This document shows positions 1-64,000 of a DNA stretch of 64,000 nt, in pieces (the stretch's first letter is position 1; every line of letters starts with the position of its first letter). The position numbers were made by a program, and so were the translations under genes. Source of the stretch: a candidate division Zixibacteria bacterium HGW-Zixibacteria-1 (GTDB lineage: Bacteria; Zixibacteria; MSB-5A5; GN15; PGXB01). Location of the stretch: the NCBI GenBank assembly GCA_002838945.1, contig PGXB01000002.1, positions 213,474 to 277,473 on the forward strand, read 5' to 3'. The notes under the pieces were generated by a model that made no database searches, was not told the origin of the DNA, and was given only the letters and a program-made list of their open reading frames with translations.

Positions 1-593
1 TGGCAGGCCTTAAGGGCCTGCTGGTCAGGCCGCTGTCGGCGGGACTGATGGATGAGACGATTCCGGAGAAAAATGGTTTGCTCGACAGAAGCGAACTGGA
101 GTCAATTTCCGGCCGCTCGCGTAAACGTCAGTTGGAACTGGCCGCAGAATTCGGTCTTGAAGAATTCGGGTCGCCGGCGGGGGGCTGCCTTCTGACCGAT
201 GTGAATTATTGCCGGCGGTTGAAGGATCTCTTTGACCATTCCGATGTTTTCGACAAACCTGCTGTTTCCCTGCTTCGCTATGGGCGGCATTTTCGCTTTG
301 ATGACAAAACCAAGGTAATCGTCGGTCGCCATGAAAGTGATAATATTAATCTCGATAAATATGCGCAGGCTGACTATGTGAAACTGGAGGTTCCTGACGC
401 CGGCTCCCCCACCACGCTTCTGATCGGCAACGCCGATCGTGCAAATTTGGAGAAAGCGGCCGAACTAACAGCCCGATATTCGAATGAAAAGTATAAAGCC
501 GAGGTCCGGGTGATATGTACCGAGGCCGGCACCGGCAAAATCCTCGCAGAGCTGGTTGTCACGCCGCAAAAACATAGAGACAATCTTATATAA
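1..593 (+). CDS. MnmA/ThiI-like tRNA-thiolation family protein, C-terminal part (5' end outside window)
   Basis: The frame is open from base 3, upstream of the first ATG at 48, so this is the tail of a longer gene. Visible family marks are RPLSAGLM, ISGRSRKRQ and SPAGGCLLTD followed by an R-L-x-D-L segment. I associate these with ThiI/MnmA-related adenine-nucleotide alpha-hydrolases that carry a C-terminal DUF814 (NFACT-R_1) module. The last ~90 residues (from FRFDDKTKVIVGRHESDN) fit that module. The ATP-binding PP-loop half is outside the window, so the reaction cannot be checked. The stop codon overlaps the A-tract that serves as the U-tract of the minus-strand terminator at 592-629. Family call fairly sure, substrate not. 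Confidence 0.6.
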   Translation, partial: AGLKGLLVRPLSAGLMDETIPEKNGLLDRSELESISGRSRKRQLELAAEFGLEEFGSPAGGCLLTDVNYCRRLKDLFDHSDVFDKPAVSLLRYGRHFRFDDKTKVIVGRHESDNINLDKYAQADYVKLEVPDAGSPTTLLIGNADRANLEKAAELTARYSNEKYKAEVRVICTEAGTGKILAELVVTPQKHRDNLI

Positions 594-629
594 AAAAATT
601 GGACTCCCGCCGTCCCCGGGGGAGCCCAA
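592..629 (-). terminator. Strong intrinsic terminator, minus strand
   Basis: Read on the minus strand, TTGGGCTCCC (629-620) pairs with GGGAGTCCAA (608-599) as a 10-bp stem with one G-U pair, followed at once by seven T (598-592). No protein gene on the minus strand ends here; the nearest annotated one (cohesin-like, 950-1780) has its own terminator at 884-914. This therefore points to a separate short transcript. Confidence 0.7.
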
Positions 630-700
630 CTCTCCTTGAGCGTGTAAACCAGCAGCTATACCGCCAAATACTCGCTGCTTGCTACAATTGGTCTGACATA
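592..700 (-). ncRNA. Candidate small RNA (~105 nt) of unknown family
   Basis: An extended -10 element TGTTATACT lies at 714-706 on the minus strand, predicting a start near 700. The predicted RNA has a 6-bp hairpin AGCAGC (679-674)/GCTGCT (656-651), a linker containing AAGGAGAG, and the terminator hairpin 629-592. No -35 better than TTGATG (736-731, 19-nt spacing) is seen, as is usual for extended -10 promoters. The only ORF here (73 codons, 877-656) starts upstream of the promoter and lacks family resemblance. I do not recognise it as 6S, SRP, tmRNA or a known riboswitch. Bases 715-883 hold nothing else I can support. Confidence 0.45.
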
Positions 701-705
701 TATAT

Positions 706-714
706 AGTATAACA
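706..714 (-). promoter_or_regulatory. Extended -10 promoter for the candidate small RNA
   Basis: Minus-strand TGTTATACT: a TGn motif joined to TATACT, five of six matches to the sigma-70 -10 consensus. Predicted start near 700. Confidence 0.45.
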
Positions 715-883
715 AATCATATGCCACAATCATCAATGACAACTTAAGACATTGAATAGTAACATGTTGGAGTGTTTTAGCCACCATTTGGGTGGCGATC
801 TTGCCGGTTAATATCGCATCATTTGCGTTTAGGCCCGAAAGTGGCGCAACTTTTGTGGGACAGCCATTTACGTGCACACGGTC

Positions 884-914
884 AAAAAAAACCCCTCTTC
901 TATCGAAGAGGGGT
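884..914 (-). terminator. Intrinsic terminator of the cohesin-like gene
   Basis: Minus strand: ACCCCTCTTC (914-905), four-base loop, GAAGAGGGGT (900-891), then a T-run (891-884). Perfect 10-bp stem, 35 bases past the stop codon at 950. Confidence 0.85.
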
Positions 915-949
915 CCTCACTTGCTGTTGGAAAGGCAATATCTTTTTCG

Positions 950-1780
950 TTACTTCAGCATCATCATCTTCCGGGTATCGGAAAAATCTCCTGCATCCAT
1001 ACGATAGAAATAAATGCCGCTCGCAACCGTCGTGCCGGAATTATCACGGCCGTCCCAAATGACCGACTTGGAACCGGCTTCCTGGAATTCGTCAACCAGG
1101 GTTTTGATCTGCTGACCCAGGACATTATAGATTTCCAGTCTCACTTTGGCTGCATTCGGAAGGTCATAAGCAATCCGAGTCTGCGGGTTAAAAGGATTCG
1201 GAGCATTCTGAGCCAAAGAGAATGATTTCGGAAGAAGATTGTCCTCGGGCACGACTGGAGATGGTGCGAAATTAATTCCCGCGAATTCCGGAGTCAGGCT
1301 TAAACAATTGGAAGAACCATCGACAACTTCAGTATAAACAAGCATCAGACTGTGATTCGGATTCTCCAGCTCAATAGGCGTAATATCGATCGCTTTGCTG
1401 CTCGATGGATCATCGAAGCTGAAGACAAGATTGGCAATAGGCCCGCTTCCGGGAGCCAAATCGGGTTTCTCCCCATCCAGTGCGGGAATGAAACCCAGTA
1501 CGACGGTCCTTTCGTCGTTATTAATGTTGGCCCATTTGAAGTCGAAGCCTTCTGACCTCGTGCCTTCAAAGATGACCTCTTCCAAGGTAACTCCCTCGGA
1601 GAATTCCAAAGGAAGATCCAGGGCAGTCATGGCAACCGCATTGTTTAATTCAATGGGAACAACAACTCGGTCCGCTTCATATCGGACTTTAGGTGCCATA
1701 AGCGAATTCGATTCCGCAGAATATACCGAAGTACAAACCAGGAGTACCAAGGCAATCGTGATGATGCCATAATGCTTCAT
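950..1780 (-). CDS. Secreted cohesin-like protein with FlgD-Ig/T9SS-type C-terminal module
   Basis: A signal peptide (MKHYGIITIALVLLVCTSVYS) leads a ~276-residue exported protein. Residues ~30-140 have the look of a cohesin-type beta-sandwich: VVPIELNN, a hydrophobic LDLPLEFSEGVTL strand and a final GSGPIANLVFSF segment. The C-terminal ~90 residues start at FSLAQNAPNPFNPQTRIAYDL and end in ASGIYFYRMDAG..RKMMMLK, the FlgD Ig-like module that in Bacteroidetes-like bacteria acts as a type IX secretion sorting domain. I chose ATG 1780 because GGGGTGAG (1793-1787) lies six bases ahead of it; the GTG at 1786 would abut that site. Likely cell-surface or extracellular. Monocistronic: own promoter (1949-1977), long leader, own terminator. 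A binding or enzymatic role cannot be read from it. Confidence 0.75.
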   Translation of the reverse strand: MKHYGIITIALVLLVCTSVYSAESNSLMAPKVRYEADRVVVPIELNNAVAMTALDLPLEFSEGVTLEEVIFEGTRSEGFDFKWANINNDERTVVLGFIPALDGEKPDLAPGSGPIANLVFSFDDPSSSKAIDITPIELENPNHSLMLVYTEVVDGSSNCLSLTPEFAGINFAPSPVVPEDNLLPKSFSLAQNAPNPFNPQTRIAYDLPNAAKVRLEIYNVLGQQIKTLVDEFQEAGSKSVIWDGRDNSGTTVASGIYFYRMDAGDFSDTRKMMMLK

Positions 1781-1942
1781 AGACACTCACCCCCCGTTAG
1801 GGTTAAAGGTTTAAGACTATCTAACGGTTTTGTCATAGCAAACGCTCCTTGTCTTGCTAAGTAACCGCTGTTCATCCGCAATACTTGATAGTTACTCTTG
1901 CCAGTGATAAAACGGCGCTGAAAATTCGAGTGAGGATTGCCC
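1781..1942 (-). promoter_or_regulatory. Structured ~160-nt 5' leader of the cohesin-like gene
   Basis: Between the predicted start (~1942) and ATG 1780 lie three consecutive hairpins on the minus strand: AGTAAC (1896-1891)/GTTACT (1865-1860); TAGCAAG (1859-1853)/TTTGCTA (1842-1836), including one G-U pair; and CCGTTAG (1827-1821)/CTAACGG (1800-1794). The third ends directly before the ribosome-binding site. I could not match it to GEMM, TPP, cobalamin, SAM, glycine or lysine riboswitch motifs. A regulatory leader is an inference from length and hairpin packing. Confidence 0.4.
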
Positions 1943-1948
1943 ATATTC

Positions 1949-1977
1949 ATATTAATCCTATTACGCAACTTTGTCAA
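1949..1977 (-). promoter_or_regulatory. Sigma-70-type promoter for the cohesin-like gene
   Basis: Minus strand TTGACA (1977-1972), 17-bp spacer, TAATAT (1954-1949). The -35 is perfect. Bases 1978-2259, between this promoter and the divergent one at 2260, are AT-rich and show no gene or further structure I can support. Confidence 0.65.
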
Positions 1978-2259
1978 GAAATAATTGCCTGTTTCAATTC
2001 TGTTTAATCGTATAAGTCCGAGCTTTTCGTCCTGATTATGCGGGGCAAAATGATAAATTACAGACTCTGTTTTGAGAAGAAAATCCCCGGACCATGCCTT
2101 TTTCCAGATTTATCATCCTCCATATCTTATAACAACCTCATTTATAAAGGTTCCGATTTCTATCATTTATTATATTAAAAATTAAAAAAAACCATTTTTT
2201 TTACGACAAAGGCAATTTTTGCGCCGCCATTCATGCAGAGGGGAATGACCATATTTTTC

Positions 2260-2288
2260 TTGACAGTTGTCTGTCAACAGGTTAGCTT
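2260..2288 (+). promoter_or_regulatory. Promoter of the OPT transporter operon with palindrome over the -35
   Basis: TTGACA (2260-2265), 17-bp spacer, TAGCTT (2283-2288). A perfect inverted repeat TTGACAG/CTGTCAA with a TTGT centre (2260-2277) covers the -35 box and would place a bound dimer in direct competition with RNA polymerase. The gene then follows an AGGAGG ribosome-binding site (2315-2320). Confidence 0.5.
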
Positions 2289-2324
2289 TAGACAATCCTA
2301 GAGTAATATTTTACAGGAGGTAAA

Positions 2325-4319
2325 GTGTCCGAGAATAATAATTTGGAAAATGAAACTTTCAAGCCATATATCTCGGCCGGTGAATCTGTCGCGGAGGTTA
2401 CGGTTAGAGCCATTGTCCTTGGCAGTATTTTATCCGTGATTTTTGGCGTGGCCAATGCCTACATCGGACTCAAATATGGCATGACGGTTTCGGCGTCGAT
2501 TCCCGCCGCGGTAATATCGATGGCGGTTCTGCGAACTTTATTCCGGCGCAAACGCGCAACCGTCCTTGAAAACAATATTGTCCAGACCGTCGGGTCGGCC
2601 GGCGAATCACTTGCTGCCGGAATCATTTTCACCATACCGGCCTTTTTCATCTGGGCAGCCAACAGCCAACTGGTGGCTGCTGGTTATCATCACGAAATAA
2701 GTAAAATGCAAATCTTCTGGTTGTCGATGCTGGGCGGGGGGCTGGGCATTTTGCTGATGATTCCCCTGCGAAAATATCTTGTCGAAAAGGAGCATGGTAA
2801 GCTGGCCTTCCCGGAAGGCACCGCCTGTGCCGAAATTATTGTCGCGGGCGATGAGGGCGGGAAAAAGGCTAAAACAGTCTTTCTTGGCATCGGAATCGGC
2901 GCATTATATAAGGCGATATTCTATACTCTGCGGCTGTGGTCCGAATCACCGGGGTACAACTTTAAAAAATGGCTCAAGGGAGGAACGATCGGGATGGATG
3001 CCACCCCGGTCCTGCTGGGTGTCGGATATATAATCGGCCCTCGTATTGCCGCCCTGATGATGGCCGGAGCGGTTCTGGGTTATCTCGGAATCAGCCCGTT
3101 GCTGTCATTTATCGGCGATCAGATTCCGGGTATAATTATAGCGCCCGGGACCATCCCTTTGAGTGACATGGATCCGGCACAACTTCGTGATGCCTATATT
3201 AAATATCTCGGCGTCGGGGCGGTTGCACTCGGCGGTTTCGTTTCGCTGGCCAAATCGATCCCGGTAATATTTCACTCCTTTGCCGCCGGCGCCAAAGAAC
3301 TGGTAAGCTCCCGCGCATCGAGAGACAGCAAACTGAGAACCGACCGGGATATGCCCATGTCATATGTGCTGATCGGAACCTTTTTGATCATCGTCGCTAT
3401 CTGGGCTTATCCGGGAACAGAGATGCATTTTATGGGCGCGGTCCTGGCCGTCATTTTCGGCTTCTTCTTTGTGGTGGTGGCGGCACGGATTGTCGGAATT
3501 GTCGGATCATCATCTTCCCCTGTCTCGGGAATGACCATCGCCACATTGCTGGTGACCTGCCTTGTTTTATTAACTTTTGGTGTGTCCGGTGTCAAGGGTA
3601 TGGTTACGGCCATGTCGGTTGGAACGGTCGTGTGCATTGCGGTCTGCCTTTCGGGTGATATTGCACAGGATTTAAAAACGGGCTATTTACTGGGGGCCAC
3701 CCCGGCCAAGCAACAATGGACCGAATTCATCGGCCTTCTCTTCCCGGCTATCGCCATGGGCTTTACCTTGTATATGCTGGGTGACGCTTTCGGATTCGTG
3801 GCAACCGAGCAGACCCCCCATCCGCTTCTGGCTCCGCAGGCAAATGTCATGGCTACTGTTGTGCAGGGAGTCATGAACTCCAACATCCCCTGGCAGCCGA
3901 TTCTTGTCGGCGGCATGGTTGCCCTGGCAGTCGAACTGCTCGGTATTCAATCCCTGCCGTTCGCAATCGGTCTTTATTTGCCGCTGTCATTATCCACCCC
4001 GATCATGGCCGGCGGCGTTCTGGCCATGTTAATAAAGAAATCTTCCAGAGATAAGAAATTATCAAATTCGCGCTTCCAGATGGGCATCCTGTTCGGCTCG
4101 GGACTGGTTGCGGGCGATGCTCTGGTGGCGGTGGTGACGGCATTCCTGATCTCAAGCTGGGGCGGATTCAGGACATTCTTCGATGGACATGAAGGCATGT
4201 TGTCATCACTGACCGGATCCTTCGGGCCATGGGTGTCGCTGATTGCATTTGCGCTTTTGAGTATTTTGTTCTATTATTTGGCCAGATCGTTTGGCTCAAC
4301 CAACAATTCTGATAAATGA
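2325..4319 (+). CDS. OPT family oligopeptide transporter
   Basis: A 664-residue polytopic inner-membrane protein of the oligopeptide transporter (OPT/YSL) superfamily, which moves small peptides or metal chelates with protons. Around 14-16 hydrophobic segments run the length of the chain. Family marks include GLKYGMTVSASIPAAV near residue 47, FPEGTACAEI near 160 and GDIAQDLKTGYLLGATP near 445. Length is normal for bacterial members. The start is GTG, set by AGGAGG four bases upstream. Its TGA overlaps the ATG of the next gene (ATGA, 4316-4319), so the two are probably translationally coupled. Substrate cannot be assigned from sequence alone. Confidence 0.88.
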   Translation: MSENNNLENETFKPYISAGESVAEVTVRAIVLGSILSVIFGVANAYIGLKYGMTVSASIPAAVISMAVLRTLFRRKRATVLENNIVQTVGSAGESLAAGIIFTIPAFFIWAANSQLVAAGYHHEISKMQIFWLSMLGGGLGILLMIPLRKYLVEKEHGKLAFPEGTACAEIIVAGDEGGKKAKTVFLGIGIGALYKAIFYTLRLWSESPGYNFKKWLKGGTIGMDATPVLLGVGYIIGPRIAALMMAGAVLGYLGISPLLSFIGDQIPGIIIAPGTIPLSDMDPAQLRDAYIKYLGVGAVALGGFVSLAKSIPVIFHSFAAGAKELVSSRASRDSKLRTDRDMPMSYVLIGTFLIIVAIWAYPGTEMHFMGAVLAVIFGFFFVVVAARIVGIVGSSSSPVSGMTIATLLVTCLVLLTFGVSGVKGMVTAMSVGTVVCIAVCLSGDIAQDLKTGYLLGATPAKQQWTEFIGLLFPAIAMGFTLYMLGDAFGFVATEQTPHPLLAPQANVMATVVQGVMNSNIPWQPILVGGMVALAVELLGIQSLPFAIGLYLPLSLSTPIMAGGVLAMLIKKSSRDKKLSNSRFQMGILFGSGLVAGDALVAVVTAFLISSWGGFRTFFDGHEGMLSSLTGSFGPWVSLIAFALLSILFYYLARSFGSTNNSDK

Positions 4320-6460
4320 AAAAATTTATCAAAAGATATAAATGGCCGCTGATTATTTTCTCGGCGGCCTTTTTACTGAGACTGATTTATCTAATTCAGT
4401 ACCGCTTTAACCCGATGTTCAACTACCCGATGGTGGATGAGCTCTGGCATCTCAACTGGGCCAATGAGATTATCGGGGGCGATTTCTGGGGCAAAGAAGC
4501 GTATTTCAGGGGGCCGTTGTACCCTTATCTGCTGGCCTTCATGCTGCTTATTACGGGAAAATCTATTTTCATGGTAAGGGTGCTGCAAATTATCCTGGCT
4601 TCACTTTCTGCGATCTTGGTATTCTCAATCGGCCGAAAAGCCTTTTCTGAGAAAATCGGCATTATTTCCGGACTGGCTTACGCCGCTTATGGGACAATTA
4701 TTTTTTATGAAGCAATGTTCCTGATTCCGGTTCTGTTTATTTTTCTCAACTTATCGGCGATTTACCTCTTACTGAAATACAAAGGTGACTATAATCCCAA
4801 ACGATGGTTCCTGGCCGGGCTGGTGGTCGGCCTTTCGGCCATTGCCCGTCCCAACATCCTTCTCCTGGTCCCGTTGTTTTTAATTTGGATTTATATCGGA
4901 TTTCTGCATATACGGGAAATTAAGAAAAGACTGCTTATCCCATTTATATACTTAATCGGCATCCTGATCCCGGTTTTCTCCGTCACCACTCGTAACCTGA
5001 TCATCACCGGCGAGCCGGTCCTGATCTCCTCGCAGGGCGGCGTTAACCTGTACATCGGCAACAATCCGGATACCGAGGGCCTGACCATGCTCATGCCGGA
5101 GGTCAAGCTCAATGAGGCGCTTCCCTGGGATGAATTCACGATGGCAACCCGCGAGGCCGCCGAAAAAGAGGCCGGCCATAAACTTACGGCCGGCGAAGAA
5201 TCATCCTTCTGGACCGGGAAGGCCATGACATTTATCCGGAAAAATCCGGGGGCATTTATCGCCATCACTCTCAAGAAAACGTTGTACTTTGTGCTGGGAT
5301 ACGAAAATTCTGATCAGACCGATATTTACCAGAGCCGAGCCTACTCATCCCTGCTGTCGATCCTGATCTGGAAAAAACCGATATATTTCCCGTTCGGATT
5401 AATCCTGCCGCTGGGACTGATTGGAATGATCCTCTGCTGGCCAAAGCGAAAAGAATTGGCCATCTTCTATATTTTTATTATCGGATATATACCCACGGTA
5501 GTGTTATTTTTGGTCACGGCCCGGCATCGCCTGACAATCATTCCCTTTCTGATTATGTTCGCGGCATTTGCGGTCCTGGCCTTGTGGGAATATTGGAAGA
5601 AAAAGAAATGGCGCACACTGGCGCTTTATCTGTCAATATTCATAGCCGTCCTTTTCGTGACGAATCGAACTTATTTCGACATCGGTTTTGAAAATGTTTT
5701 TCAAACTCATTTCAACCTGGCCCTTACCTATGAACGGCAGGGCGACCTGGCCTCCGCGGAAAAAGAGTATCGGGCCGCTCTGGAGGAATATCCGTACTCG
5801 GCGACCACATTGAACAACCTCGGCAATTTGCTGTATCGCACCGGGCGATATGATGAAGCTTCGAATTATTTTCAGCAGGCCATTCGTTCCGAACCCGATT
5901 TCGCCGATGCCTACAATAATCTCGGTCTTATTTATGAAGAACGCGGCGATCTTGATAATGCCCTGCGATACTATCAGCAGGCCCTGACACTTGATCCGAA
6001 GCTTTTCCAGGCATACATAAATATGGGTGACTTATATCTCGGGCAGAATGATTATGCCGGGGCCGAAAAAATGTACAACGAGGCCCTTAAAATAGCACCT
6101 GATAATAAAGATATCTATTTCAAACTGGGCGGTTTGTACGGCCGCATGAAAAAATTTACCGAAGCTGAAACCATGTTCCGCCGCGGCTCGGAACTGGGTC
6201 CGCCGCGTTCCATCGATTATGTCAACTGGGGAAATATTTATTACGCAACCCGCCAACCGCAGGCGGCGCTTGACCTGTATCACCGCGCGGTCGGCCAGGA
6301 TTCGACCTCTACCCAGGCCTATTTTAATATGGCGCTGACATTTGCCAATTACGATTATCCGGCTGATTCGGCCAGATTCTATCTGCAGAAATTATTGAGG
6401 ATCAATCCGGATTTCCAGCCGGCCCGGGAGCTTCTTCAGAGAATTAACAGCGGCCGCTGA
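4316..6460 (+). CDS. GT39-like integral membrane glycosyltransferase with C-terminal TPR domain
   Basis: The first ~450 residues are a multi-span membrane domain of the GT-C class (PMT/ArnT-like, PF13231 type), with an acidic pair in the first outer loop (VDELWHLNW, around residue 40) and YFRGPLYPYLLAF shortly after, as in polyprenyl-phosphate-sugar transferases. Residues ~465-714 are about seven tetratricopeptide repeats (e.g. AYNNLGLIYEERGDLDNALRYY). The enzyme probably transfers a sugar from a lipid carrier on the periplasmic face, and the repeats probably bind a partner protein. Acceptor and donor unknown. Coupled to the OPT gene by an ATGA overlap. Its stop is two bases from the end of the convergent GGDEF gene, with no terminator between them. 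Confidence 0.75.
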   Translation: MKKFIKRYKWPLIIFSAAFLLRLIYLIQYRFNPMFNYPMVDELWHLNWANEIIGGDFWGKEAYFRGPLYPYLLAFMLLITGKSIFMVRVLQIILASLSAILVFSIGRKAFSEKIGIISGLAYAAYGTIIFYEAMFLIPVLFIFLNLSAIYLLLKYKGDYNPKRWFLAGLVVGLSAIARPNILLLVPLFLIWIYIGFLHIREIKKRLLIPFIYLIGILIPVFSVTTRNLIITGEPVLISSQGGVNLYIGNNPDTEGLTMLMPEVKLNEALPWDEFTMATREAAEKEAGHKLTAGEESSFWTGKAMTFIRKNPGAFIAITLKKTLYFVLGYENSDQTDIYQSRAYSSLLSILIWKKPIYFPFGLILPLGLIGMILCWPKRKELAIFYIFIIGYIPTVVLFLVTARHRLTIIPFLIMFAAFAVLALWEYWKKKKWRTLALYLSIFIAVLFVTNRTYFDIGFENVFQTHFNLALTYERQGDLASAEKEYRAALEEYPYSATTLNNLGNLLYRTGRYDEASNYFQQAIRSEPDFADAYNNLGLIYEERGDLDNALRYYQQALTLDPKLFQAYINMGDLYLGQNDYAGAEKMYNEALKIAPDNKDIYFKLGGLYGRMKKFTEAETMFRRGSELGPPRSIDYVNWGNIYYATRQPQAALDLYHRAVGQDSTSTQAYFNMALTFANYDYPADSARFYLQKLLRINPDFQPARELLQRINSGR

Positions 6461-6462
6461 TT

Positions 6463-7389
6463 TCAATACTTCTTGCGCCGTTCCACGACAAAATTGGATC
6501 CCTTGAGCGATTTGGAGTATTTCTTGAGGTCGGCCAGCATGTGAGACATTTCTCCCACATGAGTGAAGGTGTTATGATGATTTATCAATACCGCAATGGA
6601 AAGCGATAGCAGCGAAAACGTCTCCAACTCCCCTTTGCGGTTTCTGGTCTGGATTGTCCCTCGAATCCGATCTTCCTCGGCATAGCGAAACGGCGCGATG
6701 GTATCGAAGGTCTTGATAATATTCTCACAAATCGGGCCGACTTTCTCCGGGGGGATAATAAACATGAAATCATCTCCTCCAATATGCCCGACAAAACCTT
6801 CTCTGCAGATATCGAAAACGACATCGCGGATAATCCTTGCCGTCAGGCGGATCATGCGATCGCCGTAATAATAACCGTGATAATCGTTGTAGGCCTTAAA
6901 ATCATCGATATCGGCATAGCAGACCGCAAAATCGGCTTCGAGCTTCAACAACCGTTCGATCTCCTTATCGATCAGCCCCGGCCCCGGCAGGGCGGTGGAG
7001 GGATTGAATGATATATCGCGGCTGCTTCTCTCCGCCACCATTTTAAGCCGCACATCGAACAGCTTGTCTTTCCATTCACCATGAAGAAACTCATCCGCCC
7101 CGTTCTGGAATCCGGCGATTAAAACACTTTCCTTAGGATCGGGATGATACAAGACGGCCGGAATTATTGAAAGGAAAATATGGCTTTTCATCAGCCTGAC
7201 AAGTTCCAGCTCTTTCATGAATTCGCCGGACCCGCCGATGATGGCCAGATCAAGGTGAAACCGCTGAGATAAGATCAGCAGTTCATCCAGAGTATGGAAG
7301 AAATGAAAAGATAAATGACCATCAGGATAGAATCGTTCTATCCGATAAGCAATATCTACTCCTTCCTGTCTGCAGGCACAATGAAACAT
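6463..7389 (-). CDS. Receiver-like/GGDEF-like protein with a GGDDF motif
   Basis: A 308-residue protein. Residues ~1-120 resemble a receiver-type alpha/beta fold (DLAIIGGSGE, SIIPAVLYHPDP, GADEFLHGEW) but with no clear phospho-aspartate triad. Residues ~130-300 form a GGDEF-like domain: ADIDDFKAYNDYHGYYYGD supplies the metal and substrate region, and the signature at 204-208 reads GGDDF instead of GG(D/E)EF. Diguanylate cyclase activity is therefore uncertain; it may instead be a c-di-GMP or GTP sensor. No RxxD inhibitory site is obvious. Starts 3 bases after xer, so it ends the long minus-strand cluster. Confidence 0.7.
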   Translation of the reverse strand: MFHCACRQEGVDIAYRIERFYPDGHLSFHFFHTLDELLILSQRFHLDLAIIGGSGEFMKELELVRLMKSHIFLSIIPAVLYHPDPKESVLIAGFQNGADEFLHGEWKDKLFDVRLKMVAERSSRDISFNPSTALPGPGLIDKEIERLLKLEADFAVCYADIDDFKAYNDYHGYYYGDRMIRLTARIIRDVVFDICREGFVGHIGGDDFMFIIPPEKVGPICENIIKTFDTIAPFRYAEEDRIRGTIQTRNRKGELETFSLLSLSIAVLINHHNTFTHVGEMSHMLADLKKYSKSLKGSNFVVERRKKY

Positions 7390-7391
7390 AA

Positions 7392-8312
7392 CTAATCAAT
7401 CCGATCCCTGGCTTTTCTTTCGCGAGGGTGATATTCTCTATGTATCGACAAAAGATACTCTTTATCAACCTGTGTATATATTTGAGTGGTAGTGATGCTG
7501 GAATGTCCCAGCAACTCCTGGACCACCCGCAAATCGGCGCCGCCTTCGATAAGATGGGTGGCAAAACTGTGTCGAAAGGTGTGCGGTGTTACATCTTTTT
7601 TTATTCCGGTCATCAACGCATAGTTTCTTATCATTTTCCAGGCCCCGGTTCGGGAGAATTTCCGATTGCGGCTTGATAAAAATAAAATGTCGGTTTCGGT
7701 CTCGGTCCGCTTTCTCTCTCTGGCTTCGGTCAGGTAACATTCAACCGCTTTTCGCGCAAAGCTTCCAAACGGCACCAGGCGCTCCTTGTTACCCTTGCCG
7801 ACTATTTTAATGAACCCGATCTCATCATAGACTGCCGACATCTTAAGATTGATCAATTCCGATATTCTCATCCCGGCTCCATACAGGAGCTCGAGCATGG
7901 CTCTATCCCGAATGCCCTTTTCGGTTTTCAAATTCGGGGCTTCAAGGATTTTTTGAATCTCTTCGACACTCAGGTAATCAGGATGATACCTTGATATTTT
8001 CGGGGCGCGGGCAAAAGCGAAAAAGTTCTCCTTGACCACCGACTTTTCATGAAGATACTTATAGAAATTTTTGAGTGATGACAATTTTCGCGCAATCGAT
8101 GCCGGTTTGCGGTTCAAGCCGGTAAGATGATGAATATACTCGTTGACGTTGCGATGAGTAATATCAAAGCTGGTCGTCGCTTTGAGAAATTTTTTGAATT
8201 CCAAAATATCTCTTCGATAAGCTGAAAGACTGTTCGCCGACAACCCGCATTCCAGTTCCTGATACTGCAAATACTGATCAATAATGCTGTCCTGTTTTAA
8301 AACTGTCTGCAT
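7392..8312 (-). CDS. XerC/XerD-type tyrosine recombinase
   Basis: A 306-residue site-specific recombinase of the size and shape of XerC/XerD, which resolve chromosome dimers at dif. The N-terminal SAM-like core-binding domain (LSANSLSAYRRDILEFKKF) is followed by the catalytic domain with all active residues in order: R in GAGMRISEL, K in GKGNKERLVP, H-x-x-R in HTFRHSFATH, H in LLGHSSI and the nucleophilic Y in TTTQIYTQV. Start at 8312 gives the usual N-terminus MQTVLKQDSIIDQYLQY; a TTG at 8354 would add 14 residues and overlap comF, with an AGGGGGA upstream, so it cannot be fully excluded. Not next to any mobile element, so a housekeeping role is likely. Which of C or D is not decidable here. 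Confidence 0.85.
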   Translation of the reverse strand: MQTVLKQDSIIDQYLQYQELECGLSANSLSAYRRDILEFKKFLKATTSFDITHRNVNEYIHHLTGLNRKPASIARKLSSLKNFYKYLHEKSVVKENFFAFARAPKISRYHPDYLSVEEIQKILEAPNLKTEKGIRDRAMLELLYGAGMRISELINLKMSAVYDEIGFIKIVGKGNKERLVPFGSFARKAVECYLTEARERKRTETETDILFLSSRNRKFSRTGAWKMIRNYALMTGIKKDVTPHTFRHSFATHLIEGGADLRVVQELLGHSSITTTQIYTQVDKEYLLSIHREYHPRERKARDRID

Positions 8313-8319
8313 ATCAAAA

Positions 8320-9042
8320 TCAAAACCCCGCTGCAGCAATGGCGCAAACAGCAACAGGAATTCCCCCTGCCCGCCGTAGTGTCAACGCCGCCTCATTTAC
8401 CGTGGCCCCGGTGGTAACAACATCATCGACAATGATAATTCTTTTGCCGGCCACTTCAGAACCGGGTAATCTGAACGCGTCTTTGATATTTTCCCTTCTT
8501 TGTTCCGGATTCAATTTGGCCTGGTCTTTGGTACGTTTTTGTTTCAATAGCGTCTCTGTTGCCACGGGGACATCGATTCTTTTTCCTATAATATCGGCTA
8601 GAATCGCTGCCTGATTAAAACCTCGGGATTTTTCCCGAATGCTGTGCAGGGGAACCGGAACGATAACATCAGCTTTGAGCTTAGTCAAAGCGGGCAGGAA
8701 TTTGTCTGCCAAACGAACAGCCAGATTCGCGCCAAGCCTTTTGAAACCATGATATTTGAATTGATGTATCATTTTTTGAAGGTTATCAGTGAAATGTCCG
8801 AGACAAAAAACGGCCATGGCCAATTCACCGCAATCGCGGCAGATAACACTTTTTTCCAGGAATTGTCGGCAATTAATGCAGAAGGGAAGCTCTATTTGGG
8901 CTATTTTTTCAAAACAATCCGGGCAAACCGGGAGTCTGCCGTTATCCAAAAAGCCGTCACAACATAAACATACCGGCGGATAAATAAAATCGATTAGCCC
9001 GTTCAAGCCGATTTTATCCAATATGTCTGATTTTTCGATCAC
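8320..9042 (-). CDS. comF: ComF family phosphoribosyltransferase-like protein
   Basis: A 240-residue protein with the normal ComF plan. Two cysteine clusters (CLCCDGF..CPDC and CINC..CRDCGEL, residues ~25-75) form the zinc site. The type I phosphoribosyltransferase domain follows, with the PRPP-binding loop RIIIVDDVVTTGATV near residue 205. In naturally competent bacteria ComF acts in uptake of transforming DNA; in many others its job is unknown. Begins with GTG and has no clear ribosome-binding site. Lies between the zinc-ribbon/TPR gene and xer on the same strand. No other competence gene is in the window. Confidence 0.85.
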   Translation of the reverse strand: MIEKSDILDKIGLNGLIDFIYPPVCLCCDGFLDNGRLPVCPDCFEKIAQIELPFCINCRQFLEKSVICRDCGELAMAVFCLGHFTDNLQKMIHQFKYHGFKRLGANLAVRLADKFLPALTKLKADVIVPVPLHSIREKSRGFNQAAILADIIGKRIDVPVATETLLKQKRTKDQAKLNPEQRRENIKDAFRLPGSEVAGKRIIIVDDVVTTGATVNEAALTLRRAGGIPVAVCAIAAAGF

Positions 9043-9112
9043 AGGGTAAATTTATACTGTTTTTACCCAAAGGACAAATATTTTCAGCCGCGAAATCCTG
9101 CCCCAAATACGG

Positions 9113-9760
9113 TTAATTATTTTCGAGCCGATCCATATATTTTTTAACCGTATCCGCAAGAGGTTGATTGGGATACAATTCTATCAAACGGCTCCAATAT
9201 TTTCGCACTTTGTCTTTGTCATTGATATCCCGATAGGCAATCCCCAAATTAAATAAGGCAATGGTATGATCGGGGTTGATTGCGATCGCTTTTTCAAAAA
9301 GCACCACCGCCTTGTCGGCGCTGCCGAGAGCATGGTAACAGGCGCCAAGGTCGGTCAGAATATTGGGGTCGGTGGAATCAATGGCCAGCGCCCTTTTATA
9401 GGCTTCGATAGCCAGATGGTAGGAACCCTCATCCATTAACTGATTCCCCATCGCGACCAGTTTGCCGTAATCAGTCGGCAGACGGTCAACCATGGCCTGA
9501 AACTGGCTCATATCATCGGGCATTTTGGATTCCATCTGGCCTTTAGGGCTGTCCGCCGCCGCCTTTTCCGGGCTGGACGCAATGGCCAGATAAAGCAGGC
9601 CAAAAAGAATAACAAAGGCGCCCAGGATCAGGGTCTGGCTGCGGGTCCCTTTAGTCGGCTTTGAAAATGCGGCTCCACACCCGGAGCAGAAGCTATTTTT
9701 TTTGCTCAGCGCCATTCCACACGATGGGCAGACTTCTATTTCAATATCATTTTTCGCCAC
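9113..9760 (-). CDS. Zinc-ribbon, single-TM, TPR protein
   Basis: A 215-residue membrane-anchored protein. Residues ~12-35 are a double-CxxC zinc ribbon (CPSCGMAL..CSGCGAAF), residues ~47-65 one membrane helix (LILGAFVILFGLLYLAIA), and residues ~105-210 three tetratricopeptide repeats. The ribbon is predicted to be cytoplasmic and the repeats periplasmic. Start is GTG, set by AAGGAGA seven bases ahead. No enzymatic residues; a scaffold or assembly role is only an inference. It sits between a GT-C glycosyltransferase and comF and may share their transcript. Confidence 0.65.
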   Translation of the reverse strand: MAKNDIEIEVCPSCGMALSKKNSFCSGCGAAFSKPTKGTRSQTLILGAFVILFGLLYLAIASSPEKAAADSPKGQMESKMPDDMSQFQAMVDRLPTDYGKLVAMGNQLMDEGSYHLAIEAYKRALAIDSTDPNILTDLGACYHALGSADKAVVLFEKAIAINPDHTIALFNLGIAYRDINDKDKVRKYWSRLIELYPNQPLADTVKKYMDRLENN

Positions 9761-9787
9761 AAATGAATCTCCTTAATATGAGAAAAG

Positions 9788-11242
9788 CTAATTGATCGGA
9801 TGCAATCGCAGCAACGAATCAACCGCATTCTGATTTTTTTGGTAAATCAAGTAATTATAGCCATCTTCATTAAGATTTCCTCCATCCGGCACTCCGGCGC
9901 CAATATACTGATACGTTTGATCAAACCCTTTGCATTGAGCAATTAATCTTTCTTTGCCGAATCTGAGGATGATTTTATTTCCCCAGGAATAACCCACAAA
10001 TACGAAATAATCGGGAAATCTCATATATTCGCGCAGCGGATTGAAGCCCTCATGGCCGATATCGGCCGAAACCAGCCCCCAGATGTCATTATAGCGGGCT
10101 TTGGTATAATAAGGAATCCGCCCGACATCGGTCAGGGAAATGCGGATTTGCTCCGGCTGCCTGTTTACAAACTCAATGAGATTCTTCTGCGCCCCCCAGA
10201 TTTTCCGTTCCTGAACGACACTGGCATAAACGGGAATTGTCGGAATAAGAATCGAGACGGCCGAAAGAATTATGGCCGCAACCTTGATTTTTTCAGCTTT
10301 CAGATGATTCAGCCCATAAAACGCTGTCAGCAGAAAAAAGGGCAAAAAGGCAATCAAATATCTAAAATGAAAATTCATTATTGCATCGGCCAGGCAGTTG
10401 ATCAAAGCCATGGCCAGGAAAACGGTCGCATAAAATAAATATCCGCCATTGTTACGGAGATTTCGAAAAATTTTATACATGGCAATCATGAAGAGAAATG
10501 CCAATGGGAGATAATAGATCATGCCTTTGACCAGGCGCAAAAATCCATGTATGGCCAATGTCGATTTTACATAAAATGTATTCGGCATCGGATAACCGAA
10601 GGCGGACATCCGAAAAACAATCAAAAGACCAAAGGTCAGGATAATAATACCCAGCGCGAATATATAATATTTCCATTGTATCTCTTTTTTAAGCAGACCC
10701 TCGAACCAGCCGGCAATTATAATCACAATGGCAATAACAAATCCTTCGGGTCGGATCAAAATCAGGAGGGGCAGCATAAAATATGACCAATAGGCGCGCT
10801 TAATGACCCCGACCGCCAGCAAGGCCAGTATTAAGGCATACAGTCCGAGTTCAAGGCCGCTGACCGCCCAAAAGGCAGTGTATGGATTAGCCAGAAAAAA
10901 CAATGGCGCCAGCCAGAGAAATTCACGGTCGTCACCGGACAGATTGCGGTACCAGACAATCCCGGCCATCAGGAAACAGGCAACACCCAGAATTTTTGCG
11001 GTAAAATATGTCGGCAACCCGATCAGATATGCCAGGCTTAGAATCAGAAGCCAGAGAAAGTTCGAGTACCCCTCGACCGGCCTGTCGCCCGGATTAAAAG
11101 TGAGACCATGGCCATCGGCAAAATTTTCGGCATAGCGGAATGTCACAAAAGCGTCGTCGATCGAATAGCTCCAGAAGACCGCCGAAAATATTAAAAAAAT
11201 AAGGATTGAAACCAGAAAATAATTTAATCTTTTATTACTCAT
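9788..11242 (-). CDS. GT-C type membrane glycosyltransferase (AftB-like)
   Basis: A 484-residue polytopic protein with about ten membrane helices. The N-terminal motif SIDDAFVTFRYAENFADGHG, followed by FNPGDRPVEGYSNFLW, is what I know from arabinofuranosyltransferase AftB-like and related GT-C enzymes; the paired aspartates in the first outer loop are the expected catalytic acidic residues. Likely adds a sugar from a polyprenyl-phosphate donor to an envelope polymer on the periplasmic side. Its ATG overlaps the rel stop codon (ATGA, 11239-11242), so it is translationally coupled to rel. Donor and acceptor unknown. Confidence 0.65.
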   Translation of the reverse strand: MSNKRLNYFLVSILIFLIFSAVFWSYSIDDAFVTFRYAENFADGHGLTFNPGDRPVEGYSNFLWLLILSLAYLIGLPTYFTAKILGVACFLMAGIVWYRNLSGDDREFLWLAPLFFLANPYTAFWAVSGLELGLYALILALLAVGVIKRAYWSYFMLPLLILIRPEGFVIAIVIIIAGWFEGLLKKEIQWKYYIFALGIIILTFGLLIVFRMSAFGYPMPNTFYVKSTLAIHGFLRLVKGMIYYLPLAFLFMIAMYKIFRNLRNNGGYLFYATVFLAMALINCLADAIMNFHFRYLIAFLPFFLLTAFYGLNHLKAEKIKVAAIILSAVSILIPTIPVYASVVQERKIWGAQKNLIEFVNRQPEQIRISLTDVGRIPYYTKARYNDIWGLVSADIGHEGFNPLREYMRFPDYFVFVGYSWGNKIILRFGKERLIAQCKGFDQTYQYIGAGVPDGGNLNEDGYNYLIYQKNQNAVDSLLRLHPIN

Positions 11243-13386
11243 TCCGGATTTGTATCTTTGAATCTTCCGCCGCGGGCGCGGCCCACCGAGAGAACACCCT
11301 TAACTTTCTTAATTCTTTTTATGACTTTCTCAAGCTGATTCAGATTATTTACTTCAACGACAATGAAACCGATCGAAGTCGTGTCACCTATATTTATATC
11401 CGCCCCCCGGACATTAGTATCATTGTCAGCAATCGACTCGGTAATTTCGACGAGAATATTCTTTCTGGGCTCCACATGAACCTGCAGCGTAACCACGAAA
11501 GTCTGGTCTTTGGAAACATCCCAGCTTACCGGTATAGTTCTCTCGGGCTGTTCTATCAATTCCTGGGCGGCCGGACAGTCGATTCGATGTATGGTCACAC
11601 CGCGGCCGCGGGTAATATAGCCGATAACATGCTCACCGGGGATGGGCTGGCAACATTTGGCAAAGCGAAACATCATATTGCCCATGCCCTCGATTTTTAT
11701 CCCGCGCTCATGTCGGAACCGCTCGAGAACTTTGCCGACAATGGGTTGCTTCTCGGTTTCCACTTCGGGGACGATGCGCGACACTACCTGTTGTGCCGAA
11801 AGCGAGCCGTTGCCGAGAGCATTCAGCATATTTGCGGCCGATGTATAGGAAAGCCCCTGGGCGATATTGAGAAGATCCTCATCCGACGGAACTGCTGTAC
11901 GTAGTTTTTTCAACTCCCTGTCAAGCAATTCGCGGCCAAGAGCCACCGATTGATCGAATCCGGTTTGTTTGAGCCAGCGGCGGATACGGGCTCGCGCCTG
12001 AGAGGTTGTGGCGATATTCAGCCAGTCTCGCGATGGTTGACGATGGGGGCTGGTCAGAATGGCGACCTCATCCCCCGATTTCAGCTTGGTCGTCAGGGGA
12101 GAAATCCGCCCATTGATCTTGGCCCCGCTGCAATGAAGACCGACTTCGGTATGAATGGCGAAGGCAAAATCGAGCAAGGTAGCGCCAGCCGGTAGATGCT
12201 TGATTTCACCCATCGGTGTGAAAACATAAATGTCATCGGCGAAAAGGTCGATCTTAAGATATTCGAGGAATTCCGACGGATTGGTCATGTCCTTCTGCCA
12301 GTCCAGAACGTCCCGAAGCCACATCATCTGGCGGTCGCTCTTGTCCAGTTGATGGCGGCCTTCCTTATAAAGCCAGTGTGCCGCGATTCCATTTTCGGCC
12401 ACGCGATGCATCTCATGGGTCCGAATTTGTATTTCCACCACTTTCTTGCCCGGTCCGATTACTGCGGTATGCAAAGATTGATAATTGTTGGGTTTCGGCG
12501 AGGCAATATAATCGGCAAACTTGGCCATCACCGGTGTCCACAACTCATGGACAACGCCCATAACGTGATAACATTCCGCCTTGGTTTTTACCAGGATTCT
12601 GATAGCCAGCAAATCGGCTATATTTTCAAATTCAACGTTGCGGATTTTTATCTTGCGATAGATGGAGTCGATATGCTTGGCGCGGCCATACACCTCGGCC
12701 TTGATACCTTCCCGCGATAACGCCTCCTTGATCGGCTTGACGAAGGCAATAATATAAGCTACACGTTCTTCGCGACTTAATTCAATCTTATGGGCAATAT
12801 CGACATAAGCCTTTGGTTCCAGAAATTTCAAGGACAGGTCTTCCAGTTCCTGTTTGATTTTCGAGATCCCGAATCGGTGCGCAAGAGGGGCATAGACGTC
12901 GCGGGTTTCCTCGGCGATTCTGATCTGTTTCTCGCGATCGAGATATTGCAGGGTACGCATGTTATTTAAGCGGTCGGAGAGCTTGATCAATATTACACGG
13001 ATGTCGCGCGCCATCGAAAGAAGCATCTTCCGAAAATACTCTATCTGCTGCTCTTCACGGGATATATACTCCACCGAACTGATCTTGGTGACACCATCCA
13101 CCAAAGCGGCAATATCCTCATTGAATTCATTTTTTATTTCATCAAGCGTGACCCCGGTATCTTCGACAACATCATGCATAACCGAAGCGGCGATGGTATC
13201 GGAATCAAGATGCAACTCGGCCAGAATAAAGGCGACATTCAGGCAGTGTTCGACATACCTCTCCCCTGATTCGCGCTTCTGCCCCTGATGCGCCCGATCG
13301 GAGAATTCATAGGCCCTTCTCAACAGGGCAATATCGACGTTGGCGTTGAAAGCCTCTATCCCGATTATAAACTCAGCTAAATTCAT
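11239..13386 (-). CDS. rel: Bifunctional (p)ppGpp synthetase/hydrolase Rel
   Basis: A 715-residue stringent-response enzyme with the full RelA/SpoT layout. The HD hydrolase domain has HDVVEDT near residue 68. The synthetase domain has RAKHIDSIYRKI, YQSLHTAVIGPG and EIQIRTHEMHRVAENGIAAHW (around 235-340). The TGS domain begins at DDIYVFTPMGEIKHLP (~390), the RIS zinc-like segment at FAKCCQPIPGE (~565), and an ACT domain closes the chain. Both catalytic halves look intact, so it should both make and degrade (p)ppGpp. It is the only such gene in the window and sits inside an envelope-biosynthesis run, 19 bases after a glycosyltransferase and coupled to another. Confidence 0.95.
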   Translation of the reverse strand: MNLAEFIIGIEAFNANVDIALLRRAYEFSDRAHQGQKRESGERYVEHCLNVAFILAELHLDSDTIAASVMHDVVEDTGVTLDEIKNEFNEDIAALVDGVTKISSVEYISREEQQIEYFRKMLLSMARDIRVILIKLSDRLNNMRTLQYLDREKQIRIAEETRDVYAPLAHRFGISKIKQELEDLSLKFLEPKAYVDIAHKIELSREERVAYIIAFVKPIKEALSREGIKAEVYGRAKHIDSIYRKIKIRNVEFENIADLLAIRILVKTKAECYHVMGVVHELWTPVMAKFADYIASPKPNNYQSLHTAVIGPGKKVVEIQIRTHEMHRVAENGIAAHWLYKEGRHQLDKSDRQMMWLRDVLDWQKDMTNPSEFLEYLKIDLFADDIYVFTPMGEIKHLPAGATLLDFAFAIHTEVGLHCSGAKINGRISPLTTKLKSGDEVAILTSPHRQPSRDWLNIATTSQARARIRRWLKQTGFDQSVALGRELLDRELKKLRTAVPSDEDLLNIAQGLSYTSAANMLNALGNGSLSAQQVVSRIVPEVETEKQPIVGKVLERFRHERGIKIEGMGNMMFRFAKCCQPIPGEHVIGYITRGRGVTIHRIDCPAAQELIEQPERTIPVSWDVSKDQTFVVTLQVHVEPRKNILVEITESIADNDTNVRGADINIGDTTSIGFIVVEVNNLNQLEKVIKRIKKVKGVLSVGRARGGRFKDTNPE

Positions 13387-13405
13387 ATTCCATATAATAC
13401 GCTAA

Positions 13406-14485
13406 TCAGGCGCGTTCGGCAACAACTTCACCATAAAGCCTATAAACCTTTTCTGAGATCGAATGGCTGTCATATTTTTCGGCGACAATTCTGGCACACT
13501 TGGCAATTTCCCGGCGAAGCTGATGATTTTCCACCAGTCGAATCAAATTTGCCGCCAGTTTTTCGCTGTCTCCCGGCGAAAAGAGCAGACCGGTTCTCTC
13601 ATGTTCAATATTTTCTCGGTGCGGCGGGATATCGGTGGCGATGACGGCCGTCCCTGCCGCCATGGCTTCCACTATGGACATATTCAATCCTTCCGAGTAT
13701 GAAGTCGACACGAAAATATCGGCCTCTCGCTGGTATTTCGAAGGATCCTCATGCCAGCCGGGCAGGCTGATTCTGTCCCCAAGCTTGTTTTTCGAGATTT
13801 CTTTCAAAAGCCTGTCCTTTTCCGGCCCATCACCATACAGAATATAATTAAAATCACTCCTTTGTCTTGTGGCCGCAGATATGGCGGCGATGGCATCGTG
13901 AAAGCCTTTCTGGCTGTCGAACGCACCGGCGGAAATGATTATTATTTTCCCTTGTTTTTCCCCGATCCCGGCCATCTTGCCATGGCAATAATCGAACCGG
14001 CCAATATCGATCATTGAATTTATTACAGCTATATCTTCTTCCGGGATGCCGTCTTCGATCAGCATGCTCCGGATATAATTCGATATGGCTATATATTTTA
14101 TATTATGTCCCAGGTATTTGGTCCGGCTCCCGAATCCTATTTTTCCCGAACTACGCCGGGTAACGACTATGCGCAGCCTTCCCTTCCCGGCCAGAATTAC
14201 CGCCAATGAATGTGAATGCGAGTCATGAGCATGGATCAGATTTATGCCATGATCCTCAATAAAATGCCGCAGTTCCCGCCGTTCGAGAAACCTCATGAAA
14301 TTTGTCTTCGACAATGAAAATCTTTTTTCGACGGAATAAAATGTTTTCTCTGTCAGGGGCGATTTATCGGGGCAGGCCAGGTACTGCCGGACATCATAAG
14401 CGGCCAGTTTATTGATTAATAAGGCCACCTGCCGTTGACCGCCGCGGTACGATAAGCCGGTGTCGATATGAAGCACCTTAATCAT
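13406..14485 (-). CDS. GT4 family glycosyltransferase
   Basis: A ~359-residue GT-B fold enzyme: N-terminal acceptor domain (VLHIDTGLSYRGGQRQ, LIHAHDSHSHS) and C-terminal nucleotide-sugar domain with the EX7E-type motif FVSTSYSEGLNMSIVEAMAAG. Likely adds a sugar to lipid A core or another envelope glycan in the cytoplasm. I start it at ATG 14485 (MIKVLHIDTG), giving an 8-base overlap with the upstream GT2 gene; the 12-residue extension to 14521 lacks similarity to the family N-terminus. Part of the block msbA-like, GT9, GT2, GT4. Confidence 0.85.
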   Translation of the reverse strand: MIKVLHIDTGLSYRGGQRQVALLINKLAAYDVRQYLACPDKSPLTEKTFYSVEKRFSLSKTNFMRFLERRELRHFIEDHGINLIHAHDSHSHSLAVILAGKGRLRIVVTRRSSGKIGFGSRTKYLGHNIKYIAISNYIRSMLIEDGIPEEDIAVINSMIDIGRFDYCHGKMAGIGEKQGKIIIISAGAFDSQKGFHDAIAAISAATRQRSDFNYILYGDGPEKDRLLKEISKNKLGDRISLPGWHEDPSKYQREADIFVSTSYSEGLNMSIVEAMAAGTAVIATDIPPHRENIEHERTGLLFSPGDSEKLAANLIRLVENHQLRREIAKCARIVAEKYDSHSISEKVYRLYGEVVAERA

Positions 14486-15236
14486 GCCGCGAGGCCTTTT
14501 CCAGTGAGCGAAGTTTGACATATCTGGTAACGACGCCGAACGCGGAAAGCACGGCTATCAGGAATCCCTCGACGCCGTCAAGGAATCCCAGACCAGTAAC
14601 ATAATGTCTGAAAAATGAAGCTATCGGCTTGAAAATAAGTGCCGCAAGGTGGAACCGCTTTCCCTTATTGTACAACTCCTGAGCCGCCAGTGAAGTGTAC
14701 TTTTCGAATTTAATAAAATAAGTGTCGATGTCGGGATAGGAATAGTGCAATATAGGATTGGCCAATCTGCCGATCGATCCTTCAATCATGACCTTTTCAT
14801 GCACCAGCGAGTCATTGAACCGACCGGAATTTTTCTTGAACAGGCGCAACACATAATCAGGGTACCAGCGCGAATATTTTATCCATCGCCCCAGAAAACT
14901 TGTCCTTCGGGGAATCTCAAAGCCGTTTTCGGCCCTATCCGAGGCAATCACGCCTTTAATCTCCGAGGCCAGCCGCTCACCGATTTCTTCATCGGCATCA
15001 ATCGATAAGATCCAGTCATGCGAGGCCTTCTCGACACCAAAGCCTTTGGCGTGGCCGAACCCCTGCCATTCGACTTGGAATACCCTGGCTCCGGCTTCTG
15101 TGGCAATCCGGCGCGTTTTGTCGGTCGAATCCGTATCGACAACAATTATCTCATCGACCCAATCGACCGATTTTAGACATCGCTCGATATTGGCTTCTTC
15201 ATTCTTCGTTATTATAACTGCTGATATTTTGCTCAT
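14478..15236 (-). CDS. GT2 family glycosyltransferase (WaaE/KdtX-like)
   Basis: A 252-residue GT-A fold enzyme. Marks are the N-terminal AVIITKNEEANIERCL, IIVVDTDSTDKT and the metal-binding SIDADEE (residue ~76), then WYPDYVLRLFKK and a C-terminal hydrophobic segment. The layout is that of the lipopolysaccharide core beta-1,4-glucosyltransferase WaaE/KdtX group. It sits between a heptosyltransferase-like GT9 and a GT4, which supports a role in LPS core assembly at the inner face of the cytoplasmic membrane. Sugar specificity not determinable. Confidence 0.82.
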   Translation of the reverse strand: MSKISAVIITKNEEANIERCLKSVDWVDEIIVVDTDSTDKTRRIATEAGARVFQVEWQGFGHAKGFGVEKASHDWILSIDADEEIGERLASEIKGVIASDRAENGFEIPRRTSFLGRWIKYSRWYPDYVLRLFKKNSGRFNDSLVHEKVMIEGSIGRLANPILHYSYPDIDTYFIKFEKYTSLAAQELYNKGKRFHLAALIFKPIASFFRHYVTGLGFLDGVEGFLIAVLSAFGVVTRYVKLRSLEKASRHD

Positions 15237-15249
15237 ATAAGTACCGATC

Positions 15250-16383
15250 TTAATCCTGTTTCGAATCGGCGGCCGCCTTTGACATCAGGCTCTCATAAAG
15301 TCTTTCGAATTCATCCACCACGTTTTCCGGTTCGATATCAAAGAGATTCTGGATGTTCTTTGCCACCACGGCCCCGAATTCTTGACGATATGGCCGCCAA
15401 AAACGAAAATTACGCAAATGCCCGGAATACAGCCCGACGACCGGGATTTGCATGGTCCCGGCAATATGCACCATCGATGTATCCGGGCTGATTAAGATAT
15501 CGAGGCGGTTCATTATTGCGCCGATATCCAATAATGAGAGGTTTTCCGGAATCAGCCTGGCATCGGCCCCACACTTTTTTATCAATTCACCGGCTTCACC
15601 GCGCTGCTCCATAACGCAAAATATAATAAATCGAAAATCTTTATGCCTTCGATTAATTTCGTTTATGATTCGGGCGTATTTATCCATCGACAATGTTCGG
15701 GTGGGACTTCCGGCCGAAATGTTCACTCCCACGAGATAATGGTTGTCATCGGGCAGACCGGAGTAAAACCTGTCGGCCTTCGAGCGCGACTTCTCGGAAA
15801 TAAATACCGGCAGGAAGGGATTCACTGTTTGCGGGTCAATACCAAAGGCCTCGAATATAAGCAAGCCGTTGTCGATATTGTGATCGTCGCCGTCCGGTTC
15901 ATACGGCCGGCAAAAATCATAATAGCGGCGAAGCGACAATTTGCGCGCCGCAGCATGAACCGCCTTTTTGCCGATCAGCTTGGTCAGAAGCAGGCCGGTG
16001 GTCGAATCATGACAGATCGGATCATAAACGAGGTCAAAGCGCTTTTTTCGCAACCGCCTGATAGTCAGCAGATCTTTCAATACATTCTTGGTATAAAGAT
16101 GCACCTGATCGATGCCGGGGTCACCGGCAATCATGCTGTAATTTTTGGGCGAGGCCAGGACCTCCACGCGAATATGGGGAAAATGTTCCTTTACGGCATG
16201 CATGGCCGGGATGGTGGCAATCATATCACCCAGTTTATCCGGTCGCAGGAACAAAACCGACTTTATATTTTCGGCATTAACCGGAATCCGTGCGACATCG
16301 CCTTTCCCGATCAGAATATAAAAAGGCAGGTTGAGAATCCGTTTGAAAAGATGCTCGATATGCTTGATTATTCGTGGAGGCAT
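15250..16383 (-). CDS. GT9 family heptosyltransferase-like protein
   Basis: A 377-residue GT-B enzyme of the ADP-heptose:LPS heptosyltransferase family. The N-terminal domain shows LFLRPDKLGDMIATIPAMHA (~45-60). The C-terminal domain has VGVNISAGSPTRTLSMDKY and the donor-binding ISPDTSMVHIAGTMQIPVVGLYSG. Expected to transfer a heptose onto the Kdo/lipid A inner core. It follows the MsbA-like flippase by 15 bases and precedes the GT2 gene by 13, as part of a short LPS-core block. Confidence 0.85.
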   Translation of the reverse strand: MPPRIIKHIEHLFKRILNLPFYILIGKGDVARIPVNAENIKSVLFLRPDKLGDMIATIPAMHAVKEHFPHIRVEVLASPKNYSMIAGDPGIDQVHLYTKNVLKDLLTIRRLRKKRFDLVYDPICHDSTTGLLLTKLIGKKAVHAAARKLSLRRYYDFCRPYEPDGDDHNIDNGLLIFEAFGIDPQTVNPFLPVFISEKSRSKADRFYSGLPDDNHYLVGVNISAGSPTRTLSMDKYARIINEINRRHKDFRFIIFCVMEQRGEAGELIKKCGADARLIPENLSLLDIGAIMNRLDILISPDTSMVHIAGTMQIPVVGLYSGHLRNFRFWRPYRQEFGAVVAKNIQNLFDIEPENVVDEFERLYESLMSKAAADSKQD

Positions 16384-16398
16384 GGCTAAAAAAATCGT

Positions 16399-18348
16399 TT
16401 ACTCGGCCGGGGTCGTCCCGACCGTATCTTTTTGATTTACGCCGTTTTTAAACTGCAACAAATACAGTTTTCGATACATCCCATTAAGCTTCATCAGTTC
16501 GTCGTGACGGCCTTCTTCGACAATTCGCCCGCGATTGATGACCATAATCCGGCTGGCATTTATAACGGTCGATAACCGGTGGGCTATCACCAGGGTCGTC
16601 CGGTCTTTCATCAGACGATCGATGGCTTCCTGCACCAGCAACTCCGATTCGGTATCCAGCGCCGATGTCGCTTCATCGAATATCAAAATTTGCGGATTTT
16701 TCAGAAGGGCGCGTGCGATGGCAATCCGCTGCCGCTGCCCGCCGGAGAGACGGACACCGCGATTGCCGACAATCGTATCATAGCCGTTTTCGAATTCCGA
16801 AATAAAGTCATGGGAATTGGCCGCCCTGGCGGCGCTGATTACCTCATTATCAGTGACATTCTCCAGACCATAGGCAATATTGTGGCGGATGGTATCGTTG
16901 AACAAATAAGTTTCCTGAGTGACGATGCCCAGAAGACTGCGGAGCGAATTGAGAGAAAGCTCCCGGATATCGATGCCGTCAATGCATATCCGGCCCTGCT
17001 GCGGATCATAAAACCGCGGCACAAGATCAAACAGCGTCGATTTCCCCGCGCCCGACGGACCGACCAGCGCCACCACTTCCCCTTTTTTCACTTCGAAAGA
17101 GACATTTTCAATAATCTGCTCACGCCCATTATATGAGAATGAGACATCTTCAAACTTTATATTCGATTTGAATTGATCAATATTTCGTGAATTGGAAGAC
17201 TCCTCAACCTGAATCGGCGTGTCGATAATGTTGAAGATTCTTTCCGCGGCCGCCATACCCTCCTGTATTTTAATATGGATGGCAAAAAGATTCTTGACCG
17301 GCTTGATCATCGTGAACATGGCAATGATAAAAGTCATAAAATCGCCGGCGTCCATTTCGCCGCCCCCTTCGATAATCCTGGTCCCGGCATAAAGCAGAAT
17401 AGTAATACCGGCGCATACAATCAGCACTTCACTGACCGGCGAGGCCAGGTGGCGGATTCGGGTCATCCGTACCAGGGCCCTGAAATAGTCATTGGTTGCC
17501 TTGAAAAATTTCTTGATTTCGAATGTCTCCATGGCATAAGCTTTGACAATCCTGATATTGGAAACAGTCTCCTCCAGGACCGAATTGACATCGGCCATTT
17601 TTTCCTGAGAGCGGGTCGAATACTTGCGGAGTTTCTTCCCCATCCAATAAATAAAGCCAAAGACTATGGGCATTACCAGGGCTGCCAGAAGCGTCAGCTT
17701 CCATGACAGTAGTATTAAAAACAGAGCCAGGAGCAAAACTGTCAGTGAATCGATGACCAGCCGGTTAAAACCAAGATCAACCGTCTCGTTGAGAACAATG
17801 ACATCATTGGTAACACGGGAAACCAATTGTCCGGTCCGCTGGCGGTGAAAAAAGCTTATGGATAACTCCTGGTACTTGACAAACAGGTCATTCCGAAAAT
17901 CTCGTACGACCGATTGCTGGACATAAGCCATGAAGAAACCCTGGACATATATGAATAAATTTGCGCCGACCGCAATAAAAATGATCATAAGACAAAAATT
18001 AATCAGGGTTCCCTTGCGGCTGTCGGACGCAAGAAACTCATTTAGCTTATTCTTCAGGCTGTTCTTGGTTCGGGCCAGAAAATCCAGCTTATCTCCCAGT
18101 TTCTTGGCTACATTGCCGTCATCCAGCGCCGCTGTCGTATCTGACGCCTGAACATTCTGGATAGCCGGGGTCGTCTCGGGAGTGCGGCCGCCGATATCGG
18201 TCGTCTGGAAAAGCGTCATAAGAAGCGGTCCGGCCATCCAGACCAGCAGTCCGGCAAATAGGGCATGAATCGCCGCCGAAAGCGAGGAGATAACCACATA
18301 ATGCCAATATGGTTTTAACCGGCCAAATGTCCTGCGCAGCAGATTCAT
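16399..18348 (-). CDS. MsbA-like ABC exporter (lipid A/lipid flippase)
   Basis: A ~649-residue half-transporter with an N-terminal six-helix permease and a C-terminal ATPase: Walker A GPSGAGKSTLFDL, Q-loop VTQETYLFND, signature LSGGQRQRIAIARALL, Walker B ILIFDEATSALD and switch H in VIAHRLSTV. Genes around it are LPS glycosyltransferases and a LolA/B-like lipoprotein, so flipping of lipid A core is the likely role. It is longer than the usual ~580 residues because ~90 polar residues lie between the first two membrane helices. I prefer ATG 18348; the TTG at 18378 would add ten residues with three cysteines and has its AAGGGTGA directly abutting it. Confidence 0.85.
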   Translation of the reverse strand: MNLLRRTFGRLKPYWHYVVISSLSAAIHALFAGLLVWMAGPLLMTLFQTTDIGGRTPETTPAIQNVQASDTTAALDDGNVAKKLGDKLDFLARTKNSLKNKLNEFLASDSRKGTLINFCLMIIFIAVGANLFIYVQGFFMAYVQQSVVRDFRNDLFVKYQELSISFFHRQRTGQLVSRVTNDVIVLNETVDLGFNRLVIDSLTVLLLALFLILLSWKLTLLAALVMPIVFGFIYWMGKKLRKYSTRSQEKMADVNSVLEETVSNIRIVKAYAMETFEIKKFFKATNDYFRALVRMTRIRHLASPVSEVLIVCAGITILLYAGTRIIEGGGEMDAGDFMTFIIAMFTMIKPVKNLFAIHIKIQEGMAAAERIFNIIDTPIQVEESSNSRNIDQFKSNIKFEDVSFSYNGREQIIENVSFEVKKGEVVALVGPSGAGKSTLFDLVPRFYDPQQGRICIDGIDIRELSLNSLRSLLGIVTQETYLFNDTIRHNIAYGLENVTDNEVISAARAANSHDFISEFENGYDTIVGNRGVRLSGGQRQRIAIARALLKNPQILIFDEATSALDTESELLVQEAIDRLMKDRTTLVIAHRLSTVINASRIMVINRGRIVEEGRHDELMKLNGMYRKLYLLQFKNGVNQKDTVGTTPAE

Positions 18349-18447
18349 ACAGTTACAAACACATCCTTTTAAGGGCAATCACCCTTTTAAAAAATTATAA
18401 TCTTTTAATATGCAAATTGATTGGAAAAAGTCAACCGCTTGAATCAC

Positions 18448-19143
18448 CTAAAGATTGATTCTGACGGCGTCGTCTGGAATGGAAAGGTCGAGCTTTTCGG
18501 CGGGAATGTTGACATTCAGCCGCTGTTTCCGCCTTTCGGCCTTGAAACGGAACGATTCATCCCGATTGGAAAAATCGATTTTTTCCAGAATAAACCGGCT
18601 TTCCAGAAAATCATACTGCAGTTCAGCGCTTTCGGCACAGCTGGTCGATTCCAGTCGGAACTGTTGCTTTTTGCCTTTATCGCTGAGAATACTTACATAG
18701 AAATCGGTCATGGAATAATCGATTTCGACCGGCCGCTTGACAAAAAGATCGATCAGCATCCGCTCCAGATTATTTTTTTCGGAGCAGCTCTTGGATATCA
18801 ATTCATTCAATTTCCCTGAATAGAATTCATTTTCGGTCGGGAAATAAATAATTATCGAATCCGGCAGGACCAAACCCTTTAAGACGCCCTTGCCGAGATA
18901 ACCTCTGGCAAATATTGCAAGCCGATCACCGGTTCGATAAACATCAAGTCGAACCGAGTTTTTTTTGCCCTCCCGGTAAATTTTTACATCATATAGAAAG
19001 GCATCACCCTGACCCTGGTCATAGCGAAATTCCGATTCGATAACTGACGGCCCGGCGGTCCTGCGGGAGGCCAAATTACAGCCACTTAATAAGAGTGTTA
19101 GAAAAATCAAAACGGCAAATTTTGGCCGGAATGAATTAGTCAT
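18448..19143 (-). CDS. Lipoprotein, DUF4292/LolA-LolB-like
   Basis: A 231-residue predicted lipoprotein: signal peptide with lipobox LLLSGC (lipidated Cys near residue 22). The mature part is strand-rich (DVYRTGDRLAIFARGYLGKGVLKGLVLPDSIIIYFP) and ends with ERRKQRLNVNIPAEKLDLSIP, as in the DUF4292 family whose fold I relate to LolA/LolB carriers. May help outer-membrane lipoprotein or lipid traffic; this is inferred from fold and from its place between an M50 protease and the MsbA-like gene. Starts directly after the M50 stop codon. Confidence 0.6.
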   Translation of the reverse strand: MTNSFRPKFAVLIFLTLLLSGCNLASRRTAGPSVIESEFRYDQGQGDAFLYDVKIYREGKKNSVRLDVYRTGDRLAIFARGYLGKGVLKGLVLPDSIIIYFPTENEFYSGKLNELISKSCSEKNNLERMLIDLFVKRPVEIDYSMTDFYVSILSDKGKKQQFRLESTSCAESAELQYDFLESRFILEKIDFSNRDESFRFKAERRKQRLNVNIPAEKLDLSIPDDAVRINL

Positions 19144-19773
19144 TTAGTAGATTCTCACGCCGGTATAAAGATTGACCAGAAAACTGATAAACGGACCCAA
19201 AATAAGCCAGAATCCACCAACAATAATTAACAGCATCAGCAAAAAAGGCGCGAATCGCTCGAAGGAATCCAATCTGGGGCCATATTCCGGCGGCAACAAA
19301 GAGCGAAGAATATGCGAACCATCAAGCGGAAAGAGCGGAATCAGATTAAAAAAGCCCAGCGATACATTTATTATAACTCCAACCAGAAGAAATTCGACAA
19401 TTGGTTGCGGGACAGTTACATAACCGCCGTAAGCCAATCGAAACAGAATGGCAAAAATCAAACCGAGTCCAAAATTAGACAACGGGCCGGCCGCCGATAT
19501 CCATAAATCGGCCTGCCTCGGATTTCGCAGGTTGTATGGATTTATCGGGACCGGTTTGGCCCACCCGAATCTAAAACCCGAGAGGAACATCATGGCGGTT
19601 CCCATTAAGTCAAGGTGAGCCAGCGGATTAAGGGTCAGCCGGCCCATATCTTTGGCCGTCGAATCGCCGAAACGATAGGCGATATAAGCATGAAAGAATT
19701 CATGCACCGTCAATGAGAAAAATATTGCGGGCGCCGCAATCAAAGCGCGCCTGAGAAAATCAGAATCAAACAA
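19144..19773 (-). CDS. Site-2 protease family (M50) metallopeptidase
   Basis: A 209-residue integral membrane zinc peptidase. HEFFHAY (residues ~24-30) gives the HExxH zinc motif in the first membrane helix, and the second conserved site appears as NLIPLFPLDGSHILR (N-P-x-x-P-L-D-G type) near residue 145. About five membrane segments. No PDZ domain, so it is of the small stand-alone type rather than RseP. Substrate unknown; such proteases cut membrane-bound regulators. Genes on both sides are co-directional and close. Confidence 0.85.
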   Translation of the reverse strand: MFDSDFLRRALIAAPAIFFSLTVHEFFHAYIAYRFGDSTAKDMGRLTLNPLAHLDLMGTAMMFLSGFRFGWAKPVPINPYNLRNPRQADLWISAAGPLSNFGLGLIFAILFRLAYGGYVTVPQPIVEFLLVGVIINVSLGFFNLIPLFPLDGSHILRSLLPPEYGPRLDSFERFAPFLLMLLIIVGGFWLILGPFISFLVNLYTGVRIY

Positions 19774-19793
19774 CTATATCACCGCCTGTCATT

Positions 19794-21071
19794 TTAAGCG
19801 TAGATTCCTCGCAAGTGAACCACATCCACTACCCGCTGGATAGCCACCATGAAGGCCGCAAGTCTCAAATGCACCTTATTTTGCAGGGCCACCTCCAAAA
19901 CGCCATTAAAGGCTTTTGTCATAAACTGCTCCAGCCGGGCATTAACCTCTTCCTCGGTCCAGAAAAAGCCCATCCTGTCCTGAACCCATTCGAAGTAAGA
20001 TACAGTAACTCCGCCCGCATTGCAAAGAATATCCGGGATAACAAAAACACCGTTCTCCTGTAAAATAGGATCGGCGTCAGGGGTCACCGGCCCATTGGCG
20101 CCCTCGGCCACAATTTTGGCCTTGATATGGAAGGCATTCTCGGCTGTTATCTGATTTTCCAGAGCGGCCGGTACCAGAATGTCAACTTTCTTGTACAAAA
20201 TCTCGTCTTTATCAAACGCCTTGGCGCCGGGAAACCCGACCACCTTCTTATTTTGTTTGACATATTCAATCAGGGCATTGATATCGATGCCCTCCGGATT
20301 ATGAAGTCCTCCAAACACGTCGCAGACATGGGTCACCTTCACACCCAGCCGGTGCAAAAACATCGCCGTCACCGAACCGACATTTCCAAAACCCTGGACT
20401 GCAGCCGTTGAATTCTCCGGCTTCATCTTCAAATGCTTCAGCGCTTCCCTGACAGTGATGACAACCCCCGCTCCCGTGGCCTCTCGCCGCCCCAGCGAGC
20501 CCCCCAGAATAACCGGCTTACCGGTCACAACCGAAGTGACCGTGTGTTTGGCGTGCATCGAGACCGTATCCATAATCCAGGCCATGGTCTGCTCGTTGGT
20601 GTTGACGTCAGGCGCGGGGACGTCCTTTTCCGGGCCGAGCATATCCAGAAGCGCCGATGTATATCGGCGGGTCAGACGTTCCAGTTCACCCTGTGACATA
20701 CTGGACGGGTCACAAGCAATCCCGCCTTTACCACCGCCGAACGGAATATTGACGATGGCGCATTTCCAGGTCATCCACGAAGCCAATGCCTGAACTTCAT
20801 CAAGATCGACATCGGGATGATACCTGATGCCACCCTTGGCCGGACAGCGGACAATACTGTGCTGGACCCGATAACCGGTGAACATCTTAAAACTGCCGTC
20901 ATCCATCCTGACCGGCAGCTTGACAATCGTGCTCTTGCCCGGATACTTAAGAAATTCCATCAATCCTGGATCGATTTTTAATTTCACCGCAGCCTGATCA
21001 AACTGCTTCATTACATTTTCAAAAGTCGATACCGGAATAGTAATCGATTTTAGACGCTCTTTTTTAGCCAT
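19794..21071 (-). CDS. Glu/Leu/Phe/Val dehydrogenase (glutamate dehydrogenase)
   Basis: A 425-residue hexameric-type dehydrogenase that interconverts glutamate and 2-oxoglutarate plus ammonia. Visible are the substrate region KGGIRYHPDVDLDEV, the catalytic-lysine segment PFGGGKGGIACDP, and the Rossmann glycine motif VQGFGNVGSVTA near residue 217, then LVPAALENQITAENA and EGANGPVTPDAD. Length and motifs match the GDH-II group. Glutamate is favoured by the K/T positions in the substrate pocket, but leucine-type activity cannot be ruled out. With the aminotransferase at 27-29 kb it would connect amino-acid nitrogen to oxaloacetate. Confidence 0.92.
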   Translation of the reverse strand: MAKKERLKSITIPVSTFENVMKQFDQAAVKLKIDPGLMEFLKYPGKSTIVKLPVRMDDGSFKMFTGYRVQHSIVRCPAKGGIRYHPDVDLDEVQALASWMTWKCAIVNIPFGGGKGGIACDPSSMSQGELERLTRRYTSALLDMLGPEKDVPAPDVNTNEQTMAWIMDTVSMHAKHTVTSVVTGKPVILGGSLGRREATGAGVVITVREALKHLKMKPENSTAAVQGFGNVGSVTAMFLHRLGVKVTHVCDVFGGLHNPEGIDINALIEYVKQNKKVVGFPGAKAFDKDEILYKKVDILVPAALENQITAENAFHIKAKIVAEGANGPVTPDADPILQENGVFVIPDILCNAGGVTVSYFEWVQDRMGFFWTEEEVNARLEQFMTKAFNGVLEVALQNKVHLRLAAFMVAIQRVVDVVHLRGIYA

Positions 21072-21102
21072 TACGAGGAGCTCTCCAGTTTATAAAAATA
21101 AC

Positions 21103-21693
21103 CTATTTCCCGGCCGATACATATGGCGAACCGGACTCAAAAAAACGCCATTTTTTATCGGCCGCTTTCTTGATTCCAATACGACCCGAACGGTCTATCT
21201 TTTTGGGAATATAACCGCGATCTTCGATATAAAGTTCACTGCCGAGAAAATCTTTTCCATTATGATCCCGGGTCAGTCCGAAGGCTTTACATAGTTTACC
21301 CGGCCCATCGGTCAGTCTGTTGGAATTACCGCCGGCAAATCGCGATGTCATCACTTCCACGCCGTCGATCGGTTCGGCGCCGCGAATCAGAACCGCCGCC
21401 GGGAATCCCTCTTTTTCGGTGACGACATTCAGGCAATGATACATGCCATAGATAAAATAGATATAACTGAATCCGCCCTGTCCGTACATGATTTCATTGC
21501 GGGCGGTCCTGCCGACAGCGGCATGGCAGGCCGGGTCGTTTTCACCGATATATGCTTCGACTTCGACCAGACGGGCCGCCAAAATCCGGCCGTCGATTGC
21601 CGAAACGAGATATTTGCCGATCAAATCCCGCGCCACTTCCAGCGTCGGGCGAAGATAAAAGGCCCGGTCAAGTTTTACGGCGGTCAAACTCAT
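21103..21693 (-). CDS. DNA-3-methyladenine glycosylase (AAG/Mpg type)
   Basis: A 196-residue alkyladenine glycosylase that removes alkylated purines. Family marks are ARLVEVEAYIGENDPACHA (catalytic E within VEVEAY), NEIMYGQGGFSYIYFIYGMYHCLNVVT and VLIRGAEPIDG, then GPGKLCKAFGL. Typical size for the family. It lies 8 bases from the PHP gene and 31 from glutamate dehydrogenase, which is co-location rather than a pathway. Confidence 0.93.
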   Translation of the reverse strand: MSLTAVKLDRAFYLRPTLEVARDLIGKYLVSAIDGRILAARLVEVEAYIGENDPACHAAVGRTARNEIMYGQGGFSYIYFIYGMYHCLNVVTEKEGFPAAVLIRGAEPIDGVEVMTSRFAGGNSNRLTDGPGKLCKAFGLTRDHNGKDFLGSELYIEDRGYIPKKIDRSGRIGIKKAADKKWRFFESGSPYVSAGK

Positions 21694-21701
21694 GGTTTTT
21701 A

Positions 21702-22523
21702 CTACTCATTCGTATATGGGAAAAGATCATACGCGACCATTTTGGCCGCATCAAAGTCAAAACCTATTTCCGACGGGCGATGAGCGTCGGAGCCGATGGC
21801 GGCAATCCGCACACCGGTTTTGCGGGCCATGTTGACAATCTCCATTGACGGGTAATATTCCGCATGTCCCTTGCGCAGCGCGGCCGTGTTAATCTCCATT
21901 CCGACATTATGCCGAACCATGGACTCGAAAACATTCTCGATACGACCGCGATGAATCGTCAGGATATTATCACCAAAATATTTGAGACCATACCATTTAT
22001 ACATATCCATATGCGCGACCGCATCAAAAAGGCCCGTCTCCACCATTTTTTTGACCAATCCGAAATAATCGTCGGCCAGCTTTTCCAGGGGCATATTGGC
22101 GCTGACGCGCTTGATATCTTTTTCCGTACAAATATCAAAATCCCCGATCTCATGCACTGCTCCGAGCTTGTATTCGATCGGGTAAGTTTCAGTCAGTTCC
22201 CTGATTTCATCTTCGCAACCGGGATAATAGCCGACCTCGACACCACACTTGATAACCATCGGCGAATCTTCACCGGCCTTTTCTATGGCCCTGACATAAT
22301 GTCCGAAATTCTCAACCGAATTTATTTTCAGTTCACCATTGACCCTGATGGACCGCCCCCACTCGGATGAGGCCGGATTGGTGTCAAAATGGGTCGTGAA
22401 GCATATTTCGCAGATACTCTTCTCCCTCGCCGAGGCGCAAAAATCCTCGATTGCCCCTTCGGCATCGACCGAGAAATTGGGATGCACATGATAGTCTGCC
22501 AGAGCAAAATCGTCATTAAACAT
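21702..22523 (-). CDS. PHP-domain histidinol-phosphatase-like protein (HisJ/HisK type)
   Basis: A ~273-residue PHP-fold metal-dependent phosphoesterase. The metal ligands DYHVHPNFSVDAEG open the protein; further conserved pieces are CFTTHFD, KCGVEVGYYPG, GAVHEIG, DAVAHMDMY and a final AAIGSDAHRPSEIGFD. This is the pattern of histidinol-phosphatase of the HisJ group; no other histidine gene is in the window, so another phosphate ester is possible. I set the start at the second of two close ATGs (22523) because AAGG lies eight bases before it; the first (22529) would have almost no spacing. Confidence 0.8.
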   Translation of the reverse strand: MFNDDFALADYHVHPNFSVDAEGAIEDFCASAREKSICEICFTTHFDTNPASSEWGRSIRVNGELKINSVENFGHYVRAIEKAGEDSPMVIKCGVEVGYYPGCEDEIRELTETYPIEYKLGAVHEIGDFDICTEKDIKRVSANMPLEKLADDYFGLVKKMVETGLFDAVAHMDMYKWYGLKYFGDNILTIHRGRIENVFESMVRHNVGMEINTAALRKGHAEYYPSMEIVNMARKTGVRIAAIGSDAHRPSEIGFDFDAAKMVAYDLFPYTNE

Positions 22524-22535
22524 TCTCATTACCTT

Positions 22536-23171
22536 TTATACAAATTTGTTTCCGGTCAAAAATGGATTATTTCTTCTTTCCTGACCGACACTTGTAGCGG
22601 GTCCATGACCCGGGTAGCAAATGATGTCATCGGGAAGTGTCAGGATATTGCGATCGATGGAATCTATTAATTGCTGAAAACTCCCTCCAGGCAAGTCGGT
22701 GCGACCGATTGAGCCATAGAAAAGCGTATCGCCGCAAAAAAGGATATTTTCGGCGAAATAACAGACCCCGCCCGGCGAATGGCCGGGGGTGGCAAAAACC
22801 GTAAATGTAAGCGGGCCGATTTTGATTACGTCACTGTCGCTGATGATGTGGTCGGCGGGAGGACAGGATATCTGAAATCCAAACATGGCCGAGACATTGG
22901 CCGATGGGGACCCCAGCATTGTTTCGTCGCCCCGCCCGATATAAAGCGGGATATTCAATTTCTTTTTGACCTGATCAACGGCGGCAATATGGTCGCCATG
23001 TCCGTGAGTCAGCAAAACTGCCCGGGGGTTAATCCCCTGTTTTTCTATTCTTTCGAGGATTCTTTCGTCCTCATCGCCCGGATCGATAATAACGCCATCG
23101 CGACTGTTTTCACTCCAGACCAGATAACAATTAGTCTCAAATGGACTTACGACAATGGTTTCAATCTGCAT
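22536..23171 (-). CDS. Metallo-beta-lactamase fold hydrolase (glyoxalase II-like)
   Basis: A ~211-residue MBL-fold protein with the two-metal signature HGHGDH, then ATPGHSPGG, a bridging aspartate in CGDTLFYGSIGRTD and the last histidine in YPGHGPAT. This is the short, C-terminal-domain-free group often named glyoxalase II or YcbL-like, acting on thioesters such as S-lactoylglutathione or on unknown esters. Start MQIETIVVSPFETNCYLV at 23171 is supported by a promoter (23236-23209) that overlaps the longer candidate start at 23225. First gene of the 16-gene minus-strand run. Confidence 0.82.
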   Translation of the reverse strand: MQIETIVVSPFETNCYLVWSENSRDGVIIDPGDEDERILERIEKQGINPRAVLLTHGHGDHIAAVDQVKKKLNIPLYIGRGDETMLGSPSANVSAMFGFQISCPPADHIISDSDVIKIGPLTFTVFATPGHSPGGVCYFAENILFCGDTLFYGSIGRTDLPGGSFQQLIDSIDRNILTLPDDIICYPGHGPATSVGQERRNNPFLTGNKFV

Positions 23172-23208
23172 AGTCTTTATACGAGTTGTATTTATTAGTT
23201 TACGGCGT

Positions 23209-23236
23209 AAAATATCCATAAACAACCTTTTGTCAA
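23209..23236 (-). promoter_or_regulatory. Promoter of the minus-strand MBL-to-GGDEF gene run
   Basis: Minus strand TTGACA (23236-23231), 16-bp spacer, TATTTT (23214-23209). Predicted start near 23202, giving a ~30-nt leader to ATG 23171. Divergent from the prfB promoter 113 bp away. Confidence 0.6.
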
Positions 23237-23348
23237 TTAAATGTTATAACCATCTGATTTTGGATCAGGGCAACAGGAATGGCAATTCTTCACAGAAATC
23301 AGGCAGAAATTGTTTTACAATTATCCACTATTTATGCTATAATAGCAA

Positions 23349-23378
23349 TTGACATTTGGGAAAAAGAATGTATATAAT
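23349..23378 (+). promoter_or_regulatory. Promoter of prfB
   Basis: TTGACA (23349-23354), 18-bp spacer, TATAAT (23373-23378): both boxes perfect. The expected start (~23385) falls at the prfB ribosome-binding site (GGTGAGG, 23382-23388), so the 5' leader would be only about a dozen bases. Confidence 0.7.
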
Positions 23379-23396
23379 ATCGGTGAGGTAAACAAT

Positions 23397-24501
23397 ATGA
23401 TAAACGACATAAGAGATAGCATAAGTGATTTGGAGACACGACTTTCCAAACTTGCGAGGTTTCTTTGACCTCGATAAACGTCGTGAAAAAATTAACAAAT
23501 TAGAAGAAAAAACGGCCGCGCCCGACTTTTGGAACGATAATCAGGCGGCGCAGGCGGTGCTCAAGGAAATTTCCGAGCACAAAAAATGGCTCGAAAAAAT
23601 CGATAAGCTTAACTCCGAGCTTTCTGATCTGAAAGAACTTGCTGCCATGATCGAAGATGAAGACATTTCCGATCAGGATGAAATTCGCAGCTCGCTTACT
23701 GTTCTTGAGACAGCCGTCGGGAGTCTTGAGTTCACCACTCAGCTATCCGGCCCTGATGATGCCCGCAATGCCATTCTCACGATTCATCCCGGCGCCGGAG
23801 GCACCGAATCGCAGGATTGGGCCGACATGTTGTTTCGTATGTACAATCGCTGGTGTGAAATTCGGGGATTCAAAGTGACTTTGCTCGACTACCAGCCGGG
23901 TGAAGAAGCCGGGTTGAAATCGGCCACGATGGAGGTCGAAGGTGAATATGCTTTCGGCTATCTCAAGGCCGAATCGGGCGTTCATCGGTTGGTTCGCATT
24001 TCGCCGTTCGACGCCAATAGCCGTCGGCACACCTCCTTTGTCTCCATATACGTTTTTCCTGAGGTGGACGATACCATTGAGATTGAGATTAATGATGATG
24101 ATCTTCGCGTCGACACCTATCGCGCATCCGGAGCCGGCGGACAGCATGTCAACAAGACCTCCTCGGCAGTGCGCCTTACTCATTTACCGACCGGTATTGT
24201 CGTCCAGTGCCAGAATGAACGCAGCCAGATAAAAAACCGGTCAACGGCAATGAAAATGTTGCGCTCCCGTCTGTATCAAATGGAGTTGGAAGAGCAGCGC
24301 AAAAAGAAACAGCAGATGGAACAGTCAAAAAAGAAAATAGAATGGGGATCCCAGATACGCAGTTATGTCTTTCACCCTTATAATATGGTCAAGGATCACC
24401 GGACCAGCGTCGAGACCTCCAATATCCAGGCGGTCATGGACGGTGCCATTGATCGTTTTATCGAGGCCTATCTGTCCGATCCCGATTTTAAAGATAACTA
24501 A
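23397..24501 (+). CDS. prfB: Peptide chain release factor 2 with programmed +1 frameshift
   Basis: Release factor 2 terminates translation at UGA and UAA. Frame zero starts at ATG 23397 behind GGTGAGG and runs 23 codons (MINDIRDSISDLETRLSKLA then RFL) to an in-frame TGA at 23466. The rest is in the +1 frame from GAC 23467 (DLDKRREKINKLEEK). The site CTT TGA C with GCGAGG three bases before CTT is the classical prfB autoregulatory frameshift. In the main part SPF (VRISPFDANSRR) reads the stop codon and GGQ (SGAGGQHVNKTSSAV) triggers peptide release. Total ~367 residues, normal. Followed by pta after 41 bases. Confidence 0.96.
23454..23469 (+). promoter_or_regulatory. prfB programmed frameshift site
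   Basis: GCG AGG TTT CTT TGA C in frame zero. GAGG acts as the internal Shine-Dalgarno-like stimulator with the usual 3-base gap before the slippery CTT; the TGA is read slowly when RF2 is scarce, so the ribosome slips +1 to TTT GAC. Confidence 0.92.
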
Positions 24502-24542
24502 TGTCGCAGGATAATTTTTTATATAGTTGAGGAGTGCATCCT

Positions 24543-25550
24543 ATGTCAGGCGGTTCACTGAATATTCTTGATTCCATAAAGGAAAAGGCACGGGCTAAAA
24601 AGAGAAAGGTGGTCCTTCCCGAAGGTACCGAACCGCGGGTTATCAAAGCTGCCAAAATACTTGTCGAGCAGAAAATCGCATCGGTGGTACTTCTCGGCAA
24701 TAAAGACGAAATCGGCCGACTGGCCGCCGAGGCAGAACTGAATCTGAGCCTGGTTCGCGTAATCGATCCCTCCGTATCGGAATTAATCCCCGATTTCGCC
24801 AAGACCTTATTCGAAAAAAGAAAACATAAGGGTATCACTGAGGCCCAGGCGACTGAGACCGTCAAAAACGTCCTCTTTTTCGGCGCCATGATGGTTGAAA
24901 AAGGCATGGTGGACGGCTGTGTGGCAGGCTCCGTCAATACCACCGGTGATGTCATGCGGGCGGCGATCCAGGTGATCGGCCTGGCGCCGGGTATCAACAC
25001 CGTTTCTGGTGCCTTTATGATGGTGCTGCCTAAATTCCGCGATGAGGAAAACAAGATATTTATGTATGCCGATTCCGCCGTGGTCCCCAATCCGGATGCG
25101 GCGCAACTGGCCTCGATCGCGGTTTCGACTGCCGAAACGATGTACAAACTGACGGGACAGGAACCGCGGGTGGCGATGCTTTCATTTTCCACCAGGGGAT
25201 CGGCCAAACATGAGGATGTTGACAAAGTTCTGGAGGCTCTGGCCCTGGTCCGCAAAGAGCATCCTGAACTCAAGGTCGACGGCGAAATGCAACTCGACGC
25301 CGCCATCATTCCCGAAATCGCCTCGCGCAAAGCGCCGGGATCGGATGTTGCCGGCAAAGCCAATGTGCTTATATTCCCCGATCTCGATGCCGGCAATATC
25401 GGCTACAAACTGACCGAGAGGCTGGCCGGGGCCACCGCGACCGGGCCGATTGTGCAGGGTCTGCGGCTGCCGATGAACGATTTGTCGCGCGGCTGCTCGG
25501 CCCAGGATATTGTTGATGTCTCAGCGATTGCTGTACTTATGAAAGGATAG
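24543..25550 (+). CDS. pta: Phosphate acetyltransferase
   Basis: A 335-residue phosphotransacetylase converting acetyl-CoA and phosphate to acetyl phosphate and CoA. Family marks: VVLPEGTEPRVIKAAK at the start, DGCVAGSVNTTGDVMRAA, FADSAV-type segment MYADSAVVPNPDAAQLA, MLSFSTRGSAKHEDVDKV, DGEMQLDAAIIPEIA and FPDLDAGNIGYKLTERLAGA near the end. Short form without the CobB/DRTGG N-terminal domains. Start ATG 24543 lies eight bases after GAGGAG; the GTG at 24534 is part of that site. No acetate kinase is in the window. With PFOR (46-49.6 kb) it would support acetate formation with ATP gain. Confidence 0.95.
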   Translation: MSGGSLNILDSIKEKARAKKRKVVLPEGTEPRVIKAAKILVEQKIASVVLLGNKDEIGRLAAEAELNLSLVRVIDPSVSELIPDFAKTLFEKRKHKGITEAQATETVKNVLFFGAMMVEKGMVDGCVAGSVNTTGDVMRAAIQVIGLAPGINTVSGAFMMVLPKFRDEENKIFMYADSAVVPNPDAAQLASIAVSTAETMYKLTGQEPRVAMLSFSTRGSAKHEDVDKVLEALALVRKEHPELKVDGEMQLDAAIIPEIASRKAPGSDVAGKANVLIFPDLDAGNIGYKLTERLAGATATGPIVQGLRLPMNDLSRGCSAQDIVDVSAIAVLMKG

Positions 25551-25676
25551 ATCGCCGGCGATGGAGTCAAAATATCGTTTGACATTGCCGGTGGGAAAAT
25601 GTTTCTTTTGACTTTAATTTAGGAATCCGGCGGCCGTTAAAAGCCGCTTAAATCATTCTGGTAGGAGAGTGCAGTT

Positions 25677-27083
25677 GTGAGTTCCCTCATTATAATCATC
25701 ATTGCTACTGTTGTCGTTGCCGCGGCAATAGTGCTAATTATTTTCAAGAACTATCGCAAGGTCGGCCCCAATGAGGTGCTGATTATTTCCGGAGGCAGAA
25801 AACGCACGATTACTCTGCCGGATGGGTCATCACGGCAGGTGGGATACCGGTTCCGTATCGGCGGCGGTACTTTTGTCAAGCCGTTTGTCGAGCAGGCACA
25901 GATTCTTCCCCTCGAAATCATCCCGATGGAAATAAAGGTTGATGATGCCATCTCGACCAACGGCATCCGTTCGACTGTAAAAGGGACCGCCGAAGTAAAA
26001 ATCGCCGGCGATGAAGCTTCGATCCATCTGGCTGCCGAACAGTTTCTTGGCAAACCTCTGCCTGACATCCGTGACGTCGCCCTGAGAACCCTGGAAGGTT
26101 CGACCCGCGCTTTGATCGGGACCATGAATCTCGAATCGATTAACAAAAACCGGAAAGACTTTGCCAAAGCGGTCTTTGACGATGTCGGCGCCTATTTCGC
26201 CAATATGGGCCTGAAATTGCTTTCCTTCAACCTGAAAGAGATCACCGACCCCTCGGGTTACCTGGAAGCGCTCGGACGTCCGAAAATCGTCCAGGCCAGA
26301 CGTGACGCCGAGGTGGCCGAGGCGGAAGCGGCTCGTGATGCCATCATTAAGTCGGCCGATGCCAAAAAAGAGGGAGATATCGCCAAGATCATAGCCGAGA
26401 CCAAAGTGGCCAACGCCAACCAGTCTTTTGAGCTTAATCGCGCCGAACTCCAGAAGGCTCTCAATTTCAAGAAAGCCGACGCTGATTTTGCCTATGAACT
26501 GCAGCGGCATAAATTGAATCAGGAATTAAAGGCCGAGGAAGCCAAGGTCAAGATCATCGAGAAAGATTCCGCCATCGCCTTGGAGAAAAAGGAAATCGCC
26601 CGGGTGGAGCAGGAACTCGAAGCCAAGGTCCGCAAGCCGGCCGAAGCCGAGCAGTTCCGTCTTGAAGCCGAGGCCAAAGGTATGGCCGAGGCCAAGCGTA
26701 TTCAGGGATTGATCGAAGCCGAACTGATCGAGAAGATCGGTCAGGCTGAAGCCGATTCCATGCGCCGCAAAGCGGAATCATACAATTCTTACTCTCAGCC
26801 GGCGGTGCTTCAGATGATCTTCGATAAATTGCCTGAACTGGCCCGCGAGATGGCTACGCCTCTTTCAAAAGTGGATAAAATTGTTATGGTCTCCAATGAC
26901 GGCAAAGTGGGATCATCAAAGATAACCGGCGAGGTGGCTTCGATGATGTCGCAATTGCCGACTGTGGTTAAGTCTCTCTCCGGATTCGACCTTGAAGATT
27001 GGCTGCAAAAGCTTTCGGAGAAGAAAAAGGAAGCGAAGACCGAGACCTCTCATAAATCGTCCTCGGCAGACGGCCAGAAATAA
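25677..27083 (+). CDS. Flotillin-like SPFH/band 7 membrane scaffold protein
   Basis: A 468-residue flotillin-type protein. An N-terminal membrane segment (LIIIIIATVVVAAAIVLIIF) is followed by the SPFH/PHB domain (PNEVLIISGG to ~residue 200, with LEGSTRALIGTMNLESI) and a long coiled coil rich in A-E-A repeats (~200-370). The C-terminal part, ending in polar EKKKEAKTETSHKSSS, is typical of bacterial flotillins that organise membrane microdomains. GTG start behind TAGGAGAG. Only 10 bases separate it from the aminotransferase fusion, so it heads what looks like an operon of flotillin, aminotransferase fusion, ndk and PEPCK-like gene. No NfeD partner is adjacent. Confidence 0.88.
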   Translation: MSSLIIIIIATVVVAAAIVLIIFKNYRKVGPNEVLIISGGRKRTITLPDGSSRQVGYRFRIGGGTFVKPFVEQAQILPLEIIPMEIKVDDAISTNGIRSTVKGTAEVKIAGDEASIHLAAEQFLGKPLPDIRDVALRTLEGSTRALIGTMNLESINKNRKDFAKAVFDDVGAYFANMGLKLLSFNLKEITDPSGYLEALGRPKIVQARRDAEVAEAEAARDAIIKSADAKKEGDIAKIIAETKVANANQSFELNRAELQKALNFKKADADFAYELQRHKLNQELKAEEAKVKIIEKDSAIALEKKEIARVEQELEAKVRKPAEAEQFRLEAEAKGMAEAKRIQGLIEAELIEKIGQAEADSMRRKAESYNSYSQPAVLQMIFDKLPELAREMATPLSKVDKIVMVSNDGKVGSSKITGEVASMMSQLPTVVKSLSGFDLEDWLQKLSEKKKEAKTETSHKSSSADGQK

Positions 27084-27093
27084 GGGGTAAGCG

Positions 27094-29436
27094 ATGATTT
27101 CCAATAGAATCGGACGTCTGGAGCTTTCCCCGACTCTGCGCATCAATGCCAAGGCCAAGGCAATGAAGGCCGAGGGCATTGATGTCATTGATTTCTCCGT
27201 CGGGGAGCCCGACTTTCCCACACCGGCCGATATAAAAGAAGCCGGCAAAAAGGCAATCGACGATAACTTTACCAAATATACCGCCAATGATGGTATCCCG
27301 GAATTGAAGTCGGCTATTCGCGCCCGGCTCAAAGAGGACCACGGCCTTGAATATGCCAACAATGAAATAATCGTTTCGTCCGGCGCCAAACAGGGTCTCT
27401 ATAATCTGTTCATGGCGATTCTTAACCGTGATGAGGAAGTGATTATCCCGGCGCCGTACTGGGTTTCCTACCCCCAGCAGGTGCTCATGGTTAAGGGAAA
27501 ACCGGTCATTGTGCAGACCAAAGAAGAGAACGGCTTCCGTCTCACTGCCGACGAATTAAAAGCCAATCTCAATTTTAATACCAAGGCAATCATTATTAAT
27601 AATCCAAGCAATCCGACCGGCGCCGCCTACACCCGGGAACAGCTGATGGAGATTTGTGAAATTGCGGCCGAGGAAGGATTGATTATTGTCGCCGATGAAA
27701 TTTATGAGAAGGTTATCTATGACGGGTACCGTTTCACATCGGTGGCCTCACTGAGCGATAAAATAAAAGCCAAGACAGTTCTTATCAATGGTGTTTCCAA
27801 ATCATATTCCATGACCGGCTGGCGTATCGGGTATGCTATCGGCCCGCGCGAATTGATCTCGGCGATGGGCATCATCCAGTCGCATACGACCTCGAACGCC
27901 AATTCCATCGCCCAGAAAGCGGCCGCGGCCGCCCTGTCCGGCAACCAGTCGGAGATCAACCGGATGGTGGCCGAGTTCCAAACCCGGCGGAATTACATGA
28001 TGAGCAAACTGAATCGGATACCGAACATATCCTGCTATCAGCCTCAGGGCGCTTTCTATCTCTTCCCCAACACCTCGGCCTACTACAACACCGAATACGG
28101 CGGCATGAAAATCAGAAACTCGTACGGTCTGTCATATTACTTATTGAAAGAAGCGGCTGTGGCGCTGGTGCCCGGAAGCGCCTTCGGTGCCGACGATAAT
28201 ATCAGGCTGTCATATGCCACCTCGATGGACAAAATCGAAAAGGGAACCGATCGCATCATCGAAGCCATGCTGAAACTGAAGGAATCGCCGAAATACAAAC
28301 GGGTCGCTTTGCAGAATGTCATGACCTATCCCAAAGGGAATGTCGAGATAGATACAGCCGTATCCGTCGAGGAGCGTGATGCTCTGGTGCAGGAAGCCGA
28401 AGCCAATCTTCCCTTCGACCGCTACTTCGAATGGAATGCCAATATTAACGGCATTATCATTCAATTGCGGACCAACGTGCCACACCTCTATGATTTCTGG
28501 GTGGAGAACTGGTACCCGGCGCAGCTTGAATCCGACCTGGAACCCCACGGCATTATTTATGCCGTCGACGGCGTCCCCGGACGGACATCATATGGCTACT
28601 ATTGCCCGGAAATGAGAACCGCGATTTTGTTCAACACCAGTTATTACGGTCAGATCCGAAGCATCGCTCTGGGCATGGTGGCCCAGGCCAGCGAGCGGCT
28701 TCTCGATGTGCATGGTATTCGGGCGGCCGGCGTCGATTTCGGCGGCAAGGGCCTGCTCCTTGTGGGCGCCAAAGGCATGAAACGCGGCTCATCACTTTTA
28801 CGATTGCTCGAGGATGAAAAAGCCCGCTTCCTGACCAATGACTGGCTGTTCGTACGTTATCGCGGCAATGAAGCCATTGCCGATGCTCCCGAACGCAAAT
28901 TTTATTTTAAAACCGAGAGCGCCAAGAACTTTCCGCGGTATGCCCGAATCTTCGATCGCAGCAAATGCGAAAATGTCGTGACGACCCGGTCCGACTGGAC
29001 CAACATGAAAGAACTTGTTGATGAATGCCCTCTCGATCTGGGCGAGCCATACTGCTACTGGGGCAGCCTCGATTCGAGAGCGCTGGTCGATCCGGCCTGG
29101 ATCGGCGGCCCGCAAAAGTACATCAAACGCTCGCATCTGAAAACGGTCGCGTTGCTATGCTACGAGCCCAATACCCCGGCAGTGGAAAAACTGTCAGTGG
29201 AAGCCGCCCTCGATTATGTCACTCAGGGAAAATACCGCTCTGCTTCCGGAGCCGGCATGACACCATATAAAACGCAGCCGTTCTTCAATCCTTATATTCT
29301 GGGCACTTCGGTTGAGCAGGAAGATTTGCAGCGCCGCAATTTCCACCAGTTGTTCCGCGTAACAACGGCATACAAAGTGAATATAGCATCAATTCCGCCC
29401 GAGACGATTAAATCCCGTCTCCGGGAATTGGTTTAA
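27094..29436 (+). CDS. Aspartate-type aminotransferase fused to a divergent PEPCK/HprK-like domain
   Basis: Residues 1-~395 are a complete fold type I, class I/II PLP aminotransferase: GEPD (37-40), NNPSNPTG (169-176), DEIY (201-204), the PLP lysine K236 in NGVSKSYSMTGWRIGY and the carboxylate-binding R371. Stand-alone enzymes end there. Residues ~400-780 are an extra domain that I read as related to PEPCK/HPr-kinase folds. It has LLLVGAKGMKRGSS (555-567) where a P-loop belongs, FLTNDWLFVRY (579-589) at the Walker B place, and KFYFKTES (602-609), matching in order the PEPCK-like gene 0.4 kb downstream (GLSATGKST, QDDICFL, FNYFVKTD). The P-loop is degenerate. The fused domain may sense nucleotide or act as a kinase; unproven. 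Coupled by 11 bases to ndk. Confidence 0.8.
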   Translation: MISNRIGRLELSPTLRINAKAKAMKAEGIDVIDFSVGEPDFPTPADIKEAGKKAIDDNFTKYTANDGIPELKSAIRARLKEDHGLEYANNEIIVSSGAKQGLYNLFMAILNRDEEVIIPAPYWVSYPQQVLMVKGKPVIVQTKEENGFRLTADELKANLNFNTKAIIINNPSNPTGAAYTREQLMEICEIAAEEGLIIVADEIYEKVIYDGYRFTSVASLSDKIKAKTVLINGVSKSYSMTGWRIGYAIGPRELISAMGIIQSHTTSNANSIAQKAAAAALSGNQSEINRMVAEFQTRRNYMMSKLNRIPNISCYQPQGAFYLFPNTSAYYNTEYGGMKIRNSYGLSYYLLKEAAVALVPGSAFGADDNIRLSYATSMDKIEKGTDRIIEAMLKLKESPKYKRVALQNVMTYPKGNVEIDTAVSVEERDALVQEAEANLPFDRYFEWNANINGIIIQLRTNVPHLYDFWVENWYPAQLESDLEPHGIIYAVDGVPGRTSYGYYCPEMRTAILFNTSYYGQIRSIALGMVAQASERLLDVHGIRAAGVDFGGKGLLLVGAKGMKRGSSLLRLLEDEKARFLTNDWLFVRYRGNEAIADAPERKFYFKTESAKNFPRYARIFDRSKCENVVTTRSDWTNMKELVDECPLDLGEPYCYWGSLDSRALVDPAWIGGPQKYIKRSHLKTVALLCYEPNTPAVEKLSVEAALDYVTQGKYRSASGAGMTPYKTQPFFNPYILGTSVEQEDLQRRNFHQLFRVTTAYKVNIASIPPETIKSRLRELV

Positions 29437-29447
29437 AGGAGGTCAGG

Positions 29448-29873
29448 TTGGCTAATACACTCGGTATAATCAAACCGGACGGTGTCCGGCGCAAGCTGGT
29501 CGGGAAAATCATCAGCAAAATTGAAGGTGCCGGCCTGATCATTCGGGGAATGAAAGTCCTCAAAATCGACCGCGAGCAGGCGGAAAGATTCTACGCCGTC
29601 CACGAGAGCAGACCCTTCTATAAATCACTTGTGGAATTTATGACTTCCGGCCCGGTTGTAGTTATGGTAATCGGCGGACATGGCGCCATCGAGCACTGGC
29701 GCGATTTGATGGGCGCCACCGATCCGGCCAAAGCAAAATACAATACTATCCGCCGTGAATATGGCACCTCAATCGAGAAGAATGTTGTTCATGGTTCTGA
29801 CGGTGAAGCAACCGCCAAGATCGAAGTGGCCTTCTTCTTCGACCAAGACGAAATTTTGCCAAAGGGTGTTTAA
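29448..29873 (+). CDS. ndk: Nucleoside diphosphate kinase
   Basis: A 141-residue NDK, which moves the terminal phosphate between nucleoside triphosphates through a phosphohistidine. TLGIIKPDGVRRKLVGKII opens the fold and the active-site histidine is in NVVHGSDGEATAKIEVAFFF (near residue 117). Start is TTG, fixed by AAAGGAGGT six bases ahead. It lies 11 bases after the aminotransferase fusion and one base before the PEPCK-like gene; together they could balance GTP and ATP pools around a PEP-forming or nucleotide-using step, which is an inference from gene order. Confidence 0.95.
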   Translation: MANTLGIIKPDGVRRKLVGKIISKIEGAGLIIRGMKVLKIDREQAERFYAVHESRPFYKSLVEFMTSGPVVVMVIGGHGAIEHWRDLMGATDPAKAKYNTIRREYGTSIEKNVVHGSDGEATAKIEVAFFFDQDEILPKGV

Positions 29874-29874
29874 G

Positions 29875-31725
29875 ATGTCAGATTCGATTTATGATACCGG
29901 CACATATGCCCGATTCGCGCGGGATCTGCAGCGCCGTATCAACGGCCCGAATATCAAGGACATGAAACTTGAAGATCTACGCGAACCGGCCATCCATAGC
30001 GGGATGCAGACCAAATTCGGTTCCTGGGGGTGGCGTTCCGTCATTTCCAGCCGCATCGGTGAAAAAACGGTCTATCTCGGTTCGGAAAAGGTCCGCGAAC
30101 ACAGCCTGTCTGATAATAAGAAGAAAATAATCGAAAAGGCGCCGGAGGAACTTGAGAAGGTGCTTCATCTCATGGAGACTCTCCCCTTTGTCAGATTGCG
30201 GCGTCAGATGGGCAGCAATTCCGAATTTAATCCCAAGTGTAATTTGTACATGTCGGTGGCCGATCTGAAAAACCATCGGCAGGCACTTATGTGGGGACAT
30301 ACCATGGGCCCGGTAACCAAAGCGCCCGGCCCGGAATTCACACTTATTCATATTCCCGAGGAACATCAGATCCGCCAGCAGGTGTTGATGCTGCCCGACC
30401 ATAATATCACCGTCGTTCTAGGTTCCGACTATATGGGCGAGGACAAAAAGGGGTTCCTGCGCAACGGCATGCATGCCGCCGGTGACCTGGGCATGCTGGG
30501 TCTTCATGCCGGGACCAAGGTCGTAATTATCCGCGATGTCAAGACCAATAAGCTGAAAAAATATGGCGTCTTGCTCTTCGGGCTGTCGGCAACCGGCAAG
30601 AGTACCTGGTCCTGTCACCAGCTTGGTCTCGACTGGTTCAAAGGCGAGAGGACCATGGTTTGCCAGGATGATATCTGCTTTTTAAAAAATGACGGATCGG
30701 CATACGGCTCCGAGTTCAACTACTTCGTCAAAACCGATGTCGATAAAAAACTTCAGGAATCGATGTACAATGCGCTCGTCCATAAGAGTGCCATGTACGA
30801 AAATGTCATGATCAACGCCAACGGGCAGCCTGATTTTCTGGACGAAAACCTTTGCGGCAACGGCCGAGCGGTGATTATGCGCAAGCAGCTCAAAATCAAA
30901 CGCGGTCACTGGCCGTTCGCCATGAAAGATATCTGGTATCCCTCTCTTAACCTGCCGCCTATTGACGATCTCGACGGCATCGTCTTTGCCTTTATAACCC
31001 GGCGCAATACCATCATGACCTTTTCGCAGAGATTGACCCCCATCCAGGCGGCCCTCGCTTATTTGTGGGGTGAATCCAGTCATAGCTATGCCTCCAATCC
31101 GGCCAAAGCTGGCGAATCGGTCCGCACCGTCGGCACCGACCCGTTTATCGTCGGTTCGAGGGCGCAAAAGGTCAACTTTTTCTATAAGATAATCATGGAC
31201 TTGGCAGCCAACTACCCGGATAAAGTGGCTTTTTACCAGTACAACACCGGCGGCATGGGCGAGATTATCGAAATGCTCCCCGACGGCGGCAAGAAAATGG
31301 TCCGCAAAACCGAACGCGTCCCGATTGATACCATGGCTGCTATTCAGCGCGGTGACTTGCGCGGCACCAATGACTATGTTAACAGCTTCCTTGGTACCGA
31401 AGTTATCGTCAAGGCCGAGGGCACCGATCTGAGTGCTTATGACCCGAAGAAATACTACTCCCAGGACCAGATCGATAATTACCTGCGTGATCTGGTCGAC
31501 GGACGGCGCAAGTTTACCGAAAAAGTGGCTGAGGAAGGTTTAATGCCGGAGATTATTCGCGCGGCAGAGGAATCATACGGAATCGCCACGCCGAAAGAAA
31601 CCAAAGTATATATGTCGACCACGAAAAAAGAACCGCCTCCACCCAAAAAAGAAACCGCCGCAAAACTGACCGATTGGAAACCCAATCCGCGATTGGCCAG
31701 GGACCGCGGCTGGCGCTACGGATGA
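29875..31725 (+). CDS. Divergent ATP-type phosphoenolpyruvate carboxykinase-like protein
   Basis: A 616-residue protein related to ATP-dependent PEPCK, which converts oxaloacetate and ATP to PEP, CO2 and ADP. Marks in order: NITVVLGSDYMGEDKKG (~178-193), P-loop GLSATGKST (236-244), QDDICFL (264-270) at the kinase-2 position, MYENVMINANGQPDF and ENLCGNGRAV for the region LENV..DF..ENTRA of classical enzymes, and a conserved RLTPIQAALAYLWGESSHSY for LTPEQAMYHFLSGYT. The usual DDEH reads QDDI, so activity should not be assumed. A ~50-residue proline- and lysine-rich tail (EPPPPKKET) is extra. Start MSDSIYDTG at 29875 is one base after ndk and follows AAGGGTG. Confidence 0.75.
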   Translation: MSDSIYDTGTYARFARDLQRRINGPNIKDMKLEDLREPAIHSGMQTKFGSWGWRSVISSRIGEKTVYLGSEKVREHSLSDNKKKIIEKAPEELEKVLHLMETLPFVRLRRQMGSNSEFNPKCNLYMSVADLKNHRQALMWGHTMGPVTKAPGPEFTLIHIPEEHQIRQQVLMLPDHNITVVLGSDYMGEDKKGFLRNGMHAAGDLGMLGLHAGTKVVIIRDVKTNKLKKYGVLLFGLSATGKSTWSCHQLGLDWFKGERTMVCQDDICFLKNDGSAYGSEFNYFVKTDVDKKLQESMYNALVHKSAMYENVMINANGQPDFLDENLCGNGRAVIMRKQLKIKRGHWPFAMKDIWYPSLNLPPIDDLDGIVFAFITRRNTIMTFSQRLTPIQAALAYLWGESSHSYASNPAKAGESVRTVGTDPFIVGSRAQKVNFFYKIIMDLAANYPDKVAFYQYNTGGMGEIIEMLPDGGKKMVRKTERVPIDTMAAIQRGDLRGTNDYVNSFLGTEVIVKAEGTDLSAYDPKKYYSQDQIDNYLRDLVDGRRKFTEKVAEEGLMPEIIRAAEESYGIATPKETKVYMSTTKKEPPPPKKETAAKLTDWKPNPRLARDRGWRYG

Positions 31726-31759
31726 TGCCTGTTGCCGGTGAACTTTTTTCTGCTGTCGC

Positions 31760-31768
31760 TGTTATAAT
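31760..31768 (+). promoter_or_regulatory. Extended -10 promoter before the FmdB-like gene
   Basis: TGTTATAAT: perfect -10 with a TGn extension; no good -35 seen. Lies 40 bases before ATG 31809 and would transcribe the zinc-ribbon and FAD-oxidase genes. Confidence 0.45.
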
Positions 31769-31808
31769 GAATAGTTAATTATTTTGTAATTTATGGGGTT
31801 TTTTGAAT

Positions 31809-32096
31809 ATGCCTACTTATCAATATAGATGCACGGAATGTGAACACGAGTTTGAGAAATTTCAGCCGATCTCCGACGATCCTGTTTCGGTCTGCCCCGA
31901 GTGCAGCGGTTACACCGAGCGGATAATAACCGGCGGCGCGGGCTTCCTCCTCAAAGGCTCCGGCTTCTACTCGACTGATTATCGCAGCAATTCCTATAAA
32001 AAGGGCGAGCAGAAATATAAAACCGACGTTACGGCGCCGGCCAAAACTGAAAGTAAATCGGATTCTCCGGCCAAAAGCACTGAAAAAAAGGTCTGA
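31809..32096 (+). CDS. FmdB family zinc-ribbon protein
   Basis: A 95-residue protein starting MPTYQYRCTECEHEFEKFQ, with CxxC pairs CTEC (8-11) and CPEC (~30-33) forming a zinc ribbon, then a GAGFLLKGSGFYSTDYRS segment found throughout this family. The C-terminal third is a lysine/serine-rich, probably disordered tail. FmdB was named as a putative formamidase regulator, but the family's job is not settled. The next gene begins 5 bases on. Confidence 0.85.
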   Translation: MPTYQYRCTECEHEFEKFQPISDDPVSVCPECSGYTERIITGGAGFLLKGSGFYSTDYRSNSYKKGEQKYKTDVTAPAKTESKSDSPAKSTEKKV

Positions 32097-32101
32097 GATT
32101 T

Positions 32102-33457
32102 ATGCATAACTTTGACGGTCTCAGGAATAGGTTTGGCAAAAGACTTATTCTTGAGACCGATTCTTTTCCCGATTATTCCCGCGATGCTTCAGAAATTCGC
32201 GTCAAAGCTCCCGCCATAATTTTTCCGGATAATGAAACCGAAGTTGTTGAAATCATGAGTCTTTGCCGCGAAGGCGGGATTCCTGTCGTCTTTCGCGGGG
32301 CCGGAACCGGCTATACCGGCGGCGCCGTTCCGGTGCCCGATGGGCTGGTGCTTTCGCTGGAACATTTGAAGAAACTGGAGCTGGATCCAAAACAAAAACG
32401 GGCCTTCTGCGGCCCCGGCATTATTACCATCGATTTGATGAAGGCGGCGGAAAAACATAATCTTTTTTATCCGCCCGACCCGGCCAGCTATGATGAATCG
32501 ACCCTGGGCGGCAATGTCGCCGAATGCGCCGGCGGGCTGCATTGCAAAAAGTATGGCGTTACCAAGGATTATATCATCGGCCTCAGGGCGGTTACAATAG
32601 ATGGAAAAATTATCGAAACCGGCGTCTATTCTAATGGCGATATCTTTGATTTATCAGGAATCATTATTGGTTCCGAGGGGCTTTTGGCTGCCGTCACCGA
32701 GATTGCTGCCCGACTGATCGAACTTCCCACTTTCGGCCCAACCATTCTGGCCGCCTTCGGCGATCCCGAAGATGCTGCGCAAACCGTTGCCGAAATCACC
32801 AGATGCGGCATCGTGCCATCGGTAATGGAATACATGGATGGCGATTCGGTGGCCTGCTCGAATGATTATGAGAAATCGATTGAAATCGATAATGCCGCCG
32901 CGATTTTGCTGTTTGAAACATCGGGGGATAAATGTCTGTCGGAGGCGGAGCAAATTGAAGATATCTGCCGCCGGTTCAGAGTTATATTTTTGACCAGAGA
33001 AAACAATCGAGGAAAAGCGGAAAAGCTCTGGAAAATCAGGCGGAATTTGTCCAAAGCCGTCAAAGAAGCGGCCCGCCACAAAATATCGGAAGATGTCTGT
33101 GTGCCGCCCTCGAAGCTGCCGGAACTTGTTCACTTTGTGGCCCAACTCAATGAAAAATCACCGATACGCATAAATTCTTATGGTCATGCCGGCGACGGCA
33201 ACCTTCATGTGAATTTCCTGGCCCAAAGCGATGACAATCATGAGTTGGCCCTGATCGATGAAGGAATAAAACAGCTTTTCGATAAAACACTCCGACTTGG
33301 CGGAACCCTGACCGGAGAACATGGCATCGGTTTGACGAAAAGGGATTTCCTGCATCTCGAATTCGACGAGCCGACTCTCGACCACATGAAAAAGATTAGA
33401 AATGCCTTCGATCCCTACCATCTGCTGAATCCGGGGAAATTATTTTCAAATTCGTAA
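32102..33457 (+). CDS. FAD-linked oxidase, GlcD/D-lactate dehydrogenase type
   Basis: A 451-residue flavoprotein of the VAO/PCMH family. The FAD-binding half shows VVFRGAGTGYTGGAVPVPDGLVLS and FYPPDPASYDESTLGGNVAECAGG; the C-terminal cap has INSYGHAGDGNLHVNFL and GTLTGEHGIGLTKRDFL with FDPYHLLNPGKLF at the end. Enzymes of this shape oxidise D-lactate, glycolate or other 2-hydroxyacids and pass electrons on. No GlcF-like Fe-S subunit is beside it, unlike the fused protein at 41.9-44.6 kb. Substrate unknown. Confidence 0.85.
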   Translation: MHNFDGLRNRFGKRLILETDSFPDYSRDASEIRVKAPAIIFPDNETEVVEIMSLCREGGIPVVFRGAGTGYTGGAVPVPDGLVLSLEHLKKLELDPKQKRAFCGPGIITIDLMKAAEKHNLFYPPDPASYDESTLGGNVAECAGGLHCKKYGVTKDYIIGLRAVTIDGKIIETGVYSNGDIFDLSGIIIGSEGLLAAVTEIAARLIELPTFGPTILAAFGDPEDAAQTVAEITRCGIVPSVMEYMDGDSVACSNDYEKSIEIDNAAAILLFETSGDKCLSEAEQIEDICRRFRVIFLTRENNRGKAEKLWKIRRNLSKAVKEAARHKISEDVCVPPSKLPELVHFVAQLNEKSPIRINSYGHAGDGNLHVNFLAQSDDNHELALIDEGIKQLFDKTLRLGGTLTGEHGIGLTKRDFLHLEFDEPTLDHMKKIRNAFDPYHLLNPGKLFSNS

Positions 33458-33553
33458 TTAATACCTCGCTGCTCGCAATTATATAATCAGAACCCATTTC
33501 CAAAAAAATATTGAATAAAAGTGAAAAAATTCACGAAATCGCTTGGAGAACTA

Positions 33554-33582
33554 TTGACAAGTCGCGGCAAATAATTTAATAT
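33554..33582 (+). promoter_or_regulatory. Promoter of citrate synthase
   Basis: TTGACA (33554-33559), 17-bp spacer, TAATAT (33577-33582), then a ~80-base leader to ATG 33669. The rest of the 211-base gap after the FAD oxidase shows nothing else. Confidence 0.65.
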
Positions 33583-33668
33583 GTCATTTCAATAATATGG
33601 GGATGTGTAACAAGTGAATCTGTCGATCATCAAAATCAATCTTTATAAATCAAAATAGGAGTATATTG

Positions 33669-34943
33669 ATGGCCACATTACAAAACAAACTTGCCAAGAT
33701 GATTCCTCAGTTGCGAGATGAACTGAAAGAACTTGGCAAATTACACGGAGACAAGAAGATCTCCGACGTGACCGTGGGCCAGGCATACGGTGGTATGCGC
33801 GGCGTGAAGGCCATGATCTGTGACACTTCGGTCGTTTATCCGGACAAAGGTCTGATTATTCGCGGAATCCCGATTATGGATTTGCGGGATAAACTGCCCG
33901 AGGAAATTTTCTATCTGCTGTGCACCGGAGAACTTCCCGACAAAACCGCTCTCAAGGCTCTGCAGAAAGAATACGCCGAAAGATCAAAAGTTCCGACCTA
34001 TGTTTGGAAAGTCCTTGAAGCGATGCCCAAGGATTCGCATCCGATGGCTATGCTAAATACCGCTATCCTGGTCATGCAGCGCGAATCCGAATTCAAAAAA
34101 GCATACGACAAGGGTATGGCCAAAACCGATTACTGGAAACCGATGTTGGAAGATTCCCTGAATCTCCTGGCCAAGCTGCCCGGAATCGCCGCCGGCGTTT
34201 ACCGTATGCGTTTCAACAAGGGCAACAGAATCGCCTACAAAAAAGACCTCGACTGGGGCGCCAATTATGCCAACATGCTCGGCATCAAGGACAAATCGGG
34301 CGTCTTCACCAAGCTGATTCAACTGTACCTGACCCTGCATTGCGACCATGAAGGCGGCAATGTCAGTGCCTTCAGTTGTCATACTGTCGGTTCGGCCCTG
34401 TCCGATGCCTATTATGCCGTTTCAGCAGGTCTGAACGGATTGGCCGGCCCTCTGCACGGTTTGGCCAATCAGGAATGTCTCGGCTGGGTTCTGGATACCA
34501 TGAAAAAATTCAATGGTGTTCCGTCCGACGAGCAGATTGACAAATACGCATGGGAAACCCTGAATGGCGGCAAAGTTATTCCGGGATACGGCCATGCCGT
34601 TCTCCGCGTGACTGACCCGAGATTCAGCGCCTTCCTGGCCTTCGGTAAAGAAAACCTGCCGGAAAGCCCGGTCTTCCAGACGGTTGCCAAAGTTTATGAC
34701 ATCGTTCCGGAAGTTCTCAAGAAGCACGGCAAGGCCAAGAATCCGTGGCCCAATGTCGATGCCGGTTCCGGCGCTCTGCTGTATCATTTCGGCTTGACCG
34801 AATTCCCTTACTACACTGTCCTCTTCTCGGTTTCGCGTGCCATGGGTATGCTGTCACAGTTGATTATCAACCGTGCCGTCGGCACCGCCATCACTCGTCC
34901 GAAATCAGTCAGCACCGAGTGGATCAAGCAGAATATTCAGTAA
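33669..34943 (+). CDS. gltA: Citrate synthase, long type resembling mitochondrial enzymes
   Basis: A 424-residue citrate synthase condensing oxaloacetate and acetyl-CoA. Catalytic pieces: LYLTLHCDHEGGNVSAFSCHTVGSAL (first His region), GLAGPLHGLANQECLGW (second His), VIPGYGHAVLRVTDPR (third His and oxaloacetate Arg), and NVDAGSGALLYHFGL with the catalytic Asp. The long N-terminus (KKISDVTVGQAYGGMRGVKAMICDTS) and these motifs are like eukaryotic type I dimers rather than E. coli GltA. ATG 33669 is preceded by TAGGAG. Monocistronic, with its own promoter and a strong terminator. Confidence 0.94.
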   Translation: MATLQNKLAKMIPQLRDELKELGKLHGDKKISDVTVGQAYGGMRGVKAMICDTSVVYPDKGLIIRGIPIMDLRDKLPEEIFYLLCTGELPDKTALKALQKEYAERSKVPTYVWKVLEAMPKDSHPMAMLNTAILVMQRESEFKKAYDKGMAKTDYWKPMLEDSLNLLAKLPGIAAGVYRMRFNKGNRIAYKKDLDWGANYANMLGIKDKSGVFTKLIQLYLTLHCDHEGGNVSAFSCHTVGSALSDAYYAVSAGLNGLAGPLHGLANQECLGWVLDTMKKFNGVPSDEQIDKYAWETLNGGKVIPGYGHAVLRVTDPRFSAFLAFGKENLPESPVFQTVAKVYDIVPEVLKKHGKAKNPWPNVDAGSGALLYHFGLTEFPYYTVLFSVSRAMGMLSQLIINRAVGTAITRPKSVSTEWIKQNIQ

Positions 34944-34963
34944 GATTATTTCTTATTGATTTG

Positions 34964-34991
34964 AAACGGCGGCTGTCAGCCGCCGTTTTTT
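34964..34991 (+). terminator. Terminator shared by citrate synthase (+) and histidine kinase (-)
   Basis: AAACGGCGGCT (34964-34974), loop GTC, AGCCGCCGTTT (34978-34988) and a T-run to 34991. Strong for the plus strand. The stop codon of the convergent kinase overlaps the T-run, so on the minus strand only a short TTT follows the hairpin. Confidence 0.88.
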
Positions 34992-37026
34992 ATTGAGGAA
35001 TTTTCACCCTGAATTCGGCTCCGCCCCCGGGTGGTGAAATCACTTCAATGCTCCCCTTGAACTCTTCGACTATCTGATGCACGATGGAAAGCCCCAGCCC
35101 GGTTCCCTTGTCCCGTGTTGTAAAATATGGTGTGAAAATCTTATGGCTTATTTCTTCGGGGATGCCCGGCCCGCTGTCCCTGACCAATAAAAATATGCCA
35201 TCCTTTTCCCTGGCGAGGGAAATGACAACCTCACCGCCGTATTTTTCACAGGCCTGAATCGCATTACGAATCAGGTTTATCAGAAGCTGCTTTAATCTGT
35301 CCTCGGATATCGGCGCAGAAACCTCCGGTTCGATTTGAGTCAATATTTTTATATCATCGCGTTGATTGCTCAGGGAGATAAGACTGACTGTTTCCGAAAC
35401 GATGCGGGTGAGATTCACCAATTTACCGGATTTCCCCTTATCCCTGGCCATGGACAAAAACCGGGTCACGATTTCATTGAGACGGCCGGCTTCGGATTTT
35501 ATCTGCCGCGCAAAATTATTGAACTCCTCGACATTCTCCTTCGGCTCAAACTCTCCCAGCAGCCGCTGTGCCGCTATTGAAATCGCATTAAGCGGGTTGC
35601 GTATCTCATGCGCCACACCCGCCGCCAGATCGCCAAGTTCAGTCAGGCGCTCCCGCCGCTGCGCCGTTTCTTCGAGTTCCTTTATATGGGTGTAATCATA
35701 GATAACCGCCACCGCCCCGCTCACATTCTGTTTTTCATCATATATCCGGCCGGTGTTAATCAATAGATACATTTTCCCGGCCGGCATCTGAAATGTCGTC
35801 TCCGCATCACCTGTTTCTTTTTCGCCCGCCAGAACCTTATCGAACGGGACGATCCCGCTGACCTCCAGATCGGGCCACATCCGGCCGACAATATCCTTCT
35901 CTTCGCAATGAAAGATATTCAGGAATTGCCGGTTGACCATTTCGACTTTACCGTCACGGCCGACCGCAATTAATCCGGCATTGATACTGTCGAAAACCTT
36001 TTCGGACAATGACCGGATTTTGCGAAACGATTGATCCAGGAATATTCGCTTTTGTTTGCCGCTTAAATACATCGCCGACAGCACCAGGGCCGCGAAAATC
36101 AGGAGACTCAGGAGAATCATCTGGCGATTATAACCGGCAACGATTTCATAATATTTGTCGAGGGGTATGCCCAAGCGGAAGATACCTTCGGGATATTCGA
36201 CCGATGAAAACTTCTTGACCATTTCCAGAATCGGGCGACCCTCGGATTCATACTCGCGCCAGACGACCGAATCAGCCGTGAGCGCCTCCTTGAGAAAAGG
36301 ATCTTTCTCGATTTTCAGTATCGGGCCGATTTTTCGTGAGGAGAAGACGATGCCGTCCATCGTTTGGAAGATGATGTACTCCACGCCAACTTCACGGGCG
36401 ATATTCTGGACCAGAAAACCGATACCGATATTTTCCTTGGCCTGAACAAAAAACAGTGCATCGGAAGCAATGACAATGACATTATTCTGGTCGGCGGTGC
36501 GGGTCAGATAATAAAGGCGGACATCACCAGGGAGACTGCCTTCCACGAATTGAAAGCTGCTTAAATTAATGGTGTCGGCCAGAAGTTCTTCGAGTTCGGG
36601 GATAACATAACCGTAAATCTCATTCGTATTGATAAAAACGCCCCTCGCTCCCGAGGCGATAAGATGCATATCTTTGTCAAAAATAAGGATGGCATCAACA
36701 CCGTAGCCCGAAGCAAAATCAGCCAGCTCGGGTGCCGAGAAATCAAGATTTGGACGGGTCTCAAGAAACCCGGCCAGGTCGGACAGCTTTTCCCGAACCA
36801 GCAGATCGAAAAAAGAGTTGGCCTTGATGGCGTTATCTGACGATAATACCAGACTTTCGATCAGGGCAGCGCCCTGACGGCGCAACAGTTGCAGATTGTC
36901 GCTGCGACTTTTTTCTATTCCCAGATAAGTCAGAATAAAAAGCAGGACGCCAAATATTGCAATTAGAGGAAGAATGAATTTGGCCCTGCCGAATCCCGAC
37001 AAATGATCAGTCTTAGAGCTCGGCAT
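34990..37026 (-). CDS. Membrane sensor histidine kinase with extracytoplasmic sensor and PAS domain
   Basis: A 678-residue kinase. Membrane helices at ~16-36 and ~302-322 enclose a ~265-residue sensor region of double-Cache-like make-up (DAILIFDKDMHLIASGARG, YIIFQTMDGIVFSS). Inside the cell come a PAS domain (~340-445), the dimerisation helix with phospho-acceptor H473 in GVAHEIRNPLNAI, and an intact HATPase domain (NLIRNAIQAC, DSGPGIPEE, YFTTRDKGTGLGL). All catalytic boxes are present. No response regulator gene lies next to it. It follows another sensor kinase by 50 bases, so the two may be co-transcribed and share a partner. Confidence 0.9.
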   Translation of the reverse strand: MPSSKTDHLSGFGRAKFILPLIAIFGVLLFILTYLGIEKSRSDNLQLLRRQGAALIESLVLSSDNAIKANSFFDLLVREKLSDLAGFLETRPNLDFSAPELADFASGYGVDAILIFDKDMHLIASGARGVFINTNEIYGYVIPELEELLADTINLSSFQFVEGSLPGDVRLYYLTRTADQNNVIVIASDALFFVQAKENIGIGFLVQNIAREVGVEYIIFQTMDGIVFSSRKIGPILKIEKDPFLKEALTADSVVWREYESEGRPILEMVKKFSSVEYPEGIFRLGIPLDKYYEIVAGYNRQMILLSLLIFAALVLSAMYLSGKQKRIFLDQSFRKIRSLSEKVFDSINAGLIAVGRDGKVEMVNRQFLNIFHCEEKDIVGRMWPDLEVSGIVPFDKVLAGEKETGDAETTFQMPAGKMYLLINTGRIYDEKQNVSGAVAVIYDYTHIKELEETAQRRERLTELGDLAAGVAHEIRNPLNAISIAAQRLLGEFEPKENVEEFNNFARQIKSEAGRLNEIVTRFLSMARDKGKSGKLVNLTRIVSETVSLISLSNQRDDIKILTQIEPEVSAPISEDRLKQLLINLIRNAIQACEKYGGEVVISLAREKDGIFLLVRDSGPGIPEEISHKIFTPYFTTRDKGTGLGLSIVHQIVEEFKGSIEVISPPGGGAEFRVKIPQ

Positions 37027-37076
37027 GGCCTTAAATTAGATTTTTTGATATATCCGGTCAATATATATTTGGGCAA

Positions 37077-38999
37077 TTATACCGGAACGGTCTTCTCTGT
37101 TTTCTCGGAGATATTGCCGGCATTTACATCCTGTGGCCGGCTGATGGGAATCTTTATTTCGAAAATAGACATGGAATCTTCACCGCTGTGATATGATAGC
37201 TCTCCATTATGATTGTCGACGATGTTTTTGCAGGTGATGAGCCCCAGGCCGGTACCGTCGCGCTTGGTGCTGAATCGTTTTATGAAGAGATTACCGATTT
37301 TCTCCGGCGGAACACCCGGGCCGCCATCGGCAATCTTGATTATCGCCATATTTGATGATTCATCGGCAGCCGTGCTGATGACCATCCAGCGATTATCCTT
37401 GACCTTGGCCATGGCTTCGGCAGCATTGGTGACCAGATGAACCAGCAAATGCTGAATCTGACTGGCGTCGATTTCGACCAGCGGCAGGTTCTCGGAGAGA
37501 TTGGTGCAGATAAAAATATTGTCAAATTTGTTTTGCGGTTTGAGGAAGGCAATCAGGTTCTCCGCCAATTGATTCAGATCTTCTTTGGTAAATTCACTGT
37601 TTTCATCACTGAAACGAGTCAAACCATCGGTAAACGTCGAGATCCGGCTGACAGTATCTTTCATGATGGCCAGTTTTTTGTCGACCTTTTCGGAATCATT
37701 TTTGGCTATGAACATGGGAATCAACTCCAGGTTCCCCTGAAGAATCGCGAGGTAGTTATTAATTTCATGGGCAATATCGCGGGCCATCTTACCTCTGGAA
37801 GCAATTCGGTCCAGCTTAAGAATCATACCCTGATAATTGGCGCTCTCGGAAATACTCTTAATAAAGTAAAGCATGGCCATGGGGCGGCCGCCCTCGGGCC
37901 CGAGCGGGGTGTGAACCAGTACCGCCGGGAACCGGACGCCATCCTGACGGCGACATATCACTTCCTGGCTTTCCAGGGATTCGGCTTTATCAATCGATGA
38001 TTTGTCCATATTAAGAACCGGAATCAGACTGGATATCTTCTTGCCGAGCATGTTGGATTGATTGCAGCCGAAATCTCGGGCCGCCGCCTGGTTATAGATA
38101 ATAACCTGATCATCGAGATCGGTCACGATGATGGCGTCGGGAGAATAATCCACCAAAGAAGTGAGTATCGATTCCGATTCCACCAGCGATTGGTTGGCTT
38201 TAATAAGCCGCTCATTGGCATTGGCCAGATCTCTTCTATTTTCCGACAATTTCCGTGACATCTCATTGAAACCGACCAGCAGCCCTTGAACCGATCTATC
38301 CCCGGTCACTTCCAGATGCACTTCCTTGCCGGAAGCGGTCTTTTCGAAACCGTCAAGAAGCTCACTCAAGGGCCGTTTGATGCCTTTGAATATGAGGTTT
38401 ATGATCAAGAGAGATATCAGCGCCGAAATCAAGAATAGGACAAAAAGCAAATAGGCGCGATTGTTTTGCGCAATTTTTGCGGCGGCATTCGGCGCCGCGA
38501 TAATCAAAGCATAATTTTCTGATTCATTTTCCGGCCCCACTGCATAGATAATATGGCTTCCGTCCCGGCCGAGAGTCGTGACATATTTTTCCCGGCTGGC
38601 CCTGAGAAGATCAAAAATCGCGCGTAATGGAACTCGGCTTGAATCAATGAAAATCTTTTCCCTTTCGGTGATGCCGAAACAAATAAGGCTGTCTTTGCCT
38701 GTCAGGGTATCATGATAAAGAAGATTGATATCCGTTATATATTCATTGTCATCGGCGATATTCTGAATTTTGGCGACAACATCCATCGGCATATCAAACG
38801 ATATCTCCGACGACTCAAGCAGGGGAAAGACCTTTTCTGCCGTAATCTTGACCTGATTATTAAGATTGGCGTACATCTGGTGACCGCTATCTTCCTGGGG
38901 ATAAAACAACACCAGCGCCAGAGCGGAAAAGATAAAGACTATTTGAATCAATATTAAATGGGAAACTCTGATAAGGAGACTGGGACTTCTAAAACGCAT
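37077..38999 (-). CDS. Membrane sensor histidine kinase with HAMP and PAS domains
   Basis: A 640-residue kinase with membrane helices at ~12-33 and ~182-204, a periplasmic sensor between them, a HAMP linker (~205-255, IKRPLSELLDGFEKTASGKE), a PAS domain (~275-395, PDAIIVTDLDDQVIIYNQAA), the phospho-acceptor H411 in ARDIAHEINNYLAI and a complete HATPase (HLVTNAAEAM, DGGPGVPPE, FSTKRDGTGLGL). The NY after HEIN is slightly unusual for the dimerisation helix but the key residues are kept. No receiver domain and no neighbouring regulator. No strong ribosome-binding site before ATG 38999. Confidence 0.9.
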   Translation of the reverse strand: MRFRSPSLLIRVSHLILIQIVFIFSALALVLFYPQEDSGHQMYANLNNQVKITAEKVFPLLESSEISFDMPMDVVAKIQNIADDNEYITDINLLYHDTLTGKDSLICFGITEREKIFIDSSRVPLRAIFDLLRASREKYVTTLGRDGSHIIYAVGPENESENYALIIAAPNAAAKIAQNNRAYLLFVLFLISALISLLIINLIFKGIKRPLSELLDGFEKTASGKEVHLEVTGDRSVQGLLVGFNEMSRKLSENRRDLANANERLIKANQSLVESESILTSLVDYSPDAIIVTDLDDQVIIYNQAAARDFGCNQSNMLGKKISSLIPVLNMDKSSIDKAESLESQEVICRRQDGVRFPAVLVHTPLGPEGGRPMAMLYFIKSISESANYQGMILKLDRIASRGKMARDIAHEINNYLAILQGNLELIPMFIAKNDSEKVDKKLAIMKDTVSRISTFTDGLTRFSDENSEFTKEDLNQLAENLIAFLKPQNKFDNIFICTNLSENLPLVEIDASQIQHLLVHLVTNAAEAMAKVKDNRWMVISTAADESSNMAIIKIADGGPGVPPEKIGNLFIKRFSTKRDGTGLGLITCKNIVDNHNGELSYHSGEDSMSIFEIKIPISRPQDVNAGNISEKTEKTVPV

Positions 39000-39096
39000 A
39001 ATAATATTCTTTCGTCATCAAAAAACCCGGATGTTGTCTAATATTATCGGTATCGGCAGGATGACTTAAGAATATTAGATGTTGAATAAAAAGAGG

Positions 39097-39174
39097 AAAA
39101 AAATAGGGAGTGGTGGAGGGGGGATGCCCGACTCTAACGTCAGGTGGCTGGAAAACCAGCACACACCACTCCCT
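39097..39174 (-). ncRNA. Candidate structured RNA ending in an intrinsic terminator
   Basis: On the minus strand AGGGAGTGGTG (39174-39164) pairs perfectly with CACCACTCCCT (39115-39105) across a 48-base interior, followed by A and seven T (39103-39097). Inside is a second hairpin GCTGG/CCAGC with a TTTT loop (39160-39147). The shape, an 11-bp closing stem with an ordered interior and a U-tract, is that of a small RNA or of a leader/attenuator ahead of the kinase at 38999. I do not recognise the family. The rest of the 489-base gap (39000-39488) holds only the trxB terminator and no supported gene. Confidence 0.45.
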
Positions 39175-39411
39175 AAATCTCTAACAACTCAATAAGAACA
39201 TAAGTTCAATTTCATGCCCCCCTAAAAAGCAATATCTGTGCCGGTAAAAGCACATTTGGCAAATATCTTTATATCCCGATGATATTCAATAGTTTTAGCG
39301 CATTTACACCATCTTGCCTCACAGGGCCTCAAACGCATTAATTATTATCCCAATAGTGTGTGTGCAAAATCGTTCACATTACCTGCAAATAGAAGATTTC
39401 TTTATACACGT

Positions 39412-39447
39412 TATAAAAATAAAAAGCCGTCCGTGTGAGGTACGGCC
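39412..39447 (-). terminator. Terminator downstream of trxB
   Basis: Minus strand: GCCGT, a bulged A and CC (39446-39439), six-base loop, GGACGGC (39432-39426), then TTTTTATTTTTA. A 7-bp stem with one bulge, 43 bases beyond the trxB stop codon. Confidence 0.65.
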
Positions 39448-39488
39448 TTTTGTATTTTACTCCCCGAACCGGCTGGTAATTAATGGCT

Positions 39489-40418
39489 TCAGCCTTCCAG
39501 TTCTTCGATATATTTATCCGCCGCGACAGCCGCAGTGGTGCCGTCGCCGACCGCATTCGTAATCTGACGAACGAGCTGCGATCGGACATCGCCGCAGGCA
39601 TATATGCCCTTGATCGATGTTTCCATGCGATCATTGGTGATTATATACCCCCCGGCGTCCTTCTTTAGCTCTTCGCGGAAAATATTCGAATTCGGCACAA
39701 ACCCTATAAAAACAAAAATTGCGCCGACCTCGAGTTCCGATGTCTTTCCCGTTTTCACATTTTTCAGGGTCAGGCTGTTTACCTTCTCATCACCATTGAT
39801 ACTCTCGACGACTGAATCCCAGATAAATTCCATTTTTGGATTCTTGAAGGCCCGATCCTGAATAATCTTTTGAGCCCGGAGCTGATCACGGCGATGAATC
39901 ACGATCACTTTCTTCCCGAATTTGGTCAGAAACATGCCCTCCTCGACCGCGGCATCGCCGCCGCCGGATACGGCAATAATTTGGTCCTTGAAAAAGGCCC
40001 CATCGCAGATGGCGCAATATGAGACACCCCGCCCGCTGAATTCTTTTTCTCCCGGAACGTTCAACTTGTGGGGTGATCCGCCGGTGGAGACTATAACCGC
40101 TTTGGCCCGGTAGATATCACCGGAAGCGCAGGCGACAACGCGATCATGTCCTTCGCTGTAAACTTCGACGACCTCGTCCGAGATTATTTCCAGCCCGAAC
40201 CGTTTGGCATGCTCGGTCATCTTCATGGATAATTCCGGACCCGAGATCAAATCGAATCCGGGGTAATCCTCAACCTCATGGGTGTTGGCAATTTGACCGC
40301 CGGGCATGTATTTCTCGATTAAAACGGTCTTTTGGTTGGCTCTGGCTCCATACAATCCGGCCGTCAGGCCGCCCGGCCCGCCCCCGACAATTACAATATC
40401 ATAGTTCTTTTCAGCCAT
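39489..40418 (-). CDS. trxB: Thioredoxin reductase
   Basis: A 309-residue flavoprotein that reduces thioredoxin with NADPH. FAD-binding VIVGGGPGGLTAGLYGARA at the N-terminus, redox pair in CAICDGAFFKD (~136-139), NADPH-binding VSGGGDAAVEEGMFL and HRRDQLRAQKI, and the C-terminal GIYACGDVRSQLVRQ. Fully typical. The active-site CxxC sequence is CAIC, slightly different from the E. coli CATC. It is 3 bases from the epimerase gene and is the last of four close minus-strand genes. Confidence 0.95.
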   Translation of the reverse strand: MAEKNYDIVIVGGGPGGLTAGLYGARANQKTVLIEKYMPGGQIANTHEVEDYPGFDLISGPELSMKMTEHAKRFGLEIISDEVVEVYSEGHDRVVACASGDIYRAKAVIVSTGGSPHKLNVPGEKEFSGRGVSYCAICDGAFFKDQIIAVSGGGDAAVEEGMFLTKFGKKVIVIHRRDQLRAQKIIQDRAFKNPKMEFIWDSVVESINGDEKVNSLTLKNVKTGKTSELEVGAIFVFIGFVPNSNIFREELKKDAGGYIITNDRMETSIKGIYACGDVRSQLVRQITNAVGDGTTAAVAADKYIEELEG

Positions 40419-40421
40419 CGA

Positions 40422-41306
40422 TTACCTCATATATTTTCTTATACCATCTTCAAAAGAAGTAAGTTTAATATCAAATATTTTAATCAACCGGCTATTGTCC
40501 GCCCTATTACCGGCCTCCAGCATTATCAATTGATCTTTTGTAACAGGTGCCGGTTTCATTATTTTCTCCAGTATGGCCGCATTAATTTTCATCAGCCACA
40601 ACGGTAAATATAAGCTTCCGCGCCGTTTATTCAAGACCCTTTTTAATATAGTGATAATCTGCCGATATTCCAAGACCTCGGGACCGCCTATCTCAAATAT
40701 CCGGTTGACAGTCTGCCGGTTTTCAAGCGTGTCCGACATCACTTTTGTCAAATCATTTATATATACCGGCTGCAGTTCATATCTTCCATTGCCGATGACC
40801 GGTATCAGCGGAAAACGGCCGATCATTCCGACCAGCATGCCCACAAAACCATCCCCCTCGCCGAACACCACCGACGGACGGAAAATGGTGTAATCCAGGC
40901 CGGAATTCCTGACCGCCTCTTCCGCCTTCCATTTACTCTGATGATATTTTGATCGTGCGTCGGCGGAGGCGCCGGCCGCCGACAGATAAATCAACCGCTT
41001 GACACCCTGTTCTCTGCAGGCGGAAACGACATTATATGTCCCCTCCACCACCGTTTTGTCGAAAGTAAGCCGCCTCGTCTCGGCAATTATACCGACCAGA
41101 TGATAAACAACTTCGATATTCTTGAAAGCTTCCGAAAGAGAATCGGAATCGTGAACATTGGCTTCGACAATCTCAACCGAATGCCCGGAATCGGCGGCAG
41201 GCTGCCTGCGGTGCGAGAGCAGGCGCAGGCTGTGTCCCCGCCCCGAAAGCTCCGCGACGAGATTCCGGCCTATAAATCCTGAGGCGCCGGTCACCGCAAT
41301 TTTCAA
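40422..41306 (-). CDS. NAD(P)-binding epimerase-like protein (NDUFA9/YbjT type)
   Basis: A 294-residue atypical short-chain dehydrogenase/reductase. The Rossmann glycine motif is VTGASGFIGRNLVAEL; further marks are VYHLVGIIAET, LIYLSAAGASADARSKYHQSKWKAEEAV (Y-x-x-x-K) and FRPSVVFGEGDGF. The pattern is that of complex-I NDUFA9-like and related proteins that bind NAD(P) but often lack known catalysis. Substrate unknown. Starts within the last bases of cobO (4-base ATGA overlap), hence coupled to it. Confidence 0.78.
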   Translation of the reverse strand: MKIAVTGASGFIGRNLVAELSGRGHSLRLLSHRRQPAADSGHSVEIVEANVHDSDSLSEAFKNIEVVYHLVGIIAETRRLTFDKTVVEGTYNVVSACREQGVKRLIYLSAAGASADARSKYHQSKWKAEEAVRNSGLDYTIFRPSVVFGEGDGFVGMLVGMIGRFPLIPVIGNGRYELQPVYINDLTKVMSDTLENRQTVNRIFEIGGPEVLEYRQIITILKRVLNKRRGSLYLPLWLMKINAAILEKIMKPAPVTKDQLIMLEAGNRADNSRLIKIFDIKLTSFEDGIRKYMR

Positions 41307-41851
41307 AAATCAACACCCCTCTGGGCCAGTATCCCTTTCTTAAAGGGATGTTTTATCTCTTTCATCTCCGTCACCAGATCGGCCTGCTCGATCAACCACG
41401 GCCTGGCCCCTCGGCCGGTTATGACCAGGTGCAGCTTTTCCGGCTTCCGGGCCACCAGCCCCTTCAAGTCATCATTGGAAATCAATCCCAGCGTCACCGC
41501 CACATTCATCTCATCGAGTATGACCAGCTCATATTTTCCCGATTCCATTTTTTCCAGCGCCAGATCAAAAGCTTTCCTGGCCGCTTCGCGGTGCTGCTCG
41601 ATCGGCTTATCGTCATCGAGGATTCCTACGAAGCCTTCACCCATTATGCTCAATTCCACATTGGGCGCCAGCCTCTTGAGACCATCCATCTCGCCGTATT
41701 TCCAGCTGCCCTTGATAAATTGCACTATCGCGACTTTCCAGTCATAGCCGACGGCCCGGATAGCCATGCCGAGCGCGGCAGTCGTCTTGCCCTTGCCGTC
41801 GCCGGTATAGACAATCAACAGGCCCTTATCTTTGCTTTTATTTTCAGTCAT
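41303..41851 (-). CDS. cobO: Cob(I)yrinic acid a,c-diamide adenosyltransferase
   Basis: A 182-residue CobO/CobA/BtuR-type corrinoid adenosyltransferase, which transfers the adenosyl group of ATP to reduced cobalt. Walker A VYTGDGKGKTTAALGMAIR, then QFIKGSWKYGE, LVILDEMNVAVTLGLI and VITGRGARPWLIEQADLVTEM. Complete and typical. No other cobalamin genes are in the window, so it may serve salvage rather than synthesis. Confidence 0.93.
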   Translation of the reverse strand: MTENKSKDKGLLIVYTGDGKGKTTAALGMAIRAVGYDWKVAIVQFIKGSWKYGEMDGLKRLAPNVELSIMGEGFVGILDDDKPIEQHREAARKAFDLALEKMESGKYELVILDEMNVAVTLGLISNDDLKGLVARKPEKLHLVITGRGARPWLIEQADLVTEMKEIKHPFKKGILAQRGVDF

Positions 41852-41880
41852 TCTTCCCTTCCCGGGTTAATGATCCATAA

Positions 41881-44562
41881 TTACTTTATCATTTCAGCAA
41901 GGATTTCAACAGGATGAACGACCCGGATGTTCCCGTCCATTTCAGCTCTTATTTTCATCTGGCAGGCCGGACAGGAAGTCATAATAAAATCGGCTCCGAT
42001 TTTTTGATACTCATCCTTTTTTTTCCTGAACATCATTTTTGATTCCTGGAAATGCACGAAACCATACGAACCGGCCTGGGCACAGCAGCGATCGGCATGC
42101 CCGGGATGTATGATATTAATATTATCGAATTTTTTCAACAATTTTTCCGGCTCCCCGTGCAATCCGGCGGCGCGAAGATGACATGGATTGTGATAGGTTA
42201 CATTTATTCGCTTCCCGGTGTCGAAAAGTGCCGTATCAGGGTCAAGCCTGTTAATGTACTGACTGATATCAAAGCATTTGCCGACAAGCTCGGCGGCTTT
42301 TTTCCTATATGTATCATTTTCATCGAACAATTTTTCATATTCCATCAATTTCAAAAGACATGAGGCACATCCCGTAATAATAGCTTTGAAATTACTCAGA
42401 TGGTCGATATTATAACGGGCCTTTTCAATAAGATTATTCCTGTGACCATACACCTCATACGGCAGCCCGCAGCATTTCTGATCGGGAATCGAAACCGACA
42501 CGCCAAACTTGTCAAAAACTCTGAACAGCGCCTCTCCTACGGCCGATTCAAGCAGATTGTCGGCGCATCCATGGAAGAAGGCCACGTCGCCGGTGTCGGC
42601 GCGCCGGTCGGCGCAGCGCTCTCGGAGTGACTTCCTGGCGATAGCCGGGAATCCGGTGGTGCGGTCGATGCCGAACATCGGCTTTCCGAATAACTGAAGC
42701 AGAGATTTCCCAAGATCGCTTTTCAGAAGCGGCTCTGCCAACCGACCAAGCCGCAGCGAAAGATTCAGGAGCGCTTCATTGTCGGCATAAGCCACTGCCA
42801 TTTTTGACAGGGCGGTCGGCTGCTGTGAGCGGAAATTTATTATTTCCGCCGCGATATCGACACCGGCGGGACAGACGGTGGCGCAATTCTTGCAGTTTAA
42901 ACAGTACTGCAGATATGCTTTCAAATTTTGATGTGTTTCGCCCGATTGATTCATGACCCTCAACCATCCCCTCGGAGACAAATCCTCTCTTCGGAAATGA
43001 TCATAAGCCGGACAATATCCGTTGCACTTGCCGCACGCCGCACAGAATGATTTGATTTTTTCGAAATCAATTCTATCGGTAAATGGCGCTTCACTCAGTA
43101 CGGAACCGGGTGACAATATTTTGTCGGCATCAAGCAATGATTTTATCTGAATGAAAATCGAGTAGATCGCATCGCCATAAACCTTCCTGACCATCGGCGC
43201 GCGAAGCCTTCCATCGGCATGCTCGGCCGTGCTGGAACCTCCCACTGCGATAACCCGGTCATAAACCTGGTCATAAATTTTTTGAGCCAGCTCGAATTCG
43301 TCTTTTTTATTGAAATCGAAAAGCGGCCTGATATGCAGATTGCCGTCACCAATATGCCCGAATATCCCAAATGTCAGGTCGTGTTTTGCAAAAAGGGCCG
43401 TAACATATTCAATAAATGATGGTATCTCATTCGACGGCAATGAGACATCTTCAACCAGTGATATCGGCCGGCGGGTGGGGTGATGCCGATAAAGGGTCGG
43501 GACAATCGCCTTTCTCGCTTTCCAGAGGGATGCCATCGCCGCGGGATCGGAAGCAAAATCGGGCCGAGCCGCCAAATCGAGCCGGCCGGCAATACTGTTG
43601 AAATGGTTTCTACTGCCGGCAATTTCATCGTCGAATTCAACCAGTAACAAAGCGGCGGCATTTGGCGGAATGTCGAAACGGTCACGGCCGATAAGATCAA
43701 GAGTCGCACCATCGACAATCTCCAAACCCGAAGGTCCCGCCGCCAGAATCGGCTCGACGGCCTTCCCGGCATCGACCAATGATTTAAAATACAGCCGTAT
43801 CGTAAGCTTATCTTTTGGAATGGGAAGCAGGCGCAATTCGGCGGCGGCAATGACAGCCAGGGTTCCTTCGGACCCGACAATCAGGGCCGGTAAATCATAA
43901 ATCCCATGATCGAAATTTTCGACCACCTGCAGCAAGTTATATCCCGCTGAGTTCTTCTTGAGACGCGGCCAGCGTGCCTTTATTAAGGCGGCATTGTCTT
44001 TGAGCAAATCATATACCCTGGCATATTCCGGCGCCTCGGCAAAAAACCGTTTTTGTTCTTCCGAACCTATTTGAAGTTTTCGAAGAACCTGCTTTTTGCC
44101 CGTGGCATCGATGACCTGAAGCTGCTCGACAAAATGTGAGGTCAAGCCATATTTGACCGACCTAGGACCGGACGAATTATTGGCCAGCATGCCGCCGATC
44201 TGACAGGAATCGCCTGATGAAGGATCAGGCGGGAAAAAGAGCCCATAATCGGCAAGCACAAGATTCAACTCATCATATATTATTCCTACCTGCGTAAGAA
44301 CCGATTTCCTGTCGGGATCGATTTGAATAATATCCTTTAAATTCCCGAAATCGAGTATCAGTCCATCCCCCAGAGCGCCTCCGGCCAACCCGGTTCCCCC
44401 TCCCCGAGGAGTAACGCTGAGATTATTATGCCGGGCATATGCGATCGCCTCCCTGATATCATCCTCGGATTTAATCGACACGATTGCTGCCGGCCGCAAT
44501 TCATAAATGGAGCCATCCGAGGCATAAGCGGTCCGGCCTATGTTACTTTTTATGAATTCCAT
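41881..44562 (-). CDS. FAD/Fe-S 2-hydroxyacid dehydrogenase (fused GlcD-GlcF type)
   Basis: An 893-residue fusion. Residues 1-~470 are a VAO-type flavin domain (SVTPRGGGTGLAGGALGDGLILDFG, FPPDPSSGDSCQIGGMLANNSSG, FGHIGDGNLHIRP). Residues ~500-570 carry two 4Fe-4S motifs (CAACGKCNGYCP and CLNCKNCATVCP). Residues ~650-893 contain two CCG-type domains (DQKCCGLPYEVYGH, ADRCCAQAGSYGF). The same layout is seen in YdiJ/D-2-hydroxyglutarate or D-lactate dehydrogenases that pass electrons from the flavin through Fe-S to quinones or other carriers. Substrate not assignable. No clear ribosome-binding site. It is divergent from the Rrf2 regulator 260 bases away, which may control it. Confidence 0.85.
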   Translation of the reverse strand: MEFIKSNIGRTAYASDGSIYELRPAAIVSIKSEDDIREAIAYARHNNLSVTPRGGGTGLAGGALGDGLILDFGNLKDIIQIDPDRKSVLTQVGIIYDELNLVLADYGLFFPPDPSSGDSCQIGGMLANNSSGPRSVKYGLTSHFVEQLQVIDATGKKQVLRKLQIGSEEQKRFFAEAPEYARVYDLLKDNAALIKARWPRLKKNSAGYNLLQVVENFDHGIYDLPALIVGSEGTLAVIAAAELRLLPIPKDKLTIRLYFKSLVDAGKAVEPILAAGPSGLEIVDGATLDLIGRDRFDIPPNAAALLLVEFDDEIAGSRNHFNSIAGRLDLAARPDFASDPAAMASLWKARKAIVPTLYRHHPTRRPISLVEDVSLPSNEIPSFIEYVTALFAKHDLTFGIFGHIGDGNLHIRPLFDFNKKDEFELAQKIYDQVYDRVIAVGGSSTAEHADGRLRAPMVRKVYGDAIYSIFIQIKSLLDADKILSPGSVLSEAPFTDRIDFEKIKSFCAACGKCNGYCPAYDHFRREDLSPRGWLRVMNQSGETHQNLKAYLQYCLNCKNCATVCPAGVDIAAEIINFRSQQPTALSKMAVAYADNEALLNLSLRLGRLAEPLLKSDLGKSLLQLFGKPMFGIDRTTGFPAIARKSLRERCADRRADTGDVAFFHGCADNLLESAVGEALFRVFDKFGVSVSIPDQKCCGLPYEVYGHRNNLIEKARYNIDHLSNFKAIITGCASCLLKLMEYEKLFDENDTYRKKAAELVGKCFDISQYINRLDPDTALFDTGKRINVTYHNPCHLRAAGLHGEPEKLLKKFDNINIIHPGHADRCCAQAGSYGFVHFQESKMMFRKKKDEYQKIGADFIMTSCPACQMKIRAEMDGNIRVVHPVEILAEMIK

Positions 44563-44717
44563 ACGATTCAGTACACGTTTTACATTACACCATGCATATT
44601 ATTATTTTAATACGCTTTCACTTACAGATGTAATATATCTATTTTACTCCGACCGTCAAATCCTTAAGTCCGCCAATAAAAAAGATTATTATTTTGTGAA
44701 AAAAATAACAAATTCTA

Positions 44718-44746
44718 TTGACAATATGACATTTCGAGTCTATAAT
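44718..44746 (+). promoter_or_regulatory. Consensus promoter of the Rrf2 regulator
   Basis: TTGACA (44718-44723), 17-bp spacer, TATAAT (44741-44746): both boxes perfect at ideal spacing. The predicted start (~44753) leaves a ~70-nt leader to ATG 44822. Such an ideal promoter ahead of a regulator usually implies repression, for example by its own product. Only short inverted pieces (GAC..GTC, 44728-44740) lie in the spacer. Confidence 0.75.
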
Positions 44747-44821
44747 TATTTGATTAGGATAACTATGTTCATTGGAGAATAATGTGTAAGAAACTTTTAC
44801 ATAAGCGCCCGAGGTGATAAT

Positions 44822-45253
44822 ATGCAATTTACGAGAGCCGAAGAGTATGGTATTCTCGGGGTTATATATTTGGCCAGCCAGGAAGAAGGGCTGATTGTGC
44901 CCTTGTCCGAAATTGCGGAAATTCGCGACGTTCCGGAAAAATTCCTGGCCAAGATTTTTCAAAACCTGACCAAGACTGGCATTGTCAAATCTCACCGGGG
45001 GGTTAAGGGTGGTTTTTCTCTTGCCAAAGACCCAGAGGTTATTACCATTAAGGACGTAGTCGAGGCCATCCAGGGGCCATATCACTTGATAAAATGTCTT
45101 CCTGACCGGGACTGCTGCGAAAAAGTCGAGTTTTGTCCCATTCGACCCGTTTTGGAGGAGGCCGAAGAAAAGCTCTTGGAGGTGTTCGGCAGTTATACTC
45201 TTGCCAACCTGATTAGCTGGGAGAGGAATCAACGGGCAGCAAAGGCGCGCTGA
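44822..45253 (+). CDS. Rrf2 family transcriptional regulator with IscR-like cysteines
   Basis: A 143-residue winged-helix regulator. MQFTRAEEYGILGVIYLA opens the DNA-binding domain; the recognition helix and wing follow (VPEKFLAKIFQNLTKTGIVKSHRGVKGGFSLA). Cysteines C92, C98, C99 and C105 match the three-Cys Fe-S site of IscR almost position for position (92, 98, 104), although the histidine ligand 107 of IscR is absent here. A Fe-S or redox sensor is likely. GAGGTGATAAT precedes the ATG. The divergent neighbour encodes a Fe-S dehydrogenase, and PFOR lies two genes downstream, so both are plausible targets. Confidence 0.85.
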   Translation: MQFTRAEEYGILGVIYLASQEEGLIVPLSEIAEIRDVPEKFLAKIFQNLTKTGIVKSHRGVKGGFSLAKDPEVITIKDVVEAIQGPYHLIKCLPDRDCCEKVEFCPIRPVLEEAEEKLLEVFGSYTLANLISWERNQRAAKAR

Positions 45254-45274
45254 GGATTAAAGCGGAAAAATGGT

Positions 45275-45302
45275 TTGCCTGAGACGGATATTTACGTATA
45301 AT
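45275..45302 (+). promoter_or_regulatory. Promoter of dcd
   Basis: TTGCCT (45275-45280), 16-bp spacer, TATAAT (45297-45302); TAAGGAG ribosome-binding site follows before ATG 45337. Confidence 0.5.
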
Positions 45303-45336
45303 AGGGAACTGTTTTTTAGAGTAAGGAGTACTGTGA

Positions 45337-45891
45337 ATGCCTGTTAAGTCCGATCGCTGGATAAAGGAAATGGCCCTTAAACACGATATGATTCGTCCGT
45401 TCTCGGCAAAACAAATCAGAAAAGGCATCAGTTACGGGCTTTCGTCATATGGCTATGATATCAGGGTCGCCGACGAGTTTAAAATCTTCACCAATACCAA
45501 CTCAGCTATCATCGACCCCAAAAACTTCTCCAAAGAATCCTTTATCGACGTCAAGGCCAAATCAATTTTGGTTCCGCCAAATTCGTTCGCCCTGGCCAGA
45601 ACTGTGGAGTATTTTAAGATACCACGAGAAGTCATAACCATCTGTCTGGGCAAATCAACTTATGCCCGTTGCGGCATAATTGTCAATGTGACGCCCTTTG
45701 AGCCCGAATGGGAAGGCTATGCAACATTGGAGATTTCCAACACCACCCCCCTTCCGGCCAAAATTTATGCTAATGAAGGTATTGCGCAAATTCTTTTTCT
45801 GGGAGCCGATGAGATCTGTCAGATATCCTATAAGGACAAAAAAGGAAAATACCAGGGACAGACAAGCATTACCTTACCAAAGACTATATGA
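45337..45891 (+). CDS. dcd: dCTP deaminase
   Basis: A 184-residue trimeric deaminase turning dCTP into dUTP for thymidylate synthesis. [80 protein letters not shown] are the family's substrate-binding and catalytic regions; the catalytic Glu sits in the EPEWEG-type segment. Whether it also hydrolyses dUTP is not visible. Behind TAAGGAG and its own promoter. Confidence 0.94.
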
Positions 45892-45940
45892 GAGGCAAAT
45901 AATTTAATTAAAGAATAGATTTATTCGGAGTAGAGTTACC

Positions 45941-48900
45941 ATGTCAGATCAAGTAGATGTTGCTGTTAATAAAACGGGAGCAGGATCGAAAAACAAAAGA
46001 AATATGATCAATACCGACGGCAATACCGCCGCCGCTTACGTCGCTCATAACCTGAGTGAAGTGATCGCTATTTATCCTATCACTCCCTCTTCTGTTATGG
46101 GTGAAGAGGCCGATGACAGGTCAGCAGCGGGCAAGACCAATATCTGGGGCACAATTCCCGACGTGGTCGAGATGCAGTCGGAAGCGGGCGCTGCCGGTGC
46201 GGTCCATGGAGCCGCCACCGCCGGCTCCCTGACAACCACCTTCACGGCGTCTCAGGGACTGCTTTTGATGATTCCCAATATGTTTAAGATCGCCGGCGAA
46301 ATTACCCCGGTGGTTTTTCATGTTTCGGCCCGCTCGGTGGCAACCCATGCATTGTCGATTTTCGGCGATCATTCCGATGTCATGGCGGTTCGCTCGACCG
46401 GCTTCGGACTGCTCGCATCCGGCTCCGTCCAGGAAGTTATGGACATGGCCGTCATCACCCATGCCGCGACACTCGAATCTCAGGTGCCGTTCGTTCATTT
46501 CTTCGATGGCTTCCGCACATCTCATGAGGTCCAGAAAATCGAAGAATTGACCACCGATGATTTAAAGAATATGATCGAGGAGAAATTCGTGACCCGGCAT
46601 CGGGAGCGGGCTCTCAATCCCGATCACCCGACCCTCAAAGGCTCATCGCAAAATCCCGATGTCTTCTTCCAGGCCAGGGAAACGGTCAATAATTATTATC
46701 TGAAGGCTCCCGGAATTGTCCAGAAATATATGGATAAGTTCGCCCGCCTTGTCGGCCGCGAATATCATCTTTTTGATTATGTCGGAGCTCCCGATGCGGA
46801 TAGAGTCGTGATAATGATGGGTTCCGGCGCCGAGACAATGCACGAGACCGTCAAATTCATGATGAGCAAGGGTGAAAAAGTAGGTTTGATCAAAGTTCGT
46901 CTCTATCGCCCCTTCTCCATTGAGGGATTGATGACGGCCCTGCCGAAAACAGTCAAGAAAATAGGCGTCCTCGACCGCACCAAGGAACCGGGCGCCGTGG
47001 GCGAACCACTGTACACCGACGTGCAGGCCGCTATTAACGAGGCCATGCATCTTGGTATCGCGCCCTTTACCAAATACCCGATTATCGTAGGCGGCCGATA
47101 TGGGCTCAGTTCCAAAGAATTCAATCCGCCGATGGCCAAGGCCGTGCTGGATAATCTTAAACTGGCCGATCCGAAAAATCATTTCACCGTTGGCATTGTC
47201 GACGACGTTACCAATACGTCGCTTGATGTCGATTATTCTTTCGATATCGAGGGCAGTGATGTCTTCCGGGGACTTTTCTATGGTCTCGGAGCCGATGGCA
47301 CGGTGGGCGCCAATAAGAACTCAATCAAAATTATCGGCGACTACACCGACAATTACACACAGGGTTATTTCGTCTATGATTCCAAAAAGGCCGGCGCGGT
47401 GACGGTTTCGCATCTCCGTTTCGGGAAAAATGAAATCCGCAGCCCGTATTTGATTCGCAAGGCCAAATTTGTCGCCTGTCACAACTTTTCATTCCTCGAA
47501 AAATATGACATGCTGGAAGGAATTATCGAAGGCGGCATCTTCCTGTTGAACAGCCCCTTTGACGAGAATGAAGTCTGGGACAAGATGCCGGTAGAAGTTC
47601 AGCAGCAGATAATCGATAAAAAATTGAAGTTCTATGTTATCGACGGTATCAAGCTGGCCCAGGAACTGGGGTTGGGTGCCCGCATTAATATGATCATGCA
47701 AACCGCTTTCTTTGTCATCAGCGATATTCTACCCCGTGATGAAGCGATCAAGGCCATTAAGGATGCCATTGTCAAAACATACGGCAGCAAGGGTGAAAAG
47801 GTCGTGAAGATGAATTTCGCCGCGGTTGACGGCGCCCTCAATAACATACATGAAGTCAAATACTCCGGCAAGGCCACCAGTAAAATCAAAAAACCGCCCA
47901 TCGTTCCCGATCATGCGCCGGATTTCGTGAAGTACGTTACCGCCACTATTATTGCCAATAAGGGTGATTCGCTGCCGGTATCGGCCATGCCCGATGACGG
48001 GACTTTCGTGACCGGAACCACACAATATGAAAAACGAAATATTGCCGTGGAGATCCCCGTCTGGGATGAAAGGGCCTGTATTCAATGCGGCATCTGTTCC
48101 ATAGTTTGCCCGCATGCGGCCATTCGGATGAAAATATATGATGCGAATGCTCTCAAAGGAGCCCCCGGGACTTTCAAATCCTTTGATGCTACCGGAAAGC
48201 CGTTTGCCGGTAAGAAGTATACTCTTCAGGTGGCCCCGGAAGATTGCACCGGATGTGTCCTTTGTGTCAATGCCTGCCCGGCCTACGGTAAGGATGAACA
48301 AGGAAACAAGAGCGATCGCAAAGCCATCTACATGATGCCTCAGATTCCGCTTCGCGCCCGGGAGGCCGAAAACTTCGCCTTCTTCCTCTCGATTCCCGAG
48401 ACCGACCCGGCGCTGTACAATATCGGCACCACCAAGGGCAGCCAGTTGGTCAAACCACTCTTCGAGTTTTCTGGAGCCTGCGCCGGCTGCGGTGAGACTC
48501 CTTACGTCAAGCTGGTTACGCAATTATTCGGCGACCGCGCCTTAATCGGCAATGCAACCGGATGCTCCTCCATTTATGGCGGCAATCTGCCGACGACGCC
48601 CTACACCTTCCGTGGCGACGGTCGCGGGCCGGCCTGGTCCAACTCACTCTTTGAGGATGCGGCCGAATTCTCGATGGGTATGCGGCTGGCTGTCGATCGG
48701 CTGAATATCCATGCCTTGGAATTGCTGCAAAAACTTGCCCCGGCCGATTTCGATGAAATCGCCGGAACCGACCAGTCAACCCAGGAAGGAATCGAAAAAC
48801 AGCGTCAGAAAGTCATGAAACTAAAGAACAAGATTAAAGCCATGTCAACTCCGGAAGCATCCCGGTTGCTCGACATTATTGATTTTCTTGTTAAGAAATC

Positions 48901-49570
48901 CGTCTGGGCTTTCGGGGGTGACGGATGGGCCTATGATATCGGATATGGCGGACTGGATCACGTCATGGCTTCGGGACGCAATGTCAATGTCCTGGTTCTC
49001 GATACCGAGGTTTATTCGAATACCGGCGGTCAGATGTCAAAATCCTCCCCGATGGGCGCCGTGGCCAAATTTGCAGCAGCCGGAAGGCCCTTGCCGAAAA
49101 AGGACCTTGGCATGATGCTTATGTCCTATGGTAATGTCTATGTTGCGCAGATTGCTTTGGGCGCCAGCCATAACCAGGCTGTAAAGGCGCTTATGGAAGC
49201 GGAAGCTTTTGACGGCCCCTCGATTGTTATTGCTTATTCACATTGTATTGCTCATGGAATTGACATGTCCCACGGACTTGAGGAGCAGAAAAAGGCGGTC
49301 AATTCCGGACACTGGATCCTCTATCGTTACAACCCCGATCTGGTCAAAGAAGGAAAAAACCCGCTGCAGCTTGATTCCAAACCACCGACAATCGATTATG
49401 CCGATTATGCCTATGGCGAGGTTCGTTTCCGGACGCTTAAGGCCAGTATGCCGGAGCGCGCGGAGAGACTTATAAAGCAGGCTCAGGCTGATGCCTATCG
49501 ACACTACAATTACTACAAGATGTTGTCCCAGTTGGATTTCAGTAAAATTTACGAAAATACATCCGAATAG
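45941..49570 (+). CDS. nifJ: Pyruvate:ferredoxin (flavodoxin) oxidoreductase, single chain
   Basis: A 1209-residue PFOR that oxidises pyruvate to acetyl-CoA and CO2, reducing ferredoxin or flavodoxin; cytoplasmic, oxygen-sensitive. Domain order is standard: pyruvate-binding domain I (IYPITPSSVMGEEADD), CoA-binding part, two 4Fe-4S motifs (CIQCGICSIVCP ~711-722 and CTGCVLCVNACP ~767-778), proximal cluster CAGCGETPYVKL and the TPP site GDGWAYDIGYGGLDHV (~994) with VLDTEVYSNTGGQMSKSSP. A ~25-residue lead precedes domain I. Complete and monocistronic: CGGAGTAG ribosome-binding site, terminator at 49596. Feeds acetyl-CoA to pta and citrate synthase. Confidence 0.96.
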   Translation: MSDQVDVAVNKTGAGSKNKRNMINTDGNTAAAYVAHNLSEVIAIYPITPSSVMGEEADDRSAAGKTNIWGTIPDVVEMQSEAGAAGAVHGAATAGSLTTTFTASQGLLLMIPNMFKIAGEITPVVFHVSARSVATHALSIFGDHSDVMAVRSTGFGLLASGSVQEVMDMAVITHAATLESQVPFVHFFDGFRTSHEVQKIEELTTDDLKNMIEEKFVTRHRERALNPDHPTLKGSSQNPDVFFQARETVNNYYLKAPGIVQKYMDKFARLVGREYHLFDYVGAPDADRVVIMMGSGAETMHETVKFMMSKGEKVGLIKVRLYRPFSIEGLMTALPKTVKKIGVLDRTKEPGAVGEPLYTDVQAAINEAMHLGIAPFTKYPIIVGGRYGLSSKEFNPPMAKAVLDNLKLADPKNHFTVGIVDDVTNTSLDVDYSFDIEGSDVFRGLFYGLGADGTVGANKNSIKIIGDYTDNYTQGYFVYDSKKAGAVTVSHLRFGKNEIRSPYLIRKAKFVACHNFSFLEKYDMLEGIIEGGIFLLNSPFDENEVWDKMPVEVQQQIIDKKLKFYVIDGIKLAQELGLGARINMIMQTAFFVISDILPRDEAIKAIKDAIVKTYGSKGEKVVKMNFAAVDGALNNIHEVKYSGKATSKIKKPPIVPDHAPDFVKYVTATIIANKGDSLPVSAMPDDGTFVTGTTQYEKRNIAVEIPVWDERACIQCGICSIVCPHAAIRMKIYDANALKGAPGTFKSFDATGKPFAGKKYTLQVAPEDCTGCVLCVNACPAYGKDEQGNKSDRKAIYMMPQIPLRAREAENFAFFLSIPETDPALYNIGTTKGSQLVKPLFEFSGACAGCGETPYVKLVTQLFGDRALIGNATGCSSIYGGNLPTTPYTFRGDGRGPAWSNSLFEDAAEFSMGMRLAVDRLNIHALELLQKLAPADFDEIAGTDQSTQEGIEKQRQKVMKLKNKIKAMSTPEASRLLDIIDFLVKKSVWAFGGDGWAYDIGYGGLDHVMASGRNVNVLVLDTEVYSNTGGQMSKSSPMGAVAKFAAAGRPLPKKDLGMMLMSYGNVYVAQIALGASHNQAVKALMEAEAFDGPSIVIAYSHCIAHGIDMSHGLEEQKKAVNSGHWILYRYNPDLVKEGKNPLQLDSKPPTIDYADYAYGEVRFRTLKASMPERAERLIKQAQADAYRHYNYYKMLSQLDFSKIYENTSE

Positions 49571-49595
49571 AGAATCGTAACAACATCGAAATCAT

Positions 49596-49624
49596 AAGGC
49601 AGGACCAGAATCCTGCCTTTTTTT
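49596..49624 (+). terminator. Intrinsic terminator of PFOR
   Basis: AAGGCAGGA (49596-49604), six-base loop, TCCTGCCTT (49611-49619), T-run to 49624. Perfect 9-bp stem. Confidence 0.92.
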
Positions 49625-49650
49625 ATTTTCCCGGCATTTTACTTAACTCT

Positions 49651-49678
49651 TTGCAATTCTTGTTATTGCGAGAATAAT
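49651..49678 (+). promoter_or_regulatory. Possible promoter of the outer-membrane-like gene
   Basis: TTGCAA (49651-49656), 16-bp spacer, AATAAT (49673-49678). Placed between the PFOR terminator and AAGGAGGAT before ATG 49759. Confidence 0.35.
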
Positions 49679-49758
49679 CGGAAATAATTAATTTAAAGAA
49701 TCATCAATTCTGACCGATAAATACAGGGTAAATCAGTTTAACTATCCAAGGAGGATCT

Positions 49759-50610
49759 ATGTTCAAAAAACTGATTCCGGTATTTATTGCATTGTTTGCA
49801 ATTACAGTTGCTGCTTCGGCCTTCGGTCAGACCGAAGATGAGATCATTTCCAAATATTTGAAAAAGATGGAAAAAGATCGCAAACACAAAATTTATTATG
49901 GTTCGCTGTCTTTTTCCTATGGCAAACTGCCCAATAGCAGCGATTACAACGTCTATTCCAACTATGTTAATGTCAATGTCGGGCCGGATAATCCGATGAC
50001 CGGCATCTGGCGTTCCAAGGAACTTTCCGCTAATATGGGAATGATGATTTCAAAAAAGACCTCATTCCAGTTGGGCTTTGATTATTGGCTGAAAATGGGT
50101 GATAACAGGAATGGTGATTACACCTTCAGTATTTCCCCATTGGGAACACAGACCGATTTTGAGCTAATTTCGGAAGTCCAGGTCTATGGCATCACCGGCG
50201 GCGTTGATTATCATCTTCTTAATCCGCCGGATAACGAAGGGATCGTCAACGGTTTTAATGTTCGCGTCGGTGGCGGCGGCGGCATTTATTTCAGCAAGTG
50301 GGAAGTCTGGAGCGGAGCCAGTTCCTTTAATCTCAGCACTTCCGATGAAGAAGCAAATGTCGCGCCTCTCAAAGGAACTTCACCCGGTTTTTCAGCCTGG
50401 GTCGGCGCCGATTACCCGACCGGCTTTTTCGGTATGTTGTTAAGCGCCAACGTCAATTATCTTTATTTGAACTTCAGTGACGTTCATTCGTATAATGATT
50501 TTGATGAAGAGTTATACTTATCGTATACTTCCAACCCTGAGGACCGCGTCGAGCTCGATTTTTCCGGTTTGCGCGGCAAAATCGAATTCAAGAAATATTT
50601 CAAGTGGTAA
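49759..50610 (+). CDS. Exported beta-barrel-like protein of unknown function
   Basis: A 283-residue protein with a signal peptide (MFKKLIPVFIALFAITVAASAFG). After a short helical lead (EDEIISKYLKKMEKDRKHK) the chain is made of alternating polar/aromatic strands (YYGSLSFSYGKL, FQLGFDYWLKMG, FNVRVGGGGGIYFSKWEV, ANVNYLYLNFSDVHSY) and ends in EFKKYFKW, with the terminal aromatic residue that outer-membrane barrels use for BAM insertion. I expect 10-12 strands. No family recognised; a small porin-like or adhesin-type protein are options. Strong AAGGAGGAT ribosome-binding site. Confidence 0.6.
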   Translation: MFKKLIPVFIALFAITVAASAFGQTEDEIISKYLKKMEKDRKHKIYYGSLSFSYGKLPNSSDYNVYSNYVNVNVGPDNPMTGIWRSKELSANMGMMISKKTSFQLGFDYWLKMGDNRNGDYTFSISPLGTQTDFELISEVQVYGITGGVDYHLLNPPDNEGIVNGFNVRVGGGGGIYFSKWEVWSGASSFNLSTSDEEANVAPLKGTSPGFSAWVGADYPTGFFGMLLSANVNYLYLNFSDVHSYNDFDEELYLSYTSNPEDRVELDFSGLRGKIEFKKYFKW

Positions 50611-50617
50611 TTTGGGG

Positions 50618-50645
50618 TTGACACTGGAGTGATTTGGCATATTAT
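50618..50645 (+). promoter_or_regulatory. Promoter of the PD40 beta-propeller gene
   Basis: TTGACA (50618-50623), 16-bp spacer, TATTAT (50640-50645), eight bases after the preceding stop codon. This separates the gene from its upstream neighbour and places the start after ORF positions that would give a longer protein. Confidence 0.6.
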
Positions 50646-50687
50646 TCTGGCTTAAAAGTCAGATCATTATACCGTAAAGGAGATGTC

Positions 50688-51698
50688 TTGAAGAAGTTTA
50701 TTGCACTATCGCTGACATTGGGTTTGATAATCTTTCTGATGATATTGGCGACATCGGGATATGCCGCAAAATTACCGGCTGAAAAAGCCGGGAAGATCGG
50801 CGTTCCGCTTGGCAGGATAGCTTACGTGAGCAACGGTGACCTCTGGGTGATGAATTGGGACGGCAGTAATCAATTCAAAGTCGTCACCGCGGAAAATATC
50901 AACGGACGACCCTCATGGGCTCCTGACGGCAAGAGAATCGCCTTCACCCGACAGGGCAAAGTCGATTTGCGGGGACCGGATGGCCTGGGCGGTACGCACC
51001 GGGTATATGATGTTTTCATAGCTTATCTGGATTCCGCCAGGGCGCAGAATACCAACTTCTGGTACCGTGTAACCACCGAAATGGGCGCGCGGCACCCGGA
51101 ATGGAATAGTGATGGCAGCATGATTGTATTCACCCAGGATATCAGTGCCAATAGGGTCAATGCCGAACTGCCGAATTACCAGCTGGCGTGGACCGACACC
51201 ATCGGAAATAAATTAAATATATATAGAAAAGATTATAATCAGGCCGAGATAGGCGTGACCATGCCCTCGCTCGGACCCAATGATCAGATAGTTGCAGTAT
51301 TATATAATGGCGTCAATCAGCTGGGATTGACGGTCATGCCCGTCAATAAGGCCTCCCTTTCACCGAAAGAATTAGGAACCAGTATCCAGCTCATGAAGGG
51401 AGCCACCGCACCGGCCTGGTCTCCGGATGGAAAATGGATTGCCTATGTCGAAACCGATATTACAACCCAGGGAATCTATATTACGACGCCCGACTTCAAG
51501 GAAAAATATGAGGTATTCAGACCGACCGTCGGCAAAAACCTTCAGACGCATCCGCTGTCCTGGTCGCCCGATTCAAATTGGATTACCTTTGCCACCACCG
51601 ATGGCATCATTTGGGCGATTGACATTACCGGAAACAACCTTAAGCAACTCAGCGGACCGGGTATGAACTCGGCCCCGGCCTGGTCGAAAAATAAATAA
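50688..51698 (+). CDS. Exported TolB-like (PD40) beta-propeller protein
   Basis: A ~336-residue protein. TTG start with AAAGGAGAT four bases ahead gives a clean signal peptide (MKKFIALSLTLGLIIFLMIL); the frame extends further upstream to 50634, but that would cover the promoter region. The mature part has about five WD40-like PD40 blades: GRIAYVSNGDLWVMNWDGSN, RPSWAPDGKRIAFTRQG, PEWNSDGSMIVFTQD, APAWSPDGKWIAYVET, LSWSPDSNWITFATT. Such propellers act in the periplasm as in TolB or bind partners. No Pal/TolA genes near. Function open. Confidence 0.75.
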   Translation: MKKFIALSLTLGLIIFLMILATSGYAAKLPAEKAGKIGVPLGRIAYVSNGDLWVMNWDGSNQFKVVTAENINGRPSWAPDGKRIAFTRQGKVDLRGPDGLGGTHRVYDVFIAYLDSARAQNTNFWYRVTTEMGARHPEWNSDGSMIVFTQDISANRVNAELPNYQLAWTDTIGNKLNIYRKDYNQAEIGVTMPSLGPNDQIVAVLYNGVNQLGLTVMPVNKASLSPKELGTSIQLMKGATAPAWSPDGKWIAYVETDITTQGIYITTPDFKEKYEVFRPTVGKNLQTHPLSWSPDSNWITFATTDGIIWAIDITGNNLKQLSGPGMNSAPAWSKNK

Positions 51699-51713
51699 CA
51701 TAGATCTTCTGAT

Positions 51714-51743
51714 AAAAAAAACCCGCCACAAGGCGGGTTTTTT
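51714..51743. terminator. Bidirectional terminator between PD40 gene and pepA
   Basis: A-run 51714-51721, ACCCGCC (51721-51727), loop ACAA, GGCGGGT (51732-51738), T-run to 51743. Symmetrical, so it works for both convergent genes. Confidence 0.92.
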
Positions 51744-51765
51744 AATGTCGGCATTTTTCGTTGAG

Positions 51766-53247
51766 TTACCATTGTTCCAACAGCGCGACCAGCAGCCTGA
51801 GGCCGGTGCCCGATGCCCCGACCGGGATGTAAGGCTTTCCGGTCAACTCATCATCAACCGAGGCTACATCTATATGCGCCCAGGGCCAATCGCCTGTAAA
51901 GCTCTCCAGAAAGGCGCCGGCAGTCATGGTCGCCGCCGGCTTCCCGCCCGAATTTTTCAAATCGGCAATCGGCGATTTCATCCGATCACGGAAATCATCC
52001 CAGATCGGCATTTCCCAAACTCTCTCGGCGGTTGCCTCGGATGCCTTTTTAAGGGCCGCCATCAATTGGGTATCATTTCCCATAATGGGGGCGCCGCTGT
52101 ATCCAAGCACATACAGGGCTCCTCCGGTCAGCGTGGCAATATCAATCACAGCCTGCGGCTTGAACTTATTGGCATAATCAAGGGCATCAGCGAGGATTAA
52201 CCGGCCCTCGGCATCGGTGCTGATAATTTCAATCGTCTTGCCCTTGCGCGAGGTAATAATATCACCCGGCTTTAAGGCTCTTGAAGACGGCATATTTTCA
52301 GCAAGCGGTATTAATCCGACCACATTGAGGGGCAGACCAAGGCGGGCAATGGTTACCATCGTGCCAAGAATTATGGCTCCGCCCTGCATATCACCCTTCA
52401 TTTTATGCATATCCTGAACCGGTTTCAGCGATATGCCGCCGGAATCAAAGGTCACACCTTTGCCGATAATTACAATCGGCTTCTGCGACGCTTTGCCGCC
52501 TTTATATTCCATTATGACAAACCTCGGCGGTTCGGCCGACCCCTGGGCCACTGCCAGCAGGGCGCCCATCTTTTCCGTTTTTATTTGCTTCTCATTAAGA
52601 ACGGTAATTTTGATTTTATGCCGCCCGGCCTGAGTGCGGGCCTCGGATGCAAACTTCTCCGGGGGGAGGCTGTTGCCCGGCATGGAAGCCAGACGCCGCG
52701 CCAGGATAACTCCCTCGGCGATTATTTGCCCGGCGGTAACAGCCTTCTTGAATAGTTTAACCTGATTTTGATCAGTGCCGTGGAAGAAAATGGTTTCAAG
52801 CTTATCATCCCCATCATCATTTCCGGTTTTATAATCATTGATTTCAAATCGTCCCAGGAGAAATCCTTCCACCACCGCCGTCGCAATTTTCCCATCTTCC
52901 CCGTCGCCAAAATAAAAGGCCACTGATTTCGCTTTTTTCACAGCCGGAATCCGCGACAGCGTCCCGGCCGCCTGACGATAACTGTCATGATTGACCTTGT
53001 CCTTTTTACCCAAGCCGGCCAGAACGACTCTCTCGGCCTTAATTCCGGGGACAGCATGAAGCACAATTGTCTGATTAAGTTTCCCTTCGAATTCACCGGA
53101 ATCAAAAATATTTTTTAGGCCGTTTTTCAGCTTTTCGTTGATAATTCTCAGCAGCTTGTCTTCGGCGAAACCGTCCTGGTGGCAGAATTTGACCAGAACA
53201 TTCCCCTTCGCCGCTACAAAGTCGGATACGGAAAAAGAGATTTTCAT
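51766..53247 (-). CDS. pepA: Leucyl aminopeptidase (cytosol aminopeptidase, M17)
   Basis: A 493-residue hexameric zinc aminopeptidase. N-terminal macro-like domain, then the catalytic domain with VIIGKGVTFDSGGISLKP (metal-binding K and D), MKGDMQGGA (D) and the signature STDAEGRLILADAL (N replaced by S at the first place of NTDAEGRL). Then SWIGAPIMG-like GYSGAPIMGND and the C-terminal WPWAHIDVA. ATG 53247 follows AAGGAG. Cytoplasmic peptide turnover. Monocistronic, with a candidate promoter TTGTCT-17-TATTCT at 53329-53301 on the minus strand. Confidence 0.94.
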   Translation of the reverse strand: MKISFSVSDFVAAKGNVLVKFCHQDGFAEDKLLRIINEKLKNGLKNIFDSGEFEGKLNQTIVLHAVPGIKAERVVLAGLGKKDKVNHDSYRQAAGTLSRIPAVKKAKSVAFYFGDGEDGKIATAVVEGFLLGRFEINDYKTGNDDGDDKLETIFFHGTDQNQVKLFKKAVTAGQIIAEGVILARRLASMPGNSLPPEKFASEARTQAGRHKIKITVLNEKQIKTEKMGALLAVAQGSAEPPRFVIMEYKGGKASQKPIVIIGKGVTFDSGGISLKPVQDMHKMKGDMQGGAIILGTMVTIARLGLPLNVVGLIPLAENMPSSRALKPGDIITSRKGKTIEIISTDAEGRLILADALDYANKFKPQAVIDIATLTGGALYVLGYSGAPIMGNDTQLMAALKKASEATAERVWEMPIWDDFRDRMKSPIADLKNSGGKPAATMTAGAFLESFTGDWPWAHIDVASVDDELTGKPYIPVGASGTGLRLLVALLEQW

Positions 53248-53300
53248 CGATACTCCTTAATATCACTGAAACTTGTGATTTTTAATTAATCATATATACG

Positions 53301-53329
53301 AGAATAAGCTCATTTCGGACGAAAGACAA
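53301..53329 (-). promoter_or_regulatory. Possible promoter of pepA
   Basis: Minus strand TTGTCT (53329-53324), 17-bp spacer, TATTCT (53306-53301). Moderate match only. Confidence 0.35.
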
Positions 53330-53368
53330 TAGATTTATATGGAATATTGTGGGAAATGTACCGTCAGA

Positions 53369-54718
53369 TTATCTGGTCGAAGGACGGAGCTCGGCGACAT
53401 GGCCATTGGCCTGAATCTCGGCGAGTTTGGTCAACCGTTCCTGGATGCGATCATCGATATTTATGATCTTCGACTGCTCAAAATATTCGACATCATCGAG
53501 CATGTTCAATTCGGATATCTCTTCGAGAACCGCTACTATCTTCTTTACGGAATCATCGACCATATCGAGCGACTTCGGCAGAGTGCCGACAATATCTTCT
53601 TTGCTCCTGCTGTCAAGCATCATTCTGAGAACCTGCGACTGGCCGAATATAATCATGGAAGCCTTGTTGATATAATGCGACAGGGTCGAAATTGCCACCT
53701 GTTTGGCCTCCTGAATGCCCTGTTGCCGCTCTTCTGTCAAAATATTTCGTGTCAATTCCTGTCGTTCCTTGAACAATTTCTGAATTGACATGTATGTCTT
53801 GAAGATCTCCTGATTGGCCCGGCTGAGAACGGTGTCAAAATCACCAATATCGATATCGAGGGCCCGGGCGAATTCAAGGGTCTCTTTAATGGTGGCAACG
53901 GTGATTTCATCAAGCTGCTGATTGGAGACACCGAGACGTGCCGAAATACTGCTGATTTTGGCAATTTTTTCTTCAAGGCTGATTTCAGGGCCGACGGAAT
54001 AATCCAGACTCAGGGCCACTGACAGACGGACGATATCATCAAGTTTCGCGGAATCGCGAAATCCGAAGGAGTGATGATTACCTATGGCGGAAATAAATTC
54101 TTCGGGAAGTTTCCACCGGGCCGCAATCAAGCGCCCGGCTTCCATATGAGATACCCCAAAAGTCCTTTTTTCTTCTTCAACCAGATCACCATATATCATG
54201 GCTCGATCCATGGCCATGCGATACTGTTTGGGATAGTTTTGCATAAAAAACAGCATCCCGATTTCATAAAGAAGACCGCAGGTGAAGGCATCTCCCGGAT
54301 TTTTATACCCGCATACCTCGGCCAGTTTCCGGCAGGTCGTGGCAACGGAAATTATATTACTGTAAAATCCTTTGATATCCAGCCGCAGAACATTGGAAAT
54401 CTTAAAAGGATCAAAAAGCGCGGCCGACAGCACCAGGCATTTCACCGCCGTCAAACCCAGAATTACCACCGCGTGCTGGATGCTTGTAACCTTCCGATTC
54501 AGACCGAAAGAAGCTGAGTTGGAAATTTTCAGCAGGCGCCCGGCCAGGGCCGGATCGCGACTGATAAGTTTGGCCAGGACATCAAGACTGACCTCATCCT
54601 TTTCCGACAGCTGCAGAATTTTAACAGCGGCATCAGGCAAAGCAAAAAGGTCACGGCCCGTTTCAATGATGGGCCTGACGTCGATAGTCTTAGGCTGATC
54701 ATTAATATCTTGATTCAT
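53369..54718 (-). CDS. HDOD domain protein with C-terminal histidine-kinase-type helical segment
   Basis: A 449-residue signalling protein. Residues ~20-215 are an HDOD domain (FALPDAAVKILQLSEKDEVSLDVLAKLISRDPALAGRLLKISNS, AVVILGLTAVK). In place of a full HD pair it shows GLLYEIGMLFF, so no phosphohydrolase activity is expected. A helical middle follows. Residues ~320-405 look like the DHp helix pair of a histidine kinase, ISTLSHYINKASMIIFGQ with H348 where the phospho-histidine would be, but no ATPase domain is present. It could be a phosphotransfer or dimerisation partner of another kinase. It lies 41 bases after the pseudokinase-REC gene, which lacks the histidine. Confidence 0.75.
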   Translation of the reverse strand: MNQDINDQPKTIDVRPIIETGRDLFALPDAAVKILQLSEKDEVSLDVLAKLISRDPALAGRLLKISNSASFGLNRKVTSIQHAVVILGLTAVKCLVLSAALFDPFKISNVLRLDIKGFYSNIISVATTCRKLAEVCGYKNPGDAFTCGLLYEIGMLFFMQNYPKQYRMAMDRAMIYGDLVEEEKRTFGVSHMEAGRLIAARWKLPEEFISAIGNHHSFGFRDSAKLDDIVRLSVALSLDYSVGPEISLEEKIAKISSISARLGVSNQQLDEITVATIKETLEFARALDIDIGDFDTVLSRANQEIFKTYMSIQKLFKERQELTRNILTEERQQGIQEAKQVAISTLSHYINKASMIIFGQSQVLRMMLDSRSKEDIVGTLPKSLDMVDDSVKKIVAVLEEISELNMLDDVEYFEQSKIINIDDRIQERLTKLAEIQANGHVAELRPSTR

Positions 54719-54759
54719 ATAATGATAATCGGATTTTTGAGACTTTTATATAGCGAGAA

Positions 54760-57675
54760 TCAGCCTTTAATACCGGAAATTTTGGCTTTTGATATCAATT
54801 GGGAAAGCTGTTCCAGACGAAACGGCTTATGCAGCAGGTAATCCACACCGACCTGCTTCATTTTTTGCTCATCAACCGTGACGCCCCATCCGGTAATGAT
54901 AATTACAGGTGTTTCGGGCGAAATGGCCTTTACCCGGGAGGCCACCTCCCAGCCGGAAATTTCCGGCATGGCAAGGTCGGAAATCACAATGTCGGGCCGC
55001 CTGGTTTCAAAAATTCGAATACCATCATGACCATTTCGGGCGGTGTAAATCGTATAGCCCAGAGATTGGCACATGGCCGCAAGCAAATCAAGAATAACCG
55101 ACTGATCATCAATGGCAAGAATTGAAAGGGCTTTACCGGAAGCCACCCCGGTCTCGGCATTGACCGCCTTCAGGGGCAGTCTCAGGGAATAATATGAGGC
55201 CGTCTTGCTGTAGCGGTCAAAGGCAAACTCACCGGAATGATCCGATAGCAGCCGCAAAAAGCCAGCTTCGGGGAATCGGCTTTCATAATTCTGTGCCGGG
55301 CCATATACTCCGAATCCAACCACCGGTTCGACCGGCGGGAATTTCTCGCGATGCCGCGATATATCCAAAAAGACAAATCTATCATTACTATAAATGCTAA
55401 TAGTAATCACTTCGTCATCGCCCACATGGGTGACAAAAGACTTGCACATTTCATTAATAAGGTTAACGGCGTCATTATACGAGATTTCCAGCCCGGGAAC
55501 CTCTTTCAAGTTTAAATGGGCCGTAAACGCCCGTCCTTCAATCATATGCAAATTGCCGGAAATGGCATTTCGTCGGAAAATATCTTTTATAACCTGATTC
55601 AGACTAACCGGACGCCGGGATAAATCATCGGCCGTTCCCGGAATAGCCACCAGCATCTTAAACATCGCCGCCATTTTTTCGGTTAATTCCATGATAGCCT
55701 TAAAAGAACTCTCGGCCGTTCCGGTCAAATTCGGATCCTGTGACGCAAGCTGGCAATAACCGGAGATCGCCAGAAGATCATTGTTCAGTTCGTTGAGCCG
55801 GCCGGCCGATAATGCCGTCCCTTCGGATGTTGTCTCCGGAAGCTGTTTCGGTTCCGAGGATTTCAATATTCCAAGGCGAAGATTCAGCAATCCGGTCAGC
55901 AGGGTAATCAGTTGATGCTCTTCCCCGCCCGATATACCCCTGTCGCCAAAACCATACAGGTCAATAACCAGATCGACATCCTCGCCGATTGTTATCGGAT
56001 AGCATCCATGAAATGAAGGAACCTTGCGCTCACCGAAAAGATTATTAAGCCGGCCCCGGTTTTCCTCATGATAACCGGACAGCGTCTCGGCGACCGAGGC
56101 GGTATCGAATTGGACAAAATCGGTTCGCAATGCCGCAGACCGACCGACCGCGCCCTCGCCGTTATCGACAATAATTTCGCGCCAGATATCATTAGCAGCA
56201 TTGCAGTAAATAGCCTTATATCCATCATCGCAATGCTGAAAAACCATTAAGAGTGAATCGGCTGACAGCACTCCGGCCACCTGTGGTATGAATGATATGA
56301 CGCTGCGGGCCGGTTCGGAGCGATCGATTTTTAATTGCAGAATTTCGGAGACTAATTTCAGACCTTTTATTTTCGATACTCCCGCCGCGCCGGATAAAGC
56401 CTTCGCCACGACAATTCCACCGACCGATGCGATAATTTCCAGCGCTCTTAAATCATCTCCGCCGATTTTAATAGTCCCGGAATTATTTCGCAGCATCAGG
56501 GCATTCCCATGTGAATCGGCCGGTATCAGCAATGAGGCGCGGGCAATGTAAGCATGCCCTTCATCATCGGTACCCTCCTGATTCAGAATAACCGCCTTCC
56601 TTTGTGACAGCGAACTGATCATGGCGGCCTTGAAGTTGTCCGACAAATCGGCCCTGTTTCCGGTCCCGCCATGAAAAATCAATCTCCCCCTCGCCAGACC
56701 AATCAGCCAGACCTCATCGGCCCCAGCCAGACCAACGCAGCGTTCGGCAAAATCCGCCGGTGAAGTTATATCTTCATCCGATTTGAAAACCTTTTCAAGT
56801 TTCTTCGTAAGGCCCGCCATTTGATGTTCTTTGGCATCAAGCGTTTCCTGGCTCCTGCGCAAATCACGGGTCAGCATGCTGACTTCGATTTTTTCGGCCA
56901 GCCAGTCGGCAATCGGCGAGATAATGGAAATAAACTCGCGTGAATAACGTCTCTCTTCCTCAGAAAAAAACAGAATCGCGCCAAGTTTATTTCGACCCGA
57001 AATCAGCGGCACGACAATAATCGAATGAAAACGCGAGGCGGCAAGCTGGGCCTTTCCGCCCAGGCTGCGGAAATCGGAAGAGATCATGGCCGTTTCATCT
57101 TCTATGGCCTGGCTGACCAAATTCCTTCCATAGGGATAATATTCAAGCAGCGCCGTCTCTTCTTTGGAGAGCCCGGATCCGGTCACCAGTAAAAATTTTC
57201 GTTGTGCCCGATTGAGAAGGAAAACCGCTCCGGCCTGCTCTTCCAGTCCTCCCAGGAGACCTTTGAGAACCCGATCAAGCAGTTCCGTCATTGGGAACGG
57301 ATAACGGCTGTCCTGCTGAATACTATCAAGCAGTTTCAATTTCTCGAGGTGGTTGGAAACCTCGATATCCCGTTCCCCCCAGTAATTGAAATGCAAAACC
57401 AAACCCACTACAAACAAAACAGCGCCCATCGTCAGGACAATGAATTTGCCGAGGTCTATCCATAGGTAAACCGGACTGAGAAACCAGACCGGGTATTCGG
57501 GATGGCTCTGAAACAAATTAATCAGGGTAAAGAAAAAAATTAGAATCAATCCTGAATAAACATATCCGGCCGCGCCGCTTTCTTTATCCCGCCCGATTTT
57601 CAGTCGATATACGACAAATGCAGATAGAAGCAGTGCAATGACAGGATATAATAGTGAGGTTATCATTTTCAGCAT
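54760..57675 (-). CDS. Membrane GAF/pseudo-histidine-kinase/receiver protein
   Basis: A 971-residue protein. Three N-terminal membrane segments (~5-22, 36-54, 70-95), a GAF-like domain (~125-265), a coiled coil (~270-297), two further GAF-like regions (~300-425 and 440-600), then a DHp-like region in which the phospho-acceptor His is replaced by N628 (RLNELNNDLLAISGY). The ATPase-like part (~715-835) lacks an intact DxGxG box. A complete receiver ends it: D856/D857, phospho-acceptor D900 (VISDLAMPEISGWE), T928 and K950. It should be unable to phosphorylate itself but able to accept phosphate. ATG 57675 follows GGAG inside the miaB end; co-transcribed with miaB and the HDOD gene. Confidence 0.8.
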   Translation of the reverse strand: MLKMITSLLYPVIALLLSAFVVYRLKIGRDKESGAAGYVYSGLILIFFFTLINLFQSHPEYPVWFLSPVYLWIDLGKFIVLTMGAVLFVVGLVLHFNYWGERDIEVSNHLEKLKLLDSIQQDSRYPFPMTELLDRVLKGLLGGLEEQAGAVFLLNRAQRKFLLVTGSGLSKEETALLEYYPYGRNLVSQAIEDETAMISSDFRSLGGKAQLAASRFHSIIVVPLISGRNKLGAILFFSEEERRYSREFISIISPIADWLAEKIEVSMLTRDLRRSQETLDAKEHQMAGLTKKLEKVFKSDEDITSPADFAERCVGLAGADEVWLIGLARGRLIFHGGTGNRADLSDNFKAAMISSLSQRKAVILNQEGTDDEGHAYIARASLLIPADSHGNALMLRNNSGTIKIGGDDLRALEIIASVGGIVVAKALSGAAGVSKIKGLKLVSEILQLKIDRSEPARSVISFIPQVAGVLSADSLLMVFQHCDDGYKAIYCNAANDIWREIIVDNGEGAVGRSAALRTDFVQFDTASVAETLSGYHEENRGRLNNLFGERKVPSFHGCYPITIGEDVDLVIDLYGFGDRGISGGEEHQLITLLTGLLNLRLGILKSSEPKQLPETTSEGTALSAGRLNELNNDLLAISGYCQLASQDPNLTGTAESSFKAIMELTEKMAAMFKMLVAIPGTADDLSRRPVSLNQVIKDIFRRNAISGNLHMIEGRAFTAHLNLKEVPGLEISYNDAVNLINEMCKSFVTHVGDDEVITISIYSNDRFVFLDISRHREKFPPVEPVVGFGVYGPAQNYESRFPEAGFLRLLSDHSGEFAFDRYSKTASYYSLRLPLKAVNAETGVASGKALSILAIDDQSVILDLLAAMCQSLGYTIYTARNGHDGIRIFETRRPDIVISDLAMPEISGWEVASRVKAISPETPVIIITGWGVTVDEQKMKQVGVDYLLHKPFRLEQLSQLISKAKISGIKG

Positions 57676-57679
57676 TGCT

Positions 57680-58978
57680 CTACTCCGTCAATTCGCCGTG
57701 CAGCGTCCAGCTGTCGGCGGATTTTATCCTGACCTGTCTGATGGTCCCAATCAAACCGGGATCTCCATCGAAAAGGACCGTCTTGTTGCCTTCGGTTTTA
57801 CCCTTAAGAACTTTCTCGGAGCGCCGGGAATGGCCGTCGATCAGCACTGACCTGATTCGACCGACCTCCTCCTGATTTTTCTCAAAGGCGACATTTTTCT
57901 GCAGATTAATCAATCCGTTCAGCCGGTCGATTTTTTCCTCTTCGGGAACATCATCCTGAAGTCCGGCCGCCTTCGTCCCTTCCCTGACCGAATAGCGAAA
58001 CATAAATGCCGAATCAAAACCGATGGTCCTGACCGCCTCGAGGGTCATCCGGTACTCCGCATCCGTTTCCGACGGGAAACCGACAATAAGGTCGGTCGTC
58101 AGGGATATATCCGGCACGGCTTTTCGCAATTTATCAACCAGCGACATATAATGCTCGATAGTATAGACGCGCCCCATCTTCCTGAGAATACGATTGGCCC
58201 CCGACTGCAGCGGAAGGTGCACATGCGCCATCATTTTATGCTCCGAGCCGATTGTCTCGATTAACCGATCGGACATATCTTTCGGGTGCGATGTCATAAA
58301 CCTGATTCTTTTCAATGCGGATTCCGAAACAACCGTCTTGAGAAGAGACGGGAAATCATTCTCGCCGTCCCGATATGAATTCACATTTTGTCCCAATAGG
58401 GTTACTTCCAGAACACCATCATCAACCAGCGCCCTGACCTGCTTTAAGATATGAGAAACCGGATATGATCTTTCGCGCCCGCGCACATACGGGACTATGC
58501 AGTAAGTGCAAAAATTATCGCAACCCCGCGAGATGGTCACGAAGGCCGCATAACGGCTGTCGCGCGATGGGATAACATCGGCCATCCGCTCCAGCCCGGT
58601 AGCGGTGTTGACGGCGGGAAAGGCGGTTCCATTTTCAAGATATCGGGGCAGATCAAAAATCCGATCGGTTCCAAGAATAATATCGACATAGGGCGCGCGG
58701 GCCGAAAGCTGGTCGCCCATTCGCTGCGCCATGCAGCCGACGACGACTATTTTCTTATCCGTTGACTCTTTGAAATGAGAAAGCTCGGCCAGTCGTCCAA
58801 GAACACGCATTTCGGCTTTTTCCCGAACCGAACAAGTATTCAGAATAATTATATCGGCCTCCGCTTCCGTCTCCGCCTTCAGGTAACCGCGCGAATCCAG
58901 GATCGCCCCCAGAACCCCTGAGTCGGCCAGGTTCATCTGACAGCCAAAAGTCACGATTTTATAGCTTCGTTGCTTCAT
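57680..58978 (-). CDS. miaB: tRNA-2-methylthio-N6-dimethylallyladenosine synthase
   Basis: A ~432-residue radical-SAM methylthiotransferase modifying i6A37 of tRNAs that read UNN codons. The N-terminal UPF0004 domain carries the three cluster cysteines (TFGCQMNLADSG, LNTCSVREKAE, VVGCMAQRMG). The radical SAM motif is ISRGCDNFCTYCIVPYVRGRERS, and a TRAM domain ends the chain (VLIDGHSRRSEKVLKGKTEGN). I start at MKQRSYKIVTFGCQ (58978); a 29-residue extension to 59065 has no family match. No miaA in the window. Followed by the pseudokinase gene after 4 bases. Confidence 0.93.
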   Translation of the reverse strand: MKQRSYKIVTFGCQMNLADSGVLGAILDSRGYLKAETEAEADIIILNTCSVREKAEMRVLGRLAELSHFKESTDKKIVVVGCMAQRMGDQLSARAPYVDIILGTDRIFDLPRYLENGTAFPAVNTATGLERMADVIPSRDSRYAAFVTISRGCDNFCTYCIVPYVRGRERSYPVSHILKQVRALVDDGVLEVTLLGQNVNSYRDGENDFPSLLKTVVSESALKRIRFMTSHPKDMSDRLIETIGSEHKMMAHVHLPLQSGANRILRKMGRVYTIEHYMSLVDKLRKAVPDISLTTDLIVGFPSETDAEYRMTLEAVRTIGFDSAFMFRYSVREGTKAAGLQDDVPEEEKIDRLNGLINLQKNVAFEKNQEEVGRIRSVLIDGHSRRSEKVLKGKTEGNKTVLFDGDPGLIGTIRQVRIKSADSWTLHGELTE

Positions 58979-59118
58979 ATATTTTTCACAAATTCCAGCC
59001 GGGGCCGGTAAAATAGCCTGGTCATAAGATACATTTAATTCTAATCTTTTCAAATCAAATATCAAGCTAAAAAGGCGTCAACCCTTATTTTTACTGACTT
59101 TTTGCCCTCCCCGCCAAA

Positions 59119-59155
59119 TAAAAACGGAATCCGGTCAGTCATAAACCGGATTCCG
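59119..59155 (-). terminator. Terminator of the M1 peptidase gene
   Basis: Minus strand CGGAATCCGGT (59155-59145), 9-base loop, ACCGGATTCCG (59135-59125), then TTTTTAT (59124-59118). Perfect 11-bp stem. Confidence 0.88.
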
Positions 59156-59179
59156 CATATATATTCAGAGCTTATCAGG

Positions 59180-61411
59180 TTATTCCACACAACCCGGCAG
59201 CGGGTCGGATCCACCCCTGTACATGTAGGTTATCAAATAGGAAGCATCAAGCAAATTGATGGCGCAGGAGCCGTCGGCATCGACCGCATTCGGGATCGCC
59301 GGAGCCGCCCCGCCTTTATAGAGATAGTTTATTAAAAATGTAATATCCAGAAGGTTCACATTGCCGCTATTATCGGCGTCTCCGGGTATGTAAGGGCTCG
59401 CTTCTACTACCAGAGTGTATGTTCGGGTTTCATTATAGGAACTCATTAAATCTTTGGCATATACGTCGAAATTGAAGGTTCCGGCCTGCGTGGGCATTCC
59501 GGTTATAAATCCTGTCAAACTGTCCAGGGTCAGCCCCAGCGGCAGGGCGCCGCCCGTGATTTTGTAGGAGTGATGATCGGTTCCGCCCTTGGCAACAACC
59601 GAATCAAGATATGGCATGAACTGCTGCGCCGTATCCAGCGGAAACGGTATCAAATGATAGGTCCAGTTGGATTTATAGCTATAACGGTGTATCCATGAAT
59701 CAGGATCAAGCTGAACATTCGTCGGTAACTGGTCGTTTTTCATGATGTAAATGGTGTCACGAACGTCATTGAAAATTACCGTCGTATCCAATCCCGTGGC
59801 ATTGGTAAAGACAATATCGATCGGCATCCTGAATACCAGGGGAGCGGTGGTTTGCCCCTGCCTGAGTTGAAGGTACGTAAAATAACGGCCGTCGGAGGGA
59901 TCATATTCACTCCGGAAGGACCACATGTATTTCGGGAAATAAGTTCCGTATATCCAATCTTCAAAAAAGTAGTCAAGATCCTTCCCGGATACCGTCTCGC
60001 AGATGTCCTGGAATCCGGCGGTAGTGGCATTGCCATACTGAAAATCACTGTTATAATACGCCCGCATGCAATCGAAGAAAACCGAATCGCCGACGATATG
60101 CCGCAGCATATGTAACACCCAGGCGCCTTTGTCATATACCAGCCGACTGAAAATATTCCAGACATCAGTCGTATCGACCACATAAATGGAGCTGCCGTAT
60201 GTATAGAACATGTCGTTCATATAGCTGTGATAGGCCGCCTTGCCGTCTTTGACCTCATAATAAAGCGCCTCGCAGTAAGAGGCAAAACCTTCGTTGAGCC
60301 AGATTTCATGCCAGTTATCGATGGTGATCATATCGCCCCACCACTGGTGCGAAAGTTCATGGACCACAACCGGCTCGGTGAACCCGAAACTGCTCCCGTT
60401 CATAGATGAAACAGTCTGATGTTCCATCGCTCCGCCCCATTCGAAATTCGCATGACCGTATTTTTCGTTCGTAAATGGATACTCTCCGAACAAATCGGCA
60501 AAAACACCAATCGCATACGGTGTGATTCCATAACCGATAAGAGAGGTAGAATACCTGTCCATATATACATGATTGACTATGACCATGGAATCGTTATCGC
60601 CATAATGGTACCAGTCTTCCCAGACAACGTAATTGCTGATAGCCAGCGAAAAAAGGTAGGTCGATATCGGATACCTTTCCTGGTAAGAAAACGTCCAGGT
60701 TCCATCACCGTTGCGAACCGTATCGATCAGGGTCCCGTTGGAGGCACAGTAAAGGTTGGTATCACAGGTAACAAAAATATCCATGGAATCGGCTTTATCA
60801 TCGGGTCGATCCTTACACGGCCACCAGGTTCGGGCCGACATCGGCTCCGACAGTGTCGTTATCACCGGCTGGTTGTTACGGAAATCAAAGGAGAAACCAT
60901 CCAGTCCGGATCCGGTAGGACGACCATGATAGGCGACGGAGAATGAAAAGACTTCGCCATTGCTGTAGGTACGATCAAGTGCCACAATCAGTTTTGTACC
61001 TGAATGCGAAAAGCCCAATTGCCCGGTCGTATTGTAAACCGAATCCGTTGTCAGATTGGCATAAAAATCGAGTTCAACCGTATCAACCGACGCGGCGACA
61101 ACTGTCGCTTCAACCAGAACATCGCCGGAAATCGTGGTATCCGAAAGATGAACGGTAATGTCCACGGTATAAAATCCGACATCATAGTCGTTCTGATTAT
61201 AAAGTGATATCGCCTTATCGGCGGTCGCCGCAAAGGCGCGCGATTTTTCCAGATTTCCGGCCTTCATCTCAGCCATAATTTTATGTAGTTCCGATGGGGT
61301 CATTTTGCTGTAGTCAATCGATTCATCCATCTTATCGAGACTATGGGCGGTGATGGAACACAAAAAAAGTGAGGTAACAAACAGGGCGATTATAGTGAGC
61401 TTCCTTTTCAT
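59180..61411 (-). CDS. Secreted M1 family metallopeptidase with dockerin-like C-terminus
   Basis: A 743-residue exported aminopeptidase-like enzyme. Signal peptide to ~residue 23; M1 N-terminal beta domain; substrate motif GGAMEHQT (326-333), where GxMEN is usual; zinc site HELSHQWWGD (H351, E352, H355) with third ligand E374 in WLNEGF. The C-terminal third has an Ig-like putative domain (GGALPLGLTLDSLTGFITGMPTQAGTF) and two dockerin-like repeats (GDADNSGNVNLLDITFLINY, DADGSCAINLLDASYLITYM), each an EF-hand-like Ca loop. Probably extracellular proteolysis, with the repeats docking it on a cohesin-like partner. Promoter at 61510-61483. Confidence 0.88.
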   Translation of the reverse strand: MKRKLTIIALFVTSLFLCSITAHSLDKMDESIDYSKMTPSELHKIMAEMKAGNLEKSRAFAATADKAISLYNQNDYDVGFYTVDITVHLSDTTISGDVLVEATVVAASVDTVELDFYANLTTDSVYNTTGQLGFSHSGTKLIVALDRTYSNGEVFSFSVAYHGRPTGSGLDGFSFDFRNNQPVITTLSEPMSARTWWPCKDRPDDKADSMDIFVTCDTNLYCASNGTLIDTVRNGDGTWTFSYQERYPISTYLFSLAISNYVVWEDWYHYGDNDSMVIVNHVYMDRYSTSLIGYGITPYAIGVFADLFGEYPFTNEKYGHANFEWGGAMEHQTVSSMNGSSFGFTEPVVVHELSHQWWGDMITIDNWHEIWLNEGFASYCEALYYEVKDGKAAYHSYMNDMFYTYGSSIYVVDTTDVWNIFSRLVYDKGAWVLHMLRHIVGDSVFFDCMRAYYNSDFQYGNATTAGFQDICETVSGKDLDYFFEDWIYGTYFPKYMWSFRSEYDPSDGRYFTYLQLRQGQTTAPLVFRMPIDIVFTNATGLDTTVIFNDVRDTIYIMKNDQLPTNVQLDPDSWIHRYSYKSNWTYHLIPFPLDTAQQFMPYLDSVVAKGGTDHHSYKITGGALPLGLTLDSLTGFITGMPTQAGTFNFDVYAKDLMSSYNETRTYTLVVEASPYIPGDADNSGNVNLLDITFLINYLYKGGAAPAIPNAVDADGSCAINLLDASYLITYMYRGGSDPLPGCVE

Positions 61412-61482
61412 GACGTGTCATTTACTCCCATTTACACGGTTTTGGTCAATAAAATGCTGCCGGTACATCGCAGTATATTCAT

Positions 61483-61510
61483 AAAATAATCCTATTTTCC
61501 AATACGTCAA
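61483..61510 (-). promoter_or_regulatory. Promoter of the M1 peptidase gene
   Basis: Minus strand TTGACG (61510-61505), 16-bp spacer, TATTTT (61488-61483). Confidence 0.55.
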
Positions 61511-61601
61511 GGACTTATATAAATATCGGCTATTTCATATCCATGTTTATATGGATTACGGCCGGAAAAAACCTTTCGCGAAAATATAATTCTCCAACCG
61601 C

Positions 61602-61634
61602 AAAAAAAGACCGCCCCGGTGGGCGGCCCTTTTT
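61602..61634 (-). terminator. Terminator of the Ig-repeat dockerin gene
   Basis: Minus strand CCGCCC (626-621 of this kilobase), four-base loop, GGGCGG (616-611), flanked by G/C and A/T pairs, then seven T (61608-61602). Short but GC-rich stem 21 bases past the stop codon. Confidence 0.75.
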
Positions 61635-61654
61635 GGATTTATCCAAGAGATTGT

Positions 61655-63994
61655 CTAATAAGGATTTCCGCAGATTGGCTGACCGTCATGATAGATATAG
61701 TCTATCAAAATTGTAATATCAATCAGGTTGACCAGCAGATCGCAATTGCAGTCCCCCACTGATTTCATTGGTTTGGGTTCCAACCCGCCCTTATAAAGAT
61801 ATTTTATCAAATAGGCGATATCCAGAATATTCAATGACCCGTTCCAGTCGGCATCACCGTAGAATTTCCAGATGCTTATATCGAGTACGAGCGGGTACGG
61901 CGAATTGCTGGCCGAATCGGAAACTATAAGGGCAGTATCCTTATAATAGCCAAACGTCATCCCATAACCATTTGGCATCAATCTGAGATTCCAGGGATAG
62001 GCTTCTTCCTGTTCCTCATCTTTGACGTCAATGCCAAAATCCATCCAGGGCATATCTTCCTGAATGTACCAGTCCATGCATCCGGGATGGACATTATTAA
62101 GAGTGACAAAGAACTGCCGGCCCACCCGGTTTTCCTGCGCATAAAAACTGAGGTTATTACGATTCAGGTAAATCAGAGGGGCAATATCGGTTTCTTTTAT
62201 CGTGAGTGTCAGCGTCAGCGATTCCGGGGTATTGACGGCATTATAAGCCGAAATGACAATAGTATCATAATAGACGCCCGGGAGCATGTTTTTGTAATCA
62301 AATGACAGCGTGATTATTTTCGGGGCCAGGGCGGAAGTGTCACTTGGTATGAGCCAGTCGGAATTCCAGCTTAAATCGAAGGTGAAAGGCACGGAACCGC
62401 CATTGTAAACCGTGAAAAACGGCGGCGGCGGTGGATTCATTCCCTGCCCGCATTCATAAAGGGCGGCATTAATGGTATCTTTGCTGACAATAATTTTGGC
62501 CGGATCCGAATAACAATGATAATCAAGAATCAGCATCTGCGGCGAATTGGGCGCCTCAAGAGAATACGCCCAAATAGTATCAGTGTAAGACATCGAAAAT
62601 CCGCAGTAAACTGAATCAAAAGTAATCGCCACCAATTGCGGCACCGCTCCGGAATCGGGCGTCAAAGAGGCAATCCGTGGTGAGTTTTCCTCAAGGTAAA
62701 AATTCATGGCTCCGGCGCCACCATTGTAAACCTCAAAATAACGGGTTTCCGGGACCGGCGTATCGGAATCGACCGCCACGAACATATAGCCGGGATTCAA
62801 GCCGAGAATCGGCAAACTGGATGCAACCTGAAGTCTGACCGCCGCCTTTTGCGGAGTGTTGGTGGCCCCGGGCGCGGAAACCACAACAGTATCATAATAA
62901 AAACCGTAGGAAAGCCCGGTTATATCCACTGACAGCGTTATCACGCCATAATCCACCCCGCTGCTGGGGGTCAATGTCAGCCAGCTCTTGCTCTTGGTGG
63001 CGGTCCAGTTAAGCGTTCCCCCGCCGATGTTGTCCACAGTAAGATACTGGTCCGAGGGATTGGCGGAATCAACAATGGCGTTAAAACTAAAAAATGTCTG
63101 CGATAGGTCAATGGTTGCAGGCGGCTCGGATAATATCAGATGAATCGGGATCAGAACCGGATTATTGGTAGCATTGGGATCGCTGACCGTAATGGTATCA
63201 TAGTAATTACCCGCCCCAAGGCCGATGGTATTAACAAACACCTGAACATTGGAAGGTGCAGTACCAAAAGCGGGTGACATTCCCACCCACGATGAATTCC
63301 AGGCGGCCGTCCAGTTGAGGGTTCCGACGCCGGTGTTGGTAATATGCAGAAGCTGAGCGCTGGGGGCTGATTGACCGGCGGTCCCTTCAAATAGAAAACT
63401 TCCAGGAGCGACACTTATTTCGGGATCTTCCGGCATTACTCCAATTTCCCAGCAGTAAGGGCCGTTGAAAGTGGTGGAAAAATCAAAAAGCCAGTCAAAT
63501 TTCCCCGGCGGTACCTGGTTGGGAATACTGCAGGAATCAATACAGAAAATACCCTCCTGATTGATCTGAAGGGCAAATTGAATGTTTTTTTGCTCTCCCA
63601 GACCAAACGGCCATCCCGAAATCGATACGGCCGTATGATTAATAGTATCACCCAGATTACCGTCAAAATTGAAACCGGTCCATTGGTTCAGAACCGACCA
63701 ATAAGACAGGAAAGATGGTGACATCGTAATGGAGTTAAATGGCCCCAAACCACCCACATCCCTGTGAGTCACGGTGGTTATGCCCTGGGGGCTGTAAAAG
63801 ACGAAGGGCATACTGTAGCCAAGGTGCTCGGTGCCGTCATTGTTATTCATATAAATATCCACGGTAAATGGCTGTCCGATTTCAACCAGTCCGGGGAGAA
63901 GTAGCGGCGAGGCTTTGGCGCTGATAACCGCAGCCTGGCTCTGAATTGTCAAAATCATTAAAAGGATTGGAAGAAGCAGCAAATAACGCTTCAT
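61655..63994 (-). CDS. Secreted cohesin-like/Ig-repeat protein with dockerin-like C-terminus
   Basis: A 779-residue exported protein (signal peptide MKRYLLLLPILLMILTIQSQA). Residues ~20-190 look cohesin-like (GQPFTVDIYMNNNDGTEHLGYSMPFVFYSP). Then come five or so beta-sandwich repeats of ~95 residues of BACON type, each with an F-x-W-T-A..S-W or similar strand and Y-Y-D-T-I-x-V-S (GVGTLNWTAAWNSSWVGMSP, GGGTLNWTATKSKSWLTLTP). Two dockerin-like repeats end it (YGDADWNGSLNILDIAYLIKYLYKGG, CDLLVNLIDITILIDYI). No catalytic motif: a scaffold or surface adhesin is likely. ATG 63994 is close to the window edge; its ribosome-binding site is outside, so a start further upstream is possible. Confidence 0.7.
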   Translation of the reverse strand: MKRYLLLLPILLMILTIQSQAAVISAKASPLLLPGLVEIGQPFTVDIYMNNNDGTEHLGYSMPFVFYSPQGITTVTHRDVGGLGPFNSITMSPSFLSYWSVLNQWTGFNFDGNLGDTINHTAVSISGWPFGLGEQKNIQFALQINQEGIFCIDSCSIPNQVPPGKFDWLFDFSTTFNGPYCWEIGVMPEDPEISVAPGSFLFEGTAGQSAPSAQLLHITNTGVGTLNWTAAWNSSWVGMSPAFGTAPSNVQVFVNTIGLGAGNYYDTITVSDPNATNNPVLIPIHLILSEPPATIDLSQTFFSFNAIVDSANPSDQYLTVDNIGGGTLNWTATKSKSWLTLTPSSGVDYGVITLSVDITGLSYGFYYDTVVVSAPGATNTPQKAAVRLQVASSLPILGLNPGYMFVAVDSDTPVPETRYFEVYNGGAGAMNFYLEENSPRIASLTPDSGAVPQLVAITFDSVYCGFSMSYTDTIWAYSLEAPNSPQMLILDYHCYSDPAKIIVSKDTINAALYECGQGMNPPPPPFFTVYNGGSVPFTFDLSWNSDWLIPSDTSALAPKIITLSFDYKNMLPGVYYDTIVISAYNAVNTPESLTLTLTIKETDIAPLIYLNRNNLSFYAQENRVGRQFFVTLNNVHPGCMDWYIQEDMPWMDFGIDVKDEEQEEAYPWNLRLMPNGYGMTFGYYKDTALIVSDSASNSPYPLVLDISIWKFYGDADWNGSLNILDIAYLIKYLYKGGLEPKPMKSVGDCNCDLLVNLIDITILIDYIYHDGQPICGNPY

Positions 63995-64000
63995 AATCAC

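Follow-up and report, generated by a model that had tools for sequence, protein, structure and literature searches.

A predicted aspartate-oxaloacetate-PEP module built around an aminotransferase fused to a degenerate PEPCK-fold domain

What does an aspartate-type aminotransferase do with a second half that resembles PEP carboxykinase (PEPCK) and carries a broken P-loop? The question is raised by one gene in the window, a 64,000-nucleotide stretch of a Zixibacteria genome. The original prediction was that this gene joins a complete PLP enzyme to a degenerate relative of PEPCK or HPr kinase (HprK), and that its product could channel or regulate oxaloacetate, or serve as a nucleotide sensor or protein kinase. 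Our preferred answer, to which we give a probability of about 0.55, is a predicted aspartate-oxaloacetate-PEP module consisting of the aminotransferase, a C-terminal pseudo-PEPCK domain that docks or regulates, and a co-encoded PEPCK-like enzyme acting as the carboxykinase. The genes concerned are the following.

23425-25550 (+): upstream anchors by synteny, a release factor 2-like gene (23425-24501) and a Pta/Ptb-like gene (24534-25550), named from reading the sequence
25677-27083 (+): SPFH/flotillin-like gene (PF01145, E = 8e-22; PF15975 Flot, E = 2e-10)
27094-28275 (+): aminotransferase domain of the fusion, aspartate type, aa 1-394 (PF00155, E = 5.8e-78; PDB matches)
27799-27801 (+): K236, the PLP Schiff-base lysine (VSK236SYSMTGWRIGY), invariant in 16 aligned fusions
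28276-29436 (+): C-terminal PEPCK-fold domain (CTD) of the fusion, aa 395-780, predicted to be catalytically degenerate, with the stop codon at 29434-29436 (AlphaFold, Foldseek, hhalign)
29448-29873 (+): nucleoside diphosphate kinase (NDK), TTG start with AGGAGG upstream (PF00334, E = 1e-53)
29875-31725 (+): PEPCKL, a divergent PEPCK-like enzyme (PF01293, E = 2.5e-24; NCBIfam PRK09344.1-3)
31803-34943 (+): downstream anchors by synteny, a small zinc-ribbon-like gene, a GlcD-like oxidase and a citrate synthase-like gene, named from reading the sequence

Positions 27094-29436 of the forward strand were read as one uninterrupted open reading frame of 780 aa. In its first half the PF00155 match runs over residues 30-388 and over profile positions 2-361 of 361, so that the aminotransferase domain is complete. 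The closest PDB matches were aspartate aminotransferases (E down to 2e-104, e.g. 1j32 and 6f35), and the closest NCBIfam models are of the same type. Residues S12, T14, Y62, K99, W123, N173, D201, Y204, K236, R244 and R371 were invariant in the 16 aligned fusions, which come from distant families; K99 is the counterpart of the lysine with which the Thermus aspartate aminotransferase reads the acidic side chain of its substrate. The N-terminal half is thus a complete class-I aspartate-type aminotransferase with all catalytic residues, as the original prediction held. It differs from the known enzymes of this class in its 386-aa PEPCK-like extension and in its scores against the NCBIfam aspartate transaminase equivalogs, which lie below the cut-offs (442.6 bits vs. 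617 for PRK06107.1 and 426.8 vs. 550 for NF041091); the models therefore leave the substrate unsettled.

These missed cut-offs would suit a role of the fusion outside PEP metabolism, in amino-acid biosynthesis (e.g. as a prephenate or LL-DAP aminotransferase) with the CTD as a mere structural tail, and the close PDB homologues do include bifunctional aspartate/glutamate-prephenate aminotransferases. We consider this the least probable of the explanations discussed here. Purifying selection on the CTD was nearly as strong as on the catalytic half, which is unexpected for a tail: dN/dS in close pairs was about 0.03-0.08 in both, values that are approximate with dS near saturation. The CTD is moreover tied to PEPCKL, and its gene occupies a chromosomal slot common to an aminotransferase + PEPCK operon (see below). 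Since dN/dS is low in both halves the CTD is not simple junk; within it, in the same near-saturated pairs, dN/dS was at its minimum in the N-terminal part and larger around the P-loop.

The fusion is no artefact. An assembly error or frameshift joining two genes was rejected, as genomes assembled independently contain the same full-length frame, with a CTD identity of at least 38%. It was found in 40 of 132 Zixibacteria genomes, some copies being cut by contig ends, and an unfused relative in two. A scan of GTDB genomes gave 157 relatives, and the best 80 of these 157 (the named loci) were all fused. Overall the fusion was seen in some 100 genomes and spans about a dozen phyla of uncultured bacteria; the record titles among the best 80 name Zixiibacteriota, Aminicenantes, Gemmatimonadota, TA06, Ignavibacteria, Calditrichota, Latescibacterota, KSB1, Fischerbacteria, Acidobacteriota, Bacteroidetes and Tariuqbacter, together with a few further single MAGs that may be mis-binned. 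A search of open-access PMC papers found no description of an aminotransferase-PEPCK-like fusion, in line with the original prediction, whose author knew of no such enzyme.

The CTD on its own matched no Pfam or NCBIfam family above cut-off, PF01293 and TIGR00224 included, and a search of PDB and Pfam with the window's CTD sequence gave nothing useful; detection needed profiles and a structural model. An AlphaFold model of the CTD built from 18 aligned homologues reached pLDDT 80 and pTM 0.82. The best 50 Foldseek matches of this model in the PDB were all PEPCK (E down to 2.8e-16, probability 1.00), with TM-scores by query of 0.65-0.71 against ATP-PEPCK structures. The model of the full-length fusion had a pTM of 0.53, and its domain arrangement was not usable. 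For hhalign, a profile of about 90 CTDs was compared with targets that included the canonical PEPCKs of Zixibacteria. It aligned with canonical PEPCK over 317 columns (CTD 29-377; 95% probability, E = 3e-8) and with the operon neighbour PEPCKL at 92.5% probability (E = 5e-7). Three unrelated control profiles (flotillin, aminotransferase and NDK) gave probabilities of at most 1.4%, so the match to PEPCK is not due to chance. Weak matches to Pro-MCH, Trefoil, PNPOx and TOPRIM proteins were regarded as chance.

Similarity to HprK was of a different extent. The hhalign match had 84% probability but covered only about 47 columns around the P-loop. A CTD HMM profile reached HPr kinase 1ko7 (E = 0.0022), and Hpr_kinase_C (PF07475) matched 8 of 18 CTD members weakly (best member E = 7e-4) and the window's CTD not at all; the fusion members and unfused relatives with listed scores obtained 12.8-14.4 bits, short of the gathering score of 33.3. 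HprK as the closest family was accordingly rejected as a global match and kept as a local similarity at the P-loop and DD motif. The model and the profiles thus agree on a PEPCK-fold domain for which PEPCK is the better match, and for residues 400-780 the original prediction of a PEPCK or HprK relative holds globally for PEPCK and locally for HprK.

The following segments of the CTD have counterparts in PEPCK.

28639-28662 (+): SYYGQIRS, counterpart of PEPCK GGTxYxGExKK (hhalign to canonical PEPCK; row table)
28765-28791 (+): degenerate P-loop GAKGMKRGS, aa 558-566, aligned with GxxGxGK[ST] of relatives
28831-28845 (+): LTNDW, kinase-2 motif (NDWLF from aa 582), first Asp lost and second Asp kept (row alignment)
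28891-28914 (+): ERKFYFKT segment (RKFYFKT from aa 601), counterpart of PEPCK EGGCYAK, E-R-K invariant in 18 diverse CTDs
28957-28980 (+): RSKCENVV segment, counterpart of PEPCK LENV, C-E-N-V invariant in 18 diverse CTDs and aligned with PEPCK ENV

Like ATP-dependent PEPCK (PckA; PF01293, TIGR00224), the CTD shows in order YxG..K/R, the P-loop, kinase-2, ERKFY/EGGCY, ENV and a LTADAF-like strand. The predicted collinearity with the neighbouring gene was also seen, GAKGMKRGS, NDWLF and RKFYFKT corresponding to GLSATGKST, QDDICF and FVKT of PEPCKL. Unlike PckA, the CTD lacks the N-terminal substrate-binding Arg segment GRSPKDRF, which the canonical enzyme has at residue 58; the alignment begins at residue 81 of the genome's canonical PEPCK. 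In SYYGQIRS a Ser replaces the second Lys of YxGExKK, a metal ligand in PEPCK; for the metal-binding His the HprK and PEPCK alignments indicate different residues, neither of them a conserved His across CTDs. The P-loop, GLSGTGK[T/S]T in ATP-PEPCK, is indeed broken, with Lys changed to Arg and Ser/Thr to Gly, and the first Asp of kinase-2 is replaced. The CTD is a member of the PEPCK fold superfamily, yet judged by the defining features it is not a PEPCK.

The state of the P-loop varies by lineage. Counted in rows, in which some genomes occur twice, GK[S/T] was found in 14, K[S/T] not preceded by Gly in 44 (TKKT for the most part), and Arg types in 33; the kinase-2 pair was DD in 13 rows and ND in 66, with the second Asp kept almost everywhere. 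The window's Arg type belongs to a 23-row clade with full support in a quick tree. Because the other Arg types are placed elsewhere on this tree, loss of the P-loop apparently occurred repeatedly. The loop is degenerate in the window's clade, whereas some relatives that share the fusion have a canonical loop together with DD; it has thus decayed, and the alignments indicate that the CTD descends from a nucleotide-binding PEPCK-like protein, with decay after or around the fusion event. Two genomes from the window's class encode an unfused CTD relative of 580-600 aa with intact GKST and DD (L040:5423-7222 and L041:6645-8387, both on the minus strand). These two genes also have an HprK-like His and lie downstream of ABC-transporter-like genes (named from reading the sequence).

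The relatives that keep GK[S/T] and DD mean that the CTD need not be non-catalytic in every lineage. It might then still be catalytic, transferring phosphate by way of an unorthodox P-loop (KKT or KRG types) to a small molecule or, as a protein kinase, to flotillin, PEPCKL or the fusion's own aminotransferase, and the retention of the second Asp and the weak HprK matches described above fit such an activity. We regard it as unlikely, given that the window's clade lacks the Walker A Lys, the Ser/Thr and the first Asp, that the similarity to HprK is limited to 47 columns, and that the genome encodes a separate, true and full HprK elsewhere. The original proposal of a nucleotide sensor or protein kinase is weakened for this clade by the same loss of the Walker A Lys/Thr.

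Several columns of the presumed pocket remained conserved while the loop changed: D189, R194, E206-R207-K208, C231-E-N-V and R285 (A2 numbering) were invariant in 18 diverse CTDs. Within the window's clade the altered loop shows conservation of its own, G166, G169, R172 and G173 being invariant. Both observations fit an allosteric sensor, in which oxaloacetate, PEP or ADP/ATP bound in a remodelled PEPCK cleft of the CTD would adjust the aminotransferase with no contact to PEPCKL. The persistence of the fusion in three genomes of family f16 without PEPCKL (one of them, G115, in a single contig) points the same way, and these genomes suggest that the CTD may also act independently of PEPCKL. The near-strict co-occurrence of fusion and PEPCKL and their gene order argue instead for a function shared with PEPCKL, and we consider a stand-alone sensor rather improbable, though a more serious contender than the kinase. 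As a side observation, in the segment after the P-loop most CTDs that do not belong to the window's clade (L032-L039) have four conserved Cys (ECxNxxCx5-6CxLDxGxPxC) and the window's CTD has two, which suggests a metal site half lost in this clade.

The cassette is one line of evidence for the preferred reading of an aminotransferase-PEPCKL module. The gaps between flotillin, fusion, NDK and PEPCKL are about 10, 11 and 1 nt. Of the 72 named loci uninterrupted by a contig end, 71 had flotillin immediately upstream of the fusion, and PEPCKL adjoined the fusion in 63 of 77 (57 downstream, 6 divergent). Among the 132 Zixibacteria genomes PEPCKL was detected (E<=1e-60) in 37/40 with the fusion and 0/92 others, and flotillin at the same threshold in 37/40 and 4/92. 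In the window's clade, unlike in most other phyla, the NDK gene separates the fusion from PEPCKL; its product might provide PEPCKL with NTP.

PEPCKL scored 86.3 bits against PF01293 (cut-off 26.5) and fell below all NCBIfam PEPCK cut-offs (286.5 bits vs. 369 for PRK09344.1-3; 23.4 vs. 590 for TIGR00224). Aligned to canonical PEPCK, it has retained Tyr, Lys-Lys, His, GLSATGKST, DD and Arg at the corresponding positions, consistent with a working carboxykinase. Of 8 long chromosome records containing the cassette, 5 showed no ATP-PEPCK homologue besides PEPCKL. A canonical PEPCK is also encoded in the window's genome, so there the cassette is not the sole route. PEPCKL constitutes a distinct and strongly conserved family (55-87% identity across phyla) that may deserve a model of its own.

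The best evidence for function comes from the chromosomal slot. Many relatives that lack the fusion have a distinct, unfused aminotransferase (AT-B), 36-38% identical to that of the fusion, whose nearest models are again aspartate aminotransferases. In 29 of 34 AT-B genomes its gene stands directly before, and codirectional with, that of a canonical PEPCK, with a nearly uniform 168-185 nt between the matched stretches, and this PEPCK scores above its NCBIfam cut-off (804 bits vs. 636). Nine AT-B + PEPCK loci were read for flanking genes (among L230-L238, e.g. L233:4246-7127). The release factor and Pta genes that precede the cassette in the window flanked the pair in 8/9 (L230-L236, L238), and the zinc-ribbon, GlcD and citrate synthase genes were on the other side in most of the nine. 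The operon thus shares with the cassette its slot and its pair of enzyme types, and differs in having two separate proteins, a canonical PEPCK and no flotillin or NDK.

Among the 60 nearest relatives AT-B was present in 0/15 fusion carriers and 34/45 others, 11 fusion-lacking genomes having neither (Fisher p = 1.5e-7, uncorrected for kinship); as genomes are not independent, this exclusivity could come partly from shared ancestry. Both states were found within each of families f1, f2 and f4. The common slot, the exclusivity and this mixture within families indicate that one module displaced the other in place or that each was lost differentially. Because the slot is the same, the cassette probably does the job of the AT-B + PEPCK operon, from aspartate via oxaloacetate to PEP, as an organised complex. 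The original suggestion that oxaloacetate is channelled or regulated is strengthened by this correspondence, its functional part staying a prediction.

Aspartate aminotransferase and PEPCK are a known metabolic pair, e.g. in PEPCK-type C4 plants. In the proposed mechanism the fusion aminotransferase would interconvert aspartate and oxaloacetate, and PEPCKL would interconvert oxaloacetate and PEP + CO2. The CTD, a putative pseudo-PEPCK paralogue that has lost its P-loop in the window's clade, would hold or regulate the pair, by docking PEPCKL or by sensing oxaloacetate, PEP or nucleotide. The flotillin-like protein from the same cassette is a possible membrane anchor for the assembly. A fuller version, a metabolon in which the aminotransferase has its own pseudo-PEPCK adaptor for an active PEPCK, is held at the membrane by flotillin across about a dozen phyla and can replace the ordinary operon at its locus, is offered tentatively, as a possibility we would not bet on. 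The fusion provides a natural test of whether a decayed enzyme copy serves as adaptor or regulator at the aspartate/oxaloacetate/PEP branch point, for which the relatives with an unfused operon in the same slot are a ready-made comparison, and the tie to flotillin is a concrete candidate for what bacterial flotillin might organise.

A further arrangement of the slot was seen in one genome (G068, L239:3069-5664), where the release-factor and zinc-ribbon genes enclose a lone unfused aminotransferase of 403 aa, 47-48% identical to that of the fusion; this may be an intermediate state.

Follow-up and report, generated by a model that had tools for sequence, protein, structure and literature searches.

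Dockerin-tagged exported peptidases and T9SS-tailed cohesin proteins of a probable surface docking system in Zixibacteria

We analyzed a 64,000-nucleotide stretch of DNA (hereafter the window; C2:213474-277473) from a Zixibacteria genome of 3.83 Mb that is 96.7% complete, and focused on three proteins (P1, P2, and P3) whose positions had been placed correctly in a sequence-only reading of the window. These proteins, their modules, and a transporter gene next to P3 are as follows:

59180..61411, minus strand: P1, exported peptidase of family M1 (743 aa) that includes a He_PIG module and ends in a dockerin
59954..60376, minus strand: P1 Peptidase_M1 catalytic stretch, aa 346-486 (106 bits)
59222..59386, minus strand: P1 dockerin type I (PF00404), aa 676-730 (33.4 bits, Pfam cut-off 22.9)
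61655..63994, minus strand: P2, exported, with a predicted cohesin fold, BACON_2 repeats, and a dockerin, 779 aa from the ATG at 63994
63440..63940, minus strand: P2 N-terminal module, aa 19-185, predicted divergent cohesin fold (AF2, Foldseek, VIA-align, hhalign)
63176..63421, minus strand: P2 best BACON_2 stretch, aa 192-273 (Pfam)
61694..61861, minus strand: P2 dockerin type I (PF00404), aa 712-767 (26.9 bits, Pfam cut-off 22.9)
950..1786, minus strand: P3 (278 aa), one cohesin and a T9SS sorting tail; proposed to be a surface anchor (socket)
1241..1714, minus strand: P3 cohesin domain, aa 25-182 (AF2, Foldseek, VIA-align, family profile A3)
962..1201, minus strand: P3 T9SS type A sorting tail, aa 196-275 (TIGR04183, FlgD_ig)
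2325..4319, plus strand: OPT family oligopeptide transporter, neighbor of P3

P1 also carries the M1 N-terminal domain (Pfam), and the nearest relatives of its peptidase are found in Candidatus Zixiibacteriota MAGs. The paired dockerin-like Ca-loops that had been noticed at the ends of P1 and P2 were borne out, with Dockerin_1 scoring above the Pfam cut-off in both proteins and direct sequence reading revealing two 12-residue Ca-type loops in each (DADNSGNVNLLD and DADGSCAINLLD in P1; DADWNGSLNILD and DCNCDLLVNLID in P2). The next gene past the window (D006; C2:277904-280753; L125:5910-8759) encodes the N-terminal module of P2, TSP3-like repeats, and a dockerin; as it adjoins P2, the locus holds a run of three consecutive dockerin genes. 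The D006 protein also gave a match, below cut-off, to the model of the cohesion protein MtsC. The T9SS-type tail previously ascribed to P3 was confirmed by NCBIfam TIGR04183 (33 bits, cut-off 23) and by Pfam FlgD_ig (41.8 bits, above its cut-off), while Por_Secre_tail (PF18962) scored slightly below its cut-off (25.7 bits, cut-off 27).

We then folded the P3 domain and the N-terminal domain of P2 with AlphaFold2 from alignments of their relatives, and both models adopted the cohesin fold that the sequence-only reading had suspected. For the P3 model (pLDDT 81, pTM 0.78), the top 25 Foldseek rows against the PDB were all chains from entries of a cohesin, a cohesin-like module, or a cohesin with a dockerin, and VIA-align gave a Z of 14.7 over 142 residues. 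For the P2 model (pLDDT 94.9, pTM 0.89), the first Foldseek rank was a type II cohesin (E 8.3e-6, modest TM-scores of 0.59/0.53) and the seventh a fibrillar-adhesin CLIPPER domain, and the VIA-align Z was 11.9 over 128 residues with cohesins in all of the first 30 listed entries. The Pfam Cohesin model gave no match to either domain at E values up to 1, and a phmmer search of the PDB with the single P3 sequence gave none. A profile built from P3 and 22 relatives (A3) retrieved cohesins from the PDB, the best being the cellulosome-anchoring protein 3ul4_A (E 3.5e-12). The profile of the P2 N-module family returned no cohesin from the PDB and aligned with A3 at an hhalign probability of 94.5. 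Thus, by family and predicted fold the P3 domain is a cohesin, while the P2 module is cohesin-like by predicted fold and probably a cohesin by descent as well. The P2 module belongs to a divergent cohesin-fold family that may be no socket at all, and P3 and two other families are better anchor candidates. P2-type modules were detected in 34 of 60 genomes and in only 2 of the 26 outside the window's order, for which reason the P2 N-module was dropped as the main socket. Open reading frames of about 190-220 aa with little besides this module were also seen in several genomes of the order (L280, L281, L284-L289, L292, and others).

Counting both modules across the whole genome, we detected at least 109 Dockerin_1 matches in 105 ORFs (150 of 185 candidates scored), and a full-length dockerin ended within 17 residues of the C-terminus in 88 of the 105. 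Profiles derived from this genome's own copies placed cohesin-fold domains on 17 of the dockerin ORFs and on 13 ORFs with a T9SS tail. Of these domains, 16 belonged to cohesin-A, 10 to cohesin-B, and 12 to the P2 type (one T026 stretch being counted under both cohesin-A and cohesin-B). The Pfam Cohesin model by itself matched 4 times in the genome. Three was the largest number of cohesin-fold domains per protein among the 158 collected dockerin or tail ORFs. T9SS or FlgD-type tails were present on 53 ORFs, a count that takes in matches below Pfam cut-offs and leaves out the FlgD-type C5:67077 (233 aa, probably FlgD itself). By the genome's own tail and dockerin profiles, no ORF carried both tags (dockerin on 0 of 53 tail ORFs, tail on 0 of 105 dockerin ORFs); the dockerin and the T9SS tail are alternative, mutually exclusive C-terminal tags. 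Dockerin-like stretches could be discerned by eye, below threshold, in some T9SS-tailed cohesin-B proteins such as T027. In another genome (G034), a single protein (L254:407-2518) had both a cohesin and a T9SS tail as well as a dockerin-profile match in its interior, an arrangement not seen in the window's genome by its own profiles. By a crude hydrophobicity measure, ORFs with complete N-termini began with a signal-like stretch in 87 of 102 cases for the dockerin set and in 47 of 51 for the tail set, compared with 14 of 39 window ORFs of at least 200 aa.

The dockerin ORFs are rich in peptidases, with about 35 peptidase-family matches in Pfam on the 105 ORFs; these are matches and not proteins, and one protein may count under overlapping families. 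They comprised S8 (8), M28 (5), M14 (4), C1 (4), C25 (2), C10 (2), M4 (2), M6 (2), and M23 (2), with M1, M12, S41, and trypsin-like peptidases once each. No glycoside hydrolase family appeared among the Pfam families listed for these ORFs, 18 low-ranked entries lying beyond the list. Repeat modules were also present on these ORFs, namely TSP3 (12/105), PKD_4 (9/105), and FG-GAP_3 (9/105). The sequence-only reading had hinted at a non-cellulosomal, protein-degrading or adhesive surface assembly. Its protein-degrading side is strengthened by the peptidase-rich, dockerin-tagged secretome, by the T9SS-tailed cohesins, and by the joint presence and absence of the modules across the phylum, while its adhesive side may be reflected in the repeat modules; the surface assembly itself stays a proposal.

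The dockerins are close to uniform. We considered the 84 C-terminal dockerins in which both loops were found by rule (of the 88, three lacked the second and one the first), and at least 71 of 84 first loops and at least 71 of 84 second loops fitted D-x-[ND]-x-[DNS]-x3-N-x2-D. In C-terminal dockerins, the two repeats shared 64% identity over 18 helix positions, and the five residues from loop position 10 (helix start) read [IL]-L-D-[VI]-T in 46 of the 84 first repeats and in 43 of the 84 second ones. In clostridial dockerins, these helix-start positions decide partner choice. A C-terminal Cys was present in 69 of 84; it was accompanied by a second Cys ahead of loop 1 in 41, by one within loop 2 or immediately ahead of it in 16, by both in 8, and by neither in 4, the two partner sites being alternative (exclusivity p 1e-6); of the 15 dockerins lacking the C-terminal Cys, 9 had neither of the other two. 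Similarly, of 35 M1 dockerins from other genomes that fitted the loop rule, 34 had the C-terminal Cys, each with a partner site. Two alternative Cys pairs seem to staple the C-terminal end of the dockerin through a putative disulfide, as in the window at 59180-59386.

We further examined which cohesin proteins could serve as anchors. Three short T9SS-tailed cohesin types, namely P3-type, single-cohesin T014-type (T014 at C5:34576-35475), and double-cohesin T013-type (T013 at C4:28831-30150), recur in relatives from the window's order and measure 278-439 aa, with one or two cohesins and a tail. Cohesin ORFs of about 270-340 aa recur over the 60 genomes, and 22 of them, chosen by this length from 20 of about 30 listed loci (21 of about 270-300 aa and one of 703), were inspected, a set outside which the large multi-domain cohesin proteins lie. 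A T9SS tail ended 19 of the 22, and the other three (L259, L260, L270) looked lipoprotein-like by eye, which makes cohesin lipoproteins a possible second anchoring route in other Zixibacteria. Among relatives that were likewise chosen by length and all came from the window's family or order (n = 20), cohesin and tail were combined in 13 of 13 P3-type proteins (42-65% identity to P3), and the tail was present in six of seven double-cohesin T013 relatives, the seventh ending at a contig end. The OPT transporter gene adjoined the P3 relative in 9 of the 13 P3-type loci (L301-L313); of the four without this neighbor, one stops at a contig end and three are long enough to show it. The ORF at 3-593 of the window was kept in 8 of the 13. 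Moreover, the genome encodes the T9SS translocon component SprA, with SprA_N on a 1997-aa ORF (E 1.4e-26).

We next surveyed 132 Zixibacteria genomes, using the A3 profile for cohesin and Pfam Dockerin_1 for dockerin, and found both modules in 126, neither in five (G024, G036, G059, G063, G129), cohesin alone in none, and dockerin alone in one (G130, a single marginal match, E 3.2e-4). Fisher's test of this co-occurrence gave 1.9e-8, with the six exceptional genomes falling in two families (f9, f13) and G063 being 52% complete, so that phylogenetic independence is low and about two independent cases are represented. In a smaller sample of 60 genomes, SprA was present in 59, including three module-free genomes (G024, G036, G059), and T9SS is thus not what differs. 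No SprA_N match was found in G040 (93% complete), which has at least 85 dockerin matches. Dockerin-bearing genomes of this sample had from 3 matches upwards (median 24 with zeros included, top counts at least 88), counts that are lower bounds (top at least 88 in the 60-genome and at least 44 in the 132-genome survey) and were used as presence or absence. The numbers of dockerins and cohesins per genome were not proportional (rho 0.19, p 0.14, top dockerin counts at least 88). With Pfam Cohesin alone, Fisher's test over 60 genomes gave 0.005, G053 having dockerin without cohesin and G059 a weak cohesin (E 2.2e-4) without dockerin; the A3 profile gave 3 matches in G053 and none in G059. Chance or mis-called modules were ruled out, given scores above curated cut-offs and recurrence across the phylum.

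From this joint presence we infer that cohesins and dockerins probably bind each other, and we regard the following docking reading as likely, if well short of certain: T9SS would equip the outer membrane with a small number of cohesin sockets, to which peptidases, once exported, would attach by their dockerins. T9SS would export the P3-type, T014-type, and T013-type proteins and fix them on the outer membrane, some lineages using cohesin lipoproteins as anchors instead. The plugs would be the near-uniform dockerins of roughly a hundred exported proteins, P1 and many other peptidases included, so that, in this proposal, the peptidases stay at the cell surface. Released peptides might then be imported, the P3 gene adjoining an oligopeptide transporter gene, and P2 and other proteins that combine a cohesin fold with a dockerin could act as adaptors or stalks. 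If this is true, such a T9SS-anchored, peptidase-laden arrangement across the phylum, cellulosome-like but apparently serving the use of protein and not of cellulose, would explain what many proteins with dockerin domains do in uncultured bacteria, hint at the way these organisms live on protein, and supply further binding pairs to protein display. Several observations count against docking as drawn here: the cohesin folds on dockerin ORFs are not predicted by a simple split into sockets and plugs, dockerin and cohesin numbers per genome do not scale with each other, the genomes lacking both modules fall in two families, some T9SS-tailed cohesin-B proteins have dockerin-like stretches, G040 has many dockerins and no SprA match, three sufficiently long loci have no transporter neighbor, and docking as such does not explain how dockerin proteins without a T9SS tail cross the outer membrane. 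In a broader proposal, the dockerin would be the general surface address tag of Zixibacteria, replacing the T9SS tail, with a few T9SS-installed receptors of one or two cohesins, disulfide-stapled dockerins on many exported proteins (about a hundred in the window's genome, fewer elsewhere), and P2-like adaptors. This would make it the equivalent, among diderm bacteria and throughout the phylum, of a cellulosome that feeds on protein; the proposal is tentative, its chances standing somewhat under even.

The exchange of tags can be followed on the M1 peptidases. Among 79 M1 loci, three had no M1 ORF by motif (L051, L064, L099), leaving 76 rows. Loci labelled Zixibacteria (n = 40) carried a dockerin in 35 cases, a T9SS tail in 1, and neither in 4, and those of other named groups (n = 26) a T9SS tail in 21, a dockerin in 4, and neither in 1; one of these four dockerin loci, labelled Ignavibacterium, sits among Zixibacteria in the tree. 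Loci without a group name had 7 dockerins and 3 T9SS tails. In the five of 76 rows with neither tail, two ORFs run past the contig end (L073, L082), one stops early, although its tblastn match extends to a dockerin (L065), and one has a dockerin-like end below threshold (L075); the fifth locus (L036) has two M1 ORFs, of which the better-scoring one, without a dockerin match, was used in the tree and the other has a dockerin. On well-supported branches of the M1-domain tree, the T9SS label changed at least 4 times and the dockerin label at least 7 times, some of the latter changes stemming from rows with neither label. These label changes indicate that the tail switches while the enzyme stays constant, and related phyla mostly bear a T9SS tail in the slot where the Zixibacteria M1 peptidase bears a dockerin.

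This exchange is also what the strongest rival to docking would lead one to expect, namely that the dockerin works at the C-terminus as a signal for sorting or secretion, equivalent in function to the T9SS tail and recognized by a machine in the outer membrane, with the cohesins incidental. The C-terminal position of the dockerin in most ORFs and its exclusion of the T9SS tail fit this export-tag explanation too, and another outer-membrane route for dockerin proteins is not known. However, the dockerin tracks the cohesin over the 132 genomes while SprA persists in the three module-free ones, and the similar helix residues of the two repeats are expected of a two-sided binding module. We therefore consider this rival unlikely as the whole explanation, and an export role could be additional to docking.

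A cohesin fold occurs on 17 of the 105 dockerin ORFs, in eight of them directly before the dockerin. This arrangement, together with the C-terminal Coh1-Doc1 unit described for the scaffoldin of Acetivibrio mesophilus (PMC11557425) and the TSP3, PKD, and FG-GAP repeats carried by some of the dockerin ORFs, would suit an extracellular fiber or matrix in which P2 and the 16 others are joined head to tail or in branches and the peptidases ride as passengers. Such a chain is quite improbable, as P2-type modules show the patchy distribution given above, against nearly universal dockerins, and ORFs of about 200 aa with this module also exist, so that the P2 module is not the general partner. Even less probable, with only a slim chance in our estimate, are inert beta-sandwich stalks with no pairing at all, where dockerins would do nothing besides stabilizing C-termini via calcium and disulfides. 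The adjacency of cohesin folds to either C-terminal tag is compatible with stalks, and the Cys pairing suggests a stapled, stable end; yet the modules are jointly present or absent, and short proteins of cohesin plus tail are conserved across genera. Docking thus remains our preferred reading.

Cohesins and dockerins are most familiar as the assembly modules of cellulose-degrading clostridia, whose cellulosomes have the anchoring cohesins OlpA, OlpC, and SdbA, SLH or sortase anchors, plant-wall glycosidases, and long scaffoldins. Like them, the Zixibacteria have a cohesin fold on proposed surface anchors, as judged from PDB matches, and a uniform dockerin on many exported enzymes; they differ in their T9SS tails and in their many peptidases. 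P3 resembles T9SS type A cargo (Por_Secre_tail), as do about 50 more ORFs of the genome that bear a tail of this kind or the FlgD_ig end akin to it, whereas on P1 and other peptidases a dockerin occupies that C-terminal slot.

In the literature searched, we found no paper on Zixibacteria with dockerin, Zixiibacteriota with cohesin, or Zixibacteria with type IX secretion. A T9SS-anchored cohesin/dockerin display has already been proposed in Cloacimonadota, and the putative Zixibacteria system would be a variant of this kind: Candidatus Stygibacter has a proposed cellulosome-like complex with a T9SS-anchored scaffoldin and dockerin enzymes (PMC8542988). Common to both are dockerins on exported peptidases (S8 and C25 in Stygibacter) and surface-attached cohesins, the latter proposed for Zixibacteria. 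Stygibacter has one 3,755-aa scaffoldin with tandem cohesins, CBM2/CBM3, and a C-terminal surface-attachment domain, as well as GH18/GH57 enzymes (PMC8542988), in contrast to the anchors of 278-439 aa, the 105 dockerin ORFs in a single genome, the absence of a glycosidase among the families listed, and the phylum-wide survey reported here. In ANME archaea, both modules likewise lie outside cellulose degradation, some with S-layer domains, and the cargo differs in being substrate-binding proteins; T9SS is not mentioned in the consulted part of that account (PMC9012536). The Coh1-Doc1 scaffoldin of A. mesophilus includes an S8-peptidase-like domain (PMC11557425), and non-cellulosomal dockerins are described in Omnitrophota by a source whose consulted part adds nothing on anchors (PMC10066038).

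As a minor observation on the assembly, closely similar truncated dockerin ORFs of 177 aa lie at two contig ends (C6:113517-114050 and C19:3-536), perhaps marking a repeat that broke the assembly.
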